Shown: one piece after another, positions 1 to 63,194 of the stretch | Numbering within the stretch: position 1 is the stretch's first letter | Layout of the letters: each line of letters begins with the position of its first letter | Source of the DNA: a virus | Length of the DNA stretch: 63,194 nt | Direction: 5' to 3' (one strand) | Virus record (IMG/VR): IMGVR_UViG_3300028194_000318 | Span: 1 to 63,194 of that record | Position numbers and translations under genes: made by a program | Notes under the pieces: model-generated | Databases searched by the model: none | What the model saw: only the letters and a program-made list of their open reading frames with translations | What the model was told of the DNA's origin: nothing

Positions 1-1
1 A

Positions 2-838
2 GGACCATTGTTACCTAACTTAGTACGAAGTGAGATTAAAAAGTTACCTAAACCGGTTACATTAAAAGGTGATAAGCTTACTATCAAATTTAAAGATGAA
101 AGTAGTATTAAGAATTATATAAGAATTTCAAATGTTTCAGAGCTTGGAGGAGCAACATATAAAACTTATAAAGCAAATCCAGAACAAGAAGGTTTAACAA
201 TTGAATATTCTGAGGTTCCAACTTATGGGTCAAATCAACAAACAGCTATTGGCTTTATGTTTAATACTCCAGAATTTAGTAGACCAACCTATGCTGAAAA
301 TAGAGAGTATGTAAAGAATAAAAATAATCAAACTTCAGAGGAAAGTAAAATGGATAAGATGGAATTTGGTTTGTCAGAAGCTGCCGCTATACAGCAAGAT
401 GTATTAAATGACACAACTAATAATATAGTTGCTACAGACAAAAGTGTAGAAGCTAATGGTATAAATATGGCTGATACAGATGCTTTGATGAAAAACATTT
501 TAGAAAAAAGTGCTGCAATAGAAAATATAGAGTCTGAAATTAATACTCTAGAAGATACAGAAAATGCATTACCAACAATAGATGTAAATGAACAAGGGCA
601 ATATGCAATGTTTGCAGAAGATATACTTGGAGAAGCATCACAGTTTCCTTTATTGTCTGAAGGTTATGCTAACATTATGAGTAATCCATCTAACAAAAGT
701 ATTATGATGGAAAATAAATTATTTCCTTTTAGTAATATGATTAGTGAATATAATGATAACTTTGTTAAAGAAAAGGAAACAGAACAAGAAAACCAAGAAG
801 CTTTTTTAGATCAACTAAAATGTCTAGGTATAAAATAA
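2..838 (+). CDS. C-terminal part of a large phage protein of unknown function (5' end outside window)
   Basis: The reading frame is open to the left edge, so the start lies upstream; a TTG at position 8 is not a convincing start. The visible 279 codons are acidic and rich in Asn, Glu and Ser with no domain I recognise. The gene ends 8 nt before the 1945-aa gene in the same direction. In crAss-like phages large virion-cargo proteins are encoded in such a run, so I infer this is the tail end of another large virion-associated protein, but nothing in the sequence proves that. Confidence 0.7.
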   Translation, partial: GPLLPNLVRSEIKKLPKPVTLKGDKLTIKFKDESSIKNYIRISNVSELGGATYKTYKANPEQEGLTIEYSEVPTYGSNQQTAIGFMFNTPEFSRPTYAENREYVKNKNNQTSEESKMDKMEFGLSEAAAIQQDVLNDTTNNIVATDKSVEANGINMADTDALMKNILEKSAAIENIESEINTLEDTENALPTIDVNEQGQYAMFAEDILGEASQFPLLSEGYANIMSNPSNKSIMMENKLFPFSNMISEYNDNFVKEKETEQENQEAFLDQLKCLGIK

Positions 839-846
839 TATAAGTT

Positions 847-3800
847 ATGGCAAGATGTCCAAATAAAAATACTGCAGAGTATAAAGCATTACAAGATGTA
901 TTTCAAACAGAAATAAGAACTAATAGTGTTATAAATACTTGGCAAGACATTAATAACTCAGATGCATTTCCTACACCTTTTCAGGCTAATGAGATGGTGT
1001 CTGATCAGAAAGTTGCTTTTGCTTTAAAACAAAAATCATTTGGATTAAGTTTATTAGATAACTTACGTAGAGAACATATAGGTCATACATTCCAGGGACA
1101 ATTTTTAATTAATAATTCTAACCCAGTTACAAGAGAATATGACTCAATGTTTTTAGATGCTAATGTTAAAAAACTATATAGATATTTAAGAATAAACAAT
1201 ATACCTGCTGACACAGTTACATTACAAAGAACACCAAAGACATATAGACTAATTGTAAATGAGGATTTATTTACTAATAAAGATGTACTTGAAAAGTCTA
1301 GGTCATGGGATACTAATAGGTCTAGAGAGGTTGTTATGCACCTAAAAAGAATGTTTCCACAAGTTAATGTAGAAATGTTGAGTGTTACTGAAGCTGCAGA
1401 TATGTTTTCTATGTTTCCAGAATGGAAGAAGAGTAATGTTAAATTTAAAGATGTAAAATCTTTTTATGTAGACGGTACAGCATACTTAATAAAAGGTAGA
1501 GTAACTGATGAGACAGCAATAGAAGAAATGCTACACCCTTTAGTAGATGCAATCAAAGTAGACAACCCTGAATTATTTAATGGTTTGTTAGCAGAGGCCA
1601 GCAAGACTTTTCCAGAAATGGTTCAGCAGATAAAAGCTGAGTATAATGAGAATACCAGAAACTTTAGTGATACTGAAAGAAATCTAGAAATAGTAACACA
1701 AGCCTTATCAAGACACTTTAAGAAAGAATATGAAACTAATCCTAGCCAAGGATTCCTAGACAAAGTAAATGAGTTTATGGATTGGTTTATGGAACTTATA
1801 AATAACCTTAGTGAGTATTTAACAGGTACACCTTTATCTGTAAAAGATATAAACCCAAGTGGTAACTTAAGTGATATTGCTAAACTTTTAAATACAGAAA
1901 GAATACAATTTAAACTGGAGAGTAGAGCTGATGGAAAGATAAGGTTTAGTTTATCTCCAGAAAAGAAAAGACAGGTTGATCAAGCCTTGTCTGAAGCTAA
2001 TGGGGTACAAGCAGAAATAATAAAAAGTTTATTTCATGTAGCCAACTCATCAGATGTTGAAGTTAATTCATTGTCTGGTAGCAGATTTAAAACTGAAGAG
2101 GAAATGCAAAGAGGAGACTCAGGAGAAACCATTGTTGTTTTAAATGAGAAGAATCACACATACTATGATATAACAGATAAGCTTCAGCAGAAACCATATA
2201 CCTCAGTTACTACAGCAATCAAAGGCACTCTTAAAAACTTAGAAGATGTTCAGCTTAATTTAGATATTGGCAATGATGTTGATGCTTTATTAGATGCTTT
2301 GGTAACACACCGTAGTGTAGAGGATGTATTTGATCAAATGAAAGTTGTAGATCTAGAGACTGCTAAAACTGTTTATAATACATTACAAACTACACTAACT
2401 AATATAATGCCTGAAGGATCTATTGCTTTATCTCAAGTTGTAGTATTTGACAAAGCAACAAAAATGGCTGGTACAGCTGATTTAGTTATTGTAGATAAAA
2501 ATGGTTTTATTAAAATTGTAGATTTAAAGACTACAAAAAATTCTTTAAAAACCTATACTACAGAAGATACAAAGGTAGGGAGAAAACAAACTGTATATTA
2601 TGATAAAGAATGGGCACTAAATGAGGATAGTTTATTGAAACAAAAAGGAATTGATAAATTATCTACTAGAGGTCAACATAACCTACAAGTAAACATTTAT
2701 AGAAGGATGTTTCAGAATATGGGATATGATGTATACATGGGAGACTATGCTGCATCTACTTTTCATTTAGTTGCTGATATAAGTGGGAAAGGAAAGAACC
2801 AAAAGTTCAATGGAAATATTAAGTCTGATCAATGGGTAGATCATCCTATATCTCAGAATATTAATTATGTTAATATGCTTATGCCGCTCAATCCTGACAC
2901 AACTAAGAAGGAACAGTTGGATGAGCTTACTAAGGATATGGAAGATAAACTGGTTGATCCAGATGTTGTTCCTGCAGATTTAGTAGAAGAAGATGAAAAA
3001 GTAGCAGAAACGGTTACACCAGTTCCAGAAGATCCAGTATATGATACTATTTCTGGCATACTTAAAGAATACCAATTATCATTAATAAATAAAATAGATT
3101 TACTTGAGGCAAAGAAATTAGCCAAAGCTTCTATATTTATTGATAGAACAAAAGATGAAGCAATAGAACAATTGGCTTCTACAATTGCTTTTATTAATAT
3201 AGCAATGAGTGAGGGGCCTATAGCTAGATCTTCTGCTTATTCAGAATTATTACAAGACTCACTAAGACAAGTTAGAAAGTTTAGTGCCTATGTTCAAGAT
3301 CCTAAGAACTTTGCTAAATCTGAATACATTACTTATGTATTAAATTTTGATAAGTTTATAAAAACATTCCAAGGTTTACAAAGCATTACTGATCTAGCAC
3401 CTTTAAATGCAACGCAAAGATCTTTAATATTGTCTCTTAAGACAGATCTTAATAAATTAACTGGTGCTGATGGAACACAACAAGGTTTAATAGATGGTGC
3501 TATTAATGATTATGTTAAGGAAATTATTAGAAACAAATCTAATAGAGCTTATGGTGAAGAAGGAAGCTTCTTTACAGAAGCAAATCTAGAATTGTTGTTA
3601 AAAGAAGCCAGAGACATCTCTGGTACAGATCTTTACACTAGGGATTTGGCTACACAAGGTGATGTTATTTTAGCTTTGATGGATAAAATATATAAGTCTA
3701 AAAAACAAGAGCTATTAGATAAAGTTGCAGAAAGAGAAGGTGTAATTAAAGCAGCAGGTAACCAAGTAATTAAACTTACACCCAATGCAAAACGTAATAC

Positions 3801-6684
3801 AGCATATAATTTTATGTTAGTATATGATGAGAATGGTGAGTTTACAGGTAACTATGTAAAAAAGATTGGTCAACAGTACTATAAAAAGCAGGAAGAACTA
3901 AGAGCACCGCTATATGATAATGATAATAACCCATATCAATATGAAGAAATTTTAGCATCTGATATAGAAGAGCTTAAAAAAACCAAAGAGGGACGTGCAA
4001 AAATAAAATATAATCAAGATCTTGCAGATGCTAAAGCTGCATTCAGTGCATTCTTTAGAGCTGAAAGAACTACAGATGAACAGTATGATGATGGTGAATA
4101 CCATACATATACAAAAGAATTTAAAGATGCAAGAGATAGAGTAGAATACTATGTGCCTGGTAAAGATGGTAGTCCTTTTGGAAATTGGTATAGAAAACCA
4201 CGTGTTTCTGATGTACAATATGCAAAGTATGAAGCTAGGTATTTTAAAGTAAATGAGTACACTAAAGCAATAAGAATAGATGGGGTACCTACTGGAGCTG
4301 TAGTAGCTGGTCAAACATACCGTTCACCAAAAGTAAAGTATAGAGTAGCATTAGAAAGAAGTAATCCAGTAGATGGCTTACCTCAAGATATGACTAGTGA
4401 ACAATATAGAAGCATTATGAATCCTAGTGATGCATTAGGAATAGCACAAAAAGAATTCTATGAATTGTTTGTACAGTATTTTGAAAATGAACTTCTAGAA
4501 AAGTTACCACAGAATGTTAAAAATAACATGCTTGGTAGAGTACCGTTAGTTCAAGGTGCTGCTATTAATACTATGAAAAAGAAGTCATCCTTCTGGAATC
4601 AATTGTATGCAAAAACTGTAAGAAGCAGAACATGGAATATGTTTAATAAAACTTCAACTCAAAAAGGAGTTATGGTAGATCCTGTTACTGGATATATTGT
4701 AGATCAGATGCCTATTTTTTATACAGGTAGGCCAAAGATTGATGGTGAGATGGAACAAATAGAAAAGGAAAAACTTGCTATACAAGACCAATATAAAACA
4801 GGTAAGAAGCAAGATGGTACTACATATACAGAAGATGACTATAATATTGATTTAGCTGGGATTAATGGTAAGTTAGCTAGAATAAGATCAACACCTAGTG
4901 TAGGAGAAATTAGTACTGACTTAGCAACCAGTCTTATTAAGTTTAGTGCAATGGCAGAAAACTTTGAGACAATGGCTACTATTGATGATACTCTTAATGC
5001 AATGATGAAAGTTATAGAAAACAGACATTATCAACCATCTGAAGGCTCAGGTATAACTTTTATAGATAAAGTAAAAGGTGTAGTTTCAGGAACACCAAAA
5101 AGCAAATATGCTAAAAATGAAAATACAAAGAAGAGAGCTCAGAAATGGATGAGTCAAGTGTATTATGATAATGAAAATATTACAAAAGGAGCAGGTGATA
5201 AAATAGCTGAGGGAATTATTCAACTGTCTTCTTTGTCTTATGTAGCCTTTAACCCTTTTGGTAACTTTAATAACTACTTAATTGGTAGAGTCAATAACAA
5301 TATTGAATTACTAGCAGGTAGGTTTGTAAGTAGAGATGCACAACTAAGAGCATCAAGAGAGTTTAATAAAAGAGCCTTACCTGATATGGTTTCAAGAACA
5401 GGTGCAGCAATGACAGATGCAGTTGACGTACTTACATTTGGTAAAATACCAGGTTTAAAATCAAGTGAGTATGATCCTAAAAGAGCTAATAGTAAATATG
5501 AAGCATTTGTAGATATGTTTAGGATGATGGATAAGATGTCTGAATTGCGTGAACAGGGAGCAGATACTGCAGAGGGCAAAACTTGGTTTGAAAGAGCAGC
5601 TGAATGGGGTTATGTAATGCAAGATGCAGCAGAATATAATGTACAAACTAAAATGGGTATGGCTGTTTTGATGGATACTACTATGCTTAATCCAGACACT
5701 GGGGAAACATTATCTTTATATGATGCCTTTATGTATGATGCCAAGTCACACACAAATAAAATTAAAGAAGGTTTTACCAAGATTGTTAAGTTAGATAAAA
5801 ATAACAAAATAATTAAAGGGAGTGAGCAAGACTATACTAATGAATTTAGATATGATTTAAGAAATAAAATCAGAGAAATAAATAAACAAATTCATGGTAA
5901 CTATGCTAGAGAAGATAGGATGGTTATGCAACAACATACATTAGGTAAACTTGCAGTTCAATTTAAGAAGTGGGTGGCACCTGCTATTAGAGCTAGATAC
6001 CAAAGAGAATACTTTGATGAGAATCTAGGTTGGATGGAAGGTAGATATAGATCTGCTCTTAGCTTTTTAAGATATACAGGTCAACAACTTAGAAAAGGTA
6101 ATACAGAATTTAATACCTATGGTAAAGGTTTTATGGAAGCACAAAAAGGATATGATGGAAAAGGTGGAAATGCAGATCAACGTGCACAGAATAAACTATT
6201 TGGGTTCTATAGAACAATGGGTGAGATAGCTATTATGACAAGTGCACTATTAATCAACTCTATATTAAGTGAATTACTAGCGGGAGATGGAGATGATACT
6301 GACTTAGAAAGAAGAATGAAGAATTTATCTAAGTATCAAGTAAACAGAATTTACAAAGAGATGGTGTTATTTATGCCTTGGATTCCTGATGGAGGTAAGC
6401 AAGTATTCCAACAGTTTGGTAATCCAGTAGCTGCCACTAGAACTTTTGGTGAGTTATCTGAACTATTAGGAATGACATTAGTAACTGGCTATAAAGGTCT
6501 GAGACTCAAAGCAGGAGGTAAAGAAGAAGATTATTTCTATGGAGATAGTTCAATAGTATATCAGAAAGGTAAAAGAAGAGGTGAACTTAAGTTATACAAA
6601 AACTTTAAGGATGTATTTCCTATTGTGTATAGTATTCAGAAATGGGAGTCTTATTTAACTAATGATGATTTCTATATAAAATAA
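847..6684 (+). CDS. Giant polyvalent protein with embedded PD-(D/E)XK nuclease domain
   Basis: 1945 aa, far longer than any single-domain enzyme. At residues about 225-230 it has I-E-E-M-L-H-P, which looks like an HExxH metallopeptidase helix with the first His lost. Residues about 445-640 resemble RecB/Cas4-type PD-(D/E)XK nucleases: a G-T-A-D segment with D545, then D559-L-K561 followed by TTK, then a Q-V-N-I-Y motif. Long helical stretches follow, and a hydrophobic segment lies at about 1791-1812 (ending S-E-L-L-A-G-D-G-D-D). Known polyvalent or internal virion proteins of phages have this kind of mosaic and can enter the cell with the DNA; that role is inference. It starts 8 nt after the preceding gene and has no detectable promoter of its own. 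Confidence 0.8.
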   Translation: MARCPNKNTAEYKALQDVFQTEIRTNSVINTWQDINNSDAFPTPFQANEMVSDQKVAFALKQKSFGLSLLDNLRREHIGHTFQGQFLINNSNPVTREYDSMFLDANVKKLYRYLRINNIPADTVTLQRTPKTYRLIVNEDLFTNKDVLEKSRSWDTNRSREVVMHLKRMFPQVNVEMLSVTEAADMFSMFPEWKKSNVKFKDVKSFYVDGTAYLIKGRVTDETAIEEMLHPLVDAIKVDNPELFNGLLAEASKTFPEMVQQIKAEYNENTRNFSDTERNLEIVTQALSRHFKKEYETNPSQGFLDKVNEFMDWFMELINNLSEYLTGTPLSVKDINPSGNLSDIAKLLNTERIQFKLESRADGKIRFSLSPEKKRQVDQALSEANGVQAEIIKSLFHVANSSDVEVNSLSGSRFKTEEEMQRGDSGETIVVLNEKNHTYYDITDKLQQKPYTSVTTAIKGTLKNLEDVQLNLDIGNDVDALLDALVTHRSVEDVFDQMKVVDLETAKTVYNTLQTTLTNIMPEGSIALSQVVVFDKATKMAGTADLVIVDKNGFIKIVDLKTTKNSLKTYTTEDTKVGRKQTVYYDKEWALNEDSLLKQKGIDKLSTRGQHNLQVNIYRRMFQNMGYDVYMGDYAASTFHLVADISGKGKNQKFNGNIKSDQWVDHPISQNINYVNMLMPLNPDTTKKEQLDELTKDMEDKLVDPDVVPADLVEEDEKVAETVTPVPEDPVYDTISGILKEYQLSLINKIDLLEAKKLAKASIFIDRTKDEAIEQLASTIAFINIAMSEGPIARSSAYSELLQDSLRQVRKFSAYVQDPKNFAKSEYITYVLNFDKFIKTFQGLQSITDLAPLNATQRSLILSLKTDLNKLTGADGTQQGLIDGAINDYVKEIIRNKSNRAYGEEGSFFTEANLELLLKEARDISGTDLYTRDLATQGDVILALMDKIYKSKKQELLDKVAEREGVIKAAGNQVIKLTPNAKRNTAYNFMLVYDENGEFTGNYVKKIGQQYYKKQEELRAPLYDNDNNPYQYEEILASDIEELKKTKEGRAKIKYNQDLADAKAAFSAFFRAERTTDEQYDDGEYHTYTKEFKDARDRVEYYVPGKDGSPFGNWYRKPRVSDVQYAKYEARYFKVNEYTKAIRIDGVPTGAVVAGQTYRSPKVKYRVALERSNPVDGLPQDMTSEQYRSIMNPSDALGIAQKEFYELFVQYFENELLEKLPQNVKNNMLGRVPLVQGAAINTMKKKSSFWNQLYAKTVRSRTWNMFNKTSTQKGVMVDPVTGYIVDQMPIFYTGRPKIDGEMEQIEKEKLAIQDQYKTGKKQDGTTYTEDDYNIDLAGINGKLARIRSTPSVGEISTDLATSLIKFSAMAENFETMATIDDTLNAMMKVIENRHYQPSEGSGITFIDKVKGVVSGTPKSKYAKNENTKKRAQKWMSQVYYDNENITKGAGDKIAEGIIQLSSLSYVAFNPFGNFNNYLIGRVNNNIELLAGRFVSRDAQLRASREFNKRALPDMVSRTGAAMTDAVDVLTFGKIPGLKSSEYDPKRANSKYEAFVDMFRMMDKMSELREQGADTAEGKTWFERAAEWGYVMQDAAEYNVQTKMGMAVLMDTTMLNPDTGETLSLYDAFMYDAKSHTNKIKEGFTKIVKLDKNNKIIKGSEQDYTNEFRYDLRNKIREINKQIHGNYAREDRMVMQQHTLGKLAVQFKKWVAPAIRARYQREYFDENLGWMEGRYRSALSFLRYTGQQLRKGNTEFNTYGKGFMEAQKGYDGKGGNADQRAQNKLFGFYRTMGEIAIMTSALLINSILSELLAGDGDDTDLERRMKNLSKYQVNRIYKEMVLFMPWIPDGGKQVFQQFGNPVAATRTFGELSELLGMTLVTGYKGLRLKAGGKEEDYFYGDSSIVYQKGKRRGELKLYKNFKDVFPIVYSIQKWESYLTNDDFYIK

Positions 6685-6733
6685 GGTTTACACGTCAAAT
6701 TTGCAGTGAAATAATTTTTAAGGATCATTTAGA

Positions 6734-6750
6734 TTGTGTATATTATATTA
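6734..6750 (+). promoter_or_regulatory. Putative phage promoter element upstream of the exported cassette
   Basis: TTGTGTATATTATATTA lies 38 nt upstream of the ATG at 6789 in a 104-nt gap. It resembles TTTTGTATATTATATA at 11721, a related copy at 11809, TTTTGTATAT at 50719 and TTATATTATATATG at 60219, all at starts of + strand gene groups. The recurrence suggests a shared phage promoter element; no transcript evidence is available. Confidence 0.4.
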
Positions 6751-6788
6751 TAAACCAGCAGTACATAGTAAACAATTAATTTATATAT

Positions 6789-8060
6789 ATGAAAAAATGT
6801 ATACATCTGCTGGTCATCTTTATTCTATTTTATACACCCCTTCAAGCACAAATAGATACTCTTCCAGAAGATCAAATAATTAAACTTAAAAAAGGTTGGG
6901 AAAAAAAACAATTCTTTAAGGGTCTTTATGAAGACTTTTTAAAGTATGGTACTATATATGGTGCTGGTGATATAAACAACTCTATAGAAGCTGATGAGTC
7001 AACTTATTTTGTTAGAACAGGAGATGGGAATGGTTTATATGATATTCCTGTTGTTGTAGATAATACACCTGAATATCCATTTGATTATAGAATAGGTTTT
7101 GGTATTAGAAAACTAGCAAGGTTTAGTTATGAAAGAAAACCTAGAAACTTTTATGATGGTACTGAAGAGCAGTTAGCATTTAGTGCACCAACATCTGCAT
7201 TAGCAGGTTTAGAATATCAATTACATTGGGAAAAGGAACGTTGGAGAGGGGAAGACTTCAGGAATCATAGGTTCTTTATAAAGCACACAGGCAAACATCA
7301 CATATTTAAAGTTGAGTCAAGAGAAGTAGGAAAGATAAACCTAGCTTATGAGTCAGCAGAAGCAAGATTAAGGTTACCTATAGGAGAAAAGTTTAGCATT
7401 TCTGCGGGTGCAATCTACCGTACTCACTCCCGTGCATATGGTTATAATCCAATTGAGATCTGGTTAAATGAAACAGTGATGTATACTGACCCAAATACAG
7501 GTGAACAGTTTGAATATCCAGCAAACCCTTGGTATACATTAGGATTTGAGTATGGTTATACTGATCATTTTACTACATACACAGATGCTAATACAGGTGA
7601 GGAAATGCAAGATTGGATTTGGAAAGATGAAGATGGAAATATTGTAGCTTATTCTGATATTGACTTTAGAGAAACTATATTTACCCAGCTAATGAACCGC
7701 TTTAATAGTGAGGCATTGTCAGAGATAGATGCATTTGGTGAGATAGCACCAATAGTAGGAATGGATTTTTATCATTATAAAAGAAATTTCTGGTTACATG
7801 CATATGCAAATTATATACTACCATATCACAGATACTTAAAAGGAGATGAAGTTGTTTCTTATTTAAATAGAAATAACTGGGGTAAAGGAGGTTTGAGAGA
7901 AGATTCCAAGCTAGAGCAATGGGCAGACTATTCTTTTGGTGCTAATTTAGGTTGGAAGATTAATAAAAATTTAGGAGTGTTTGTTGAAGGAGAGTACTCT
8001 AAGATGTGGGACAGCCAACTGTTCCAATCAACAGTAGGATTAAATTATACATTTAAGTAA
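6789..8060 (+). CDS. Exported outer-membrane beta-barrel-like protein
   Basis: 423 aa with a clear signal peptide (residues 1-21, ending LQAQ, the usual flavobacterial cleavage context). The mature part has many alternating hydrophobic and aromatic strands separated by polar loops and ends in V-G-L-N-Y-T-F-K, close to the aromatic end typical of outer-membrane barrels. The strong signal peptide argues against a tail protein. It is the first gene of a cassette with a membrane/coiled-coil protein and an exported thioredoxin-fold protein, behind its own promoter-like element. Possible roles are receptor masking against superinfection, envelope remodelling, or disruption of the outer membrane at lysis. 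I do not recognise the exact family. Confidence 0.6.
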   Translation: MKKCIHLLVIFILFYTPLQAQIDTLPEDQIIKLKKGWEKKQFFKGLYEDFLKYGTIYGAGDINNSIEADESTYFVRTGDGNGLYDIPVVVDNTPEYPFDYRIGFGIRKLARFSYERKPRNFYDGTEEQLAFSAPTSALAGLEYQLHWEKERWRGEDFRNHRFFIKHTGKHHIFKVESREVGKINLAYESAEARLRLPIGEKFSISAGAIYRTHSRAYGYNPIEIWLNETVMYTDPNTGEQFEYPANPWYTLGFEYGYTDHFTTYTDANTGEEMQDWIWKDEDGNIVAYSDIDFRETIFTQLMNRFNSEALSEIDAFGEIAPIVGMDFYHYKRNFWLHAYANYILPYHRYLKGDEVVSYLNRNNWGKGGLREDSKLEQWADYSFGANLGWKINKNLGVFVEGEYSKMWDSQLFQSTVGLNYTFK

Positions 8061-8073
8061 AAAAAATAAAACA

Positions 8074-8361
8074 ATGGCAGAAGTACCTCAGATTGGAGAA
8101 CAAACAAAAGTAACTTTAGATCTTAAAACAATTGGAATGATAGTGGGATTTGTAATTTCATTATCAACCATGTGGTTTACATTAAAGGCAGATATAGCTC
8201 AGGCTATGGAAAACCCCAAACCACCAATAGAAAGGGTAGAATATGATTTAAAAGATGAACTTGTAAGACAGACCATAATGGAAACCCAGGAAGACGTGGA
8301 GATGTTGCTTCAGAAGTTTGAAAAAATGGAAGAAAGAATCTATGAGTTAACCAAAAAATAA
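8074..8361 (+). CDS. Small membrane protein with C-terminal coiled coil
   Basis: 95 aa. Residues about 18-38 form one transmembrane helix; residues about 55-95 are charged heptad-like helix (many Glu and Lys) ending E-L-T-K-K. There is no signal peptidase site. The A-rich leader AAAAAAAATAAAACA precedes the ATG, 13 nt after the barrel gene. One membrane anchor plus a coiled coil would fit an inner-membrane spanin-like or holin-accessory protein, or a tether for its exported neighbours; the sequence does not decide. Confidence 0.65.
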   Translation: MAEVPQIGEQTKVTLDLKTIGMIVGFVISLSTMWFTLKADIAQAMENPKPPIERVEYDLKDELVRQTIMETQEDVEMLLQKFEKMEERIYELTKK

Positions 8362-8365
8362 TATT

Positions 8366-8779
8366 ATGAAAAAGGTTTTGTTGTTTATTCTAGCATTGTT
8401 TATTACCTCAACTATACAAGGTCAACAGTGGGTTAGTGATGATAGCTTTACTGATGAAATAAACGGACATTCAGGTGATCAAGATGAAGATATAGTTATT
8501 ATAGAGTTTTGGGCAGAATTTAATAAAGACAATGCTTTTGTAGAGTGGGAGAAGGTAGATGACCTTGACGGTGTAAAATATTTAAGAGCTAACATAGCCC
8601 TTTGCCCATCATTAAAAAAAGAATTTAGAATTAGAATGGTGCCCACTATATTAATTTTTTCAGGAGGAGACGCATTTATAAAGTTCAAAGCTAAAGCCGG
8701 TCTAGACCTCCTATGCCCTGTAGACTATCCTAGGATGGTCAGAGCAATAGAGGTTGTTAGACGAGAAGCTTCTTACTAG
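8366..8779 (+). CDS. Exported thioredoxin-fold protein lacking the CxxC active site
   Basis: 137 aa with a signal peptide (residues 1-20, ending TIQGQ). The mature part follows the thioredoxin pattern: a strand with I-I-E-F-W-A-E, then R-M-V-P-T-I-L-I-F with the conserved cis-Pro segment, then a final helix. Where thioredoxins have W-C-x-x-C this protein reads F-N-K-D-N, so it cannot do thiol-disulfide exchange there. Two Cys remain (in A-L-C-P and L-L-C-P), which could form a structural disulfide. It is a periplasmic partner or chaperone-like fold rather than the RNR reductant. Its TAG stop overlaps the stop of the converging nrdA gene. Confidence 0.7.
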   Translation: MKKVLLFILALFITSTIQGQQWVSDDSFTDEINGHSGDQDEDIVIIEFWAEFNKDNAFVEWEKVDDLDGVKYLRANIALCPSLKKEFRIRMVPTILIFSGGDAFIKFKAKAGLDLLCPVDYPRMVRAIEVVRREASY

Positions 8780-10401
8780 CCTTCACAGCTAGAGCATTCC
8801 AAAATATTTCTTGCAAAATCTTGAGCACTACTTTTACTAAATTGATAGTATAAAGTTTTTACTCCTTCCTCCCAAGCATATAAATACAATTGATTAATCT
8901 GTTTAGCAGATACTGATGGGTCAATCATTAGGTTTAGTGACTGTGACTGATCAATATACTTTTGTCTTTGTGCTGCCTGCAAAACAAGTTCTTTAGGTGT
9001 AATCTCAACAAAAGATTTAAATACAGCTTTGGTAGGAAAGTTTAAGTGTTGGACACTACCATCTTTTTTTAAGATAGACTTCCAGGTCTTATCTGTATTA
9101 AGATCATACTTATCAAGCTCTGCCTCTAGAAAAGGGTTTTTATACACTGTTTTAGATTTAGCAAGATCCTTAATAAAATAATTAGACTTGATAGGCTCTA
9201 TACCCATAGACACAGCACCATGTATAAAAGAACTAGACTTTGTAGGAGCTATAGCCATAAGAGTAGTATTAGCATAACCTTCTCTCAAAGATCTGTATCC
9301 CCATGCACCATGCAACTTTCTTGATGCAATTTCACTTCTATCTTTTAGAGTCCTAAATATTTCTGAGTTAAGTTGTTTAGCTTCAAGTGACTCAAACTCT
9401 ATTAACTTAGATTGAAATAAAGAATGGTATCCTAACACACCTAAGCCAATTGCTCTATGTTTCTCAGCAAAATTAAAGGCTCTCTTCATCCCAGGCATTG
9501 TCTCTGCTTTAATAATAAACTCATCCATTACTGCATTTAAAAAGTATACATATGTTTGTATAGCATCTGTTTCTTTTATTTCATCCCAATGTAAAAGGTT
9601 AATAGATCCTAAACAACAAACAAAAGAGTTATAACTATCTGTTGGTAATTGTATTTCAGAACATAGGTTAGATGCTGTAATATCTAAACCTAGATCTTTA
9701 TATGGAGAATTGTTATTAGAATTATCTTTAAACATTATATAAGGATAACCAAACTCAGATCTACGTTGTATGATTTTAGCCCACACTTTACGTTTTTTTC
9801 TGTCTCCTTCTTTCATTTCTTCCATCCACTTATCTGTGACAGTAATACCATACTGTAGGTTCTGTATAGGATTGCCTTCAGTACCTATGTCTAGAAACTC
9901 TTCTATGTCAGCATGCTCTACAGGTAAGTACACTGCACATGCACCACGTCTTGCCTCAGACTGTTTACAAACATCTACAACTGTATCATACATTCTAGCA
10001 TAATGTATAGGGCCATCAGCATGACCACCTGTAGATATTTCACTTCCTCTAGGTCTAATGTTTCCAAGGTATGCACTTGTTCCTCCACCATACTTAGACA
10101 TCATTCCAATTTCACGGCCTGCATTAAGTATACTATCTAAGTTATCATCTATGTTAGAACCATAACAACTAATAGGTAGTCCTTTCTGCTTGCCAAAGTT
10201 AATCCATACAGGAGTAGACAGAGAGAAAAAACCTCTTGCCATATAATCCTCAAACTTTTCAGCAAAGCCTTTGATGTTTAAATATTTTTCTGCCTTGATG
10301 GCAATGTCTTTAATTCTTTGTTCAGGTGTTTCTGTTATATATCCTCTTGATAAGAAGGTTCTGCTATCATCATTTAGCCAGTAATACTTTTTATATTCCA
10401 T
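8776..10401 (-). CDS. nrdA: Class I ribonucleotide reductase, large (alpha) subunit, short phage type
   Basis: Reduces ribonucleotides to deoxyribonucleotides for phage DNA synthesis, with NrdB. Counting from the longer possible start at 10425 (549 aa), conserved elements include S-C87-Y-G-S, the catalytic N253-L-C255-S-E257, the second redox Cys at C270/C271 (C-C-L-G-S-I-N-L), and a C-terminal C544-S-S-C547 pair for reduction by thioredoxin or glutaredoxin. The N-terminal ATP-cone is absent, so dATP feedback through that domain is not expected. I chose the ATG at 10401 (541 aa) because it follows an A-rich leader and clears the end of nrdB. Confidence 0.93.
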   Translation of the reverse strand: MEYKKYYWLNDDSRTFLSRGYITETPEQRIKDIAIKAEKYLNIKGFAEKFEDYMARGFFSLSTPVWINFGKQKGLPISCYGSNIDDNLDSILNAGREIGMMSKYGGGTSAYLGNIRPRGSEISTGGHADGPIHYARMYDTVVDVCKQSEARRGACAVYLPVEHADIEEFLDIGTEGNPIQNLQYGITVTDKWMEEMKEGDRKKRKVWAKIIQRRSEFGYPYIMFKDNSNNNSPYKDLGLDITASNLCSEIQLPTDSYNSFVCCLGSINLLHWDEIKETDAIQTYVYFLNAVMDEFIIKAETMPGMKRAFNFAEKHRAIGLGVLGYHSLFQSKLIEFESLEAKQLNSEIFRTLKDRSEIASRKLHGAWGYRSLREGYANTTLMAIAPTKSSSFIHGAVSMGIEPIKSNYFIKDLAKSKTVYKNPFLEAELDKYDLNTDKTWKSILKKDGSVQHLNFPTKAVFKSFVEITPKELVLQAAQRQKYIDQSQSLNLMIDPSVSAKQINQLYLYAWEEGVKTLYYQFSKSSAQDFARNILECSSCEG

Positions 10402-10411
10402 ATTGGTTTTT

Positions 10412-11389
10412 TTAAAAGAGATCATCTAAGGTGATACTCTTGCTTTTTTTATTATAGTCTACACTCTTTTTGTAAAAGAAGTCTCCCTCTTTTGTTCCAG
10501 TGATTTCTATGTCAAACCACTCTACTGATTTCAATAAATCTTCATTGACATTAAAGATTGGTTTCATACCTATCTTTTCTAATGAATTATTAAATCTATT
10601 TTTTATAAAGTGACGTATAGTTTCTTTAGGTAAGAAACTTAATTCACCTTGCTCAAATATCCAATCAAGGATACCACACTCTGCTTCATATGCTTTTCTA
10701 CATGCAGAATCAATAAGCTCTTCAAACTCTGAGTCAAACCATTCAGGGTTTTCTTTTTTAATAATATTAATTATCTCAGCACCAAAGTTACCGTGTATCT
10801 CTTCCTCTTTACTGGTAGCTTCAACAACGTTAGATATACCTTTGAGTACATTCATTTCTTTGTTAAAACTCATCATAATTAAGAACTGACTAAATAAACT
10901 TACATGCTCTATAAATAAAGAAAATAACAATACAGATTTAGTATACATTTTGTTATCTCTAGATCTAGTACCATCTAGATACTTTCTTAAGTACTTGATT
11001 CTGTTTGCAATAGCAGGTTCTTCTACAACATTTTTAAACTCATCTTCAAGACCAAGGATTCTAAGCAGTCTTGCATAAGCATCTTTGTGTCTTACCTCTG
11101 ACTCTGCAAAGGTAAAGCCTACATCTCCTACCTCAGTGATTGGCATTCTTTTATATAGGTCTCCCCAGAATGTTTTGACATTAACTTCAATCTGAGCAAT
11201 TGCTAGCATTGTTTTCTTTATAACATCTTTCTGGTTAGAGTTTATATTAATTTTAAAATCTTGTATATCTTCAGTAAAATTAAATTCTGTATCAATCCAA
11301 TAAGAATGTCTAATAGCATCTTTATATGCTAATAGTTGTGGGTATTCATATGGCAGGATATTTACTCTAGGTTCAAAGATGTTTTTCAT
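10412..11389 (-). CDS. nrdB: Class I ribonucleotide reductase, small (beta) subunit
   Basis: 325 aa, the di-metal radical-generating subunit. Visible ligands are E-V-R-H (first ExxH), E in F-I-E-H-V, and E-E-I-H (second ExxH). The Tyr seven residues after the first ExxH Glu (H-K-D-A-Y) matches the radical tyrosine. The position of the first ligand, Asp in E. coli, appears to be Glu here (A-Q-I-E-V-N-V), based on spacing only. The C-terminus ends S-I-T-L-D-D-L-F, a typical tail that docks into NrdA. It precedes nrdA by about 10 nt. A strong hairpin with a T-run lies just upstream of the start. Confidence 0.93.
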   Translation of the reverse strand: MKNIFEPRVNILPYEYPQLLAYKDAIRHSYWIDTEFNFTEDIQDFKININSNQKDVIKKTMLAIAQIEVNVKTFWGDLYKRMPITEVGDVGFTFAESEVRHKDAYARLLRILGLEDEFKNVVEEPAIANRIKYLRKYLDGTRSRDNKMYTKSVLLFSLFIEHVSLFSQFLIMMSFNKEMNVLKGISNVVEATSKEEEIHGNFGAEIINIIKKENPEWFDSEFEELIDSACRKAYEAECGILDWIFEQGELSFLPKETIRHFIKNRFNNSLEKIGMKPIFNVNEDLLKSVEWFDIEITGTKEGDFFYKKSVDYNKKSKSITLDDLF

Positions 11390-11409
11390 AATAGTAATTT
11401 ATAAGGGTT

Positions 11410-11445
11410 AAAAAAGCTGCACATCCACTGAAGAGTTGTGCAGCT
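11410..11445 (-). terminator. Rho-independent terminator or leader attenuator upstream of nrdB
   Basis: A perfect 9-bp stem (AGCTGCACA at 11415-11423 with TGTGCAGCT at 11437-11445), 13-nt loop, followed on the minus strand by a T6 run. It lies between the small gene ending at 11490 and nrdB starting at 11389. It can end transcription of the small gene. A promoter-like AT element at about 11451-11465 would put it inside the nrdB leader, where it could act as an attenuator. Confidence 0.7.
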
Positions 11446-11489
11446 ACTTGGTATATATAATGTAATAAATTTTGATTAGACAGAAAAGT

Positions 11490-11678
11490 CTAAGCCAGCA
11501 ATTTTACATAAGTTATTGTAAAAAAAATAAATCCTAATTCCAGGCCACCTATTGAACGGTACTGTTCATCACTACAAAGTACTTCACAATTAATGATTCT
11601 AATACCAAATAAAGTTTCTGTAGGAAGAAATTCAATGTTTAATTTATGTTTGAAATTAAGATGATTTATTTTATCCAT
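11490..11678 (-). CDS. Small protein of unknown function
   Basis: 62 aa, with a hydrophobic C-terminal stretch (G-F-I-F-F-T-I-T-Y-V) that may be a membrane-associated segment. No family recognised. Support comes from its position: it lies between a divergent promoter region upstream (TATCTTTG on the minus strand at 11761-11768) and a strong terminator downstream. Confidence 0.45.
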   Translation of the reverse strand: MDKINHLNFKHKLNIEFLPTETLFGIRIINCEVLCSDEQYRSIGGLELGFIFFTITYVKLLA

Positions 11679-11720
11679 ATGTTATATGTTAAGGGTTAAT
11701 GTTTAATTTAGTGATTAAAA

Positions 11721-11820
11721 TTTTGTATATTATATACATAAGTTTGATCTCTAAGCTTTACAAAGATAGCATTAATATGTGTCAATGAGTTGCTTAAGTG
11801 ATACAAAATTTGTATATTAT
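11721..11820 (+). promoter_or_regulatory. Two copies of the putative phage promoter element before the tail operon
   Basis: TTTTGTATATTATATA at 11721-11736 and a closely related TTTGTATATTAT at 11809-11820 lie on the + strand upstream of the ATG at 11848. The second copy is 27 nt from that ATG, like the copies at 50719 and 60219. They probably drive the long + strand operon of tail and small basic proteins. Confidence 0.45.
11761..11768 (-). promoter_or_regulatory. Bacteroidota -7 element (TATCTTTG)
   Basis: The minus strand reads TATCTTTG, matching TAnnTTTG, 83 nt upstream of the small gene starting at 11678. A TTG occurs upstream but at about 14 nt, shorter than the usual 19-21, so this is a weaker candidate than the promoters at 24272 and 40619. 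Confidence 0.35.
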
Positions 11821-11847
11821 TTATATAGTGTAAAAAATAAGGTTATT

Positions 11848-12102
11848 ATGTTTAAAAAATTTATAAATGTATTATGGACATATAGTGCTCAAGATTATTG
11901 GAGAGCTGTATGGTCTAAAACATCAGTTGATGAAAAAGCTGAAAAGACTTTGGTAGAAATAGTTAAACGCTATAAGCTTACAGCTGCTGAGTTAGCTGAT
12001 GTAGGTAGAGCAATCAAAGAAGTTGGTAGTCAACTTGGAGACCTTGGTGGTGCAGTTAAAGGTAAAGCCAGAAAAGGTAGAAAGAAAAAAGAGAGTAAGT
12101 AA
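11848..12102 (+). CDS. Small helical protein with basic C-terminus
   Basis: 84 aa. An amphipathic N-terminus with W-T-Y-S-A-Q-D-Y-W is followed by a helical region (V-K-R-Y-K-L-T-A-A-E-L) and a Lys/Arg-rich tail (A-R-K-G-R-K-K-K). An ATG further upstream at 11779 would place the promoter-like element inside the gene, so I prefer 11848. It is the first gene of the operon and overlaps the next by one base. Function unknown; a virion-associated DNA-binding role is possible. Confidence 0.6.
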   Translation: MFKKFINVLWTYSAQDYWRAVWSKTSVDEKAEKTLVEIVKRYKLTAAELADVGRAIKEVGSQLGDLGGAVKGKARKGRKKKESK

Positions 12103-12236
12103 TGGCCAAAATATTAACGGGGAATTATGTTAAACCTTCAAGAAGGAAAAGACCAGGCATACACTCAAAGACAAAAGCTTCTAATTTAAAAGGGAGTAAA
12201 AATTATTTAAAACAATATAAAGGTCAAGGAAGATGA
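12102..12236 (+). CDS. Tiny basic protein, 44 aa
   Basis: ATG overlaps the previous stop (TAATG). The product starts M-A-K-I-L-T-G-N-Y-V and is rich in Lys, Arg, Ser and Gly with no hydrophobic core. It belongs to the run of very small basic proteins here and at 49-50.4 kb. No family recognised. Confidence 0.55.
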   Translation: MAKILTGNYVKPSRRKRPGIHSKTKASNLKGSKNYLKQYKGQGR

Positions 12237-12334
12237 GAAATATTTGTATACTAATTAAGTGGTTAACCTTTGGCAAAGTTTGCTTGGGGCATTGTAAAAA
12301 GGAAGTTTGTAAAAAATCTAAATGTAAAGACTAA
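12233..12334 (+). CDS. Cysteine-rich microprotein, 33 aa
   Basis: Starts ATGA-style inside the previous stop and ends overlapping the next ATG. A short hydrophobic N-terminus (I-C-I-L-I-K-W-L) is followed by a Cys/Lys segment with Cys at 5, 17, 21, 26 and 31. The spacing could bind a metal. It could also be an incidental frame; start/stop coupling on both sides is the main support. Confidence 0.4.
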   Translation: MRNICILIKWLTFGKVCLGHCKKEVCKKSKCKD

Positions 12335-12477
12335 TGGACTGGCAACTAGAGATAGCATTTCACTGGCCTCACAATAGATTTGCATTAGGTTGGGAATATA
12401 TTGCAAAAGATGAAGAGTATGATTATAGTACAATTAAATTGTATCTAGTAATAGCAACATTAACTTTTGATTATTAA
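12334..12477 (+). CDS. Small protein, 47 aa
   Basis: Starts on the last base of the preceding stop. Sequence begins M-D-W-Q-L-E-I-A-F-H-W and is acidic and aromatic, unlike its basic neighbours. No family recognised; coupling to the upstream gene is the main support. Confidence 0.4.
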   Translation: MDWQLEIAFHWPHNRFALGWEYIAKDEEYDYSTIKLYLVIATLTFDY

Positions 12478-12485
12478 AAAGAATA

Positions 12486-12674
12486 ATGGGTAAGAATAAA
12501 AATAGTTTAGTGGTAGGAAAGCTTTCAAGACAAAAGTCAAAACTTCTTATGAGATCAGGCGGTGAATTAGCTGAGATGGTAATGGGAAGTATTGAAAAGT
12601 TTTCTAAAGGGGGAAAGAAAAAACTAGGTGGAGGAACGCATAATACATATAGTGGTAAAAGCAAAAAGAAATGA
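12486..12674 (+). CDS. Small basic protein, 62 aa
   Basis: Central helix (M-R-S-G-G-E-L-A-E-M-V-M-G-S-I-E-K-F) and a Lys/Gly tail (G-G-K-K-K-L-G-G-G). The stop overlaps the start of the next gene (ATGA), so it is translationally coupled to a fibre-type structural protein. Member of the tiny basic virion-type set by context. Confidence 0.5.
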   Translation: MGKNKNSLVVGKLSRQKSKLLMRSGGELAEMVMGSIEKFSKGGKKKLGGGTHNTYSGKSKKK

Positions 12675-13789
12675 ACATTTTAACTGACATACTAAGTTTA
12701 ATTAAACGTGGAGTATATGCTGAGAAAGCAGGGGTTAATGATGTTTTAGTTTTAGGTGTCAATGAAGAACCTGAAATGACAGGTGTGGCATCTCCTATAC
12801 CATATAAAAGTGTTAAGCTTATAAAAGTAAAAGATTTTAAGGTTGCTGCTTCTAACTGTGAGTATAAAAACTCTCCTACAGTTCCTGCATCAGGTACTGG
12901 ACAAGTATATCAGAAAACTGATATTGATGCAACAACACAAGCCTGCACTGTTTTTTTTAGATCTCTAAAGTCAATGAGCAGCAACCTAACTCTTGCAACA
13001 TCATCTGATGATAATTATATAGAAATAACAACAGAGGGTGAGCCAAATCTTGCAGCTAATGTTGGAAGTGGAGCAGAAGTATGGAAAAATAAAGTTGGTG
13101 AAACATTAAACTTTAGAAGTATAGTACAGGGAAGCAATATAAGTGTAGCACAAAGTACAAATGAAATATCACTTAGTGTTCCTGCAGGTGGAGGTTTAAG
13201 CCTAACTACAACCGGAACATCTGGAGCAGCAACATTAAGCAGTGGTGTTTTAAATATCCCCAACTATGCAACAGGCGGTGGTGGTGGTATGACAAGCTTT
13301 AATGTATATGATGAGAATCCAGGTGGTGCAGGACCAGGCTTTACTGTAAATGATTCAGATAATGTTTTATTTTGGGGACGTAATGGAGTAGGAACAATAA
13401 CTGGTGTTCCTTTAGGTTCAACAGCTAATCCTAAGTCAGTAGCAGTAGGATTAGATCATTATTATAAAGCATATGTATGTAAGATAAGTCAAAGTCTTAC
13501 TAATGACCCAACAGAGACTATAGTATATAATGACACAGGATTAACATTAACATGGTCAAGAGTGGGTATAGGACAATATAGAGCAACTTGGTCTACACCA
13601 ATAACTGCTGGAGATGACTTTGTAATAAACCCTATGCCAGTATTTAAAAATGCTCCTAACAGTATAAATGTAATTGCGGCTACTAATTCTAGTTTTACAG
13701 TAGTTACTAATAAGCTTGATTTAAATTTAGCACCTGAAGAAGATAGTGTATTAGAAAATACACCAATAGAAATAAGAATTTATCAATAA
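12671..13789 (+). CDS. Fibre-type structural protein with shared tail repeat
   Basis: 372 aa. The N-terminus (M-N-I-L-T-D-I-L-S-L-I-K-R) matches a short tag also found on the proteins starting at 15655, 19861 and 49800. A repeat T-T-T-G-T-S-G-A-A-T-L...L-N-I-P-N-Y (about 13202-13267) occurs several times in the 1390-aa fibre. The C-terminal part is beta-rich, Gly/Asn/Thr-rich and ends at I-R-I-Y-Q. I infer a tail or head fibre component. Confidence 0.65.
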   Translation: MNILTDILSLIKRGVYAEKAGVNDVLVLGVNEEPEMTGVASPIPYKSVKLIKVKDFKVAASNCEYKNSPTVPASGTGQVYQKTDIDATTQACTVFFRSLKSMSSNLTLATSSDDNYIEITTEGEPNLAANVGSGAEVWKNKVGETLNFRSIVQGSNISVAQSTNEISLSVPAGGGLSLTTTGTSGAATLSSGVLNIPNYATGGGGGMTSFNVYDENPGGAGPGFTVNDSDNVLFWGRNGVGTITGVPLGSTANPKSVAVGLDHYYKAYVCKISQSLTNDPTETIVYNDTGLTLTWSRVGIGQYRATWSTPITAGDDFVINPMPVFKNAPNSINVIAATNSSFTVVTNKLDLNLAPEEDSVLENTPIEIRIYQ

Positions 13790-13793
13790 AATT

Positions 13794-14204
13794 ATGCCAA
13801 ACTTTATAACAAAATTATTTTCAAGCGGAGCAACTAAATTAGTTGAAGGAATAGGTGGTGTCTTAGATGAGCTTATTACTTCTAAAGATGAAAAGCTAGC
13901 AGCTGAATTAAAGATAAAAGAATTAGTAGCAAAACATGAAGCAGAAATGGAAAAAGAAATTTCTTCTAGATGGGCTGCTGATATGACCAGTGATAGCTGG
14001 CTATCAAAGAATGTTAGACCTATGGTTCTTATTTTCTTAGTAGTGTCAACAGTATTATTAGTATTTATAGATGCAGGAGTAATTGAGTTTGAAGTAAAAG
14101 CTAGTTGGGTAGATCTACTACAACTGGTTTTAATAACAGTAATAGGAGCCTACTTTGGTGGAAGGTCAATTGAAAAAGTTAGAAAAAATAAAGATGGGAA
14201 ATAA
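13794..14204 (+). CDS. Holin, multi-TM type resembling the GTA/3TM holin family
   Basis: 136 aa. An amphipathic N-terminus and charged helix are followed by D-S-W-L-S-K-N-V-R-P, a hallmark just before the first membrane helix in this holin type, then TM segments at about residues 78-100 and 105-125, then G-A-Y-F-G-G-R-S-I-E-K. Such holins open the inner membrane so endolysin reaches peptidoglycan. The endolysin is far away at 51 kb. It overlaps the next gene by 11 nt. Confidence 0.75.
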   Translation: MPNFITKLFSSGATKLVEGIGGVLDELITSKDEKLAAELKIKELVAKHEAEMEKEISSRWAADMTSDSWLSKNVRPMVLIFLVVSTVLLVFIDAGVIEFEVKASWVDLLQLVLITVIGAYFGGRSIEKVRKNKDGK

Positions 14205-14484
14205 GAAATCAAGAAATAAAAAACGCATGCAAGCATATGCTAAAGGAGGTGGTCTTATGGGCTATACTACAGGTGGTAGTGTTTTGGATGAAAAACAACT
14301 TGGTGGAATAGTTAAAGCTGTTAAACCTTTTATAAAGAAAGCTGCAAGTAAACTAAAAAAAATCTATACAGACTATAAAGGAACAACTTATGATCCAAAG
14401 TTATTAGAAAATACAGGATATGCTAGAAAAGTAGATCTTGAACAAGGAATTAAAAATAGAAAACAAGCAACGGGATCAAATTAA
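14194..14484 (+). CDS. Small basic protein with AKGGGLMG-TTGG motif, copy 1
   Basis: 96 aa from the ATG at 14194. Near the N-terminus it has A-K-G-G-G-L-M-G-Y-T-T-G-G; the following gene carries the same motif with F for Y. The rest is Lys-rich helix (A-V-K-P-F-I-K-K-A-A-S-K-L-K). A start upstream at 14155 would overlap the holin deeply and is less likely. Probably virion-associated by context. Confidence 0.55.
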   Translation: MGNKKSRNKKRMQAYAKGGGLMGYTTGGSVLDEKQLGGIVKAVKPFIKKAASKLKKIYTDYKGTTYDPKLLENTGYARKVDLEQGIKNRKQATGSN

Positions 14485-14509
14485 TATTAACAATTTAAAA
14501 TTAGAAATT

Positions 14510-14761
14510 ATGGGAAAAGCAAAAGTAGTAAAGTATCAAGGTGGAGGTGGATTCACTTACGGAGCAGGAGATGGTGACATTACTCCACAAAAAGCAAACA
14601 TGGAATCAATGGCCAAAGGTGGTGGTTTAATGGGCTTCACAACTGGTGGGGGTGTCATGGACGGAATGATGGATAAGAAAGGAAAAGGTGGTGGTACCGG
14701 AAAAGGTAATGCTAGAAAAAACAAACCACCAGGTAGTAGACTGGCTTATGACGCACTATAA
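14510..14761 (+). CDS. Small Gly/Lys-rich protein with AKGGGLMG-TTGG motif, copy 2
   Basis: 83 aa. Contains A-K-G-G-G-L-M-G-F-T-T-G-G, then a Lys/Gly run and P-P-G-S-R-L-A-Y-D-A-L at the end. The motif is shared with the upstream neighbour, so these are partial duplicates or use a common binding motif. I prefer the ATG at 14510 over the in-frame one at 14438, which lies inside the previous gene. Confidence 0.55.
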   Translation: MGKAKVVKYQGGGGFTYGAGDGDITPQKANMESMAKGGGLMGFTTGGGVMDGMMDKKGKGGGTGKGNARKNKPPGSRLAYDAL

Positions 14762-14764
14762 AAA

Positions 14765-14977
14765 ATGCCAGCTAAAAAGAAATCAGCTTCTAAGAAGAAC
14801 TGGATAAAAGGAGCAATTAAAAAGCCAGGTGCTTTAAAAGCTACTGCTAAAAGAGCAGGGGCAATGAAAGCTGATGGAACTATTAAGAAAAGCTGGCTTA
14901 GGGAAAAGGCAAAAGGGACTGGTAAGACAGCACAACGTGCTAGGCTTGCTTTAACTTTAGGTAAAATGAAAAAATAA
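14765..14977 (+). CDS. Small, strongly basic protein of a phage-common family
   Basis: 70 aa: W-I-K-G-A-I-K-K-P-G-A-L-K, then A-Q-R-A-R-L-A-L-T-L-G-K-M. The pattern of a KKPGALK box followed by K-x-A-x-R-A-R-L-A-x-T-L is one I recall from small proteins in many tailed phages, without known function. About a third of its residues are Lys or Arg. DNA-binding or virion packing is plausible. Confidence 0.6.
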   Translation: MPAKKKSASKKNWIKGAIKKPGALKATAKRAGAMKADGTIKKSWLREKAKGTGKTAQRARLALTLGKMKK

Positions 14978-14978
14978 T

Positions 14979-15062
14979 ATGAATAATAGAACTCAATGTA
15001 TATGTGGAAACACTCAGAATCCTGATGGACTCTGTGATGGATCACATCTACTTAATAAATAA
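14979..15062 (+). CDS. 27-aa CDGSH-like metal-binding microprotein
   Basis: The ATG follows the preceding stop by one base. The protein is essentially one motif: C7-I-C9-G-N-T, N-P-D-G-L, C19-D-G-S-H23. CDGSH iron-sulfur proteins use C-x-C-x2-(S/T)-x3-P-x-C-D-G-(S/A/T)-H to bind a 2Fe-2S cluster with three Cys and one His. All four ligands are present, with one extra residue in the spacing. Such a short open frame keeping all ligands is unlikely by chance. Whether it binds Fe-S or another metal is open. Confidence 0.6.
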   Translation: MNNRTQCICGNTQNPDGLCDGSHLLNK

Positions 15063-15067
15063 TAATC

Positions 15068-15289
15068 ATGGCAAAAAAAATATCATTCCCAATGGGAGAC
15101 GGTAAAGTAGAGAATGGGTACTATAACCCTACTTCTGTATATCAGAAGACTTTACAAAAAAGAAATGCAAAAGCAGTAGCTAAAAGACAAAGACTTGCAA
15201 AAGCAGGAATCAAATGTGATATGGATTCTACTAGAGCAGCTGAGCCTGTTCAATCTAAAGCTTTTAGAAACGGATATAGAAATAGTTAA
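15068..15289 (+). CDS. Small basic protein, 73 aa
   Basis: Begins M-A-K-K-I-S-F-P-M-G-D-G; a central basic helix (K-T-L-Q-K-R-N-A-K-A-V-A-K-R-Q-R-L-A-K-A-G) precedes a polar tail. It starts 5 nt after the CDGSH-like gene. No family recognised; by context a small virion or DNA-binding protein. Confidence 0.55.
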   Translation: MAKKISFPMGDGKVENGYYNPTSVYQKTLQKRNAKAVAKRQRLAKAGIKCDMDSTRAAEPVQSKAFRNGYRNS

Positions 15290-15299
15290 AAAATAAAAC

Positions 15300-15644
15300 A
15301 TGGCAATATTAACAGCACAACAAATAAGTCAAGCTGGTTTGGAACCTACAACGGTTACTCCGGCTGCAGGTGGTGATACACTTGCAAATACAGCAGTTCA
15401 ATTTTTTCATGTGGCTAATGGTGGAGGAGTAGCTATGACAGCTACAGTTGTACCAGTAGTGACAACAGTTGTAGATCCTTTATTGGGTACACTGAAAAAA
15501 GAAAATGCAGTACTCAGCTTAGCGGCTGGTGAAGAAGGTTTTTTAGGACCTTTTGAAGTTGATGCATTTAATGATGTCAATGGTAATATAACAATAACAT
15601 GTTCAGCAACAGCTAGTGTGAAACTATCTGCACTGTACTTATAA
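15300..15644 (+). CDS. Small beta-rich structural protein, decoration-like
   Basis: 114 aa with Ala/Thr/Val-rich beta strands and few charges, for example A-V-L-S-L-A-A-G-E-E-G-F-L-G-P-F. The pattern resembles small phage head-decoration or head-stabilisation proteins; the product at 23042 has a similar layout. Preceded by an A-rich leader. Function inferred from composition and location between fibre genes. Confidence 0.5.
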   Translation: MAILTAQQISQAGLEPTTVTPAAGGDTLANTAVQFFHVANGGGVAMTATVVPVVTTVVDPLLGTLKKENAVLSLAAGEEGFLGPFEVDAFNDVNGNITITCSATASVKLSALYL

Positions 15645-15654
15645 ATAAAAAACA

Positions 15655-18600
15655 ATGGGATCATTATTACAAGATGTAATTGGATTATTTTCCAAAAAGA
15701 AATATGCACCAAAACCATATGATGTAAACAAAGAAGGTAAGGAAGACTACCTAGTACTATCTACAAAACAAGATAGTTCTTTAAACGTTATGGCATATTT
15801 ACCTAAGTTAGATCAAGAGTTAATCTCTATATTTGACTTAGCCACAGCAATCAATGGTGCAGGAAATACTACTTATGATTTTGCTAATGCTGACCTAGGT
15901 GGAAAAACAAACCTAAATCTTACTGGTTCAGATGGTACTGTAGATACAGTAAGTCTTGTAGGAGGAACAGGTGTTACTATTGCAAGCACAGGATCTGATG
16001 TTGAGTTTAGTGTTACAGCAGGAACTTATGTAGAATGTACAGGAACCAACACTGCTAACGCAATACCTATGTGGAACGGGGGTACTTGTTCTCTTGATGA
16101 TAGTAATATTACTTATGATGGCAACAACATGTACATTTTGGAGTCTGGTAAAAAATTCCAAGTAGGTTGGTTAAATATGTCAACTTCAGGAGTTATAGAT
16201 ACATCTAATGGTACAGGAGCAGTTGGTCAAGTTCTTACAGTAGCTGCTAGTGGTCAATTAGAATGGACTACAAACGGTACTGGTTCTATGAGCTCATGGA
16301 ATGTAGGTGGTGAAGGTGGTTTTTCAGTAACAGATGGAGAAAGTGTTTTATTTATAGGAGGAGCAAAGCTTACTTCTATAGCTAACAATGGAAATGAATC
16401 AGTTACATTTAGTCATAATAATACAACTAGAGTTGACACAAACTCAGCAGTATCACCTGCTGCAGGTGGTACATTTACAGTAGTAGATTCTATTACACAA
16501 GATGCTACAGGTCATCCCACGGCAGTTAATGTTAAGACAGTAACTTTACCAAACCCATCTGATGATAATACAACATATGATCTTACAGGTGCAGCAAACG
16601 GTTCTAGCTATGAAGTAAAATTAACAGGATCAGATGCAACAGTAGATACAATATCATTTAATCCAGGAGGAGGTGTAACTCTAACTGATGAAGGAGGTAA
16701 TAATGTTAAAATTAATGTTCCAGAAGGAACGGTTACTAGTGTATCAGGAGGTTTAGGAACAACTGTAACAGGAACTGGAAGTGTAGCTCCAGTAGTGAAT
16801 ATAGATTACGCAGGAAATGATAATGCAATAATTATTGCACCAACAACAACCCCAGTAGCAGATGATTATATATGGTTTAGTGATACTAGTGATAATGGTG
16901 ATATTAAAAAAGGATTAATATCAAACCTTCCAGGAGGAAGTGGTGGAGTAACTCAAATTGTAGCAGGTACTAATGTAAGTATAAGCCCATCAGGTGGTAC
17001 GGGTGTTGTTACTATAAACTCAACTGATAACTTTAGTGGTACAGTTACTTCTGTAACAGGAGGAACAAGTACTTTTATAACTAATACTGTAGTGAACCCT
17101 TCAACTGTTCCAGTACTAACATCTACGTTAAGTGCAACCGGGACAGCAAACGCAACTTCTTTTTTAAGAGGAGACAATGTTTGGGCAACTATTCCAGGTG
17201 GTGATACAACATACAACTTAGGTGTACCAGCAGCTACTACACAAATTAATTTAAATGGGAGTGACGGAACAAATACTCCTGTAACTATAACAGGTGGAAC
17301 TAATGTAACAGTTACCAGAACTTCTGGTACTGAGCTTACAATAGATTCTACTGATCAATATAGTGGTACAGTTACAACTGTTTCTTCTACCACGGCAGGT
17401 GATGCATTAGACGTTGCAGTAACAAATCCTACAACAACTCCTGATTTAGCATTTACTTTTGCAGGTGCTGCAGGAGATTATATTAATGGTCTAGGTAATT
17501 TAGTTACTTTTCCATCAATACCTTCAGTTCCAGCAGACATAGTTAATACAGTAACCACAACAGATGGTAACTTTATTGACCTTACACCAGATGCAGCAGT
17601 AACTGGATCAGTAACAGTAACAGCTGATCTTTCAGCAACAGGTACTGCAGATGCTACTACATATTTAAGGGGTGATAATACTTGGGCTGCTATTCCTGCA
17701 GGGGGTTCAGTAACAAGTGTTGGTGCTACAACAACAGGTGATGCTTTAAATGTAGCTAACTCACCTATAACAAACAATGGTACACTAGCTTTCTCATGGA
17801 CAGGTGATGCTACACAATATATAAATGGAGCGGGTGATAAAGTTTTATTAAGTACATTACCTCAAGGTGCAGTAACAAGTTTGACAACAACTGGAACAAG
17901 TGGAGCATCAACGTTGAATTCAGGAGTTTTAAATATACCTAATTACGCTAATACACAAAATTCTTTAACTACAACAGGAACTGGTGCTGCAACACTTGTT
18001 GGTACTGTTCTAAACATACCTACTCCAGTTATACCATTTACAAGTTTAACTACTACGGGTAGTTCAGGTGCAGCTACATTAAATAGTGGAGTTCTTAATA
18101 TACCTCAGTACGGTGGAGGAAGCACATATGGAGCAGGCCCAGGTTTAATACTTAATACTACACCAACCCCTGATCAATTTGAATTAGATTATGTTGGAAC
18201 AGATAACTACATATACCGTCAGCCTACAAAATCAATTACTTCAGCTGATTTCTTACCATGGACAGATGCTGCTGCAACTCCAAATGTATTTAAAACATCA
18301 CCTGCAGCTATTATTAATGCAGGTCTGTCTTTAACAACTACAGGTTCAAGTGGTGCTGCAACATTAAGTTCATCAGGAGTATTAAATATCCCACAATATT
18401 CTGGAGGAGGTGGTGGTTTTACTAGTTTTGATATAACAGATAATACTACTACACAAACTATAACTAGTGGTTCTACTATAGAATTTACCAAAGCTAATCT
18501 TGCTTCAACTGAAGGTGGTCTTACAATTGCTGTAAGTGCAACTGATAAAGTAACAATAGGTGTAAATGCTTTAGGTACTGATAACTTAATTTTATCTAGA

Positions 18601-19827
18601 CCAACTACTACAGTTCAGAATACTGATTACTTAATGATCAGTGATACTAGTGGTGGAAATCAATTAATAAAGCAACAAATTTATTTAATGCCTGGTTATT
18701 ACAGCGGTTTTATGGCTAGAGGTAATGGTATAACTGCAGGAAGTAGTCTTGTAACAAGTGAACAAGGATTAAATATTGCAGGAGGTACAGGTTTAAGTAC
18801 AATTGCTAGTGAATCAACACCAGCTGGACAGGAAACTCAAAAGAAAATACAAATAAATATAGATGATACTGGTGTAACAGCAGGAGCTTATACTAATGCA
18901 AACATCACAGTAAATGCTCAAGGGCAAATTACAGCAGCAGCTAATGGTTCTGGTGGTGGTGGAACAGTAACTAGTTTAACAACTACTGGAACAACCGGGG
19001 CAGCAACACTAAACTCTGGAGTATTAAATATTCCTCAGTATGGTGGTATAAATGCTGTTAACTTACTATTAGGAACAAGTACTGGAGCTCCTTTGACAAC
19101 TTCTGTAGCTTTTAATGCTTTAAATATTACATCAAATGCATTTGCAGGAGGAACTAAAGTTGGTCATGTACCATCATATGGTTCTGATCCAGGAAACCAA
19201 AAGTTCTATTTAGATGCAACAGGAACCTGGAGTAATCCAAGTTCTGCCGTAGCTCCACAATCAGGTTGTGGTGTAAAAGTTACTTCAGGCACTAATGTAT
19301 TAGATATATATTATGGAGATGGTGTTGCTACTACTAGTAATGTAATTACTTGTGCAACCCTTGGAACAAAAGAAGTTTTTGATATACAAACTGATCATAT
19401 TTTATATAATGATAAAGATGTAGGTGGTACAAACGTTGATGTAGCTAAAAAAATAGTAGTAAAAGATGTATTTGATAGATATGTGTCAAGATCAACTGCA
19501 CCACTTTCAAATGCATGGTGTAGAGTTATTACTGGGCAAACTGGTTTTAATGCTCCTGCTAATCAAGGTAGATCAGCTATAGGAACACTAACAGCTACTT
19601 CAACAGGAGCTAATGGTGTAACTTTATCTTGGACAAAAGCTTTATCTGGTGTAAATTATGCGGTTGTAGTTACTAGTGAAAATATCTCTACTCCAATTTG
19701 GTGTGCTGTAAGAGGAAAGACAACAACAAGTTGTATTATTACTACTAAGAATATGCAGAGTGGTGTTGATGTAAACAGCCAAGAAGTAAATGTAGTAATT
19801 TATGATACATCTTTAGACACAATATAA
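15655..19827 (+). CDS. Large tail-fibre protein with internal repeats
   Basis: 1390 aa, Thr/Gly/Ser/Asn-rich and almost free of long helices. The N-terminus M-G-S-L-L-Q-D-V-I-G-L-F-S-K-K-K carries the shared tag. Repeats: N-L-T-G-S-D-G-T-V-D type units in the first third; L-S-A-T-G-T-A-(N/D)-A-T units near 17128 and 17629; and five T-T-T-G-(T/S)-(S/T)-G-A...L-N-I-P units at about 17881, 17965, 18046, 18331 and 18976. The C-terminal ~200 residues are unique and hold several Cys and Trp, a likely receptor-contacting tip. No reverse transcriptase is nearby, so diversity-generating mutagenesis is not indicated. Confidence 0.75.
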   Translation: MGSLLQDVIGLFSKKKYAPKPYDVNKEGKEDYLVLSTKQDSSLNVMAYLPKLDQELISIFDLATAINGAGNTTYDFANADLGGKTNLNLTGSDGTVDTVSLVGGTGVTIASTGSDVEFSVTAGTYVECTGTNTANAIPMWNGGTCSLDDSNITYDGNNMYILESGKKFQVGWLNMSTSGVIDTSNGTGAVGQVLTVAASGQLEWTTNGTGSMSSWNVGGEGGFSVTDGESVLFIGGAKLTSIANNGNESVTFSHNNTTRVDTNSAVSPAAGGTFTVVDSITQDATGHPTAVNVKTVTLPNPSDDNTTYDLTGAANGSSYEVKLTGSDATVDTISFNPGGGVTLTDEGGNNVKINVPEGTVTSVSGGLGTTVTGTGSVAPVVNIDYAGNDNAIIIAPTTTPVADDYIWFSDTSDNGDIKKGLISNLPGGSGGVTQIVAGTNVSISPSGGTGVVTINSTDNFSGTVTSVTGGTSTFITNTVVNPSTVPVLTSTLSATGTANATSFLRGDNVWATIPGGDTTYNLGVPAATTQINLNGSDGTNTPVTITGGTNVTVTRTSGTELTIDSTDQYSGTVTTVSSTTAGDALDVAVTNPTTTPDLAFTFAGAAGDYINGLGNLVTFPSIPSVPADIVNTVTTTDGNFIDLTPDAAVTGSVTVTADLSATGTADATTYLRGDNTWAAIPAGGSVTSVGATTTGDALNVANSPITNNGTLAFSWTGDATQYINGAGDKVLLSTLPQGAVTSLTTTGTSGASTLNSGVLNIPNYANTQNSLTTTGTGAATLVGTVLNIPTPVIPFTSLTTTGSSGAATLNSGVLNIPQYGGGSTYGAGPGLILNTTPTPDQFELDYVGTDNYIYRQPTKSITSADFLPWTDAAATPNVFKTSPAAIINAGLSLTTTGSSGAATLSSSGVLNIPQYSGGGGGFTSFDITDNTTTQTITSGSTIEFTKANLASTEGGLTIAVSATDKVTIGVNALGTDNLILSRPTTTVQNTDYLMISDTSGGNQLIKQQIYLMPGYYSGFMARGNGITAGSSLVTSEQGLNIAGGTGLSTIASESTPAGQETQKKIQINIDDTGVTAGAYTNANITVNAQGQITAAANGSGGGGTVTSLTTTGTTGAATLNSGVLNIPQYGGINAVNLLLGTSTGAPLTTSVAFNALNITSNAFAGGTKVGHVPSYGSDPGNQKFYLDATGTWSNPSSAVAPQSGCGVKVTSGTNVLDIYYGDGVATTSNVITCATLGTKEVFDIQTDHILYNDKDVGGTNVDVAKKIVVKDVFDRYVSRSTAPLSNAWCRVITGQTGFNAPANQGRSAIGTLTATSTGANGVTLSWTKALSGVNYAVVVTSENISTPIWCAVRGKTTTSCIITTKNMQSGVDVNSQEVNVVIYDTSLDTI

Positions 19828-19860
19828 AAAAAACTAATAAGTTTGTAAAAAAGAAATAAA

Positions 19861-22800
19861 ATGAGTGTATATATACAAGAGGTCTTAGGCCTACTAAAGA
19901 GAAACAAAAAGAAACTAATCCTTGATAAACAAAAGGATCATTTTGAATTTGGTAAACTATTTCAAAATAGTTCTTTAAACAATGCTGGTACTTATGGTCC
20001 CAGGATGGAACCATTTGTAGTAAAGTGGGGTGATCTTGTATGTCAAGCAACAGAAAATCTAACAAGAACTCAAATTGGTTCAGGTGTTTTAGGTAGAGTA
20101 CCTGTATATACAAGACCAGAAGGATCATGTACATGGGATACTTTGATGGATTCTATTATTACTCAGAATGCAATTGGTGATACTATTACTATTAACAATG
20201 GTAATTTAATAGTAGACTTACAATTAACAGCTGGTTCAGCAAATATATTAGATCTTACTAATGACCGTGTGGTTATTGTAGGAGTTAATGGTGAGCTTGA
20301 AGATGATGCTAATTTTACAATGGATGGTACAACGTTTACAGCTAATGTAGATGTAGTGCATGGAACTGATGTACCAGCAGGTACTCCAGCTCAAACAACA
20401 AGAATAAACTCTAATCTTAAACTAGAAGGGCCTGTATATGATTCACTTGGAGCATTAGGTGGATTAAATAAAGTGCTTGTAGGTTTAGCAGATGGTAGAG
20501 TAAAGTGGCAAGATGATGATGTGGTTGAAGCATTAACATATGGTTCACTATGGCAAGGAGATGCTACTAATTATAAAGTAGAGTTGCCTATTGGCACTGT
20601 AGATCAGATTCTTATTTCTGATGGAACTACTTTTGCATGGCAAGATAATCCTGCAGCAATTGTAGGAGAAATATGTAGTGTATATAGAATTCCACTATGG
20701 ACCCCTGATTCAAACACTTTAGGATGTTCATTACTTATTCAAGATGGAAACTCAGGTACACCAGCTACTCAAATTACTAATGATGGTAAGCTTAAACAAA
20801 CAAAAGAACTATATTTAGATACTGTAATACAAAATGATGCACTTACACAAGTTTTAGTAAGAGATACAGGTGCTGCTAATGAAGTTAAGTTTAGAGATGC
20901 ATCAACAATAATTCCTCAAAGAGGATTTGATACATTAACAATGACTGCTAATGGTGGAGCAGCCGGTAAATGGACTCAGACTTTTTTAAATGCATATATA
21001 GCTTTAGATTTATCTAAGTTTGCATTTATTGACATTAAAGGGATGGATAACTTAACTGATGGAGAACATGGTGTGGTTATAGCAGAAAATGTTCAGTCAG
21101 GATCTGCACTACCAGATAATGTTATTAGATTTCCTGATGGATGGGGTACTGTGGGTAATTTATTTGATAATACAGTTACATGGACTCCAGGTGTAGATAA
21201 CGGTTACCCAACCTCAAGCCTTTTATTTGGTGAGTCACTAAAACTTAGTTATATTAATTATGATATTCCAGGAGGCAACAATATGTTATACTGGGATGCA
21301 TGTTGTAAGTCAACTTCAGCAAATGCATGTCCTGTAGCTAATAATGGCTCTATTATAATTGATGAAGATACTTCTGTAGGTGGTACAGTAGTAGCAAATG
21401 ATGATGGTTTTGGTGGATATGGTTTAACATATACACTAGTTACTCCAATACCGGCTGGTCAAGGTTCAGTAACTCTTGATGCTGCAACAGGTAATTGGGT
21501 TTATACACCTACTCTTAATTATTTTGGTGTTACCTCTTTTCAATGGAAAGTAAATGATGGTTATTGTGATAGTAATATTGCTACACAAACTATAACCCTA
21601 AGAGCAATAGCAGATCCAGTTATCTGGACATCTACTGATCCGGTTACAGCTAATACATATCCTAATTTAACAGGTGGTGATACTTGGACTTATACATGGA
21701 CAGTAGCAGATCAAGATACACCATGTAATCAATTAAGTTTTACTACACCAAGTTTGCCGTCATGGTTAACTTTTACTAATAATGGAAATTGTACAGGAAC
21801 TTTAAGTGGGACTGTGCCAAGTGCGGGAGGTAGCTTCCCAGTTGTATTAAATGTAACTGACAATGATGGTAGTTCTGACACACAAACTTTTACAATTGGT
21901 GGATTAGGTGTTACAGTAAATACATATTTCCAATACTGGAGTGATACTTCAGGATCTATGGTTAGTACAATTAGAAGAACTGCTAAAATGGCAAGTGTTC
22001 CAGAAGTAATTACTAGAATAACTGATAGTAATACTGGAAGCGGAACAACTACTATAAGGTTTGGAAATACTGTACAAGCAAATTTAATTAGTGGTAGAGT
22101 TAATGCAGCAAATGGTCAAACAGCAAAATCATTTTATTGTGTTGCTGTAGGTATGACTGTTGTAGGTGTTGGAGCTGCAGCTGCTAGAGTTCCAGCAGGA
22201 ACAACTGTAGTATCTTATACAGATGGGGGAATACCTAATCAAGCTACGGCAATATTAAGTAATCCGCATACTCTTAATCAAAATGATATTGTAAAATTTG
22301 ATATAACAGATGCTATGATGGCTGCAGATTATACTAATCCAGCTAACTTTAGAAACTTACTTCAAGATTTCTATCAGACAGGTGGAACTGAAGCAAGTGG
22401 AAATACAAACGCAGCAACAAATGGACGTGATCAATTTAATTCACACGTTTATTGGAGTCATCAGAATTCAGAAAGACAGATAGCATTCTTCTCTGGAGGT
22501 GAAAATGGAACTCCAGCAGATGGAACTAACTATAATACAATTTGGCCAAGTGCTGATAGAGTACAATTCCTTTGTTTTGCTGATGAATCAAGTCAATATA
22601 ATATGGCAGGTACTGGTACTGGTACATGGGCAGATAGGGCTAATAGTACAGTAACTACTATAACAGATGACGTAACAACTGTTAAAGGTTTTATTAGTAA
22701 CATGGTAACGGCAGCAGGTAATAATTCTATATACAGAGGTATATTTTTCCCAGTTGATTATAACACAGGTCCTAACGGAGTACAACTTAATCCTTTATTG

Positions 22801-23022
22801 GCTAATGACGGTTTAATGGCAACTGGTGGTTTAACTGCAAATGGATTTGCATATGCACCACAAGCTTCTGCATACAATACAACAACACAAACGTTGTATC
22901 CAGAGTCATCAGGATCTCCAACTTATTTAACTTATACAGCAGAAGTAGCTGACGGTAATACTAATCAATATTACTATAATCAAGTAAAAGCTGCATTGAA
23001 CAATAGTGGATATACATTATAA
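19861..23022 (+). CDS. Large adhesin-like fibre with Ig/cadherin-like and VWA-like domains
   Basis: 1053 aa. N-terminal tag M-S-V-Y-I-Q-E-V-L-G-L-L-K-R as in its neighbours. Residues about 490-680 hold tandem beta-sandwich units typical of cadherin-like or Ig-like phage and adhesin domains (I-D-E-D-T-S-V-G-G...W-V-Y-T-P...F-Q-W-K-V-N-D-G). From residue 695 a D-T-S-G-S motif after a strand matches the metal-ion-dependent adhesion site of von Willebrand A domains. This fits a host-binding protein. The VWA assignment rests on that motif and its position. Confidence 0.65.
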   Translation: MSVYIQEVLGLLKRNKKKLILDKQKDHFEFGKLFQNSSLNNAGTYGPRMEPFVVKWGDLVCQATENLTRTQIGSGVLGRVPVYTRPEGSCTWDTLMDSIITQNAIGDTITINNGNLIVDLQLTAGSANILDLTNDRVVIVGVNGELEDDANFTMDGTTFTANVDVVHGTDVPAGTPAQTTRINSNLKLEGPVYDSLGALGGLNKVLVGLADGRVKWQDDDVVEALTYGSLWQGDATNYKVELPIGTVDQILISDGTTFAWQDNPAAIVGEICSVYRIPLWTPDSNTLGCSLLIQDGNSGTPATQITNDGKLKQTKELYLDTVIQNDALTQVLVRDTGAANEVKFRDASTIIPQRGFDTLTMTANGGAAGKWTQTFLNAYIALDLSKFAFIDIKGMDNLTDGEHGVVIAENVQSGSALPDNVIRFPDGWGTVGNLFDNTVTWTPGVDNGYPTSSLLFGESLKLSYINYDIPGGNNMLYWDACCKSTSANACPVANNGSIIIDEDTSVGGTVVANDDGFGGYGLTYTLVTPIPAGQGSVTLDAATGNWVYTPTLNYFGVTSFQWKVNDGYCDSNIATQTITLRAIADPVIWTSTDPVTANTYPNLTGGDTWTYTWTVADQDTPCNQLSFTTPSLPSWLTFTNNGNCTGTLSGTVPSAGGSFPVVLNVTDNDGSSDTQTFTIGGLGVTVNTYFQYWSDTSGSMVSTIRRTAKMASVPEVITRITDSNTGSGTTTIRFGNTVQANLISGRVNAANGQTAKSFYCVAVGMTVVGVGAAAARVPAGTTVVSYTDGGIPNQATAILSNPHTLNQNDIVKFDITDAMMAADYTNPANFRNLLQDFYQTGGTEASGNTNAATNGRDQFNSHVYWSHQNSERQIAFFSGGENGTPADGTNYNTIWPSADRVQFLCFADESSQYNMAGTGTGTWADRANSTVTTITDDVTTVKGFISNMVTAAGNNSIYRGIFFPVDYNTGPNGVQLNPLLANDGLMATGGLTANGFAYAPQASAYNTTTQTLYPESSGSPTYLTYTAEVADGNTNQYYYNQVKAALNNSGYTL

Positions 23023-23041
23023 CAATTAAAAAAATAAAAAA

Positions 23042-23461
23042 ATGGGAGTACAATTTAATACATCAGAATCATCAAGTCTTAATGCAGAGTATCCAAAAGA
23101 TATGGCAATGCCAAACCAATATGGATTTGGTGGATTAGAAGTACATGCAGTTATTTCAGCTGCTACTACAAATCTAGGCTTTATAAAAAAAGGATCTGGT
23201 TCAGTCTATGGAATTAATTTACATAACAAAGCTGCAGCCCCTGCTTATCTAAGAATATTTGACAAAGCTTCAGCTCCAGTAGATGCTGATATACCTTTAG
23301 TAACATTGACAATACCTGCAGTAGGTTCTCTAGCTATGGAGTTACCTATTGGGTTAAGGTTTAAACTTGGTTTAGGTTTTAATATTACAGCTGCTGCAAC
23401 AAATGGAAATGCAACTGCAATAGTAGCAGAAGATGTTGTTGGTGGAATACTTTGGAGATAA
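23042..23461 (+). CDS. Small structural protein, beta-rich
   Basis: 139 aa, Ala/Gly-rich, with V-Y-G-I-N-L-H-N-K-A-A-A-P-A-Y-L-R-I-F-D-K and L-P-I-G-L-R-F-K-L-G-L-G-F-N-I-T. This layout recurs in small phage virion proteins encoded beside fibre genes. The leader before the ATG is almost pure A. Stop overlaps the next ATG by one base. Confidence 0.55.
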   Translation: MGVQFNTSESSSLNAEYPKDMAMPNQYGFGGLEVHAVISAATTNLGFIKKGSGSVYGINLHNKAAAPAYLRIFDKASAPVDADIPLVTLTIPAVGSLAMELPIGLRFKLGLGFNITAAATNGNATAIVAEDVVGGILWR

Positions 23462-23664
23462 TGAAACTTTTAAATAAATATTTAAGAGGTAAAGAGTGGT
23501 TAGCTGACCAGTATAATAGAAACAGAAAGGTTGAAGATCATAAATCTGTAGAAGAATTTAATTCATCAGAGAAGTTAGCAGATGAAATTTCTTTTAGATT
23601 GCTAGCAACTAAGAACCACCCAGATTACGAATGGTTAAAAGAAGTTTTAGCTAGTCATCATTAG
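23461..23664 (+). CDS. Small helical protein, 67 aa
   Basis: ATG overlaps the previous stop. Charged helical sequence (L-L-N-K-Y-L-R-G-K-E-W-L-A-D-Q-Y-N-R). Its 3' end overlaps the converging - strand gene by 14 nt, closing the + strand operon. No family recognised. Confidence 0.5.
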   Translation: MKLLNKYLRGKEWLADQYNRNRKVEDHKSVEEFNSSEKLADEISFRLLATKNHPDYEWLKEVLASHH

Positions 23665-23953
23665 AATATTTCTTATCTTCTTCTAATTCTTTTTGTAAAC
23701 ATGCAAGAGCACGCCAAGCAACTTTAGCAGTATGACGAATACCATCATCATCAATAGTTCCTGCATCCATTAAATGTCTAGTCAATGCATCTAAGTCATC
23801 ATTAGACTTGCTACGGTCCCAATGCAAAGGTTTATCAGGGTGATGTTGTTTGTTGCCAGCTAACGACACCTTAGCAATTTCCATAATAGCATCAGGAAAA
23901 TATCTTAATACACCAGTAAAGACTGGTCTTTCTTTTCTTTCTTTAGAATTCAT
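23651..23953 (-). CDS. dATP/dGTP pyrophosphohydrolase N-terminal-type domain protein
   Basis: 100 aa: R-P-V-F-T-G-V-L-R-Y-F-P-D-A-I, then L-H-W-D-R-S-K-S-N-D-D-L-D-A-L-T-R-H-L, then V-A-W-R-A-L-A-C-L-Q-K-E-L-E. This matches my recall of a small phage family annotated as dATP/dGTP diphosphohydrolase N-terminal domain (related to MazZ of diaminopurine phages). No PurZ-like enzyme is visible, so I infer a dNTP-pool role, not base replacement. It is the last gene of the - strand block. Confidence 0.55.
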   Translation of the reverse strand: MNSKERKERPVFTGVLRYFPDAIMEIAKVSLAGNKQHHPDKPLHWDRSKSNDDLDALTRHLMDAGTIDDDGIRHTAKVAWRALACLQKELEEDKKYSNDD

Positions 23954-23956
23954 GTG

Positions 23957-24175
23957 TTATTCTTTTTTATGAGGAGGAAAATTGTAATTTTTTTTATTGA
24001 GCTTGTAGTCTATAACAAATCCTATAGCTACTATAACATGCAGGCCTATACTAGTTAATATTTCATATAGGTCCTGATAGTTATGTATTGATAAATGAAT
24101 ATGTCCAACTATCCAAAAAGGAATTGCAAGTTGTTGACTAATCCATACAATTGTAAATATTATAAATCTTTTCAT
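23957..24175 (-). CDS. Small membrane protein
   Basis: 72 aa from the ATG at 24175, with two hydrophobic segments (I-I-F-T-I-V-W-I-S-Q and I-G-L-H-V-I-V-A-I-G-F-V-I) and a basic tail. An in-frame ATG at 24211 adds 12 residues, but that region forms a 7-bp inverted repeat (CAAGATC/GATCTTG) better suited to a leader. A well-formed Bacteroidota promoter lies upstream at 24272-24302. Confidence 0.55.
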   Translation of the reverse strand: MKRFIIFTIVWISQQLAIPFWIVGHIHLSIHNYQDLYEILTSIGLHVIVAIGFVIDYKLNKKNYNFPPHKKE

Positions 24176-24271
24176 AGTAAAAGGAAGGGAGCCCAAGATC
24201 CAAGAATGCATAAACTTAGATCTTGAGTTGGTTTAAGTCTCCCAGTTATTTAATCAATATCAGCTTTACTA

Positions 24272-24302
24272 CAAAGATAAAAGCATAGAACACATACCAC
24301 AA
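24272..24302 (-). promoter_or_regulatory. Bacteroidota-type promoter (TTG-N20-TATCTTTG)
   Basis: On the minus strand TTG (24300-24302) is followed by exactly 20 nt and TATCTTTG (24272-24279), the expected -33 and -7 elements for the primary sigma factor of Bacteroidota. It drives the small membrane protein and the pyrophosphohydrolase-like gene. One of the best signals for host phylum. Confidence 0.65.
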
Positions 24303-24320
24303 GAAAAAACACAGTGTTTA

Positions 24321-25208
24321 TCATCTACCCATGTATACATCTTGAACTAATATAGAGTGGCTTATATCCTCATCTATTTCTATTGCATTGTCTGTATCAG
24401 TCATACTAATACCAAGGTCAGTGTTATCTGTATTTAATTCAAAAGTGTTTAGACCTGATAAATTATTATTTACACACTCTACCATCATAAAGTCATGAAA
24501 GTTTTGTTGATCTGCTAGCCAATCCCGTGGATGTGCTTTCTTTAATGCATGTGTAATATGATTATAAAATGTCCAAGCACTGTTTTCTAAGGTCCCATAA
24601 TCATATGATCCCTTATTCATTTCACTCTTAACACAAGACATTTGTTGTGAGTCAAGTAAATCTTCTTCAATAAACAATCTACCAACAAGCTCAGACTGTT
24701 GACTACAATCTAAAGTTGTAAGCTTCATTGATTCTTTATCTTGTAAGATACGTTTATAGTACTTTTCAGCATTCTTAATCTGATCTGCTAAATGTACTTT
24801 AACATCATAATCAGCTGACCCAGTATGTTTTCTTTTAAAGTTCATCATATCACCTGCTACCATACCATTGTAACATACTGCTACATAGGCACCAACAGCA
24901 CATTGAAAACGTGTGCTTTTGTCATATGAATTAGTCCAGGCAAACATCATCCCAAGTTCTTTCTCATTGATGATTTCTTCATCAGTTGTTTGAGAAGGGT
25001 AGATATGATATATGCCTTGTGCTACATTGGCATTCATGTTTGCTCTATATATTTCTTTTTCTATTGTAAATCCACTACTAGCTAAAAGCTGTAATGTATT
25101 GTCTATCACGGATTTATGTGATACTACTGTATATGTCTTACCATGATTAGGTAAGCTTGCATTTTCTAAATGCCATTTAGTTGTTTCTTTTGGTTTTGTA
25201 TAACCCAT
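24321..25208 (-). CDS. DUF932-like protein
   Basis: 295 aa. A central segment (A-V-C-Y-N-G-M-V-A-G-D-M-M-N-F-K-R-K-H-T-G) matches the S/N-N-G...R-R-H-T signature I associate with DUF932 proteins of phages and plasmids. The C-terminus is acidic. Function of the family is not established. A terminator upstream separates it from the polymerase gene, and TATCTTTA at about 25225-25232 is a near-consensus -7 element for its own promoter. Confidence 0.55.
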   Translation of the reverse strand: MGYTKPKETTKWHLENASLPNHGKTYTVVSHKSVIDNTLQLLASSGFTIEKEIYRANMNANVAQGIYHIYPSQTTDEEIINEKELGMMFAWTNSYDKSTRFQCAVGAYVAVCYNGMVAGDMMNFKRKHTGSADYDVKVHLADQIKNAEKYYKRILQDKESMKLTTLDCSQQSELVGRLFIEEDLLDSQQMSCVKSEMNKGSYDYGTLENSAWTFYNHITHALKKAHPRDWLADQQNFHDFMMVECVNNNLSGLNTFELNTDNTDLGISMTDTDNAIEIDEDISHSILVQDVYMGR

Positions 25209-25250
25209 AATTATAAACTTTTAAAGTGTAAAGATAATAAATTTAATGGA

Positions 25251-25319
25251 ATAAAAAAGGGAGAGTTGTAAAAAACATTTAATAAATTGTTGTTTGGCAG
25301 TATGCCTACTCTCCCTTTT
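25251..25319 (-). terminator. Rho-independent terminator after the DNA polymerase gene
   Basis: A 12-bp stem (AAAAGGGAGAGT at 25255-25266 with ACTCTCCCTTTT at 25308-25319) encloses about 41 nt that contain a small inner hairpin (GGCA...TGCC). On the minus strand it is followed by TTTTTTATT. It begins right after the polymerase stop. The T4 on the other side could also stop + strand transcription. Confidence 0.65.
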
Positions 25320-27314
25320 CTAAAATAATTTTAATTGATTTGTTGACACAGAGAGAATAGAATTTATCTCAGACTCAATTGCTTGCATATAGTAACCTTT
25401 ATTGATGTTATATGTCTCCCACTTGGGTTCCACAACCATCTCATTGTATACTGTCTGCAGCCACCGGCCTGCTTCTAATTGTATTTCTCTTGCATCTGAT
25501 TTATTTACTTTGATTATTTTCACTCCATCCTTAGAGATAAAGTATCTATTTATTTTCTGAAGTTCTTCTTCATTTAGTTTACCATCCTTAATCTTTCTAG
25601 CAACTTGTTTCCAGTTACCCTTAGATTTACCACCTATACAATAATCTAGAATGTTTTTATTCTCATCTAGATAGTCTTCAGGTAGCTTATCATTAACAAA
25701 GTATTGATAGATAGCTTTTGGTATAACTAATTTGGACTTATTCTTATGCAATTGTAAATCATGAAAATCAAAACGTCCCTTAAGTTTAACAGGAGCATAA
25801 CTAAATTTATCATTCTCTACTTTAAATAAGTAATGAGGCTGACTCTGTTTAATTTCTCTCCATTTGGTAATGTCAACTTCTATAAACTCATTAACGCCTA
25901 TATAATTGTTGACATCAGCTAATACAAGCTTCTGATATTTATCATGTTCAAGATTAAGATTGGTTGTTTCCTCCCATTCTTTACATATTTGCATGTATTC
26001 ATCTATATAATCCCTAGGTATAATAGTCTCAACACCATCTGTGTTTTGCAATAAAGCTACAGCACCGGGTATTCTTTCCATTATCTGTTCATATAACATC
26101 ATAAGACTAAGTTGACCATTAATTGTTATTCTACAGAACAATTCAGGATCATAAAAGAAGCTCTTATCATCATTGCTAAGGCCAAATGTTGAGTTAAGTA
26201 TAATCTTATATACATAATTCATTGGATTACTCTTAGGAATCTTCTTACGTTCTGTAAAGAACCATTCATACTGATCACAAAATGCTTCTTTAGGAAAATG
26301 TCCAGGAGACCACTTATTCTTTATAGCTAAGTTAGGATAATAACTAGTAACATCTGAAGACATTATAATCATATCATCTGTGCTTTCATAAACACCTTTC
26401 TTAGCTGCACCGTGAACACCACCTGTGCCAAAATGAGTCTTTACATTCTTATAGTTTACATGATACTTAAAACTACCTTTAAGGTTGTCTGCATTAACTT
26501 CTAAAGATTTAAATCTATTTAATAAAAGATTAAAATCAGCAGATGTAAATTTAACATAAGGAAGAATAATGTCTGATATTTTAATTATATCTCTTTTAGT
26601 CCTCATAGTTCTAAGGTCACGCTTCTGTATATTAAGTTTCTGCATTAAGTAATAACCAAAGAGTTCTTTACTTATTCTTGGTTCTGATGCACTGAATAGG
26701 TTAATACCATATGTTTTAGTAAGTTCTTTCCTAAGTCTTATTTGAGACTTAGATCTATTGTATATTTCTTTAGTTGACTTCACATCATTAATACAATACT
26801 CTATAATTGTATCTATCTCAGCTTGTGTAGTTATCTTTGTCTCATGGTGAATAGGCATATCAAGAATGTTTTGCCAATCCATACTATATTGTATCCATTT
26901 AAGACTAGAACGTTTAGCCGGGTTATCCCAATGATGCATTTTAAATATATCTATTTGCATTATCTGCATCTTCCAAGGTGCATACTCTGCAAACTGTTTA
27001 TTATTAGAAGCCTCAATAGTTTTTTGTGCATAGGCATATATAATCTCAGCTATCTCTGATCCACTTAGGTCAGACCACATGAAGTGGTTATCTAATATAT
27101 AGTGAGTGATCTGTGAATCAAAAGCTAATCCATTATAGGATATATGCCACTCTTTGTTATTAATATTACTTTCTAGAAAATGAACTAATATATCTAAATC
27201 ATTTTGCAGGTTATGAATTACAAAAACTTTAGTTTCCTGAGTTTTGTAATGTTCAAATACGCCTGTAAAACAATTAGATAAAGTCTCATAATCCATTACC
27301 CAATGTTTCTTCAT
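25320..27314 (-). CDS. Family B DNA polymerase with 3'-5' exonuclease
   Basis: 664 aa. Exonuclease motifs: D8-Y-E10, N61-x4-D66 and Y173-C-I-N-D177. Polymerase motif A is D321-V-T-S-Y-Y-P, motif B is K370-I-I-L-N-S-T-F-G, and motif C is N424-T-D426-G where most family-B enzymes have D-T-D-S. A G-G-V-H-G-A motif at about 298-303 sits between the exonuclease and palm. The length matches compact phage enzymes. It overlaps the upstream 69-aa gene by 4 nt (ATGA) and ends at a strong terminator. It would replicate the phage genome with the primase and helicase of this block. Confidence 0.92.
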   Translation of the reverse strand: MKKHWVMDYETLSNCFTGVFEHYKTQETKVFVIHNLQNDLDILVHFLESNINNKEWHISYNGLAFDSQITHYILDNHFMWSDLSGSEIAEIIYAYAQKTIEASNNKQFAEYAPWKMQIMQIDIFKMHHWDNPAKRSSLKWIQYSMDWQNILDMPIHHETKITTQAEIDTIIEYCINDVKSTKEIYNRSKSQIRLRKELTKTYGINLFSASEPRISKELFGYYLMQKLNIQKRDLRTMRTKRDIIKISDIILPYVKFTSADFNLLLNRFKSLEVNADNLKGSFKYHVNYKNVKTHFGTGGVHGAAKKGVYESTDDMIIMSSDVTSYYPNLAIKNKWSPGHFPKEAFCDQYEWFFTERKKIPKSNPMNYVYKIILNSTFGLSNDDKSFFYDPELFCRITINGQLSLMMLYEQIMERIPGAVALLQNTDGVETIIPRDYIDEYMQICKEWEETTNLNLEHDKYQKLVLADVNNYIGVNEFIEVDITKWREIKQSQPHYLFKVENDKFSYAPVKLKGRFDFHDLQLHKNKSKLVIPKAIYQYFVNDKLPEDYLDENKNILDYCIGGKSKGNWKQVARKIKDGKLNEEELQKINRYFISKDGVKIIKVNKSDAREIQLEAGRWLQTVYNEMVVEPKWETYNINKGYYMQAIESEINSILSVSTNQLKLF

Positions 27315-27520
27315 ACCTTTTGTTTATATTTACCCATTATACCACTATGTTTTCTAGGATTACCATATTTCTTAGTTCTCTTATCAACATATTTGTATTT
27401 CTTTTTTTCTGGATATTTAGAGACAGTACACATACTTTCTCCAAACATCATTGCAAATGTATTATATTCTTTAGTCTCAGGATTATAGCCAGGAAGTCTA
27501 TTTCTTTTCATCCTTGACAT
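27311..27520 (-). CDS. Small basic protein, unknown
   Basis: 69 aa, Lys/Tyr-rich (Y-P-E-K-K-K-Y-K-Y-V-D-K-R-T-K-K-Y-G). Overlaps the polymerase start by 4 nt and the upstream gene by 23 nt, so it is coupled in the polymerase operon. An ATG at 27511 is an alternative start. No family recognised. Confidence 0.55.
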   Translation of the reverse strand: MSRMKRNRLPGYNPETKEYNTFAMMFGESMCTVSKYPEKKKYKYVDKRTKKYGNPRKHSGIMGKYKQKV

Positions 27521-27782
27521 TCTTAAGAGTAATTTCTTTAGCTTCTAAAACAAGATCCATAATACAATCATATATTTGTTCTATACCATCACTACCACCT
27601 CTTTTCATTTTTTTATTTATTTCTCTTTCATATAAGTCAACAGTTTTAATCACGTGTTTGATTTTCTGTTTAACTTGATGGGTATGTTTATACTGCAGGC
27701 CATGTGCTATTTCTCCCATACACTTGGTCATTGCTAATAGGATATTTATATCCATTATATCTGAATCAGTTAATTCTGCCAT
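27498..27782 (-). CDS. Small all-alpha protein, unknown
   Basis: 94 aa: M-A-E-L-T-D-S-D-I-M-D-I-N then helices with conserved-looking Cys and a Lys-rich end. First gene after the terminator at 27803-27829, so probably the start of the polymerase transcript. Function unknown. Confidence 0.6.
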   Translation of the reverse strand: MAELTDSDIMDINILLAMTKCMGEIAHGLQYKHTHQVKQKIKHVIKTVDLYEREINKKMKRGGSDGIEQIYDCIMDLVLEAKEITLKNVKDEKK

Positions 27783-27802
27783 GTAATTTATTTATTAGAG
27801 CC

Positions 27803-27829
27803 AAAAAAAGCCCAAATCAATGAGCTTTT
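27803..27829 (-). terminator. Rho-independent terminator
   Basis: Minus strand AAAAGCTC - 8 nt - GGGCTTTT (27822-27829 with 27806-27813, one wobble) followed by TTT. It ends transcription of the 139-aa gene 30 nt upstream. Confidence 0.55.
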
Positions 27830-27858
27830 CTTTTTAAGTCAATAGAGTCAACCAAGAA

Positions 27859-28278
27859 CTATTGACCAGGTAATATAATCTTGGAAGGTTCAGTCTTTTT
27901 TAAGTCTACAAAGAATTCATCTACTTTAAAATGTTCTGCATTTATTGCAAACATATGAATAAATGTTTCTATATCAGCTCTATCACTAAGATAGAACTCA
28001 GAAAATGTATCTACTAATCTTCTTTCTTCTTTATGTGTCTTACCAGTTTGTGGATTAGGTTTCTTAAGTCTAATTGGTTGCCCATCATCATCTAACTTTG
28101 GGACCATATGATAAGATTGTTTCATTACTTTACTGATGACTGCTAAGATGCCTGACGCAGGGTCAAACATAGCTTCTGTGTATGGTGAGTCCATGCTCAC
28201 TGGAATTAATGTAAATGATTTAGCATTTCTAAATGTAGAATTTACTAACATCATATTTTGTCCAATTTGGTTTGCCAT
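27859..28278 (-). CDS. Unknown protein with its own terminator
   Basis: 139 aa: L-I-P-V-S-M-D-S-P-Y-T-E-A-M-F-D-P near the N-terminus, a polar linker, then F-Y-L-S-D-R-A-D-I-E-T-F-I. No family recognised. The terminator after it and a TAnnTTTG match upstream (minus strand TACATTTG, 28298-28305, without a well-spaced TTG) suggest it may also be made from its own abundant transcript. Confidence 0.65.
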   Translation of the reverse strand: MANQIGQNMMLVNSTFRNAKSFTLIPVSMDSPYTEAMFDPASGILAVISKVMKQSYHMVPKLDDDGQPIRLKKPNPQTGKTHKEERRLVDTFSEFYLSDRADIETFIHMFAINAEHFKVDEFFVDLKKTEPSKIILPGQ

Positions 28279-28282
28279 AATT

Positions 28283-28870
28283 TTATTTTTGTTTTGTCAA
28301 ATGTATGGAATCTTTTTTTAACAATTGATACAATACTGCATTATTATTAACTAAAGTTTCTTTTTCTATGTCAGGTTTTGAACATAATTCCCCTATACTC
28401 TCTAGTAAATCTTTATCTACTTTAAAGTATTGAGCATATGATTCAAAACTTTCATCTGGTGTGAGAAATGTCTGGATATATTCTCCTGCCTTTTCTTTAT
28501 CACCAAAGAAATCTATAATAAGTATCTTAGCATTTAGACTAAGTTGAGAATATTTCCCATTTATAAACCTTTTATGATCAGGTTTAAATGCTTTAGTCAA
28601 ATTAAATATATATATAACTTTATCTTTTGATAGTTCTACAAAGTCATCATACATATCATGATTATCTAAATACTTTTCTGCAAAATCCTTAAAGCCCTTT
28701 GTCTGTTTAGTTTTATATTCTAATATTAATCTGCAATCTTCAACAGAGTAAACACTGTCCCAACAGACATAAGTCTGTAAAGGGACGTATTTAGCTTTTC
28801 TACCTATACCTAATAAAGGATATAGAAATACTTTACTCTTCTGAAAATAGTCAGTATATATTAAACCCAT
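28283..28870 (-). CDS. Unknown protein downstream of the exonuclease
   Basis: 195 aa from the ATG at 28870, which overlaps the region of the nuclease stop. A longer frame exists up to 29032 but would run over 160 nt of the nuclease gene. Mixed alpha/beta, with L-I-L-E-Y-K-T-K-Q-T-K-G near the N-terminal third and an acidic C-terminal half. Last gene of the MoxR/VWA-containing operon. Confidence 0.6.
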   Translation of the reverse strand: MGLIYTDYFQKSKVFLYPLLGIGRKAKYVPLQTYVCWDSVYSVEDCRLILEYKTKQTKGFKDFAEKYLDNHDMYDDFVELSKDKVIYIFNLTKAFKPDHKRFINGKYSQLSLNAKILIIDFFGDKEKAGEYIQTFLTPDESFESYAQYFKVDKDLLESIGELCSKPDIEKETLVNNNAVLYQLLKKDSIHLTKQK

Positions 28871-28871
28871 A

Positions 28872-29864
28872 CTATAAGGTAACCTTTTTTGATAAAAATT
28901 CAATAGGCAATGAGTAATTTCTACTTTTATAATGGAATTCAGCAGTTTTAATTGCACCTCCAAGGCCATCAGCCCATCCACCCATAGTTTCTCTAGATAC
29001 ATCAAAGACATATACTTGATCATATGTATCAATTACAACAAACTTAAACATTAATTCATAATCATCAGCATCATCACCCAAGGTATCATACACTAACTTC
29101 ATATAAATAGAAGCTTGTAACCAGTAATTATAAAAGTCTACAGTGTCTTTAAAGTCTGAGACTGTCTTCCCGGTTGTCTTAAGATCACATATGGTTACTT
29201 GCTTTTTATCACTATCAACCTTATAATAATCTATAAATCCATGCAGGCCAAAATCTAAACCTTTAAGTTCAGACTTAAGATACTTCTCACTAAATGTTTC
29301 AATAGGATCTAAATCAAAATCAGTTGTTACTTCACTAAACAATGACATAACATCTTTATTTTCTTTTAGTATTTCTACTCTCTCAGTACATCTCACTAAA
29401 GTATCTTGATCAACTACATCAACATTACTGTTACCAACAAATTTCCAATAAGGTTCATTGTCTTCTGTTCTTATCTTAGCTATTCTTGACTCATCAGCTT
29501 TAAGAGATTGATATAGGTTTAAATTCTTTAGTGAATCTAGTATGATAAAGTCATCACAATCTACTAATGTTTCTGCATCAGTATGAAGAGCCATATCTTT
29601 TAATACCTTTCTGATATTATCACTTGGGCTTTTCCCTGGTACAACATTAAATTTATTATTAACTTCACCTGCCTCAAACAAGAGACAGTGTATTAGTTTA
29701 CCTTCAATTAAATGTTTATCAGTTCTGACCTCACGGTCATGTAATATATAGTCCTTATAGAATAAGGATGGTGAAAATAATAATTTATTCAAAGAAGAGT
29801 AGCTAAAGCAAAAATCTTTATTTGCATAAAACTTCTCTTCTTTTTCTTTATTTGTTTTTATCAT
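28872..29864 (-). CDS. PD-(D/E)XK exonuclease (Cas4/RecB-like)
   Basis: 330 aa. N-terminal S-Y-S-S-L-N-K-L-L-F-S-P and G-K-L-I-H-C-L-L-F-E correspond to the first conserved helix and the H of RecB-like nucleases. The core follows: G-F-I-D-Y-Y, then I-C-D-L-K-T-T-G giving D...D-x-K, then Q-A-S-I-Y-M-K as the Q-motif. Related phage enzymes process ends in recombination-dependent replication. It overlaps a 46-aa gene by 17 nt and the downstream gene at the stop. Confidence 0.82.
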   Translation of the reverse strand: MIKTNKEKEEKFYANKDFCFSYSSLNKLLFSPSLFYKDYILHDREVRTDKHLIEGKLIHCLLFEAGEVNNKFNVVPGKSPSDNIRKVLKDMALHTDAETLVDCDDFIILDSLKNLNLYQSLKADESRIAKIRTEDNEPYWKFVGNSNVDVVDQDTLVRCTERVEILKENKDVMSLFSEVTTDFDLDPIETFSEKYLKSELKGLDFGLHGFIDYYKVDSDKKQVTICDLKTTGKTVSDFKDTVDFYNYWLQASIYMKLVYDTLGDDADDYELMFKFVVIDTYDQVYVFDVSRETMGGWADGLGGAIKTAEFHYKSRNYSLPIEFLSKKVTL

Positions 29865-29988
29865 CTAGTTTATCTAATTTTTGTTGTAGTTTCTGTATCA
29901 TTGCTTTAACACCAGGTGTCTGGTTTATTTTTTCTTTATAGAATAATATAGTTTCTATCAACGCTTTTCTATCATCTTTTTTAGTCAT
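29848..29988 (-). CDS. 46-aa helical protein
   Basis: Short frame bridging two larger genes: starts 8 nt inside the end of the 394-aa gene and ends 17 nt inside the start of the nuclease. Sequence begins M-T-K-K-D-D-R-K-A-L and is a charged helix rich in Lys, Asp and Gln, coiled-coil-like at the end (Q-K-L-Q-Q-K-L-D-K-L-D-D). Coupling on both sides supports it as real. Confidence 0.5.
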   Translation of the reverse strand: MTKKDDRKALIETILFYKEKINQTPGVKAMIQKLQQKLDKLDDKNK

Positions 29989-31165
29989 TATTAATGTTTT
30001 CTATTAAGTTATCTCTTAGTTGAAGAGCTTCTAAAGATACATGGAACACTGTGTCTTCTCTATCATTACCTACTAGAGGAGACATAATGTGTTTATACAT
30101 TTTCTCTCTTGTATTATCAATAGCAAACTTAGTTAATTTATCATGATGTATCAAATTTTTGATATAATTATTGTAGCTATAGCAGTTGCTTACACTACCA
30201 CCACCTTCAAAGACTTTCATTTTAGATCTCAGTGCTTTAACATTTACTGTATTCCAATTATTAGTGTCTTTTAACCAGTCATATTGCCAGTAATAAATAT
30301 TACTAACTACATCAAAAGAAGCATTAACATTACAATTTGCTAGCATTTCTAAGGCTAAGGATCTATTATCTCTATCTGAACTAGTAATCATTTGTTCAAT
30401 GTTTTCTAATTCAGTATTTTCAATAACAGCTAAGTCTTTATCAATTAAGTTATTTATATCAACATCAAATACTATTTGAGATGAAGTATTAATTATACTA
30501 TGATATTTATCTATGTTCTCTTGTCCTTTAACTAGTATTTCTCTACCACCATTATCTCTCAGTTTATCCCTTTCAGCTTCTATATAATTACCTATAATTC
30601 TATTAGCATCAAGTAAATGTACTGAGTTCCCATGAAAGTAAGATTTACTAATATGTATTCTTGAGTCTTTAGGTATTCCTTCTAACAGTTCCTTACACTT
30701 TAATAAAGAATCTGCTGTTAGAGAGTCAGACTTTTTAAGAAAGCTTAATAGATCATACATACCACTGTAATTATATGAGGGGTACCAATTAGTTTCCATT
30801 AACTTTCTCATTGTATTAATAGATATTACCTCTATGTCAGCTTTATCTATAGATCTAGTTATTTTACAATTAAACTTTTCTTTTAATAGATCAACTTTTT
30901 GTCTAGGTAAATCTAAATGTGGCCATCTGTACAGCTTTTTATCTTGTACATCTATTACTTCTGGTGACGGAGGTAAGATTTCTTTTATTAACTCTTTCTC
31001 TATTTGCCAACTGTTAGTTTGACCAACATATACACCTTCTTCTACTAGAGTAAATGCATTACTCAATAGTTTTGTGGTTACTTTATTATTATTTACTATG
31101 CTATTGTTATTAGTTACAGTAGTTTTTTCATCTACTTGTATACTTAAATTGAATTTTCTAATCAT
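29981..31165 (-). CDS. Unknown protein B of the MoxR/VWA operon, with BRCT-like segment
   Basis: 394 aa. Residues about 78-115 (K-L-Y-R-W-P-H-L-D-L-P-R-Q-K, then F-N-C-K-I-T, then K-A-D-I-E-V-I) have the strand-helix-strand-ADI/V pattern of BRCT-like folds. The same pattern occurs at a similar place in the adjacent 350-aa protein. A second similar stretch reads S-S-D-R-D-N-R-S-L-A-L-E-M-L here and S-D-D-K-A-I-A-L-K-I-V there. I conclude they are diverged paralogues. No function is known to me; overlap with both neighbours ties them to the MoxR/VWA pair. Confidence 0.65.
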   Translation of the reverse strand: MIRKFNLSIQVDEKTTVTNNNSIVNNNKVTTKLLSNAFTLVEEGVYVGQTNSWQIEKELIKEILPPSPEVIDVQDKKLYRWPHLDLPRQKVDLLKEKFNCKITRSIDKADIEVISINTMRKLMETNWYPSYNYSGMYDLLSFLKKSDSLTADSLLKCKELLEGIPKDSRIHISKSYFHGNSVHLLDANRIIGNYIEAERDKLRDNGGREILVKGQENIDKYHSIINTSSQIVFDVDINNLIDKDLAVIENTELENIEQMITSSDRDNRSLALEMLANCNVNASFDVVSNIYYWQYDWLKDTNNWNTVNVKALRSKMKVFEGGGSVSNCYSYNNYIKNLIHHDKLTKFAIDNTREKMYKHIMSPLVGNDREDTVFHVSLEALQLRDNLIENINND

Positions 31166-32210
31166 CTTGTTTTTTTAAATATTGTTGATATTCTTTCTTT
31201 ACAGCTACTTGAAATGTATAAAGATCTCTATTATGTATGCTTATTTCTCTTCTTACTATAGGTTCTAAATATCTAAAAGTTGTTTTACATAACTTATCAT
31301 TTACTTCTAACCATAGTATCATATCTTGAGCACTTTTTCTTTCAAACTTTTTAAATCCAGAAGCTTCTAACCAATACTGAAGATCTTTATCTCTATTATC
31401 TGCATAGGTTATACTATTACAGTCTTGTGCAAACTGCCATAATAAATGATAGTTTCTTTTATAGTCAATAGTAGGGACAATCTTAAGAGCAATAGCTTTA
31501 TCATCACTATAAGAATTAAGTTGAGTTTTAAGATCTGCTAGCAATTGTTCATCAAGAACCATTTTACTAGCTGAGCTATGTAACACTGTCTCAGGATCAA
31601 CTACACTTAAGTCTGTTGTATCTATAAGATGTGCTAAGTTTAAAGCCATACCTGTAATCATCCACACATCATATACACTACTTTCTATATCTAAATCATA
31701 GTATCTTACTTTGTCAGTCAACTTACCAGTTATTAGAGTTGGAATACCTGAGTTATAAATTGATATTTCCATAGGATGACAAGCTGTGCTTCTACCTTTA
31801 GTAGTTTCATAATTCCATAACTTTGCCATCATAAGAGTACTGGGTATGTTATCTCCATTACTTAACTTCTCATATGGTGCTATTTCATCATGACCTATAA
31901 TTAAGTCTGCTAATTCATAATCATTAGTTACAGTAATACCGTGCTCTTTAAGAGCTGCTTTTAATCTATCTTGTGATACACTACACTTAGGTAATATAAA
32001 AGCTTTCTTTTTAGTTCTAAAAGTTTGGTCATCTTCTGTAGGGACCGTTAATATACTGTGTATTTTTTCATATGTTGTTTGATCTTCAGTGCATAACACT
32101 TCATTTATCTCATTTGAAGAAGAGAGGATACCGTTTATGGTATCACTCTCTAAATCAAAGTAAGATAAAGCAGCAAGATCAAGGTTTTGATATACTGATT
32201 TATTTGCCAT
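31158..32210 (-). CDS. Unknown protein A of the MoxR/VWA operon, with BRCT-like segment
   Basis: 350 aa. A-F-I-L-P-K-C-S-V-S-Q-D-R-L-K, then H-G-I-T-V-T, then E-L-A-D-L-I-I-G (about residues 69-110) is a BRCT-like pattern: a strand, a helix, and the A-D-x-I-I strand. It is paralogous to the next gene. The start lies one base after the MoxR gene stop and the end overlaps the next gene by 8 nt, so it is made together with the ATPase. It could be a substrate or adaptor for it. Confidence 0.65.
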   Translation of the reverse strand: MANKSVYQNLDLAALSYFDLESDTINGILSSSNEINEVLCTEDQTTYEKIHSILTVPTEDDQTFRTKKKAFILPKCSVSQDRLKAALKEHGITVTNDYELADLIIGHDEIAPYEKLSNGDNIPSTLMMAKLWNYETTKGRSTACHPMEISIYNSGIPTLITGKLTDKVRYYDLDIESSVYDVWMITGMALNLAHLIDTTDLSVVDPETVLHSSASKMVLDEQLLADLKTQLNSYSDDKAIALKIVPTIDYKRNYHLLWQFAQDCNSITYADNRDKDLQYWLEASGFKKFERKSAQDMILWLEVNDKLCKTTFRYLEPIVRREISIHNRDLYTFQVAVKKEYQQYLKKQDD

Positions 32211-32211
32211 T

Positions 32212-33483
32212 TTATTTCATTGTCATTTTGATAATGTCTGGATTCATCATCATCTTATTAAACTTCTTTTTATTTCCGTTAAAGATTGTTCTCACAATTA
32301 AATACTTAAGATCATTAGTAAAATAATCTTTTGTACAGAGAGAGATTAATCTATCAGTTTGCTTTTGCCCTATAGTATTTTCTTTAGAATATACTACAGA
32401 ATAATTACCAAGTCTAGTTGCTAAGGTTGCAGCAATATCTGCACGGTATGTATCATCTTGTCCAATACAAGATCTTAGTTCACCAAGAATATAAGATTCA
32501 TTATCATGAGTCAATAAATCTTTAGGTGTTACTAGTTTATCAAGTTTATTATTAATAAATGTAGTAAACATAGAAGCAAATTCATCTCCTACACTACCTT
32601 CACCAATCATTTGAATTAATGATAAACTATCTTCAAACTTTTCAAAGCTAGATATAGCATTAAAGAACGTTGTAATTGATCTTGCATTTGTTTCTTGAGT
32701 TACTAACTCTGGGTGAAGTAATAGGAAGTTAATACATCTAGTATCAATTCCTGCACCCTCTGCCCATTGTGCCCATACATTAACATCAAACTTAAGGTTA
32801 GCGGTTACATATCTAGTCTTCTGTGCACTATCTACACTGTTAACCATATAATCTCCATTATCAGGGTTTGCTGTTAAAATTATGTGCCAGTCTTTTGGTA
32901 ATGTCCATGAAATATAAGTCTGACGGTCTATCAGTTCCATAACTGCCTGAATAAATCTTGTATCAGCACGGTTCCAGTCATCTAGTAATAATATACCACC
33001 TTCTTTTGCATCAGCAATCCATTCAGGAGCACAATAAGACATTCTATTTTTACCTGACATTTTATATCCATTCTTTAGGTACTCTTGTACAGCTAGTTCA
33101 TCAACCCACATACCAATTTTCTTAGTAGTTGTTGTATTTAAATTAGCTAAACTATTACCTGCAGCTCTTTGTGCAGCAGTAACCATACTTAGATCATCTA
33201 ATTTTTTAGCCGGTACTGTCTTCTCTTTGTACATTTGAAATTGACGTACAGGGAAACCAACAAGGTCACCTAACTCTTCTATCTGTGCTAAGTTTAGCTT
33301 AACAAACTTTAAATTATTATCCTGAGCAAGCTCTACTATGGTAGATGTCTTACCTATACCTGATTCTCCTACAACTTCTACTGATACAGGACTTTTACCC
33401 TCTGTTTGTAGGAATCTATTATTTTTTATTATGTGATTTACAAATCCTTTTAGTTCTGTAACGTTTAAATTTACTTGTGCCAT
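32212..33483 (-). CDS. MoxR-type AAA+ ATPase
   Basis: 423 aa. Walker A G39-E-S-G-I-G-K-T46, Walker B G-I-L-L-L-D168-D169-W-N-R-A-D, sensor 1 L-T-A-N206-P-D-N, and Q-K-T-R for the arginine region. A helical C-terminal lid follows. MoxR ATPases work with VWA-domain partners to remodel or metallate target proteins (CobS/CobT, RavA/ViaA, NorQ/NorD). Its neighbour upstream is such a VWA protein, 7 nt away. The target in this phage is unknown. Confidence 0.88.
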   Translation of the reverse strand: MAQVNLNVTELKGFVNHIIKNNRFLQTEGKSPVSVEVVGESGIGKTSTIVELAQDNNLKFVKLNLAQIEELGDLVGFPVRQFQMYKEKTVPAKKLDDLSMVTAAQRAAGNSLANLNTTTTKKIGMWVDELAVQEYLKNGYKMSGKNRMSYCAPEWIADAKEGGILLLDDWNRADTRFIQAVMELIDRQTYISWTLPKDWHIILTANPDNGDYMVNSVDSAQKTRYVTANLKFDVNVWAQWAEGAGIDTRCINFLLLHPELVTQETNARSITTFFNAISSFEKFEDSLSLIQMIGEGSVGDEFASMFTTFINNKLDKLVTPKDLLTHDNESYILGELRSCIGQDDTYRADIAATLATRLGNYSVVYSKENTIGQKQTDRLISLCTKDYFTNDLKYLIVRTIFNGNKKKFNKMMMNPDIIKMTMK

Positions 33484-33490
33484 TGTTTTA

Positions 33491-34654
33491 TTAATTTAAT
33501 TTGATTTTTTGTCCTGGTAATTCATCATTTATTTCTGATACACTGCTGTGAACCCATAATGTGTTCTTAGGACAGTCATCAGGAGAATATGCTTCACCAT
33601 CTGTTAAATATATTAGAGCTGTATAAGCTCCTTTCTTTTCATTGTAATGGTCTATTACAGGTTGGAATGAAGTCCCACCTCTACCATGTATTTCCCAATC
33701 ATGCTTAGGATTGAACTCTTTCACACTATTAAGTTTTGTATCACATTGTGCTACTGTAATTTTATGACCAGTTTTGCACATATGTGCTAACTCATTAAAG
33801 AATTCTTTTAATTCATCATTATTTACAGACCCACTTGTGTCAACACCAACAAGAATATGATTCTTAAACTTAATTTTAAGGCCTGGATTAGCAGCATACC
33901 GTTTGTTATACTTACGTCTGAGCTTCTTAGTATATACTATACTTGAATTACCAACAAACCTTTTTAAATAACCTTTCCAATCAAATTTAGCTGGCTCAAT
34001 ATGAGTAAGTCTATGTATAAGGTCTGCTAATTCACCCGGAATAGTTCCCATTTTCTTGATTGTTTGTTCAGCAGAATCTTTTAACTGATGCTCAATTTGT
34101 TTTTGCATTAGTTTTTTATCTGCTTCAGGCAGTTCATCAAAATCATTCCACGTGCCATGACAGTACTGACTGGTACCATCCATTTGATTCATAAGATTAT
34201 CTAATGAAGGAGATGTTCCATCCTCTTTTGCCTGTTCCAAAAGCTCATAATACTTTTTGGTACCTGCTTTTGTAGGAAGATTTAATTCAGGAAAACTATT
34301 TAATAACAGCCCACCCGTAGGTAGTTTGCTTTCCAGTATGTACTGGTTTATTTCCAAATCTGCAGCTATATTAAATAACTTATGATCTGTATATAGGTCC
34401 CTTAAAATAAGATGTCCAAAAGCTATATGTAATAGCTCATGTTTTATCAAACCAAATCTATGGTCTTCACTGAGATCATTATAGAACTCTGGGTTTATAG
34501 TCAATTGTATACCAATATTGTGTTTACTTACACCTGCAGTGGGAATGTTCTCACTATACTTTTTATTGATACCAATTAAAAAGAGCCCGTAAAAGGGCTC
34601 AGTAAATATTAAACTTTTGGTTGTTCTTGCAACCTGATCTTGTATATTAATCAT
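33491..34654 (-). CDS. Metallopeptidase-VWA protein, partner of the MoxR ATPase
   Basis: 387 aa with two parts. N-terminal zinc-peptidase-like domain: H72-E-L-L-H76-I-A-F-G-H81, then N-I-A-A-D-L-E-I-N as in DUF2201-type putative metallopeptidases. C-terminal VWA domain with an intact metal site: D272-T-S-G-S276, G-G-T328-S-F-Q-P and L-T-D352-G-E. CobT-like proteins that pair with MoxR ATPases share this arrangement. It overlaps the upstream 98-aa gene by 8 nt. A terminator-like hairpin occurs inside its coding sequence at 34577-34600. Confidence 0.85.
   Translation of the reverse strand: MINIQDQVARTTKSLIFTEPFYGLFLIGINKKYSENIPTAGVSKHNIGIQLTINPEFYNDLSEDHRFGLIKHELLHIAFGHLILRDLYTDHKLFNIAADLEINQYILESKLPTGGLLLNSFPELNLPTKAGTKKYYELLEQAKEDGTSPSLDNLMNQMDGTSQYCHGTWNDFDELPEADKKLMQKQIEHQLKDSAEQTIKKMGTIPGELADLIHRLTHIEPAKFDWKGYLKRFVGNSSIVYTKKLRRKYNKRYAANPGLKIKFKNHILVGVDTSGSVNNDELKEFFNELAHMCKTGHKITVAQCDTKLNSVKEFNPKHDWEIHGRGGTSFQPVIDHYNEKKGAYTALIYLTDGEAYSPDDCPKNTLWVHSSVSEINDELPGQKIKLN
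34577..34600 (-). promoter_or_regulatory. Terminator-like hairpin within the VWA gene
   Basis: Minus strand GAGCCC-TTTTAC-GGGCTC-TTTTT: perfect 6-bp GC-rich stem, 6-nt loop and T5 run, the form of an intrinsic terminator. It falls at codons about 19-26 of the metallopeptidase-VWA gene (E-P-F-Y-G-L-F-L). It may dampen transcription of the ATPase operon unless ribosomes follow closely, or may be chance. Confidence 0.45.
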
Positions 34655-34943
34655 CCATTAATTTATCTAAAATTTGTTTATAAATATCATCAGCTTGTTC
34701 CAATGATAAAAATGTATATAATTTTTTACCATTACCTACGGTAAAATCTACTTTTATAGTAGCAGCAAAAGCTTTTCTGTCACTGAACATTAATGCTTTT
34801 AGCATCAATAGATCAAGTATCTTTCTATCTGTATACTGATTGTTGTATATTTCAAATGCAAGTTCTTTGTCTTCTAATGATCCAGAAAACATTTCTTTCA
34901 TTCTAAAGAATTCATCAATTGATATTATCTTCTTTTTTTTCAT
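34647..34943 (-). CDS. Small protein of unknown function
   Basis: 98 aa: M-K-K-K-K-I-I-S-I-D-E-F-F, then helices, then F-L-S-L-E-Q-A-D-D-I-Y-K-Q-I-L-D-K-L. It overlaps RusA by 29 nt and the VWA gene by 8 nt, linking the replication genes to the MoxR/VWA operon. No family recognised. Confidence 0.6.
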   Translation of the reverse strand: MKKKKIISIDEFFRMKEMFSGSLEDKELAFEIYNNQYTDRKILDLLMLKALMFSDRKAFAATIKVDFTVGNGKKLYTFLSLEQADDIYKQILDKLMDD

Positions 34944-35316
34944 TAATTATTAATTCTATCCACACACCTGGATTTTCTTTATCATAAGTATATTGTTCAA
35001 ATGCAGGAATTATAAACTCTGCATTGTCATCTTCAATCCACCCATACTTAACCATATCATCTTGCACTGTCTGTGCAGGATTTATATAGTCAAACTTATG
35101 GCGGCTTCCTCTGATAAATTCAAAAGATATTTTTACTGGTAATTCTACCTTTTCTAGTTCTTGCTTAAAATCCTTAGTATATTTTAAATATATATCCTTA
35201 GTAGCTTTTCTATAATTCATTACAGCTTTGCTAGCAATAAAGTATTTACCTGTCCAACGCCTACCATTTTTACTGCTAGGAACGTTACCTGGTATCCACC
35301 ATCTTATTTTTCTCAT
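34915..35316 (-). CDS. rusA: RusA-type Holliday junction resolvase
   Basis: 133 aa. RusA family features: G-N-V-P-S-S-K-N near the start, and K-F-D-Y-I-N-P-A-Q-T-V-Q-D-D then G-W-I-E-D-D-N-A-E-F, where paired acidic residues bind metal. RusA homodimers cut four-way junctions, which would debranch replication and recombination intermediates before packaging. It lies one base downstream of the MazG-like gene. Confidence 0.78.
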   Translation of the reverse strand: MRKIRWWIPGNVPSSKNGRRWTGKYFIASKAVMNYRKATKDIYLKYTKDFKQELEKVELPVKISFEFIRGSRHKFDYINPAQTVQDDMVKYGWIEDDNAEFIIPAFEQYTYDKENPGVWIELIINEKKEDNIN

Positions 35317-35317
35317 A

Positions 35318-35641
35318 TTATTTATCTTTTACAAATTGACCATTAATCATTTTACCTGTACGTTTTGAGATTACATTATAAGCTGATTCAAGACAGTATT
35401 CTAAAGATACATTTTGCATCTTAGCCTGAATAATCAAGGTGACCATTATATCACCTATAGCATCAATGGTCTCTGCATGGTCATTACTATTGATAGCTTG
35501 TATAAGCTCAGTTGTTTCTTCTAGTGTCTTCAGTGCTTGAGCCATTGGTGAAGCTACTTTATCTGGTCCTTGAATTTTATCAAGGATACCTTTTTCTTCT
35601 GCCCAGCTTTCAACTGCACATTCTAATTCAAAATAATCCAT
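35318..35641 (-). CDS. MazG-like nucleotide pyrophosphohydrolase
   Basis: 107 aa, all-alpha. Metal-binding pattern L-E-E-T-T-E-L then E-T-I-D-A-I-G-D-I-M-V-T-L (EExxE...ExxD), and R-T-G-K-M-I-N-G-Q-F-V-K at the end, which I recall from phage MazG-like proteins. It likely hydrolyses certain NTPs or dNTPs. Sits between primase and resolvase with 1-3 nt spacing. Confidence 0.75.
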   Translation of the reverse strand: MDYFELECAVESWAEEKGILDKIQGPDKVASPMAQALKTLEETTELIQAINSNDHAETIDAIGDIMVTLIIQAKMQNVSLEYCLESAYNVISKRTGKMINGQFVKDK

Positions 35642-35644
35642 AAT

Positions 35645-36622
35645 TTATTTATTTAAAATCTTTTTTAATATAGGTTGAATCATCAAATGCACTAATTTAA
35701 AACCAGAATTTTTCATAGCATCAGATATATCTTTAGCTGTAGGACATACCATACCATCTAGTTTATAAAGCTCACTATATTTTTTAATAGCTGCTTTGCC
35801 TGCATCATCATTATCAAAAAGAGTTATTATTTTTTTATACTTTTTCTTAAGATGCTCAATTATATGAGGTTTAATCATAGTATTCTCACTGTCTGGTGCT
35901 AATACTTCTAAATTATAACCCATACCTTTTAAACACATAGCATCTTTAAGAGATGAACATATTACTAAGTATGGTTGATCAAATTTCAGCTGGTCAAACC
36001 CTTGTAAATAAGGTTTAACTTTATGAAACTTGTGCTTCTTACTATGAGGTTGATAGATTTTATATACTTCACCATACTTATCAAAGTATCCGTACATATG
36101 TTTGCTAGCAATTCTCAATTTTTTAATTTCTCCCTCTTGTTCTTTTATTAAGTTATAGTATTCAATAGGTTTTACATTATAATTACTTAGTAATGTTTTA
36201 CCAATTCTAAAAGATAACCAATAATCTTTATCCTCCACGGTCCAGGCCCTATCTTTAATAAGGTCTACTTCCCATTTGGATTGAGGTTCAAATTTTTGTT
36301 CAATATATTCTGATGATCTCACGTAAGCGTTGTAATCTCTAACCATCCTCTGCATTGCTGTAGGAAAGTCAAAGTTAAATATTGATTTAACTAAGTCAAT
36401 CTTATTGCCGCTTTTACCAGTAGAGAAATCTTTAAACTTATATTGCATAATAGTTTTATCAACATATATGCAAAAGCTTGGTGTTCTCTCATTGGTATTA
36501 AAGATAGATACAATCTTTAAGTCTTGTCCTGTTAATTTTTCAGGTAAGTTTAGATAGTATTGGAAAACCCACGTACTTGGTATATCAGATCCTTCTAGTA
36601 CAAAGTTTTTAGTATTAAACAT
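35645..36622 (-). CDS. DnaG-type primase with TOPRIM domain
   Basis: 325 aa. N-terminal region has Y-K-F-K-D-F-S-T-G-K-S-G, a primase core element. The TOPRIM part reads L-V-I-C-S-S-L-K-D-A-M-C-L then I-T-L-F-D-N-D-D-A-G-K-A-A. The usual E of the first TOPRIM motif appears as S/K here (S-S-L-K-D), while the D-N-D-D-A-G motif is intact. No N-terminal zinc finger is visible. It would synthesise RNA primers with the DnaB-like helicase. A terminator separates it from the upstream SSB-like gene. Confidence 0.8.
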   Translation of the reverse strand: MFNTKNFVLEGSDIPSTWVFQYYLNLPEKLTGQDLKIVSIFNTNERTPSFCIYVDKTIMQYKFKDFSTGKSGNKIDLVKSIFNFDFPTAMQRMVRDYNAYVRSSEYIEQKFEPQSKWEVDLIKDRAWTVEDKDYWLSFRIGKTLLSNYNVKPIEYYNLIKEQEGEIKKLRIASKHMYGYFDKYGEVYKIYQPHSKKHKFHKVKPYLQGFDQLKFDQPYLVICSSLKDAMCLKGMGYNLEVLAPDSENTMIKPHIIEHLKKKYKKIITLFDNDDAGKAAIKKYSELYKLDGMVCPTAKDISDAMKNSGFKLVHLMIQPILKKILNK

Positions 36623-36635
36623 ATTCCAAAAATAA

Positions 36636-36670
36636 TAAAAAGAAATGGGCCCAGCATTATACTGAGCCCA
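36636..36670 (-). terminator. Rho-independent terminator after the SSB-like gene
   Basis: Minus strand TGGGCTCAG - 7 nt - CTGGGCCCA (36662-36670 with 36646-36654), 9 bp with one wobble, then TTTCTTTTT. Lies 18 nt after the SSB-like stop and before the primase start, so the SSB-like message ends here or partly reads through. Confidence 0.72.
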
Positions 36671-36688
36671 CTCTTTTCAAATTACTAA

Positions 36689-37363
36689 CTATAAATCAAA
36701 GTCATCTCCACTAGTTACTGCTGGCTCAAAGCTAGTAGCTACAGTAGGAGCTTTTTGGACCATAGGTCTAAAGTGGTTAGTATCATTTTTGTCAAATGTT
36801 AACAAGCTAGAACCTTCAGTATCCAAAGCTTCCAATGGCACTCCGTTTCTGCTTCTCTTAGGTAAGAACAAATCATTATTTACATAACCTTCTTTGTTTT
36901 CCCACTCACGTGCACCTAAGCATGCATTAATCCAACCTGTTTCTGAACATACAGTTGCAGCTTTTACCATAAAGTCTTCAATTGTATTTGCTTCAATAGC
37001 ATCTAGCTCAGTTCTTTTACCTACTACTTCTGATAAGAAGACCATTGCTTTCAATACCTCAGTATCACGGCTGATCTCATTACCATTATTTAATGTAGCA
37101 TCTTTAAATGGATATGGAGAGAATCTCACTCTACCTACTTGACCTTCATAACGTGGACCATTAGGATTATTCATATCTTTTAAGAAACCATTAAACTCTC
37201 CTGTTACAGGTTCACCTTCTATATGCAGGGTAATATTATATGCATCTGCATCATATGGTGTTTGATCAAATGTAATTGAGTTGATTTTCACTTTGTGATT
37301 ACCTGTTCCAATTACTGGTTTAGTTCCACCTGATCCGGCAGACATGTCTTTAGTACTTAACAT
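36689..37363 (-). CDS. Putative single-stranded DNA-binding protein
   Basis: 224 aa. The middle is beta-rich, and the C-terminus is disordered then ends T-S-G-D-D-F-D-L, the acidic-aromatic tail by which SSBs recruit partners. It sits between the Sak4-like ATPase and primase and is followed by a strong terminator, as expected for an abundant protein. I cannot assign an OB-fold from the sequence with certainty. Confidence 0.6.
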   Translation of the reverse strand: MLSTKDMSAGSGGTKPVIGTGNHKVKINSITFDQTPYDADAYNITLHIEGEPVTGEFNGFLKDMNNPNGPRYEGQVGRVRFSPYPFKDATLNNGNEISRDTEVLKAMVFLSEVVGKRTELDAIEANTIEDFMVKAATVCSETGWINACLGAREWENKEGYVNNDLFLPKRSRNGVPLEALDTEGSSLLTFDKNDTNHFRPMVQKAPTVATSFEPAVTSGDDFDL

Positions 37364-37390
37364 AATTTACTTTTTTTTATTAATTATTAA

Positions 37391-38074
37391 TTATTGATTA
37401 TATTCTTCAATACAATCTTTTACAAATTTTAGGTCATTAGGGATAAACTTATCCTCAAACATACCCATAGGTGATTTACATGTGTTCTCTCCTGAGTTTT
37501 GTGTTTCAAAACCATAAGTGAGTTCACCATCATCATTTTTATTTACTTTACCAAATAAGACTATAGAGAACAGGCCTTCTAAAGTAAGAGTATTGTCAAT
37601 CATTTTACCAATAGTCTTTGCTTTTATTTTCCTATTTCCATTTATATCAGTTGAATCTTCTGAGTGAGTTAAAAAGATAACAGTTAGATCATCTCTCAAA
37701 TCTTTAGGTAGCTTAGCAACCATTGCTAAGTTTGCTGCAATCTGAGTAAACTTATCATAACCTTTCTCATTAGCTCTATCAAAGTATTCAAAAGAACTCA
37801 TATACTGCCAGTCATCTACAACAATAGTTTTGATGTCTGTCATTTTATCATTAACATGCTTCATTGCCTTAATAATACCAGGAGCTGATGCTGCTGATGT
37901 TAAATTACCTTTTGGGTTTTCTTTACTAATCTGAGTATACTTACTCTTATAGCCTTTAAAAGGTAAAGGTTTATTTGCAATATTTATAATGAAAGTCTCT
38001 TTAGGGTCTAATGTTCTGATTGAGGTAGACTTTCCTGTACCTGAATCTGCTATTACTAATATACTTTGTGCCAT
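37391..38074 (-). CDS. Sak4-like RecA-fold ATPase
   Basis: 227 aa. Walker A is close to the start (A-D-S-G-T-G-K15-S16) and Walker B is T-I-V-V-D-D-W-Q. A later F-L-T-H-S-E-D is the sensor-like strand. This short RecA-like core matches phage Sak4 / AAA_24 proteins, single-strand annealing recombinases or ATPases usually encoded beside SSB, as here. Expected role: homologous recombination in replication. Confidence 0.75.
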   Translation of the reverse strand: MAQSILVIADSGTGKSTSIRTLDPKETFIINIANKPLPFKGYKSKYTQISKENPKGNLTSAASAPGIIKAMKHVNDKMTDIKTIVVDDWQYMSSFEYFDRANEKGYDKFTQIAANLAMVAKLPKDLRDDLTVIFLTHSEDSTDINGNRKIKAKTIGKMIDNTLTLEGLFSIVLFGKVNKNDDGELTYGFETQNSGENTCKSPMGMFEDKFIPNDLKFVKDCIEEYNQ

Positions 38075-38076
38075 AG

Positions 38077-38598
38077 TTAGTTACTTAATTTTTGCATAAT
38101 ATTTCTAATTGTTTTGAGTGTTTCATTTAACTCTTTTAAAGCTTCTGCAACAGGGTTCTCAACCTTGTCATCAGGATTAGGTAAATCAAATATAGTTTGG
38201 ACCTTTACTGGGTCTGATACTTTCATACCACCCAACCTATTAGTTACATCACTTACAACTTTTAATTCACCTACTGGAATTAAATGTCTTTGAAATCCAG
38301 AGTTGCTTGTGATTAATTCATACTCTGCTTTCCAATGTGGATTGTATTTATGTAAGTATAAAGTTCTCTTAGGATCTTCACTTTCATAATCAATACTTAC
38401 AAACTCTGTATATATATCTTTTTCTTTTTCCATTTCACTTGGAAAGAAACTAACATGTAACTCATCCTTACCAGTTGGTCTATATGCCATCTTAGGAATG
38501 TATAGTGCACTTAAGTTACCTTCTTTCTGAAAGTAATCTTCATGCTCTTCTCTTAATTTTTTAACTTTACTTTTGCGTTCTGCAGGTGTTAATCCCAT
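38077..38598 (-). CDS. Unknown replication-block protein
   Basis: 173 aa from the ATG at 38598 (M-G-L-T-P-A-E-R-K), which has an A-rich leader; a start at 38631 would overlap the helicase gene by 4 nt and is also possible. Beta-rich middle, C-terminal coiled-coil-like helix (A-L-K-E-L-N-E-T-L-K-T-I). Lies between helicase and Sak4-like ATPase with 2-nt spacing. Family not recognised. Confidence 0.6.
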   Translation of the reverse strand: MGLTPAERKSKVKKLREEHEDYFQKEGNLSALYIPKMAYRPTGKDELHVSFFPSEMEKEKDIYTEFVSIDYESEDPKRTLYLHKYNPHWKAEYELITSNSGFQRHLIPVGELKVVSDVTNRLGGMKVSDPVKVQTIFDLPNPDDKVENPVAEALKELNETLKTIRNIMQKLSN

Positions 38599-38627
38599 AA
38601 TTTCAATATTTATTTTTTTTGTGTTTA

Positions 38628-39584
38628 TCATCTTCTTGGTTGCTGGCCAGGTGTAGCCATTTCTTCTATCTGCATTTGTTCAAACTTTGCTTTAAAGAAT
38701 GACATACGTGCATCACCATTTCTTGCTTTTAAGAAGTGTAGTACTAATGTTCTATCATTTTCTATTATATATCTATCAGGTCCATAAAACCTAATCTTTT
38801 GTTTAGCTGGCCTGTTGATACCTATTAACATATCTGCATGTTGTAGCATTGCATCTGAGCCAAATATATCTGACTCAAGTATATAGTTACCATATTTACC
38901 ATCTATAGCCCTATCCGGGTTATCTATATTCCTATTAAGTTGTGACAAAGCAATAAACAAACAAGGATAATCTCTCTTACACTGTGTAAAGAACTCACCT
39001 AACTCAAATAACATGTCTAATGTGCTATTTTGATATGGTGCCCTCTTAACTAACATAGTATGGTCAAGAGTTATCATTGTATTTACTCCTTTATGTAAAT
39101 TCATATAGGCATCTATTTGTTCACGCATTTGGTTAACAGTCATAGGTGTACTAATTATATCAACCGGATGCTTTACTCTTTCTTTAGCATATAAATGACA
39201 TGTGTTTAGTGTATCATTACTTAGTATAGATCCTGCACTACACAGTTCTTTATAAGTTTTACCAGTAATAGAACTAAACTCTCTAATAGCTGAGGTTCTA
39301 CCAACCATCTCAAATTGAAATTCTAATACTCTAAATTTATCATTAGGATTAAGAGCAAAAGACTCTCTAATAATTTGATCTTTAATCAATGTTTTACCTG
39401 AACCAGGTCTACCACCAATTACAGTTAGTGTATTCCACTCTATACCATCAGTAGCAGCATCATTAAATTTAGGCCAAGGTGTATATATAGACTTCTCTTC
39501 TCCAGTTGATCTCTTAAACATATATTTAAGAGCTTCATTGAAAGCTGCATATTGCCCAACCCATGCTTCTGATGTTTTCTTCAT
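38628..39584 (-). CDS. DnaB-type replicative helicase
   Basis: 318 aa, essentially the C-terminal RecA-like domain without the N-terminal DnaB domain. Walker A G-G-R-P-G-S-G-K64-T65, Walker B M-I-T-L-D-H-T-M-L, then L-F-I-A-L-S-Q-L-N-R, the DnaB signature. The end reads F-L-K-A-R-N-G-D. It unwinds DNA at the fork with the primase. It overlaps the upstream gene by 4 nt. Confidence 0.85.
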   Translation of the reverse strand: MKKTSEAWVGQYAAFNEALKYMFKRSTGEEKSIYTPWPKFNDAATDGIEWNTLTVIGGRPGSGKTLIKDQIIRESFALNPNDKFRVLEFQFEMVGRTSAIREFSSITGKTYKELCSAGSILSNDTLNTCHLYAKERVKHPVDIISTPMTVNQMREQIDAYMNLHKGVNTMITLDHTMLVKRAPYQNSTLDMLFELGEFFTQCKRDYPCLFIALSQLNRNIDNPDRAIDGKYGNYILESDIFGSDAMLQHADMLIGINRPAKQKIRFYGPDRYIIENDRTLVLHFLKARNGDARMSFFKAKFEQMQIEEMATPGQQPRR

Positions 39585-40171
39585 ACTACGTTTTCTTTAA
39601 AGTGATCATCCTCTGTACTGACACCTTCTAGTATCATATCACAGTAGTCTGCTAATGTAGAGTGCTTTACTCTATGCTTATCTTGTTTGCAGATAAAATA
39701 TTGGCTGGTTTGCATATACATATACTGAGCATCTCTATACTCATTAACATACATCTTAGTAGCTTTTATTACATCATCCCAGGTATAGTCATAAGTTTCA
39801 AAGAACCATCTAAATGCTTCTCCTAGTGCTTTAACATTGTTTCTTGCAGGTTTACCACTTGGTAATTTTTTAGCAGGAAATATTTCTCTATAGTTATTTA
39901 TCTTATCTACAAAGTTTTTACCCATCAGTTGTATATCTGTTTTCTTTTTAGCTTTAACAAAATAGTTATCAAGCTTGATACAAATAAGCTTAGCTTCTTG
40001 TGTCATTATATATTGGTCATCTTTTTTTTCTAGATAACCATTTAGTACCAACTCATACTTTTCTTTATTGGTTGTTTGCTTTAATGAAATTCCTTGCTTT
40101 ATCCCAAATAGGATCAACGCTTGGTTTGGGGTTAAGTTGGCTTTCAAAATTTTTTGGAACAGTTCCCACAT
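39581..40171 (-). CDS. Possible helicase-loader or winged-helix replication protein
   Basis: 196 aa. The N-terminal half looks like a winged helix (L-T-P-N-Q-A-L-I-L-F-G-I-K-Q-G, later G-Y-L-E-K-K-D-D-Q-Y). The C-terminal half is helical (F-R-W-F-F-E-T-Y-D-Y-T-W-D-D-V). Being directly before the helicase, it may load it. It overlaps the DnaA-like gene by 107 nt in another frame; the overlapped part encodes the start of the winged helix, so the long overlap looks genuine. Confidence 0.5.
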   Translation of the reverse strand: MWELFQKILKANLTPNQALILFGIKQGISLKQTTNKEKYELVLNGYLEKKDDQYIMTQEAKLICIKLDNYFVKAKKKTDIQLMGKNFVDKINNYREIFPAKKLPSGKPARNNVKALGEAFRWFFETYDYTWDDVIKATKMYVNEYRDAQYMYMQTSQYFICKQDKHRVKHSTLADYCDMILEGVSTEDDHFKENVV

Positions 40172-40595
40172 AAGTTTCTATTTCTTTTAAAATGTTATTT
40201 AGTGCAGTTAATATTAATTTATCTTTTGTAAACATAGCATTATCAATTTGTTTACATGAATTAATTACAGTAGCATGATTTTTTAATAAGAATTTAGCTA
40301 TTGAAGATTTAGTATACCCTTCATTGTGTGCTAAGTATGACATCACATGACAATGAATTATGTATGCTTTTTCTCTATTTCTATATCTTAAATGCTCCAT
40401 GTAATTATACTGAGGATAACTTTTTTTTAAAGCTACTAGAGTACATTCTTCTAAGGTTTTCAGATCTATTCTATAATCTGGTTCTCCAGAGGAGTATATA
40501 TAGAGATGAACCCCATATTCCTTAAAAAACTTCTTCTTGAACTTTTGTATCTTTTTATCCTGACTTGCTTGTGTAACTTCCTGATTATCAGTCAT
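40065..40595 (-). CDS. DnaA domain IV-like DNA-binding protein
   Basis: 176 aa. Residues about 70-125 resemble the DNA-binding domain IV of DnaA: R-N-R-E-K-A-Y-I-I then S-Y-L-A-H-N-E-G-Y-T-K-S-S-I-A-K-F-L, then N-H-A-T-V-I-N-S-C-K-Q-I, close to D-H-T-T-V-x-H-A-C-R-K-I. No AAA+ part is present. It is the first gene of a replication operon after a well-formed promoter, so it may recognise the phage origin or regulate early genes. Confidence 0.62.
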   Translation of the reverse strand: MTDNQEVTQASQDKKIQKFKKKFFKEYGVHLYIYSSGEPDYRIDLKTLEECTLVALKKSYPQYNYMEHLRYRNREKAYIIHCHVMSYLAHNEGYTKSSIAKFLLKNHATVINSCKQIDNAMFTKDKLILTALNNILKEIETYVGTVPKNFESQLNPKPSVDPIWDKARNFIKANNQ

Positions 40596-40618
40596 TTATT
40601 ATTAATCTTTAGTGTTTA

Positions 40619-40649
40619 CAAATATAACAAATTTTACCAATCTATACAA
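40619..40649 (-). promoter_or_regulatory. Bacteroidota-type promoter (TTG-N20-TATATTTG) for the replication operon
   Basis: On the minus strand TTG (40647-40649), 20 nt, then TATATTTG (40619-40626), a full match to the -33/-7 consensus. It overlaps the end of the uracil-DNA glycosylase gene and lies 24 nt before the DnaA-like start, so the replication operon can be read by the host polymerase early in infection. Confidence 0.62.
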
Positions 40650-41317
40650 CTTTTACCTTGTTTAGTTAGTTCTTCATTAGTTTTATTAAATACGTCTTTA
40701 CAATCCCATTCACCACCTCTATAAGCAGCTGATGCTGGGTGTGGACATTTAAGGATTATACAGTCTGGCAATAAAGTTTGCCATTCTTCTGCTTTCTTAC
40801 CCATCAGTATAAATATAGTTTTAGACTTATGTCTATTTATATTTTCAAATAAGTATTCAGTAAAGCTTTTCCATCTACCATAGTGTGAGCCTATTTTGTT
40901 TATCTCACAAGTAAATGCTGTATTAATCATAAGTACGCCTTGATTAGACCAGCATCTAAGATCTACATGATCAGTTCCTAATGCTTTATTAATATACTGC
41001 AGGGATTTTTCTGCTTTACCTTTTCTACTACAACTAAATGCTATTCCGTCAGCAACTCCTAATTGAGGATAAGGGTCTTGACCAACTATTACAACTTTAG
41101 TATCCCCATAAGGACATTCATAGAACGCATTAAAAATGTCTTTAAATCTTGGTGTAAATCTTCTACCCTCATTCACATCTTTTACAAGATTGTCAACAAT
41201 TATATCAAAGTTAAGACCGTTTATATATGGTGATAACATATTATGCCAATCACTCTCTATCAGGTTAGCATTCAGTGTTTCCCTGAGTTTTATTATGTTT
41301 ATTTCAATATTTTCCAT
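40634..41317 (-). CDS. ung: Uracil-DNA glycosylase, family 1
   Basis: 227 aa, normal length. Catalytic water-activating motif V-G-Q-D81-P-Y-P, the uracil-binding M-I-N132-T, and the leucine-loop motif as H193-P-A-S where E. coli has H-P-S-P. It excises uracil from DNA, which suits an AT-rich phage with an active dNTP pool. A + strand gene starts 26 nt away in the opposite direction. Confidence 0.92.
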   Translation of the reverse strand: MENIEINIIKLRETLNANLIESDWHNMLSPYINGLNFDIIVDNLVKDVNEGRRFTPRFKDIFNAFYECPYGDTKVVIVGQDPYPQLGVADGIAFSCSRKGKAEKSLQYINKALGTDHVDLRCWSNQGVLMINTAFTCEINKIGSHYGRWKSFTEYLFENINRHKSKTIFILMGKKAEEWQTLLPDCIILKCPHPASAAYRGGEWDCKDVFNKTNEELTKQGKSCIDW

Positions 41318-41324
41318 ATCTTTG
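41317..41324 (+). promoter_or_regulatory. Bacteroidota -7 element (TATCTTTG) before the lone + strand gene
   Basis: TATCTTTG on the + strand, 19 nt before the ATG at 41344, immediately at the start of the divergent ung gene. No TTG at 19-21 nt upstream, so the -33 part is poor. It gives the only + strand gene in the block its own start signal. Confidence 0.4.
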
Positions 41325-41343
41325 TGTTATTAAATAATTTATT

Positions 41344-41805
41344 ATGGCTGAAGAAAAAAATATACAAAGCAGATCTGATGATAAAAGAACTGTCTGGCAA
41401 TATGATCAAACTAAATTGATTGAAAACCTAAAAGTTCATACATCTTATATTGATGCACTGCAGCGTATTACTAGTAAATTTATTTTAAGGTCATCTGAAG
41501 AAGATCAGTTAAGATTACCAGAAACTATAAATGAATTTAACAAACTAGTAGTTCATAATATAGAAAGAGATGGTGATCCAGGCATCAGGTTTGATGAATG
41601 GCAGTCTGATCTCTATGTATTATTTTCTTTGGTTCAGCTAATGAAATATGAAGCTCAACAACAAGGTCTAGCTAAAGAAGTTGAAGTAGAGTATGATGAT
41701 GCTGAAATTCAAAATTTAGCTCAACAAGTTGCTTCAGGTAAAATAGACCCTGATCTACAAAAGAAAGTAGAAGATATAGCTGATCAATTAAAGATAGTAA
41801 GATAA
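41344..41805 (+). CDS. Unknown acidic protein, opposite orientation to its block
   Basis: 153 aa, helical and acidic (V-E-V-E-Y-D-D-A-E-I-Q near the end). It is divergent from ung and its stop directly abuts the stop of the gene at 41806, so it is a single + strand gene in a 25-kb - strand block. It has its own -7 element. The orientation suggests separately timed expression. Family not recognised. Confidence 0.65.
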   Translation: MAEEKNIQSRSDDKRTVWQYDQTKLIENLKVHTSYIDALQRITSKFILRSSEEDQLRLPETINEFNKLVVHNIERDGDPGIRFDEWQSDLYVLFSLVQLMKYEAQQQGLAKEVEVEYDDAEIQNLAQQVASGKIDPDLQKKVEDIADQLKIVR

Positions 41806-42189
41806 CTATCTAAGTTGCATACCACTAAAATCTCCTATCTCAATACAAGCTTGTATAGCTAAATTGAGTTCTTCTTTATCACATTTACCAAAAGATTTAC
41901 AGTGCTCTACACCATTTTTAACAAAACATAGGCCAGCTTTACGCTTAACTTGTAGTTTTGCTTCTTCAAATGTATAGCCTATTTCATTTGCTATCTCTCT
42001 TATCATTGCATGTACCCTTGCTAATTGTGGGTTGCTACCTTTACCATCTTGTACACCTATAAATAATTCTATACGTGCACCCTCCGGCATATCTTTAAGA
42101 AACTTATTATACTTAGTTTCAAAGGCTTTTATAGGGAAGTGTAATTTACCTTCCTTTATTGTGGCTTGTACAAATAGCTGATCTTTCAT
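41806..42189 (-). CDS. Putative phage recombination-type protein (NinB-like at best)
   Basis: 127 aa. N-P-Q-L-A-R-V-H-A-M-I-R-E-I-A followed by G-Y-T-F-E-E-A-K-L-Q-V-K and C-K-S-F-G-K-C. The arrangement reminds me of small NinB-like recombination proteins, but the similarity is weak and I would not rely on it. It overlaps the 47-aa membrane protein gene by 4 nt. Confidence 0.45.
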   Translation of the reverse strand: MKDQLFVQATIKEGKLHFPIKAFETKYNKFLKDMPEGARIELFIGVQDGKGSNPQLARVHAMIREIANEIGYTFEEAKLQVKRKAGLCFVKNGVEHCKSFGKCDKEELNLAIQACIEIGDFSGMQLR

Positions 42190-42329
42190 AATATAATCTT
42201 ACAAGCTAAAGTAACTATAAATAATACAAAGCCTGCACATATCAGTGCAAAGCAACCTTTATATATTTTTTCCATTTTTTCAGGACTGCGTCCTTGATTA
42301 CTTCTGTATTGTCTTACTTTTTTATTCAT
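42186..42329 (-). CDS. 47-aa single-TM protein
   Basis: A basic N-terminus (M-N-K-K-V-R-Q-Y-R-S) then one membrane helix (F-A-L-I-C-A-G-F-V-L-F-I-V-T-L-A). Starts 8 nt inside the end of the upstream gene and ends ATGA-style in the next, so it is coupled. Function unknown. Confidence 0.5.
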   Translation of the reverse strand: MNKKVRQYRSNQGRSPEKMEKIYKGCFALICAGFVLFIVTLACKIIL

Positions 42330-42600
42330 AACTATTATTTAAATGTTCTTCTATTATATCTTCTTCTACTCTATCTAGGTCTAAATCATACATTTCAGTT
42401 AATAATGGGCTTATATCCACAGTAACTTTATGATCATGTATGTCTGCTAGCACTAGCATAGCTTTGTGTATTGACACAACAGGTCCTGAGCCAGGATGAC
42501 CTGGATCACCATTAGAGTACGTATGTACTTCTGGTTCTCCTGGTTCATAATCATAATGAAACTCTATTGTTATATCATTATGCTTGTAGTCAAAAGTCAT
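42322..42600 (-). CDS. Unknown acidic protein, 92 aa
   Basis: Begins M-T-F-D-Y-K-H-N-D-I-T-I, has P-G-E-P-E-V and P-G-H-P-G-S-G-P, then an acidic helix (R-V-E-E-D-I-I-E-E-H). Overlaps both neighbours by a few nt. No family recognised. Confidence 0.55.
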   Translation of the reverse strand: MTFDYKHNDITIEFHYDYEPGEPEVHTYSNGDPGHPGSGPVVSIHKAMLVLADIHDHKVTVDISPLLTEMYDLDLDRVEEDIIEEHLNNSYE

Positions 42601-42830
42601 TTGTATCTAAGTGCTTCACCAACAAATATAAATTCTTGTCCACAATGTACACACCTTGCTTCTGTTTCATTACGTTCTAATGATGCATTATAACAATTAG
42701 GACACATGTTTGCCTCATCTTTTATGAATTCTTCACATGTTTGTCTAGCCATATCAGCTATCATTGCTTCATGGCTTCCATGGTATTCTTTTTCCATTTG
42801 TTCCATAAATATTTCTTTCATTTTTCCCAT
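42597..42830 (-). CDS. Small zinc-ribbon protein
   Basis: 77 aa. Helical N-terminus, then C-P-N-C and C-V-H-C separated by about 14 residues, a zinc ribbon. Overlaps the downstream gene by 4 nt and lies 4 nt from the helicase gene. May bind nucleic acid or a protein partner. Confidence 0.6.
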   Translation of the reverse strand: MGKMKEIFMEQMEKEYHGSHEAMIADMARQTCEEFIKDEANMCPNCYNASLERNETEARCVHCGQEFIFVGEALRYK

Positions 42831-42834
42831 AATT

Positions 42835-43935
42835 TTATCTTTTAAGTGGATTATAACGTTTTATTTTATTTTTATCAAAACTACTAATAGCAGCTTCTAC
42901 CCACTTTACATCTTGGGTTCCTTTATAACATAGTATGTGACATACTGCTGTCTCAGATGGATTAAGTCTAAGTAATCTACCTATTCTTTGAGCAGTTTTC
43001 TTTTCATTACCATATGCATGCATAATAATACCTTGTTTTAAATTAGGTATTGTAACACCCTCTGATAACTGTAACACACAGGATAAATGATTAATCCTAC
43101 CATCAGAGAACAACTCAAGGTTATCCTCTGATTTTGGATTTCCAGAATGATAACTATGCTTACATATTCTGTCTGCTTGTTTTTGAGTATTTGCAAATAC
43201 AATACACTGTGTATTTATATTCTTTAGTATACTCTTTACATAGCTCTCTTTACTTGTATAGTCCATCAAAGCACGCATTCTCATAATTCTTGCAAATTGT
43301 ATTTGCTGTTGTGATTGTGCTTCTGCTAATCTAGACGTGACATAGTTATAATCTTTTTCTTCTGTTGTCCACCAATGGCCACCGGCTTTATTTTTCTTTT
43401 TTAAAGCAGGTACTTTTGATAGCTCTAATTCATGTATTACTATTTGATAATCATTTAATATATTTGAGTCAGTTGCTTCATCAACACTAAATTCATATTT
43501 AATAGGACAGTACTTTTGTACTAACATACCTTTCTCAGTTGTTTTATTCTTTGGTGGTGTACCTGTTAATCCTAAGATTTTACCAACGTAAGGTCCTAAA
43601 AATAACTCATGTGAATATTTAAGTGAGTGACATTCATCTAAGTATACTATATCATAATCATTTGGATTATGTTTCTTTAATGATAGATATGTAGTAAATG
43701 TTATATGTTTTGTTAACTTTTCTAAATTCATCTTACCTAACTCATCAATCCATGACTGGGCTACTGAGTGTTTTGGTATCACTACCAAGGCTTCTATTAA
43801 AGGATTAAAGTTAATCATAAGGTGCTTTATAGCAATTCTTGTTTTACCAACACCCATAGATATACCTAATCCACATCTTTTATTATTTGTAGCAATTGCT
43901 AATGCATCTGCCTGTACAGTTTCTCTATTATTCAT
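42835..43935 (-). CDS. Superfamily 2 DEAD-like helicase
   Basis: 366 aa. Motif I S-M-G-V-G-K-T, motif II V-Y-L-D-E-C-H, motif III G-L-T-G-T-P, motif V/VI V-L-Q-L-S-E-G then Q-R-I-G-R-L-L-R. This is a compact SF2 translocase of the phage type (compare T4 UvsW). Possible roles are branch migration, restart or transcription control. It is followed by the zinc-ribbon gene and preceded by the tRNA. Confidence 0.83.
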   Translation of the reverse strand: MNNRETVQADALAIATNNKRCGLGISMGVGKTRIAIKHLMINFNPLIEALVVIPKHSVAQSWIDELGKMNLEKLTKHITFTTYLSLKKHNPNDYDIVYLDECHSLKYSHELFLGPYVGKILGLTGTPPKNKTTEKGMLVQKYCPIKYEFSVDEATDSNILNDYQIVIHELELSKVPALKKKNKAGGHWWTTEEKDYNYVTSRLAEAQSQQQIQFARIMRMRALMDYTSKESYVKSILKNINTQCIVFANTQKQADRICKHSYHSGNPKSEDNLELFSDGRINHLSCVLQLSEGVTIPNLKQGIIMHAYGNEKKTAQRIGRLLRLNPSETAVCHILCYKGTQDVKWVEAAISSFDKNKIKRYNPLKR

Positions 43936-43948
43936 AAATTATTTTTTG

Positions 43949-44022
43949 TGATCTCACTAGGATTTGAACCTAGAACCTACAGCTTAGAAGGCTGTTGCTC
44001 TATCCAGTTGAGCTATGAGACC
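43949..44022 (-). tRNA. tRNA-Arg, anticodon UCU
   Basis: 74-nt cloverleaf on the minus strand. Acceptor GGTCTCA pairs with TGAGATC (one G-T), discriminator A; D arm GCTC...GAGC; anticodon arm ACAGC-CTTCTAA-GCTGT with anticodon TCT; T arm CTAGG-TTCAAAT-CCTAG. No CCA is encoded. It reads AGA, by far the commonest Arg codon in the genes I looked at, so it plausibly supplements the host supply. Lies between the SF2 helicase and HNH genes. Confidence 0.95.
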
Positions 44023-44028
44023 ATATTA

Positions 44029-44298
44029 CTATGATCTTGAGCCTGAGAATCCTAATTCATAAGATTCAGCTGGATGTTCTTCTATCCACATATGACAGTT
44101 TCTACAAACAGATAACCATGTAGTAGTATCTAAATGATACACTCCACGGCCATGTTTGTGATGTACATCTGTGGCATGTAAACTACAGTTATGTATTTTA
44201 GCATGACAGATTGGTTTGTCTGTTAAATACTGCTTACGCAATTTGCTATAAGCAGCATTTAATTTTGACATTTTACTTGAGACTTTTTTGATACTCAT
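44029..44298 (-). CDS. Putative HNH-type endonuclease
   Basis: 89 aa. C-x-A-K-I-H-N-C then D-V-H-H-K-H-G-R-G, then S-V-C-R-N-C-H-M-W-I. The two Cys pairs and the H-H-K-H and C-H segments match HNH nuclease folds. It sits next to the tRNA gene. It may be a free-standing nuclease or a packaging nuclease; its length is typical for phage HNH proteins. Confidence 0.7.
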   Translation of the reverse strand: MSIKKVSSKMSKLNAAYSKLRKQYLTDKPICHAKIHNCSLHATDVHHKHGRGVYHLDTTTWLSVCRNCHMWIEEHPAESYELGFSGSRS

Positions 44299-44815
44299 TT
44301 GGTTTAATTGTAAAGAAATTATTAGGTAACAAACCTAGAGACATAAATTTTAGAATCACATCTTCATAATTTATACCTAAGTCTTTAAAAGTCATAGTAT
44401 TATGATAGTCATCTAATGTCTCTTCAGCTGGTATACTTGCTATATACTGTGCTAATGGAGAGTGTTTAAACGTTTCCCTAAGATAAGAATTTATTTTCTT
44501 ATTACAAAGTGTTTGTTTCCAAGCATTGATTTCTCTTTGCCCACGCTTCCAAACTTTAGAAATGCGTCTTCTTTTGTCCCAATGTAACTTTTTAACTTCT
44601 TCAGGTTTATATACATTAAGACCATGTAATACACGTTTAAACAAAAAGTGTTGGTATGGATTTAACTTACTATATTCAAAGGAGTTAATTAGTGATGGTG
44701 GGTGTAACTGATATTCTTCCAGTATACCCAAGTATTGATAACGCTCAATGCGTTTGCTTAAGATTAATTGTTGTTCATTTAATTTTAGTTTTGAAATTTG
44801 TTCATGAGATAGCAT
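44273..44815 (-). CDS. Unknown protein upstream of the HNH gene
   Basis: 180 aa from the ATG at 44815 (M-L-S-H-E-Q-I-S-K-L); the frame is open to 44893 but those residues look non-coding. Basic and helical, with H-W-D-K-R-R-R-I-S-K-V-W-K-R. Overlaps the HNH gene by 26 nt. No family recognised. Confidence 0.6.
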   Translation of the reverse strand: MLSHEQISKLKLNEQQLILSKRIERYQYLGILEEYQLHPPSLINSFEYSKLNPYQHFLFKRVLHGLNVYKPEEVKKLHWDKRRRISKVWKRGQREINAWKQTLCNKKINSYLRETFKHSPLAQYIASIPAEETLDDYHNTMTFKDLGINYEDVILKFMSLGLLPNNFFTIKPNEYQKSLK

Positions 44816-44945
44816 AGTGTGTTTATTTAAGAAATTAGTTAATGTTTTAGTAGTATAAAAATGAACAAAGGCTGTGATCACAAATAGATTCACATTTAAT
44901 AACCCTCTGATGGGTTAACCTTTATGCATTCTTTAGAAATCTTTA

Positions 44946-45515
44946 TTAAAGTTCAAAGGTCTCTGCCTCTTCTAGAACTTCTTCTGTTTCTTCTTCTACT
45001 ACTTCATTACTAACTTCTTCTTTCTCATCAACGTTAATTCCAAAAGCTTGAGCTGATGTAGGCTTAGCACTATTAGCATTTAATATACTAGTAGAACCAT
45101 TAGCTTCTCTTATATCAGCACCATTAGTGTGCGTCAATAATACATCTCCAGCATTTACATCTGGTGTAAAGAACGTCTTTCTATAAATTGGTTGACCATC
45201 TACACAGCATATGATACCTGTATCACCTGCATATTTATAGTCTCTGTCAGGATCATTAGAACTAAATGGCTCTAATTGTTCTCTAACTTGGATTTTACCA
45301 GCTAATTTTTGATCAGCTTTCCAATTCATTTCTTGTAAGTCTTCTAACTTACCATGTATTAACGTAGATAGGTTAGAACTTTTAACAAAGCTACTGTTAG
45401 TACCAAAGGTTACTCTTTTCTGTTGTAGCCTTACATAGCCAAATTCTGAATTAGTGTTTGACTGGCGGATAACATTTCCCATGTCATCAGCAATGATGTT
45501 TACTTGATTTTGCAT
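44946..45515 (-). CDS. Unknown protein with acidic C-terminus
   Basis: 189 aa. Beta-rich (F-G-Y-V-R-L-Q-Q-K-R-V-T-F-G) with D-P-D-R-D-Y-K-Y-A-G-D-T-G in the middle and a highly acidic tail (E-E-E-T-E-E-V-L-E-E-A) ending E-T-F-E-L. The tail resembles ssDNA-mimic or SSB-like ends but this is not enough to assign a role. Confidence 0.6.
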   Translation of the reverse strand: MQNQVNIIADDMGNVIRQSNTNSEFGYVRLQQKRVTFGTNSSFVKSSNLSTLIHGKLEDLQEMNWKADQKLAGKIQVREQLEPFSSNDPDRDYKYAGDTGIICCVDGQPIYRKTFFTPDVNAGDVLLTHTNGADIREANGSTSILNANSAKPTSAQAFGINVDEKEEVSNEVVEEETEEVLEEAETFEL

Positions 45516-45557
45516 TTTTAAATTGTTTATGGATTAATAAAATAATTGATTGATGAT

Positions 45558-45830
45558 TTAGCAATCATCTGAATGAAAATATGGGTCATCTAGTTTTTCA
45601 TAAGCTGTTAGTTCATCTAAAGCTGGTTCATGTTCTTCAATATGCTCTATTGCATCTTCTTGAACTGGTGCTTTAGTGTGTCTAGCAAACCTATTATAAA
45701 ACGGGTCACCCACTTCCTTAGTATATACAGAACTCAAACCATTAAGATCCTGATACTCTTCATCTGTCAATGAAAGGTATTGTTCTAATGAACACTCAAT
45801 AATTCTGCCGTTTGGAAGCTGTAATATCAT
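45558..45830 (-). CDS. Unknown acidic protein, 90 aa
   Basis: Starts M-I-L-Q-L-P-N-G-R-I-I-E-C-S-L-E-Q-Y, a strand-turn-strand followed by acidic helices ending F-H-S-D-D-C. Upstream minus strand TATCTTTA (45847-45854) is one base off the Bacteroidota -7 consensus. No family recognised. Confidence 0.6.
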   Translation of the reverse strand: MILQLPNGRIIECSLEQYLSLTDEEYQDLNGLSSVYTKEVGDPFYNRFARHTKAPVQEDAIEHIEEHEPALDELTAYEKLDDPYFHSDDC

Positions 45831-45937
45831 CTTTATTTTATTGAGGTAAAGATAATAATATAACTTGCATTCAGTCAGTCTAATTAAATGTATTTTAATT
45901 AATTCTGAAAATAAAAAGCATACATATAGCTAACGTC

Positions 45938-46195
45938 TTATTTTATTGTTAACTTTCTGCCTACTCTTTTAATATATTTATGTTGTTTTAGCTCTTTTAT
46001 CCATCTATTTACACTAGATTGACCTGAGTCAAGTTCATCAGCTAATCTACTAATAGATGGCCAACATTCTCTCTCTTTATTTGCATAACAACATAAAACG
46101 GCATATAATGCCTTAGCTGATACTGATACAGCTGGATCTGTCATGACTTGGTATTTAACTATACCAAATCTTTTACTATTCTTTATCCATGACAT
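45938..46195 (-). CDS. Winged-helix DNA-binding protein (HTH_36-like)
   Basis: 85 aa. V-S-A-K-A-L-Y-A-V-L-C-C-Y-A-N-K, then C-W-P-S-I-S-R-L-A-D-E-L, then S-V-N-R-W-I-K-E-L and I-K-R-V-G-R-K. This is the pattern of small winged helices used by phage and plasmid replication or regulatory proteins. Given its place near the early end of the block, it may be a transcriptional regulator. Confidence 0.7.
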   Translation of the reverse strand: MSWIKNSKRFGIVKYQVMTDPAVSVSAKALYAVLCCYANKERECWPSISRLADELDSGQSSVNRWIKELKQHKYIKRVGRKLTIK

Positions 46196-46364
46196 AATCC
46201 TTTAGTATTCTCAACATAGCCATGTTGTTATCTATCTCTTTTACAAGATCTATATCAGTAAGACTATATTTAGTATTCATATATTCACCAAAACCAGTTG
46301 GTTTACCTCCTTTTTTATAAAGGTTATACTCATCCTTTATAATTTCTAAATTAATTTTAGGCAT
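46176..46364 (-). CDS. Small protein, 62 aa, unknown
   Basis: Overlaps the winged-helix gene by 20 nt and the upstream gene by 8 nt. Helical and charged, starts M-P-K-I-N-L-E-I-I-K. Coupling supports it as real. Confidence 0.5.
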   Translation of the reverse strand: MPKINLEIIKDEYNLYKKGGKPTGFGEYMNTKYSLTDIDLVKEIDNNMAMLRILKDYVMDKE

Positions 46365-46878
46365 CTTTCTTGGTTTTAGTGATGTTTTTTAATGATTTAA
46401 AGTATCTAATGTGACCTTTACTAATCTTTTTGATTGCCATAGGATTAATGGTTGTCTCATGAAACTTTAAATTCTTTTCTTTATCATGATATAACAGGTT
46501 TACTTTTAATGAAGAGTAAAAAGGATTAAACTCCTCAGTACTACTCCAAGATGAATCATCTAAAACTTCAGCATAACATATACCAAGCTCTTCTTCACGC
46601 ATAAGACCCATGTCAATCATGACATCTTCTTCATACTCTGAACCCTTGTGGTATTTTGGTACTTCCATTTTAACATAATCACCAACCTTTACAGGCTGAT
46701 ATTCTTCTTCTTTAAGTAATAGAGTTGTAATAATCTCTATCTGTGTATCACTTAATTCTCTTAATAGTATACTAAGAGTGCTTTCATAATTTTGTTTCTG
46801 TTTAAAACTAGACTGTGATAGTATGTTTTTAAATAGATTATGAATTATTTCTTTATTGATTGAATATGTATCTGACAT
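46357..46878 (-). CDS. Unknown protein, 173 aa
   Basis: N-terminal helices (I-I-H-N-L-F-K-N-I-L), then a beta-rich part (Y-Q-P-V-K-V-G-D-Y-V-K-M-E-V). The G-D-Y-V-K segment is like a small barrel. Preceded by two large inverted repeats at 46894-47011. No family recognised. Confidence 0.6.
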   Translation of the reverse strand: MSDTYSINKEIIHNLFKNILSQSSFKQKQNYESTLSILLRELSDTQIEIITTLLLKEEEYQPVKVGDYVKMEVPKYHKGSEYEEDVMIDMGLMREEELGICYAEVLDDSSWSSTEEFNPFYSSLKVNLLYHDKEKNLKFHETTINPMAIKKISKGHIRYFKSLKNITKTKKDA

Positions 46879-46893
46879 TTTATTTTTTTTTTA

Positions 46894-46954
46894 ATTATAC
46901 TAACAGGTGAGCAAACAAGTTATTATGAAAACGAACCCACCTGTATAGTATAAT
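46894..46954. repeat. Long inverted repeat, first of two
   Basis: ATTATACTAACAGGTG (46894-46909) pairs with the inverted copy CACCTGTATAGTATAAT (46938-46954) apart from one bulged base, a 28-nt loop between. It lies 16 nt from the 173-aa gene start, in its leader on the minus strand. Could be an RNA leader structure, a processing site or a replication element. Confidence 0.6.
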
Positions 46955-46965
46955 ATTAACAAGGC

Positions 46966-47011
46966 CTAACTACACTAGTATTACTAACTATAATAATACT
47001 GGTGTTGTTAG
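46966..47011. repeat. Long inverted repeat, second of two
   Basis: CTAACTACACTAGTATTA (46966-46983) pairs with TAATACTGGTGTTGTTAG (46994-47011), 16 of 18 pairs plus one wobble, 10-nt loop. Tandem with the preceding repeat. No T-run follows on either strand, so it is not an obvious terminator. Confidence 0.6.
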
Positions 47012-47031
47012 TACCCCACTCATGAGACTTT

Positions 47032-47358
47032 TTATCTTCCTAACTCTATTGAATAGAACGGTAATATAACTAATATCTTATAACCTTTGTGATGTGTATC
47101 TACTATTATACCTATTGCTATACCTGGCACAAATGATCCTGATATAGACGGAAGTATTTTTGTTTTAGACATGAAGGTGTGATAAAACACAGCATTAAGA
47201 TAGCTAATTAATACTAATGAGATTAACATAATCCAAGTGAGATAACTCTGTACATAGACAGAGTCACCACTTAGAAAATAAACAACACTAATTGTTGTGA
47301 TGATTGGTAGTACGAAGACAAATATTGTCTTGATAAAGATTTTGAATGCATTTTTCAT
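47032..47358 (-). CDS. Multi-TM membrane protein
   Basis: 108 aa with three or four membrane segments (I-F-V-F-V-L-P-I-I-T-T-I-S-V-V-Y-F-L; Y-L-T-W-I-M-L-I-S-L-V-L-I; F-V-P-G-I-A-I-G-I-I-V). Located 10 nt after the lipoprotein gene. The pair may act on the envelope, for example in superinfection immunity. Confidence 0.6.
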   Translation of the reverse strand: MKNAFKIFIKTIFVFVLPIITTISVVYFLSGDSVYVQSYLTWIMLISLVLISYLNAVFYHTFMSKTKILPSISGSFVPGIAIGIIVDTHHKGYKILVILPFYSIELGR

Positions 47359-47368
47359 AATAATTTAT

Positions 47369-47770
47369 TTAAAGTTGAATGATTGTGTCACCACTATTGA
47401 TGACATCTGAAATTGGTATTGTTATGTAATAGTAGTCATCTTCCCAACCGCTTGGGTTAATAAGATACTGTCCATTACTGAATATATAATAGTCTGGATT
47501 ACTATTAGCTGAATCAAATGACCAAGACAACCATCCATTCATAGAGTGTGGTGGTGGTGTAGTAGCCATGTATATATCAAGATATACCTGATAATTATCT
47601 TGTGACCAAGCATGTGATCTAAATGTACCATTAGACTCTTGTCTTTCAAAGTACATAGTGATAGTATCATTTGGGTTTAGCTCAAATAAATTGCATGTTG
47701 GTTCTAACTCTTCTTTGACACAAGAAGACAATGATAGGATAAGGCCTATACCTAATAGTAATTGTTTCAT
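47369..47770 (-). CDS. Surface lipoprotein, candidate superinfection-exclusion factor
   Basis: 133 aa. Signal peptide with lipobox L-S-L-S-S-C17; the mature N-terminus is C-V-K-E-E-L-E. Flavobacterial lipoproteins carry a K-(D/E)2 export signal right after the Cys to reach the cell surface; K19-E20-E21 fits. The rest is polar, aromatic and beta-rich (W-L-S-W-S-F-D, D-D-Y-Y-Y-I-T-I-P). Phage-encoded outer-membrane lipoproteins elsewhere block receptors (T5 Llp). I infer the same here. Confidence 0.65.
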   Translation of the reverse strand: MKQLLLGIGLILSLSSCVKEELEPTCNLFELNPNDTITMYFERQESNGTFRSHAWSQDNYQVYLDIYMATTPPPHSMNGWLSWSFDSANSNPDYYIFSNGQYLINPSGWEDDYYYITIPISDVINSGDTIIQL

Positions 47771-48159
47771 AATTTTGGTTTTTATATATTTATTCTGATT
47801 AAGGATATTCCGGGTACTATGTCTATTATCCTATAGAGGAAGACAAACATAATACCCTTGTAGTAGTGTTGAGTGTAATAGCTACACTTGTTGTAACGTT
47901 AGCTATATTTATACTTATAGCACGTGTAATAATTATTATGTGGTAAAAGGTGGTAATAAGTGGATATAAGACCACCTATTCAGTGTTACACACACATTTA
48001 ATTAATTATTACCAAGTTTTATTAGTTATTAGTAACAAAACATAGTTAGGGAGCAGATTATAGTAAAGTAGTAGAGCAGATGGCAGTAACTACGCTGCTA
48101 ATGTGTCCCTTAATTAAAAAACAACCAGGCTTTTACACCTGATTGCTTTTGTTCTCAAA
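47771..48159. other. Hairpin-rich non-coding region
   Basis: 389 nt with no gene. Inverted repeats: GGGTACTATGT (47812-47822) with ACATAATACCC (47847-47857), a short AGTGTA/TACACT hairpin near 47871-47887, AGGTGGT (47948-47954) with ACCACCT (47971-47977), AGCAG/CTGCT near 48083-48105, and a terminator at 48116-48145. Such a density of structure, beside the point where transcription diverges, would fit an origin, a non-coding RNA or a leader. Confidence 0.5.
48116..48145 (-). terminator. Rho-independent terminator
   Basis: Minus strand CAATCAGG - 8 nt - CCTGGTTG (48138-48145 with 48122-48129), one G-T, then T6. It lies 14 nt after the stop of the 110-aa gene, which is therefore a single-gene transcript. 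Confidence 0.75.
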
Positions 48160-48492
48160 CTAGTTGGATGCTTCAACCCATCTTAGGTTGGTTTCTTCAC
48201 CTGTGTTTAAGTCTACTACTGCATTATCACTCAACTGGAATCCTGGCATTTCATCACCTTGATTTAGTTTTGTTTGCAATGCTTTAATAGTTGGATGTTT
48301 AGCACCCATTACTTTGTTTGTTTCAGGGTCTATAAGACTTAGAACTCCAAAGGTTACATTACTACTTGTTCTTAGAGCAGTCTGCATTCCTGCAATCTCT
48401 CTCTTTGTACTTGAGATAGGCTTGTCTGTTACAATGATTGTAGCAGTTCCTGTGTTCTCATTGATTCTTAGTTTTCTAAAGAATACACTCAT
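48160..48492 (-). CDS. Unknown beta-rich protein, likely early monocistronic gene
   Basis: 110 aa. Strands such as G-T-A-T-I-I-V-T-D-K-P-I-S and V-T-F-G-V-L-S-L-I-D-P-E-T-N-K. First - strand gene at the divergence point, with its own terminator, so probably strongly or very early expressed. Family not recognised; a small regulatory or anti-defence protein is possible. Confidence 0.65.
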   Translation of the reverse strand: MSVFFRKLRINENTGTATIIVTDKPISSTKREIAGMQTALRTSSNVTFGVLSLIDPETNKVMGAKHPTIKALQTKLNQGDEMPGFQLSDNAVVDLNTGEETNLRWVEASN

Positions 48493-48728
48493 AATTATAA
48501 ATATTTAATTAAGTTATTGAGGATTACTTACGGGGGTATCCCTGCCTCAATATATAGCTGGGGAGCAGAACCATAGTACATCTCAAGCATGCAAAACACA
48601 CAACTTTTTGGTGGGGGAAAAAATTTTTTTATATCCGGTGAGACAACATTAGTTGAGTGAACACTTTTATAAAATCTAAAAAATGACTATATTGTTCTTA
48701 TAGAAGAGTTACTAACTAAATATATACT
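48493..48728. other. Divergent control region with hairpin and G-rich/AT-rich element
   Basis: 236 nt between divergent genes. Contains TTGAGG (48517-48522) with CCTCAA (48545-48550) around an inner GGG/CCC pairing, then GGTGGGGGAAAAAATTTTTTT (48611-48631), a G-run next to A6T7 that would melt easily. It must hold promoters for both directions, and may be part of an origin. Confidence 0.5.
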
Positions 48729-49040
48729 ATGGGAAATTGGGATGATGACTCAGGTGATGAGACAAATGGACTGAGTGAAATAGAACAAATGCAGCTTGAT
48801 GCAGTGCTATTACAGACAGCTTATAGTAATGCCTGGAAAGTATTGTCCGGCCAAACTACATTTGAAAATATGATGCAGAATCAATTTGATAATGGCGTAG
48901 AGTTAATTTTACCGTATGATCCACAACATGGACCCAGAGAAGAAGAGTTAGAAAATATGATTGCATATTACATAGAGACAGAAGAATATGAAAAATGTGG
49001 AGTATTAAATAAAATGTTAAAGGAAAAGTATGGCAACTAA
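48729..49040 (+). CDS. Unknown acidic protein, first gene of the late + block
   Basis: 103 aa: M-G-N-W-D-D-D-S-G-D-E-T-N then helices rich in Glu, Asp and Gln. Its 3' end overlaps the next gene by 11 nt. C-terminal helices (Y-E-K-C-G-V-L-N-K-M-L-K) recall small proteins with a UVR-like E-Y-E-x-C motif. Function unknown. Confidence 0.6.
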   Translation: MGNWDDDSGDETNGLSEIEQMQLDAVLLQTAYSNAWKVLSGQTTFENMMQNQFDNGVELILPYDPQHGPREEELENMIAYYIETEEYEKCGVLNKMLKEKYGN

Positions 49041-49188
49041 TGATAGAAGAATAAATTTTATTTTGGATAAAAAGGTACAGCAGACTGCTAATCCATTTAA
49101 TTACTTTATTAATCAGGCACCCCGTGTAAGAGGTGGACAAAAAGAATTTAGTCATACTGTAGCTAAAAATAAAAAGAATGGCCGTTAA
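49030..49188 (+). CDS. 52-aa basic protein
   Basis: Starts inside the previous gene and ends inside the next (49178). M-A-T-N-D-R-R-I-N-F-I-L-D-K-K, a middle A-N-P-F-N-Y-F-I, and a Lys-rich end. Member of the second tiny basic cluster. No family recognised. Confidence 0.5.
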   Translation: MATNDRRINFILDKKVQQTANPFNYFINQAPRVRGGQKEFSHTVAKNKKNGR

Positions 49189-49375
49189 GAAAAAGAAAAA
49201 AAGTACCGTAAATAGTTCTGGGAATTATACAAAACCTGGAATGCGTAAAAGATTATTTAATTCAATCAAAGCAGGTGGTAAGGGTGGAGCACCAGGACAA
49301 TGGTCAGCACGTAAAGCACAAATGTTAGCTAAACGTTATAAAGCTAATGGTGGAGGTTATAAAACAAAGAAATAA
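49178..49375 (+). CDS. Small basic protein of a phage-common family
   Basis: 65 aa: Y-T-K-P-G-M-R-K-R-L-F-N-S-I-K-A, then G-K-G-G-A-P-G-Q-W-S-A-R-K-A-Q-M-L-A. I recall this T-K-P...G-x-P-G-Q-W-S-A-R-K pattern from small proteins of many phages and bacteria, function unknown. Overlaps both neighbours. Confidence 0.6.
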   Translation: MAVKKKKKSTVNSSGNYTKPGMRKRLFNSIKAGGKGGAPGQWSARKAQMLAKRYKANGGGYKTKK

Positions 49376-49542
49376 TGAAAGGAGTAAAACACTATTTAAA
49401 AAACGGAACTGAATGGAAAGGTGGTATGCACAAAATGGCCAATGGTAAATTACATACTGGTAAGAAGCATACTAAGACTAGTAAGCCTTTAGTTCATTTC
49501 AAAGACTTATCTAAAACAGCTAAACTAAAAGCAAAGAAGTAA
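49375..49542 (+). CDS. 55-aa basic protein
   Basis: ATG overlaps the previous stop (TAATG) and its stop overlaps the next ATG. M-K-G-V-K-H-Y-L-K-N-G-T-E-W-K-G-G, then His/Lys/Thr-rich. The W-K-G-G-M-H-K stretch is reminiscent of small virion proteins. Function unknown. Confidence 0.55.
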   Translation: MKGVKHYLKNGTEWKGGMHKMANGKLHTGKKHTKTSKPLVHFKDLSKTAKLKAKK

Positions 49543-49784
49543 TGGCTAAGACTAAACAGCAAAAAAGTCTTACTAGATGGACTAAACAGAAGTGGACAAC
49601 TGCATCAGGAAAGAAAAGTTCTGAGACAGGTGAAGTATATGCTCCAAAAAAGACTATTGCTAAGTTAAAGAGTACTAAAAAAGGTAAAGCTAAACTAGCT
49701 GCAGCTAATAAAAAGAAAAGAGCCGCAACAAAAAAAGGTAAACAACATGCTAAACATGGGTTACACAAAGGAAAAAAACGTTAA
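49542..49784 (+). CDS. 80-aa strongly basic protein
   Basis: S-L-T-R-W-T-K-Q-K-W-T-T-A-S-G-K-K-S then T-G-E-V-Y-A-P-K-K-T-I and a Lys/Ala/His tail. I recall the T-K-Q-K-W-x-T-x-S-G-K-x-S...T-G-E-x-Y box from a widespread small family of phages and bacteria. Over a third Lys/Arg, so probably binds nucleic acid. Confidence 0.6.
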   Translation: MAKTKQQKSLTRWTKQKWTTASGKKSSETGEVYAPKKTIAKLKSTKKGKAKLAAANKKKRAATKKGKQHAKHGLHKGKKR

Positions 49785-49799
49785 TTTAAAAATAAAAAA

Positions 49800-50132
49800 A
49801 TGAGTACAATACTACAAGACATGATGGGCATGTTAAAACAAAAAGGTACAGTTACCCCTAAAGCGGATAATTATATTACAGTAGCTAGGTATCCTAACCC
49901 ACAAGAGAGATTAAAACCTCAACCTAAGTTACAAACAGAATTAGTTACACTAAGTCAGTTAAAAAAATTTACTGATCAGAAATTAAATGCTATATCAGGA
50001 ATAGGTGTATCAGCTCATAAAGATGATGCAACAGCAGGGGCTGCTGGAGTTCAAGCTGGTAGTGTATTTCAAACAGACGGTACAGGAGCTGCACCATTAA
50101 ATGTAGCAGGTATAGTAATGATCAAACAATAG
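49800..50132 (+). CDS. Head-fibre-like virion protein with shared N-terminal tag
   Basis: 110 aa. The N-terminus M-S-T-I-L-Q-D-M-M-G-M-L-K-Q-K matches the tag of the large fibres, followed by P-K-L-Q-T-E-L-V-T-L-S-Q-L as in the 1390-aa protein. The C-terminus V-F-Q-T-D-G-T-G-A-A-P-L-N-V-A-G-I is typical of small phage head-fibre proteins. Preceded by an A-rich leader. Confidence 0.6.
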   Translation: MSTILQDMMGMLKQKGTVTPKADNYITVARYPNPQERLKPQPKLQTELVTLSQLKKFTDQKLNAISGIGVSAHKDDATAGAAGVQAGSVFQTDGTGAAPLNVAGIVMIKQ

Positions 50133-50134
50133 TA

Positions 50135-50425
50135 ATGGCAAAGAAGAAAGATAGTAGACTAGCAAGAGCAGGAGTATCTGGGTTTAACAAACCTAAGAGA
50201 ACTCCTTCTCACCCTAAAAAATCACACGTAGTTGTGGCTAAGGTGGGTGATAAAGTAAAAACCATTAGATTTGGTGAGCAAGGTGCTAGTACAGCTGGTA
50301 AACCTAAATCTGGTGAATCTGCAAAAATGAAAGCTAAAAGAAAATCTTTCAAAGCTAGACACGGTAAGAACATTAAGAAAGGTAAAATGAGTGCTGCTTA
50401 TTGGGCAGATAAAGTAAAATGGTAA
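50135..50425 (+). CDS. Conserved small basic phage protein
   Basis: 96 aa: R-L-A-R-A-G-V-S-G-F-N-K-P-K-R-T, P-K-K-S-H-V-V-V-A-K, I-R-F-G-E-Q-G, then K-A-K-R-K-S-F-K-A-R-H and A-Y-W-A-D-K-V-K-W at the end. I recall this set as a conserved family in many unrelated phages and it is usually annotated as a domain of unknown function. The fixed R-K-S-F-K-A-R-H box suggests a DNA- or capsid-binding role. Confidence 0.7.
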   Translation: MAKKKDSRLARAGVSGFNKPKRTPSHPKKSHVVVAKVGDKVKTIRFGEQGASTAGKPKSGESAKMKAKRKSFKARHGKNIKKGKMSAAYWADKVKW

Positions 50426-50431
50426 TGAGTT

Positions 50432-50698
50432 ATGAAACAGGCAGACTTAATTAAATTAGGATTTAAAAAAATAAGTCCATACAGTATACTAGATTTAGAT
50501 CTTCCTGATAATGTATTTTATTATGAAAGATCTTTTGGACAGTTAACCTTTTTGTCTGGGGATAACAATGAAGCAGAGATAGACGGATCTTGGTATGTAA
50601 CTACACCATGTCAGTCTTTAAAATTCCGTAGTTATACAGAGCTTAAAAGCGTAATAGATATATTTATACGTAATAAGGTTTCTGAAATAATTCAATAA
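50432..50698 (+). CDS. Unknown protein, 88 aa
   Basis: Mixed alpha/beta: L-I-K-L-G-F-K-K-I-S-P-Y-S then F-Y-Y-E-R-S-F-G-Q-L-T-F-L and F-R-S-Y-T-E-L-K-S-V-I-D-I-F. Last gene before the promoter-like element at 50719. No family recognised. Confidence 0.6.
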   Translation: MKQADLIKLGFKKISPYSILDLDLPDNVFYYERSFGQLTFLSGDNNEAEIDGSWYVTTPCQSLKFRSYTELKSVIDIFIRNKVSEIIQ

Positions 50699-50718
50699 AC
50701 TTTTTTTATTTAAACTAA

Positions 50719-50733
50719 TTTTGTATATCTTTG
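50719..50733 (+). promoter_or_regulatory. Promoter combining the phage element with a Bacteroidota -7 box
   Basis: TTTTGTATATCTTTG contains the phage-type TTTTGTATAT and ends with TATCTTTG (50726-50733), 27 nt before the ATG at 50760. No clear TTG -33 element upstream. It likely starts the endolysin-to-portal transcript. Confidence 0.5.
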
Positions 50734-50759
50734 CTAATATTAATTTAAAATATTAGAAG

Positions 50760-51062
50760 ATGTCAAAAAAAACCAACACAGCTCCACTCAATGAAAAGGA
50801 TCCTCAAATGAGTAAAGAGGAGATGAACAAACGTAGAGAAGAAATCACTGAATTTTACAAGGATAACATTCCTCATCTTGAGATACAAGCTGATTATGAA
50901 ATGTTATTGGCTCAAATTGAAAAGTCAAGAGCTGAGCGTATGCAAGCACAAATGTTCATGGCTCAACAATATGCTACACAAAAAGAAGGAGGAGTTGACC
51001 CAAACTCTGAAGAAGGTAAAGCTTTTCAAGAAGCAATGGCTCAAGCTGTTAATCCAGAATAG
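50760..51062 (+). CDS. Helical coiled-coil protein, 100 aa
   Basis: N-terminal Lys/Thr, then a long charged helix (E-E-M-N-K-R-R-E-E-I-T) and Met/Gln-rich helix (R-M-Q-A-Q-M-F-M-A-Q-Q). First gene after a promoter-like element, 2 nt before the endolysin. Possible assembly factor; unknown. Confidence 0.55.
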   Translation: MSKKTNTAPLNEKDPQMSKEEMNKRREEITEFYKDNIPHLEIQADYEMLLAQIEKSRAERMQAQMFMAQQYATQKEGGVDPNSEEGKAFQEAMAQAVNPE

Positions 51063-51064
51063 AT

Positions 51065-51988
51065 ATGAGGCAGCTGAAGTTAGGAGATAGAGGTTCAGAA
51101 GTAAAAACACTACAAACTAAATTGGGTATACTTGTAGATGGACACTTTGGACCAATTACAGAAAAACATGTTGAAAGATTTCAATTAACTATGGAGTTAC
51201 CTGTAACAGGTATAGTTGATAGTGACTGTTGGGTTATTTTACTTAATGTAGAGAATTTAAATCTAGATGCAACAATTGATGAAGATACAGATATTAATAA
51301 ACAATATTTTACTACATCATATGATCAAGTAATTCATAAGTATTACCTACCTAAAGGTGAGTATTTAAAAGGACCAATACAAAATGAATATATTTTTTTA
51401 CATCATACTGCTGGTAATTCTAATCCTTATAGATGTATTGATCATTGGGGTAGAGATACTAGGGGGAGAATAGCCACTGAATTTGTATTGGGTGGGGTTA
51501 ATCATAGAAATGGTAATGATGACCATGATGGTGTTATGCTACAAGCTTTCCCAAAGGGAGCACAAGGTTGGCATTTAGGTAGAACAGGATCAGGATATAT
51601 GAACCGTCATTCTGTAGGAATTGAATTATGTAACATGGGTTATTTAGATAGTGACTATAAAACATATGTCAAATCTAAATGTCAGGAAGAACAAGTAGTT
51701 GCTTTAGATGAAGCTTTTAAAGGTAAACTTTATTGGCATGCTTACAGTGAAAAACAAATCAAAGAAACAGAAAAATGGATTAGATGGGTGGGGGAAAGAG
51801 ATGAAATAGATATTAGACTAGGATTAAAACAGTTTATTAAAAAACATGGTCCAACAAAAGGTTTTGATTTTCAAGATGATGCATTCTATGGTAAAGTAAA
51901 AGGGTTATTAACACATACTAACGTTAGGAAAGGAAAAATGGACTGTTATCCTCATCCTGATTTTGTAGATATGATAATGAGTTTATAA
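51065..51988 (+). CDS. Endolysin: N-acetylmuramoyl-L-alanine amidase with peptidoglycan-binding domain
   Basis: 307 aa. N-terminal peptidoglycan-binding domain (L-G-D-R-G-S-E-V-K-T-L-Q, D-G-H-F-G-P-I-T), then an Amidase_2 domain: F-L-H113-H114-T-A-G, G-W-H170-L-G, G-I-E187-L-C-N, and H284-T-N-V-R-K-G-K-M-D293, corresponding to zinc ligands and catalytic residues. No signal peptide, so release depends on the holin at 13.8 kb. Confidence 0.88.
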   Translation: MRQLKLGDRGSEVKTLQTKLGILVDGHFGPITEKHVERFQLTMELPVTGIVDSDCWVILLNVENLNLDATIDEDTDINKQYFTTSYDQVIHKYYLPKGEYLKGPIQNEYIFLHHTAGNSNPYRCIDHWGRDTRGRIATEFVLGGVNHRNGNDDHDGVMLQAFPKGAQGWHLGRTGSGYMNRHSVGIELCNMGYLDSDYKTYVKSKCQEEQVVALDEAFKGKLYWHAYSEKQIKETEKWIRWVGERDEIDIRLGLKQFIKKHGPTKGFDFQDDAFYGKVKGLLTHTNVRKGKMDCYPHPDFVDMIMSL

Positions 51989-51989
51989 T

Positions 51990-52361
51990 ATGGCAATAGT
52001 ACAAAAAGTAGAGCTTAAATTACAGACTTCTTTAGATATTACAATGAAGTATCAAATAATAACTTATTGTTTCTTTAAAGATATATTAATAAGTAATTCT
52101 GATTTAAAATTTTTAACTGAATTAGCAAAGACTGGTAAAATTGAGTTAACTAAATTTTGTAAGAGTTTAGTAGAAAAGCAAATTTTTAAAAGTCCTCAAT
52201 CAGCAAGAAATGCTATAACTAAAGCAGAAAAAAAGGAATTATTATTTAAAGAAGGCAATAATAAAAAAACAATTATGCTTAATAAAGATATTAATGTACA
52301 GACTGAAGGCGTAGTATTATTGGATTATAAAGTACTTGGGCGTGAATCCAAAGAGTCATAA
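51990..52361 (+). CDS. Putative winged-helix protein upstream of the IHF-like gene
   Basis: 123 aa. Helical N-terminus, then I-F-K-S-P-Q-S-A-R-N-A-I-T-K-A-E-K-K-E-L-L, a helix-turn-helix-like segment, and a short beta end. One base after the endolysin stop and overlapping the IHF-like gene by 26 nt. Unassigned but probably DNA-binding. Confidence 0.6.
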   Translation: MAIVQKVELKLQTSLDITMKYQIITYCFFKDILISNSDLKFLTELAKTGKIELTKFCKSLVEKQIFKSPQSARNAITKAEKKELLFKEGNNKKTIMLNKDINVQTEGVVLLDYKVLGRESKES

Positions 52362-52698
52362 GGAATTTAGGAAAGACCTAGCTGATAAAGTAGGTGTACA
52401 TCAATCAGTAGTTGATGATTTTATTGCTTTTTACTATGCTAAAGTAAGAAGTAATTTATCTAGCTTAGTATTTCCTAGAATAAATGTAGATGGGTTAGGT
52501 ACTTTTTATTTAAGAAAAGGTAAGTTAGATAAAGCAATAAAAAAGAATAAAAGTATATTGGGTAACCTAGCTAAAAGAACATATGTAGGATTTGCTAAAA
52601 GTGAGGATATACAAACTAATATTGTTCAAATGGAAAAAGCAATGAAGCAAATGGAACTTGATATTATTAAAAAGAAAAAATTTAGAAGTGAAAAGTAA
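52336..52698 (+). CDS. IHF/HU-like DNA-bending protein
   Basis: 120 aa from TTG 52336 (GTG at 52342 is an alternative). H-K-E-F-R-K-D-L-A-D-K-V-G-V-H-Q-S-V-V-D-D-F-I matches the HU/IHF helical dimer region, and F-P-R-I-N-V-D-G-L-G-T-F-Y-L-R is the beta saddle entry. crAss-like phages encode IHF-like subunits next to packaging genes. It may bend DNA for packaging or transcription. Confidence 0.75.
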   Translation: MGVNPKSHKEFRKDLADKVGVHQSVVDDFIAFYYAKVRSNLSSLVFPRINVDGLGTFYLRKGKLDKAIKKNKSILGNLAKRTYVGFAKSEDIQTNIVQMEKAMKQMELDIIKKKKFRSEK

Positions 52699-53014
52699 AT
52701 GGTCAAAATATTTAGATGTATTTAAAAATATAGATAAAATTGCTGAAGGCATTAAAAATAATACATTTAAAAAAGAACATATTGAAGCAGTTGCTACTGA
52801 TAGATTTCAGATATGTATCAAGTGTTCTTTGTTTGATGCTAAAGGGGATGATTGTTTAGCTCCTGGTACACAACCTTGCTGTTCAGATTGTGGATGTAGT
52901 TTAGCTTTTAAAGTTAGATCATTGTCAAGTGAATGTCCAAAAGGATATTGGAGTGCATTAATGCCAGAAGAAACAGAAGAATTATTAATTAAACAAATAG
53001 AAAAAAATGACTGA
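52688..53014 (+). CDS. Small Cys-rich zinc-binding protein
   Basis: 108 aa from GTG 52688, 11 nt inside the end of the IHF-like gene. Helical N-terminus (V-F-K-N-I-D-K-I-A-E-G-I-K), then C-I-K-C, C-C-S-D-C-G-C and a further Cys, forming zinc-finger-like knuckles. Could bind DNA or terminase. Start uncertain. Confidence 0.6.
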   Translation: MKSKWSKYLDVFKNIDKIAEGIKNNTFKKEHIEAVATDRFQICIKCSLFDAKGDDCLAPGTQPCCSDCGCSLAFKVRSLSSECPKGYWSALMPEETEELLIKQIEKND

Positions 53015-53195
53015 AAAATTAACCAAAGCACAAATTGTAGGTGAACTATTAGCAGAAGAACAAATTACTGCTGAAGAAGCTATAACTTTACTAAGTGAGA
53101 AGCCAACCACTGTAGTTTATAATATAGTAGCTCCATCTAAACAAGATATACCACTATATGGAAATATGTGGACTGCTAATACAACTCTAGACTGA
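53007..53195 (+). CDS. Small protein, 62 aa, unknown
   Basis: M-T-E-K-L-T-K-A-Q-I-V-G-E-L-L-A-E-E-Q-I: a helical N-terminus and a loose C-terminus. Overlaps both neighbours by 1-8 nt. No family recognised. Confidence 0.5.
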   Translation: MTEKLTKAQIVGELLAEEQITAEEAITLLSEKPTTVVYNIVAPSKQDIPLYGNMWTANTTLD

Positions 53196-54013
53196 TGGCT
53201 ATTTCATTTAAAGAAGAAGGACACTTATATGAAAGTATAGATGATGCTAACATTACTTGGCTTAGTGTAACATCATTTATAGGTAAGTTTAAACCTAAGT
53301 TTGATAGAGATGGTCAAGCTGTTAAGTCTTCAAAGAACAAAAGATCTAAGTGGTATGGTATGACCCCTAAAGAAATTATTGCTGCTTGGGATGGTGAAAC
53401 AAATAGAGCAATTACTTTAGGTAATTTTTACCACAATCAAAGAGAAGCAGATATGTTAGACTTTAAAACCATAGAACGCCATGGTGTTGAAGTACCTATT
53501 GTTAAACCAATAGTAAATGAAACTGGTGTTAAGTTAGCACCTGTTCAGAAACTATCTGAAGGAGTGTATCCTGAGCATTTAGTATATTTAAAATCAATTG
53601 GGGTATGTGGACAAGCTGACGTAGTAGAAGTAGTAAATGGTTATATAAATATAAATGATTATAAAACTAATAAAGAAATAAAAGAAAAAGGATTTACTAA
53701 TTGGGAAGGAATCACAAACAAGATGTTTAGGCCTGTAAACCATTTAGATGACTGTAATTTGAATCATTATAACCTACAGCTCAGTATTTATGCGTATATT
53801 ATTAAAAAGCATAACCCTAAACTAAAGATTGGTAAACTTACTATACAACATGTTAAATTTAAACAAGTAGGTACTGATACAAATGGCTACCCAATTAATG
53901 AACATGTCAATGGTGAGCCAGTATTAGAAGATATAAAAATATATGAATTACCATATTTAAAGGATGAGGTTAACTCATTAGTGATGTGGTTAAAAGATAA
54001 CTTAAATAAATAA
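53195..54013 (+). CDS. PD-(D/E)XK nuclease-like protein of the packaging region
   Basis: 272 aa. S-V-T-S-F-I-G-K-F near the start, L-G-N-F-Y-H-N-Q as the H-bearing helix, G-Q-A-D-V-V then I-N-D-Y-K-T-N-K as D...D-x-K, and Y-N-L-Q-L-S-I-Y as the Q-motif. This is a RecB/Cas4-like core and the third in the window. In packaging regions such proteins may trim DNA ends. Confidence 0.72.
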   Translation: MAISFKEEGHLYESIDDANITWLSVTSFIGKFKPKFDRDGQAVKSSKNKRSKWYGMTPKEIIAAWDGETNRAITLGNFYHNQREADMLDFKTIERHGVEVPIVKPIVNETGVKLAPVQKLSEGVYPEHLVYLKSIGVCGQADVVEVVNGYININDYKTNKEIKEKGFTNWEGITNKMFRPVNHLDDCNLNHYNLQLSIYAYIIKKHNPKLKIGKLTIQHVKFKQVGTDTNGYPINEHVNGEPVLEDIKIYELPYLKDEVNSLVMWLKDNLNK

Positions 54014-54018
54014 ATACT

Positions 54019-54363
54019 ATGCCTAGAATTCCAATTTTTAAACCTGACTATAGAACCCTTACTAAATGTGAGATACTAGTTGATTATGATCCTGATACTG
54101 GATCACCAACTAAACTAACTTATAATAAACAAACACCAATATATATTGATGTTAATGAAATAGTTGGTGTATCAAGAAAGTTTGATCCATATGATAATGT
54201 TTATTTACCTGTGTGTACATTAATAATGAAAAATGCATTTAATGTAGATCAGTCAAGTTTTGGATTACATGTAGTAAACAGTTATAATTCTTTAGTTGCA
54301 ATACTAAACGCTAGAGATTGTAATGATTTATGTACTGACGGCTGTGCTAATTGTCCATCTTAA
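54019..54363 (+). CDS. Unknown protein with C-terminal Cys cluster
   Basis: 114 aa, beta-rich (D-P-D-T-G-S-P-T-K-L-T-Y), ending C-N-D-L-C-T-D-G-C-A-N-C-P-S. The four Cys in C-x3-C-x3-C-x2-C could bind a metal. Lies between the nuclease-like gene and the 172-aa gene. Confidence 0.6.
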   Translation: MPRIPIFKPDYRTLTKCEILVDYDPDTGSPTKLTYNKQTPIYIDVNEIVGVSRKFDPYDNVYLPVCTLIMKNAFNVDQSSFGLHVVNSYNSLVAILNARDCNDLCTDGCANCPS

Positions 54364-54372
54364 TAAAAGCTT

Positions 54373-54891
54373 ATGATAGTAAAATTATTTGATATACAGA
54401 ATAGTAAACTAATATTAACAGAACACTGTTATTCCCTTCCATTTTTAAAAGGTATTATGGATGAATACCCTGATACACATATGCAGATATATCAGTATTT
54501 ATTTTATATGACTTGTCCTAATCCTGATTTAAATCCTTTTTTTAATTTACCAGAACATGAAAAGGAAGATATAATAATTGAAGAGATTGGTTTAGAAGAG
54601 TCACCAGAAGATCCAAAGATTAGGTATGGAATAGACATGTGTAAAAAAATGTATGAGACACCTACTTTTAGGGCTTATGTAGGTATTAAGGCTATGTTAG
54701 ACAGACTTGCTAAGTATATGGAGGTAACACCCATAGAACATGGTAGAGATGGTAATATGAACTCTATGATTAATGCAGCTGCTAAGTTTGAAAATATCAG
54801 ACAATCATATAAAGGAGCTTTTACTGATATGAGAAATGAACAAGAAAGCTCAGTACGTGGTGGTGCAGGTCTTGCTTATGACCAAATGTAA
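54373..54891 (+). CDS. Unknown packaging-region protein
   Basis: 172 aa. Helical, acidic (E-H-E-K-E-D-I-I-I-E-E-I-G-L), with a helical C-terminus (A-A-K-F-E-N-I-R-Q-S-Y) and a Gly-rich end. By position just before GroES and TerL it might be a terminase small-subunit substitute, but no DNA-binding motif is visible. Confidence 0.6.
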   Translation: MIVKLFDIQNSKLILTEHCYSLPFLKGIMDEYPDTHMQIYQYLFYMTCPNPDLNPFFNLPEHEKEDIIIEEIGLEESPEDPKIRYGIDMCKKMYETPTFRAYVGIKAMLDRLAKYMEVTPIEHGRDGNMNSMINAAAKFENIRQSYKGAFTDMRNEQESSVRGGAGLAYDQM

Positions 54892-54924
54892 ACAAAGTTT
54901 AATTATAAAAAACCAAATAAAAAG

Positions 54925-55206
54925 ATGAGAAATCAAACAGTAGTACCAGTAGGAATGAAATTGTTAATTAAAGAAATAAAACCAGAGACTAAAACTGCAT
55001 CAGGTTTATATTTACCTGAACAATTTTCCAAGCAAACTTTTCAAGGTACAGTTGTAGGAAGAGGAGATGAAGTAACGTCAATACAAATTGGTGATACAGT
55101 GCAATATGCAGATCATGCTATGCCAACACCAATGCAACATAATGGGGAAGAACACTTATTATTGCAATTAGGAGATGTCTATGCAATTATAAGATATGAT
55201 GAGTAG
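54925..55206 (+). CDS. groES: GroES-type co-chaperonin
   Basis: 93 aa, the normal length. P-V-G-M-K-L-L-I-K for the first strand, T-A-S-G-L-Y-L-P as the mobile loop with a hydrophobic triplet, G-T-V-V-G-R-G, I-G-D-T-V-Q-Y and L-Q-L-G-D-V-Y-A-I-I. No GroEL is in the window, so it probably replaces host GroES on host GroEL, as T4 gp31 does, to fold the capsid protein encoded 6.4 kb away. Confidence 0.88.
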   Translation: MRNQTVVPVGMKLLIKEIKPETKTASGLYLPEQFSKQTFQGTVVGRGDEVTSIQIGDTVQYADHAMPTPMQHNGEEHLLLQLGDVYAIIRYDE

Positions 55207-57385
55207 AATTATTCCTATATATGATGGTAAATGGGGTACAAAAGAATTTCAAACTGATGCTGATTTTCAAGAATATCTAGAGCTTATTTTTAAAGAACCT
55301 GGTGAGTATAATTTTACCAAGATGGCTTTAAAATTTAATGAGCAAGCTAGAATATTTAATGATCAGGGTAATTATTGTAGTGCACCTTTTAGATCTAAAG
55401 ATTTTAATGCATATTGGAATGATCAAAAAAATAAATGTAGAACAGGTGTAATCTACAAAGATGGCAATAAAGAATGGTACCTAACTAGGGACTATTATAT
55501 GTGGCTTAATTTCCTTCCTATTTTTGATAAAGAAGAAAAGCGTTATGGTTTTGCAAAAGTAAGAGATGCTCAATATCACATGGCATTATATGAAATCATT
55601 GCAGAACTAAATAATCAACATGTTGCTATACTTAAAAAAAGACAGATAGCTTCATCATATTTTCATATGGGTAAAATTATAAACCAATACTGGTTTGAAG
55701 AAGGATCTATATGCAAAGTAGGAGCATCACTTAAAGATTATATAAATGATAAAGGTTCATGGAAATTTCTTGAAGAATATAAAACTTTTTTAAATGAGCA
55801 TACTGCATGGTATAGGCCAAGTAATCCAGAAAAGGTATTATTATGGCAACAACAGATTGAAGTAAAAATAAACAATAGAAAAACATCCAGAGGGCTCAAA
55901 TCTAAAATACAAGGTGCTTCTTTTGAAAAGAATGCTACTACAGGGGTAGGGGGTCCATGTACTTACTTCTTTCATGAGGAAGCAGGTATTGCAAAAAACA
56001 TGATGCAGACATATGAGTATCTGCGTCCTGCTATGTCTTCAGGTATGATGACAACTGGACAATTTATAGCAGCAGGATCTGTAGGTGATTTAGAACAGTG
56101 TAATCCTTTAAAGGATATGATACTGAATCCTGGTGCTAATGATATATATGCAGTAGAAACTAATCTAATGGATGCTGATGGTACTATTGGTATGGCAGGG
56201 TTGTTTATACCTGAACAGTGGTCTATGCCACCTTATATTGATGATTATGGTAATTCTCAAATAGAGGAAGCTATCAAAGCAATTAAGATGGAAAGAGAAA
56301 GATGGAAGAATGAATTAAATGGTGAACAATTCCAATTAAGAATATCTCAAAAGCCATTAAATATTGCAGAGGCATTTGCTTATAGAAAAGAATCAATTTT
56401 TCCACAAGGTATATTAAGTAAACAAATAAAAAAAATAGAAGAAAAAGAATATCCATATGAATTAATAAAACTAGATAGAGATGAGACAGGTGTTATTGCA
56501 TCTAGAACAAGCAAACTACCTATATCTCAATTTCCTGTTAACAAAAAACAAACTGATAAAACAGGTACTATTGTAGTTTGGGAAAGACCAGCAAAAAAGA
56601 AACCTGATTTTGGAGCATACTATGCTTCTATTGACCCTGTGTCAGAAGGTAAGACAACTACATCAGATTCATTGTGTAGTATTTTTGTTTATAAAAATGC
56701 AATAGAAGTAACAAGAACTTTATCAGGCGGTGATGTAGAACAATTTATAGAAAAAGATAAAATAGTAGCTGCTTGGTGTGGTAGATTTGATGACATTAAT
56801 AGAACACATGAAAGATTAGAATTAATAATTGAATGGTATAATGCTTGGACTATTGTTGAGAATAATATATCCTTGTTTATACAACATATGATTGCTAGAA
56901 AAAAACAAAGATACTTAGTTCCTAAACAACAAATATTGTTTCTAAAAGATCTAGGATCTAACAAAACAGTGTATCAAGAATATGGTTGGAAAAATACTGG
57001 AACTTTATTTAAGAGTCATTTAATTTCATATGCAATTGAGTTTTTAAGAGAGGTGATTGATGAGGAAACAGATACTGAAGGTAATGTAATGAGACAAACA
57101 TTAGGTATAGAAAGAATACCTGATCCAATGTTATTAAAAGAAATGCAAGCTTACCACCCTGGTTTAAACGTGGATAGAATGGTAGCATTTGGTGCATTAA
57201 TTGCATTTGTTAAAATACAACAATCTAACAGAGGATATTCCAAAAGACGTGAATCAGAGGACAATTCCTTGGTAAATTCAGAAAAAATAAGTAAATTAAA
57301 GTATAGCCCATTTAAGAATCTTGGGCGTAGTAAAAGAGATAATAATTCTAGAATAAGAAGATCTGGCTTTAAAAATTATAAATAG
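55196..57385 (+). CDS. terL: Terminase large subunit
   Basis: 729 aa. ATPase part: I-L-K-K-R-Q-I-A-S-S-Y with a non-standard Walker A (no GKT), Walker B T-Y-F-F-H-E-E-A-G, and a helicase-like G-S-V-G-D. Nuclease part: A-S-I-D-P-V-S-E-G-K, then T-I-V-E-N-N-I and a late D-R-M-V-A-F-G, the RNase H-like acidic residues. It pumps and cuts DNA at the portal. Start overlaps GroES by 11 nt; stop abuts the portal start. Confidence 0.88.
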   Translation: MMSRIIPIYDGKWGTKEFQTDADFQEYLELIFKEPGEYNFTKMALKFNEQARIFNDQGNYCSAPFRSKDFNAYWNDQKNKCRTGVIYKDGNKEWYLTRDYYMWLNFLPIFDKEEKRYGFAKVRDAQYHMALYEIIAELNNQHVAILKKRQIASSYFHMGKIINQYWFEEGSICKVGASLKDYINDKGSWKFLEEYKTFLNEHTAWYRPSNPEKVLLWQQQIEVKINNRKTSRGLKSKIQGASFEKNATTGVGGPCTYFFHEEAGIAKNMMQTYEYLRPAMSSGMMTTGQFIAAGSVGDLEQCNPLKDMILNPGANDIYAVETNLMDADGTIGMAGLFIPEQWSMPPYIDDYGNSQIEEAIKAIKMERERWKNELNGEQFQLRISQKPLNIAEAFAYRKESIFPQGILSKQIKKIEEKEYPYELIKLDRDETGVIASRTSKLPISQFPVNKKQTDKTGTIVVWERPAKKKPDFGAYYASIDPVSEGKTTTSDSLCSIFVYKNAIEVTRTLSGGDVEQFIEKDKIVAAWCGRFDDINRTHERLELIIEWYNAWTIVENNISLFIQHMIARKKQRYLVPKQQILFLKDLGSNKTVYQEYGWKNTGTLFKSHLISYAIEFLREVIDEETDTEGNVMRQTLGIERIPDPMLLKEMQAYHPGLNVDRMVAFGALIAFVKIQQSNRGYSKRRESEDNSLVNSEKISKLKYSPFKNLGRSKRDNNSRIRRSGFKNYK

Positions 57386-60136
57386 ATGAGAGTATTAAAT
57401 GCAATGCAACTTAAGAATGGTGCCAAAGCTGAAGCTGGACCAACGTTTTCTAGTTTAACGCAGCCAGTTCAATTTTTACCATATAAAAAGAAAGATGATG
57501 ATTGGGCAGCTTGGAACTTAGATTGGTTAGAACTTCAAGGTATAGAATTTTTACGTATAAATTCTAGAAGGTTATTAAAGAATTATAAATTAGCAAAAGG
57601 TGTAATTGATAAATCAGATTACATTGTTGAGCCAGATAATGAATACAAAGATTTAATGGACACTCTTACAAAAGAGAATGATTCTGCATTAGAATTAAAA
57701 TTTTATCCAATTGTTCCTAATGTAATCAATGTATTAACTGGTGAATTTGCAAAGAGATATTCCAAAGTACAATTTAGAGCAGTAGATGATGCATCCTATA
57801 ATGAGATGCTAGAACAAAAAAGAATGCAAATAGAAGAAGCTCTATTATCAGATGCTGAAGCTAACCTTGTACGTAGAATGGTTGATATGGGTATGGACCC
57901 TGCTTCTGAAGAAGCACAACAGCAAATGTCTCCTGAAGCTATTAAATCATTACCAGAAATTGAAGACTTCTTTAGTAAGTCATACAGGAGTATGGTTGAA
58001 GAATGGGCATCCCACCAACTTGCAGTAGATGATGAAAGATTTAAAATGCAAGAACTTGAAGAAAGAGGCTTTAGAGATATGCTTATTGCAGATAGAGAGT
58101 TTTGGCATTTCCGTATGTTAGAAGATGACTATGATGTTGAGCTATGGAATCCTGTATTAACATTTTATCAGAAGTCCCCAGATCAAAGATATATTGCAGA
58201 TTCAAATTATGCAGGTAAAGTTGATCTAATGACTGTATCAGATGCAATTGATAGATATGGTTATTTAATGGATGAAAAACAACTAAAGTCATTACAAAGA
58301 ATTTATCCAGCTAGATCAGCACAATATCAAGTAAATGGATACCAAAATGATGGGGCATATTATGATGCAACAAGATCACATGAATGGAATACTAATTCAC
58401 CAGGTTTAGCATACAGACAATTTACAAGTAACTATTGGAATGATCCAGCAAATGGTGGTGATATACTAAGTGAGATACTTGATGAGAATGAAGATGTATC
58501 ATCTTGGGGTGAAGGAAACCTATTAAGAGTTGCAACAATATATTGGAAGACTCAAAGAAAAGTAGGACATTTAACAAAGATAGAAGATGATGGAGAAGTA
58601 ACTCAAGAAATAGTTGATGAAACATTTAAGATTACTAAGAAAGCAATTTTTGATACGTCAATTTTCAAGAACAAAAGCAAAGAAAATTTATTGCAGGGTG
58701 AACACATAGAATGGATATGGATTAATGAAGTTTGGGGTGGAGTTAAGATAGGTCCAAATTTACCTGCTATGTGGAGATCTACTATGGGTGATAATATAAA
58801 CCCTATTTATTTAGGTATTAACAGAACTAAACCTGGTAGATTGCCTTTTCAATTTAAAGGAAACAATACACTTTATGGATGTAAACTTCCTGTAGAAGGA
58901 AGAGTATTTTCAGATAGAAACACTAGATCTACATCATTAGTTGATCTAATGAAAGCATACCAAGTTGGATACAATATGGTTAATAACCAGATTGCAGACA
59001 TTCTAATAGATGAATTAGGAACAGTAATCATGTTTGATCAAAATGCTTTACCACGTCATTCCATGGGGGAAGATTGGGGTAAAAATAATTATTCAAAAGC
59101 ATGGGTGGCAATGAAAGATTTTCAAATGTTACCATTAGATACTTCAATTACTAATACTGAGAATGCTACCAACTTCAACCATTATCAGACTCTGAACATG
59201 GAACAGACTAGTAGGTTGATGTCAAGAATACAATTAGCTAATTACTTTAAACAACAATGTTTTGATGCTATAGGTATTAACCCACAACGTCTAGGAGGAG
59301 CTGTATCAGCTCAAACAGCTACTGGAGTAGTTCAGGCTATGCAACAATCATACGCTCAAACAGAGATGTATTTTGTACAGCATTCAGATCATCTAATGCC
59401 AAGAGTGCATCAAATGAGAACTGACTTAGCTCAATACTATTATAGTACTAATCCAAGTGTTAGATTATCTTATATCTCTACAGAAGCTGAGAAGGTCAAT
59501 TTTCAGATAAATGGAACTGATTTATTACTAAGAGATTTTAATGTATTTGCAACTACTAAAACTAATCATAGAGCTATATTAGAAAATCTTAAACAAATGG
59601 CTCTTACTAATAATACTACTGGAGCAAGTATCTATGAATTAGGTAATATTGTTAAAGCTGACTCAATTGCAGAAGTATCAGATATACTAAAAGATTCTGA
59701 AACTAGAGTGCAAAAGCAAAGAGAGCAAGATATGCAACAGCAACGTCAGATGCAGGAACAACAATTAAAAGCTAAGGCTCAAGAAGATCAGCAAAAACTT
59801 CAAGTTGAAATGGCTGAAAATGAAAAAGACAGACAGAATGATATTACATTAGCAGAAATTAGATCAGCAGGATATGGTTCTATGGTTGATATTAATCAAA
59901 ACCAACAATCTGATTTTCAAGATGCTATGAAAGATATTAGAGAAACTACACAGTACCGTGAACAAATGAATTTAAAGCGTGAAGAGAATGCTTCTAAATC
60001 ATCTATGGAGAATAGTAGATTATCTGTTGAAAGGGAAAAAATAGCTGCTGACAAACAAATTGCTAACACTAAACTACAAATAGCAAGGGAGAACAAAAAC
60101 AAGTATGATTCACCAAAAAAGAAAGATAAAAAGTAA
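57386..60136 (+). CDS. Portal protein, large crAss-like type
   Basis: 916 aa. N-terminal half with Y-P-I-V-P-N-V-I-N-V-L-T-G-E-F-A-K-R-Y as the portal start signature I associate with crAss-like portals, a central region ending N-P-Q-R-L-G-G-A-V-S-A-Q-T-A-T-G-V, and a long Gln/Glu/Lys-rich coiled coil (about 770-900) that would line the capsid interior. Immediately follows terL. Confidence 0.82.
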   Translation: MRVLNAMQLKNGAKAEAGPTFSSLTQPVQFLPYKKKDDDWAAWNLDWLELQGIEFLRINSRRLLKNYKLAKGVIDKSDYIVEPDNEYKDLMDTLTKENDSALELKFYPIVPNVINVLTGEFAKRYSKVQFRAVDDASYNEMLEQKRMQIEEALLSDAEANLVRRMVDMGMDPASEEAQQQMSPEAIKSLPEIEDFFSKSYRSMVEEWASHQLAVDDERFKMQELEERGFRDMLIADREFWHFRMLEDDYDVELWNPVLTFYQKSPDQRYIADSNYAGKVDLMTVSDAIDRYGYLMDEKQLKSLQRIYPARSAQYQVNGYQNDGAYYDATRSHEWNTNSPGLAYRQFTSNYWNDPANGGDILSEILDENEDVSSWGEGNLLRVATIYWKTQRKVGHLTKIEDDGEVTQEIVDETFKITKKAIFDTSIFKNKSKENLLQGEHIEWIWINEVWGGVKIGPNLPAMWRSTMGDNINPIYLGINRTKPGRLPFQFKGNNTLYGCKLPVEGRVFSDRNTRSTSLVDLMKAYQVGYNMVNNQIADILIDELGTVIMFDQNALPRHSMGEDWGKNNYSKAWVAMKDFQMLPLDTSITNTENATNFNHYQTLNMEQTSRLMSRIQLANYFKQQCFDAIGINPQRLGGAVSAQTATGVVQAMQQSYAQTEMYFVQHSDHLMPRVHQMRTDLAQYYYSTNPSVRLSYISTEAEKVNFQINGTDLLLRDFNVFATTKTNHRAILENLKQMALTNNTTGASIYELGNIVKADSIAEVSDILKDSETRVQKQREQDMQQQRQMQEQQLKAKAQEDQQKLQVEMAENEKDRQNDITLAEIRSAGYGSMVDINQNQQSDFQDAMKDIRETTQYREQMNLKREENASKSSMENSRLSVEREKIAADKQIANTKLQIARENKNKYDSPKKKDKK

Positions 60137-60214
60137 GCGTTAGCTATATACTGCAATTTATTTTCATTTTTCTAAAAATTTTTTAAGTTTAACATACCAA
60201 TATATTATAAAAGA

Positions 60215-60232
60215 TTTCTTATATTATATATG
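60215..60232 (+). promoter_or_regulatory. Putative phage promoter element before scaffold and capsid genes
   Basis: TTTCTTATATTATATATG in the 129-nt gap after the portal, 33 nt before the ATG at 60266. Shares TATATTATATA with the elements at 6734, 11721 and 11809. Expected to give strong expression of scaffold and major capsid protein. Confidence 0.4.
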
Positions 60233-60265
60233 TAAGAAGTATTAATATTAAAACCAACAAATATT

Positions 60266-61567
60266 ATGAGTGCAACGCAAACACAAACTGTGAATAGTAA
60301 AGTAGAACAAGTAGATGTAAATTTAGATGAAATATTCAATGCTGCTCCAAGCGGTGCTGATATGATTCAAGATACTAAGGCTAAACCTAAAAGTATTTTT
60401 TCAAGAGGGGAAAAAGCTGATATGTCTTTTGCAGACCCAGATGTCAGTGATGTAGATGATTTAGATGCTAAAGTAGAAGAAACCAAAGTAGATGAAACTA
60501 CTGAAGAAACTACTGAAGAAGTAAAAGCTGAATCTAAACCAGAAGTAGCTGAGGATATACTAGATTCTCTAGACAATGTAGAAGAAGAAGAAGTTGAAAC
60601 TAAAAAAGAAGAAAAGAGAGGTAGAAAATCTATCAGTGGTATTTCAGATGTATTTGGAAAACTAATTAAAGATGATAAGATTGTTCCTTTTGATGATGAT
60701 AAAGCTTTAGAGGAATATAGTGCTAAAGATTGGGAAGAACTTATTGAAGCTAACTTAGAAGAAAAAGCTAATCAAGTAAGACGTGAAACACCAAAGCAAT
60801 TTTTTCAGAGCTTACCACAAGAATTACAAATAGCTGCAAAATATGTAGCAGATGGTGGTAAAGATTTAAAAGGTTTATTTTCTACATTATCACAAGTAGA
60901 GCAGCATAAAGAGTTAAACATTAAAAAAGCAGGTGATCAAGAAAAAATTATCACTGAGTATTTAAGTGCAACAGGATATGGTACTGCTGAAGATATACAA
61001 GAAGAAATTGAAATTTGGAAAGACTTAGGCAAACTTGAATCACAAGCTTCTAAGTTTAAACCTAAATTGGATAAGATGCAAGAAAAAGTTGTTGCAAGAA
61101 AATTGCAAGAGCAAGAGCTTAAAAAGAAACAACAAGAAAATGCATCACAAGCGTACATGAAGAATGTATATGAAACATTAAAAGAAGGTAAATTGGGAGA
61201 TATTAAAGTTGACAGAAAAACTCAGGCCATGTTATATAATGGTTTAGTTCAGCCTAATTACCCATCAGTAAGTGGAACTAATACTAATCTATTAGGACAC
61301 CTACTAGAAAAATATCAATTTGTGGAACCTAATTATGGATTAATCTCTGAGGCTCTGTGGCTATTACAAGACCCAGTAGCTTACAAAGCAAAGATAATGG
61401 ATAAGGGTGCACAAAAGAGTGTTGAGAAGACGGTCAGAAAATTGAAGAGTGAGCAAACTAATGCAGGCGGTGCTTCATTAGGTGTGCAAGCAAGAGATGA
61501 AGAAAGTAAAAAAACTTCATCTAAAAGAAAGATTCAAAGACCTACCAACATATTTAAAAGAATTTAA
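60266..61567 (+). CDS. Scaffold-like acidic protein
   Basis: 433 aa. Highly acidic N-terminal half (repeated E-E-T-T-E-E-V and E-E-E-E-V-E-T) and a helical C-terminal half ending S-S-K-R-K-I-Q-R-P-T-N-I-F-K-R. Position between portal and capsid and the acidic helical composition are typical of scaffolding proteins; the basic end could contact the capsid protein. Confidence 0.7.
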   Translation: MSATQTQTVNSKVEQVDVNLDEIFNAAPSGADMIQDTKAKPKSIFSRGEKADMSFADPDVSDVDDLDAKVEETKVDETTEETTEEVKAESKPEVAEDILDSLDNVEEEEVETKKEEKRGRKSISGISDVFGKLIKDDKIVPFDDDKALEEYSAKDWEELIEANLEEKANQVRRETPKQFFQSLPQELQIAAKYVADGGKDLKGLFSTLSQVEQHKELNIKKAGDQEKIITEYLSATGYGTAEDIQEEIEIWKDLGKLESQASKFKPKLDKMQEKVVARKLQEQELKKKQQENASQAYMKNVYETLKEGKLGDIKVDRKTQAMLYNGLVQPNYPSVSGTNTNLLGHLLEKYQFVEPNYGLISEALWLLQDPVAYKAKIMDKGAQKSVEKTVRKLKSEQTNAGGASLGVQARDEESKKTSSKRKIQRPTNIFKRI

Positions 61568-61629
61568 TCAAGTATGTATTAAATATTAACAGAGTAAAAT
61601 TAATTATTAACTAAAAACAATCAAAAATT

Positions 61630-63194
61630 ATGGCAACTCCAGTTTTAAATAATGGGATTTTCCTACGTGATACAAGCTATAAAGCAAGTTCACATGTTGA
61701 TTCTTATCACCTAACCCAAATGCTTGGTAACCCTGAGCCTATGGATATGGGACCAATTGATTTATGGGCTATGACCCAAAAGGTAGAAATGCCTTTATAT
61801 CAAATGGCTTCTTTTGGTGGAAAGAATACAATCATGGTGGATAATGCTAGAGGTGAGTACAAGTGGCAAACTCCTATTGCACAAGATCTTCCGTACATTG
61901 TTGCGGATATTGAACCAGCTAATGCTAGTAAAGGTACAGATGGTACATTATTTAAGATCAAAATTAACAAAAGAACTTTTGGACATGGTGACATTATTAC
62001 TTATGATAAGTATAATGGACTAGAACTTTACATCACAGCAGATGATATTATCCCTGCAGGTGACGGTTTTGTTTACACTGTTCAATTAGTGAACAACAAC
62101 AACACGGCTTTCTTGGATAACAAGTATTTAGCTAAAGGTACTAAATTCTTCAGAAAAGGTTCTGCAAGAGGAGAGTACGGAGAAAGATTCTCAGACATTG
62201 AAACTGGTTCTGGTTTCCGTGAATTCTACAATTTTGTAGGAGGAGCAGAAGCACATGTACACTATTCAATTTCTTCAAGAGCAGATTTAATGATCAAAGG
62301 TGGATTAAACGCTGATGGTACTGTACCTGTTACTGAAATCTGGAGAAACTTCAACACAGATCCAAACAATCCATCAGTACCTAGTATTGAAGGACTTGTA
62401 GCTAACATGGGTAAAGCAGGAGCAAGAGAAGCATTTGAAAATGGAACTCTTACAAGAACTTTCATTACAAATATGGAAGCAGCTCACTTATCTAAAATAG
62501 CAACGGATATTGAAACTTACCTAATGTGGGGTAAAGGTGGTAGAATTAAGCAAGATGGACCGGATGATATTAGATTATCTGTAGGTTTATGGGCACAGTT
62601 AGATAACTCTTTCAAAAGAGTATATAACAAGTCTTCATTTACTCTTGACATGTTTAAGTCTGAACTTTATAACTTCTATCAAGGTAAAGTTGAATTTAAA
62701 GGGCCAGACCCACAAAGATCACTTGTTGTACAAACAGGTATTGGAGGTATGCAACTAATCAACAAAGCAATTGCTGATGAAGTGTATGGTTCAGGTCTAG
62801 TACAAAATGCATCAGATATTGGAGCTGTTAAAGGTTCTGGTATGGATTTAGATTATGGTTTTGCTTACACAAGCTTTACTATTCCTTTCTTAGCTAACGT
62901 TAAGTTTGTATTAAATCCAGCATTTGATAACTTAAATACTAATGACATTGAGAATCCATTAATTGATGGAAGACCTCTAAGTTCATTTAGCTTTATTATC
63001 TTTGATGTAACAGATGAAGGAAATGACAACATTCACTTGTTGAAACTTTCTTGGGATAATCAACTTAAGTGGTTCTACCAAAATGGTACTATGGACTACA
63101 TGGGAAGAACTCAAGGTTTTGCTTCTACTGGACAATTCAATGGATATAGAGTTTATATGACTCAGACCATGCCAGCTATTTGGGTTAAGGATCC
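61630..63194 (+). CDS. Major capsid protein (3' end outside window)
   Basis: 521 codons to the right edge without a stop. M-A-T-P-V-L-N-N-G-I-F-L-R-D, P-L-Y-Q-M-A-S-F-G-G-K-N, a loop N-N-T-A-F-L-D-N-K, Y-L-M-W-G-K-G-G, and V-Q-T-G-I-G-G-M-Q-L. The arrangement fits HK97-fold capsid proteins of crAss-like phages, usually about 490-520 aa, so little is missing. A folding target for the GroES-like protein. Confidence 0.82.
   Translation, partial: MATPVLNNGIFLRDTSYKASSHVDSYHLTQMLGNPEPMDMGPIDLWAMTQKVEMPLYQMASFGGKNTIMVDNARGEYKWQTPIAQDLPYIVADIEPANASKGTDGTLFKIKINKRTFGHGDIITYDKYNGLELYITADDIIPAGDGFVYTVQLVNNNNTAFLDNKYLAKGTKFFRKGSARGEYGERFSDIETGSGFREFYNFVGGAEAHVHYSISSRADLMIKGGLNADGTVPVTEIWRNFNTDPNNPSVPSIEGLVANMGKAGAREAFENGTLTRTFITNMEAAHLSKIATDIETYLMWGKGGRIKQDGPDDIRLSVGLWAQLDNSFKRVYNKSSFTLDMFKSELYNFYQGKVEFKGPDPQRSLVVQTGIGGMQLINKAIADEVYGSGLVQNASDIGAVKGSGMDLDYGFAYTSFTIPFLANVKFVLNPAFDNLNTNDIENPLIDGRPLSSFSFIIFDVTDEGNDNIHLLKLSWDNQLKWFYQNGTMDYMGRTQGFASTGQFNGYRVYMTQTMPAIWVKD

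Follow-up and report, generated by a model that had tools for sequence, protein, structure and literature searches.

Three consecutive phage genes, termed here trio1, trio2 and trio3, form one unit that moves intact between crAss-like and T4-like phages of marine Bacteroidota and that may act in lysis by breaching the outer membrane (OM). The window, i.e., the whole stretch of DNA analyzed, is the 63,194-base IMG/VR virus record IMGVR_UViG_3300028194_000318, which carries a crAss-like terminase and portal and is probably part of a genome only. The original prediction had described three consecutive genes at 6789-8779, and we indeed found the ORFs there, all on the plus strand and separated by spacers of 13 and 4 nt. 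The features of the window used below are as follows:

6789..8060, plus strand: trio1, predicted exported OM beta-barrel protein of 423 aa, with ~12 strands and a signal peptide covering roughly the first 20 residues
8074..8361, plus strand: trio2, protein of 95 aa with a single N-terminal membrane segment and, behind it, a coiled coil predicted to lie in the periplasm
8366..8779, plus strand: trio3, predicted exported thioredoxin-fold protein of 137 aa, with an RMxPT motif and without CxxC
847..6684, plus strand: 1945-aa protein directly upstream of the trio, left flank of a variable site
8776-10425, minus strand: class I ribonucleotide reductase (RNR) alpha, convergent with the trio and bounding the variable site on the right
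10412-11389, minus strand: class I RNR beta, also convergent with the trio and part of the same right-hand border
13794..14204, plus strand: holin-type protein (phrog_3427), the nearest lysis gene of the window, 5 kb from the trio
51065..51988, plus strand: endolysin/amidase of the window phage, 42 kb from the trio
47369-47770, minus strand: the only lipobox-bearing ORF in a scan of the 63 kb, 133 aa, far from the trio

The trio genes are real, as judged by their purifying selection (dN/dS 0.06-0.34, one pair lacking any amino-acid change) and by their more than 100 relatives. The promoter-like element that had been placed before the cassette is attributable to chance, since a scan of the window gave 10 sites against 10.8 expected in shuffles. 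The 1945-aa upstream protein, for which a PHROG search returned no credible match, is probably a late virion protein; it includes a stretch that resembles, by eye, a PD-(D/E)XK nuclease.

The trio1 protein is a predicted integral OM protein. Its N terminus is a Bacteroidota-type signal peptide with an invariant Q at its end, and a lipobox was found in 0 of 81 homologues. An AlphaFold2 model of trio1 displays ~12 long antiparallel strands at moderate confidence (pLDDT 70, pTM 0.63), and a Foldseek search with this model returned 107 PDB matches at E<=1e-3, the best 50 of which are all OM or pore-forming barrel proteins, or complexes holding such proteins. At that confidence, the model fits an OM beta-barrel, which would be a closed antiparallel arrangement of at least 8 strands together with an export signal, and the barrel on which the original prediction had staked itself was thus obtained. 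The barrel belongs to no Pfam family, a PDB sequence search with trio1 gave nothing credible, and the best BFVD match was A0A516LKJ4 (E 1e-24). OM barrels had been called rare among phages; they are not unique to this one.

In trio2, hydropathy and alignment indicate one hydrophobic segment at about residues 19-37 and, after it, a charged helix of heptad pattern, in which a predicted coiled coil of ~55 residues harbors the conserved block EYDLKDELIRQTIMDTQEDV. This protein, the most conserved of the three, has the predicted topology expected of an i-spanin, i.e., an N-terminal transmembrane (TM) segment and a periplasmic coiled coil. It showed no sequence match to known spanin families, the Rz-like ones included; its profile matches were phrog_1009, to which no function is assigned, and, weakly, phrog 6664 and 29891. 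The trio3 protein likewise carries an N-terminal signal peptide of the Bacteroidota type that closes with an invariant Q, and none of its 77 homologues has a lipobox. Its thioredoxin fold is indicated by a Pfam match just short of the curated cut-off (E=1e-4), by PDB profile matches down to 3e-10 and by a structure model with a pLDDT of 86. While a cis-Pro-type RMxPT motif is retained, CxxC occurs in 0 of 77 homologues, and thioredoxin enzyme activity was rejected on this ground. The picture of two signal peptides and one membrane anchor therefore holds, and the sequence features and fold predictions uphold an exported cassette with one part predicted for each envelope layer.

We scanned IMG/VR independently with each of the three proteins as bait, which returned at least 107 relatives for trio1, 498 for trio2 and 407 for trio3. 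Among 238 loci, all 228 that are untruncated carry trio1-2-3 in identical order and strand, and the other 10 are cut by contig ends. The only departures, found later, belong to a divergent crAss-like lineage, whose barrel gene lies a few kb behind trio2 and trio3. The trio-bearing records have either a crAss-like portal (phrog_6547) or the T4-type capsid Gp23, and the portal falls into two score classes, here crAss-A, which includes the window, and crAss-B. On the trio1 tree we counted at least 12 changes among the three lineage labels (minimum 2; shuffled mean 27.7), with well-supported branches forcing 5-7 changes per group; the cassette therefore moves between unrelated phage lineages. What had been treated as the oddity of a single phage is widespread and transferable across IMG/VR records. 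A tblastn search of INPHARED isolates found none of the trio proteins. Scanning bacterial genomes yielded a single relative, a contig of 13 kb from a bin labeled Alphaproteobacteria (DQLC01000007.1, locus L082) that bears the trio and crAss-B genes and is probably a misbinned phage contig; given that this sole bacterial-bin relative carries the same phage genes, a host origin of the trio is unsupported. The 115-kb record IMGVR_UViG_3300025071_000006 holds two differing trio copies (L021 and L099, 77% DNA identity over 808 bases), unless it is a chimeric assembly.

With the last stretch of the 1945-aa upstream protein as a query, we fetched 54 relatives and compared what lies between this gene and the RNR genes. 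The site is occupied by the trio, by a PF05105 holin, alone or accompanied by a Pro-rich lipoprotein, by a lipoprotein together with a TM-coiled-coil protein, or by nothing, and the trio is missing from many close relatives that share the upstream gene; trio-less relatives retain the RNR genes at the same place. When whole records are considered, the gene for the TM-coiled-coil protein, with annotated matches that include weak ones to Rz-like spanins, is present in 11 of 18 trio-less compared with 4 of 17 trio-bearing records (Fisher p=0.04, uncorrected for relatedness). This pattern fits a lysis/envelope locus with alternative solutions, and could also be that of a generic variable spot.

The neighborhoods of 93 nonredundant cassettes (<90% identity) were then tallied, with lineage labels taken from neighbor genes. 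Annotated holin or endolysin genes lie near the trio at 22 of 23 crAss-B loci and at 22 of 31 T4-like loci (44/54 together), the T4-like labels being less certain than marker searches would give. The lysin type varies by group while the trio is constant: an M15 peptidase, a PG-binding plus Amidase_2 protein, a phrog_33083 lysin or a PF05105 holin. In one locus of the divergent crAss-like lineage (L381), the M15 endolysin gene overlaps the start of trio2 by one base (TAATG). In crAss-A, the lineage of the window, a lysis gene occurs within 3.5 kb of the trio in 0 of 16 cases. A T4-like locus (L044) has an overlapping gene pair near the trio (8893-9264 and 9146-9577), arranged like overlapping i-spanin and o-spanin genes, but without a lipobox, and its first member weakly matches Rz-like spanins (phrog_739, E 4e-5); a pair resembling it lies near ~5 of the 93 cassettes (c50 neighbors). 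The T4 late promoter (TATAAATA) was searched for upstream of the trio in T4-like loci and was not found. A CsgG-like identity for a 235-aa neighbor in T4-like loci was unsupported by Pfam, NCBIfam and PDB searches.

Proteins sorted by T9SS are a further feature of these neighborhoods. T9SS type A sorting domains scored above the cut-off in 8 of 46 trio-bearing records compared with 0 of 18 trio-less ones, and wherever a locus was read out, the protein bearing the domain adjoins the trio; the Por_Secre_tail domain is absent from the trio proteins and from the window. T9SS is not known outside Bacteroidota, which supports the assignment of the hosts to this phylum. Upstream of the trio in T4-like L044 (309-3247; the same genes are found in L049, L063 and L074), one protein combines cohesin and T9SS sorting domains, both above Pfam cut-offs, and adjoins a GEVED protein with a weak dockerin-like match; these genes possibly encode a cohesin/dockerin surface assembly. 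In the divergent crAss-like loci, proteins of 646-1160 aa with a T9SS C-terminal sorting domain (L377:25-1965, L379:3898-6360, L378:8981-12463 and L381:5486-8839) lie shortly upstream of the barrel gene; where the complete trio is seen, this position falls between trio3 and the barrel.

Based on these observations, we tentatively favor, at somewhat less than an even chance, a model in which the trio forms a complex of the lysis module that opens the OM, taking the part of a spanin without belonging to the spanin family. The trio1 protein would be exported and insert into the OM as a barrel, trio2 would be anchored in the inner membrane and extend its coiled coil into the periplasm, and trio3, as a periplasmic thioredoxin fold devoid of redox activity, would couple the two. 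After holin and endolysin have cleared the peptidoglycan, the bridged complex would destabilize or perforate the OM, a step that elsewhere is the task of i-spanin/o-spanin pairs. We favor this model because of the layout (inner-membrane coiled coil, periplasmic adaptor and OM barrel), the lysis neighborhood and the replacement pattern, and also because of the strict co-occurrence, the transfer between lineages, the overlap of endolysin and trio2 genes, and the single, distant lipobox ORF of the window. The original prediction had noted the lack of a classical spanin pair, in agreement with that one lipoprotein ORF in 63 kb of a probably partial record. Its suggestion of an unusual lysis route is supported by gene neighborhoods and gene replacement. 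The OM-breaking function itself is inferred, as are the membrane locations, complex formation and late expression. With more reserve, we consider it possible that the trio represents a new class of OM disruption, a machine of three proteins that would span the envelope, rely on an integral OM barrel in place of a lipoprotein, spread horizontally among unrelated Bacteroidota phages, and take on the role for which no spanin is known in many of them. Several observations argue against the lysis model: crAss-A loci have no lysis gene close by and the holin and endolysin of the window are remote, a coiled coil of this length is short to bridge the periplasm, a surface role is indicated by the T9SS-sorted proteins that adjoin the trio in 8 records, and no T4 late promoter was found ahead of the trio in T4-like loci. 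Moreover, the trio is not always the sole candidate, since ~5 of the 93 cassettes lie near a gene pair like that of L044 and 4 of the 17 trio-bearing crAss-A records keep the TM-coiled-coil gene.

The main rival, which we consider rather unlikely, is that barrel, adaptor and anchor alter the cell surface before lysis, either blocking other phages or aiding the display of phage-encoded surface proteins exported through the type IX secretion system (T9SS) of the host. The superinfection exclusion raised in the original prediction thus gains some support from the adjoining T9SS-sorted proteins, one of which also has a cohesin domain, and the predicted integral OM location of trio1 would suit it, as would the surface or lysis-timing roles proposed for csgGF, the curli-pore genes carried by pelagimyophages and by methylophage Melnitz (PMC7029224, PMC9004378). 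However, 38 of the 46 trio-bearing records, and the window, lack T9SS cargo, lysis genes dominate both the neighborhood and the gene replacement, and unrelated phages share a well-conserved barrel sequence, while variability is usual for exclusion proteins. PADLOC models gave no match, and a reading as a defense system was rejected on that ground.

It is improbable that the trio controls lysis timing rather than OM breakage, with trio2 acting as a holin of one TM segment, or as the partner of a holin (cf. T4 T/RI), and the periplasmic and OM parts as a sensor. The replacement of the trio by a PF05105 holin at the shared site, the class III holin-like layout of a single TM segment plus periplasmic domain, and the endolysin-trio2 overlap would all agree with such control, but 13 T4-like loci have the trio and a PF05105 holin together, trio-bearing crAss-A phages keep their phrog_3427 holin, and no sequence match to T or RI was seen. 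RNR alpha lies near the trio at 62 and RNR beta at 52 of the 93 nonredundant loci, in all three lineages, hinting at nucleotide supply through a porin that raises OM permeability to nutrients or nucleosides; this is slightly less probable still, given that trio2 and trio3 carry no transport or redox motif (no CxxC), that RNR orientation and family differ by lineage, the sequences being divergent, and that the RNR genes persist at the site in trio-less relatives. Very improbable is a role in the virion or in DNA entry, in which the proteins would either be packaged or mediate passage through the envelope during infection. The trio does directly follow a large, probably virion-associated protein in crAss-A and crAss-B, but many close relatives have the same upstream gene and no trio, and the signal peptides of trio1 and trio3 and the OM-barrel fold suit export from the infected cell, not packaging.

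Surveys list several phages of Bacteroidota, which dominate in the sea and the gut, as spanin-less. For the breaking of the OM in such phages, the trio is a concrete, compact, widely shared and testable candidate. Among known proteins, thioredoxins (PF00085) share with trio3 the fold and the cis-Pro motif; unlike them, trio3 is predicted to be exported and has no CxxC, so thioredoxin redox function is not expected. OM proteins are encoded by other phages, such as lambda Lom and the PA-2 Lc porin, which are single host-derived morons of prophages; they too are OM barrels, whereas the trio barrel is outside any Pfam family and tied to two partner genes. Phage csgGF likewise combines an OM pore with periplasmic partners in marine phages. 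The proteins are different, CsgG being an oligomeric pore, and the trio profile search found no CsgG, CsgF or CsgE homologue.

Given the absence of a lipobox and of a spanin family match, the trio is not a spanin by definition. It resembles two-component spanins (lambda Rz/Rz1, T4 PseT.3/PseT.2) in having a small inner-membrane protein with an N-terminal TM segment and a periplasmic coiled coil beside an OM partner, with holin and endolysin genes near; it differs in that this partner is an integral barrel with a signal peptidase I-type signal and not a lipoprotein, in the additional thioredoxin-fold protein, and in its separate genes, neither overlapping nor embedded. Kongari et al. count phages of Croceibacter and Bacteroides as spanin-less and raise the possibility of an OM protein in the o-spanin role (PMC6139136), and a 2025 survey reports no spanin type other than the unimolecular one in Bacteroidetes phages (PMC12596118). 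No trio protein has the N-terminal lipobox and C-terminal TM segment of unimolecular spanins such as T1 gp11, yet the trio would serve the same lysis step in the same host phylum.
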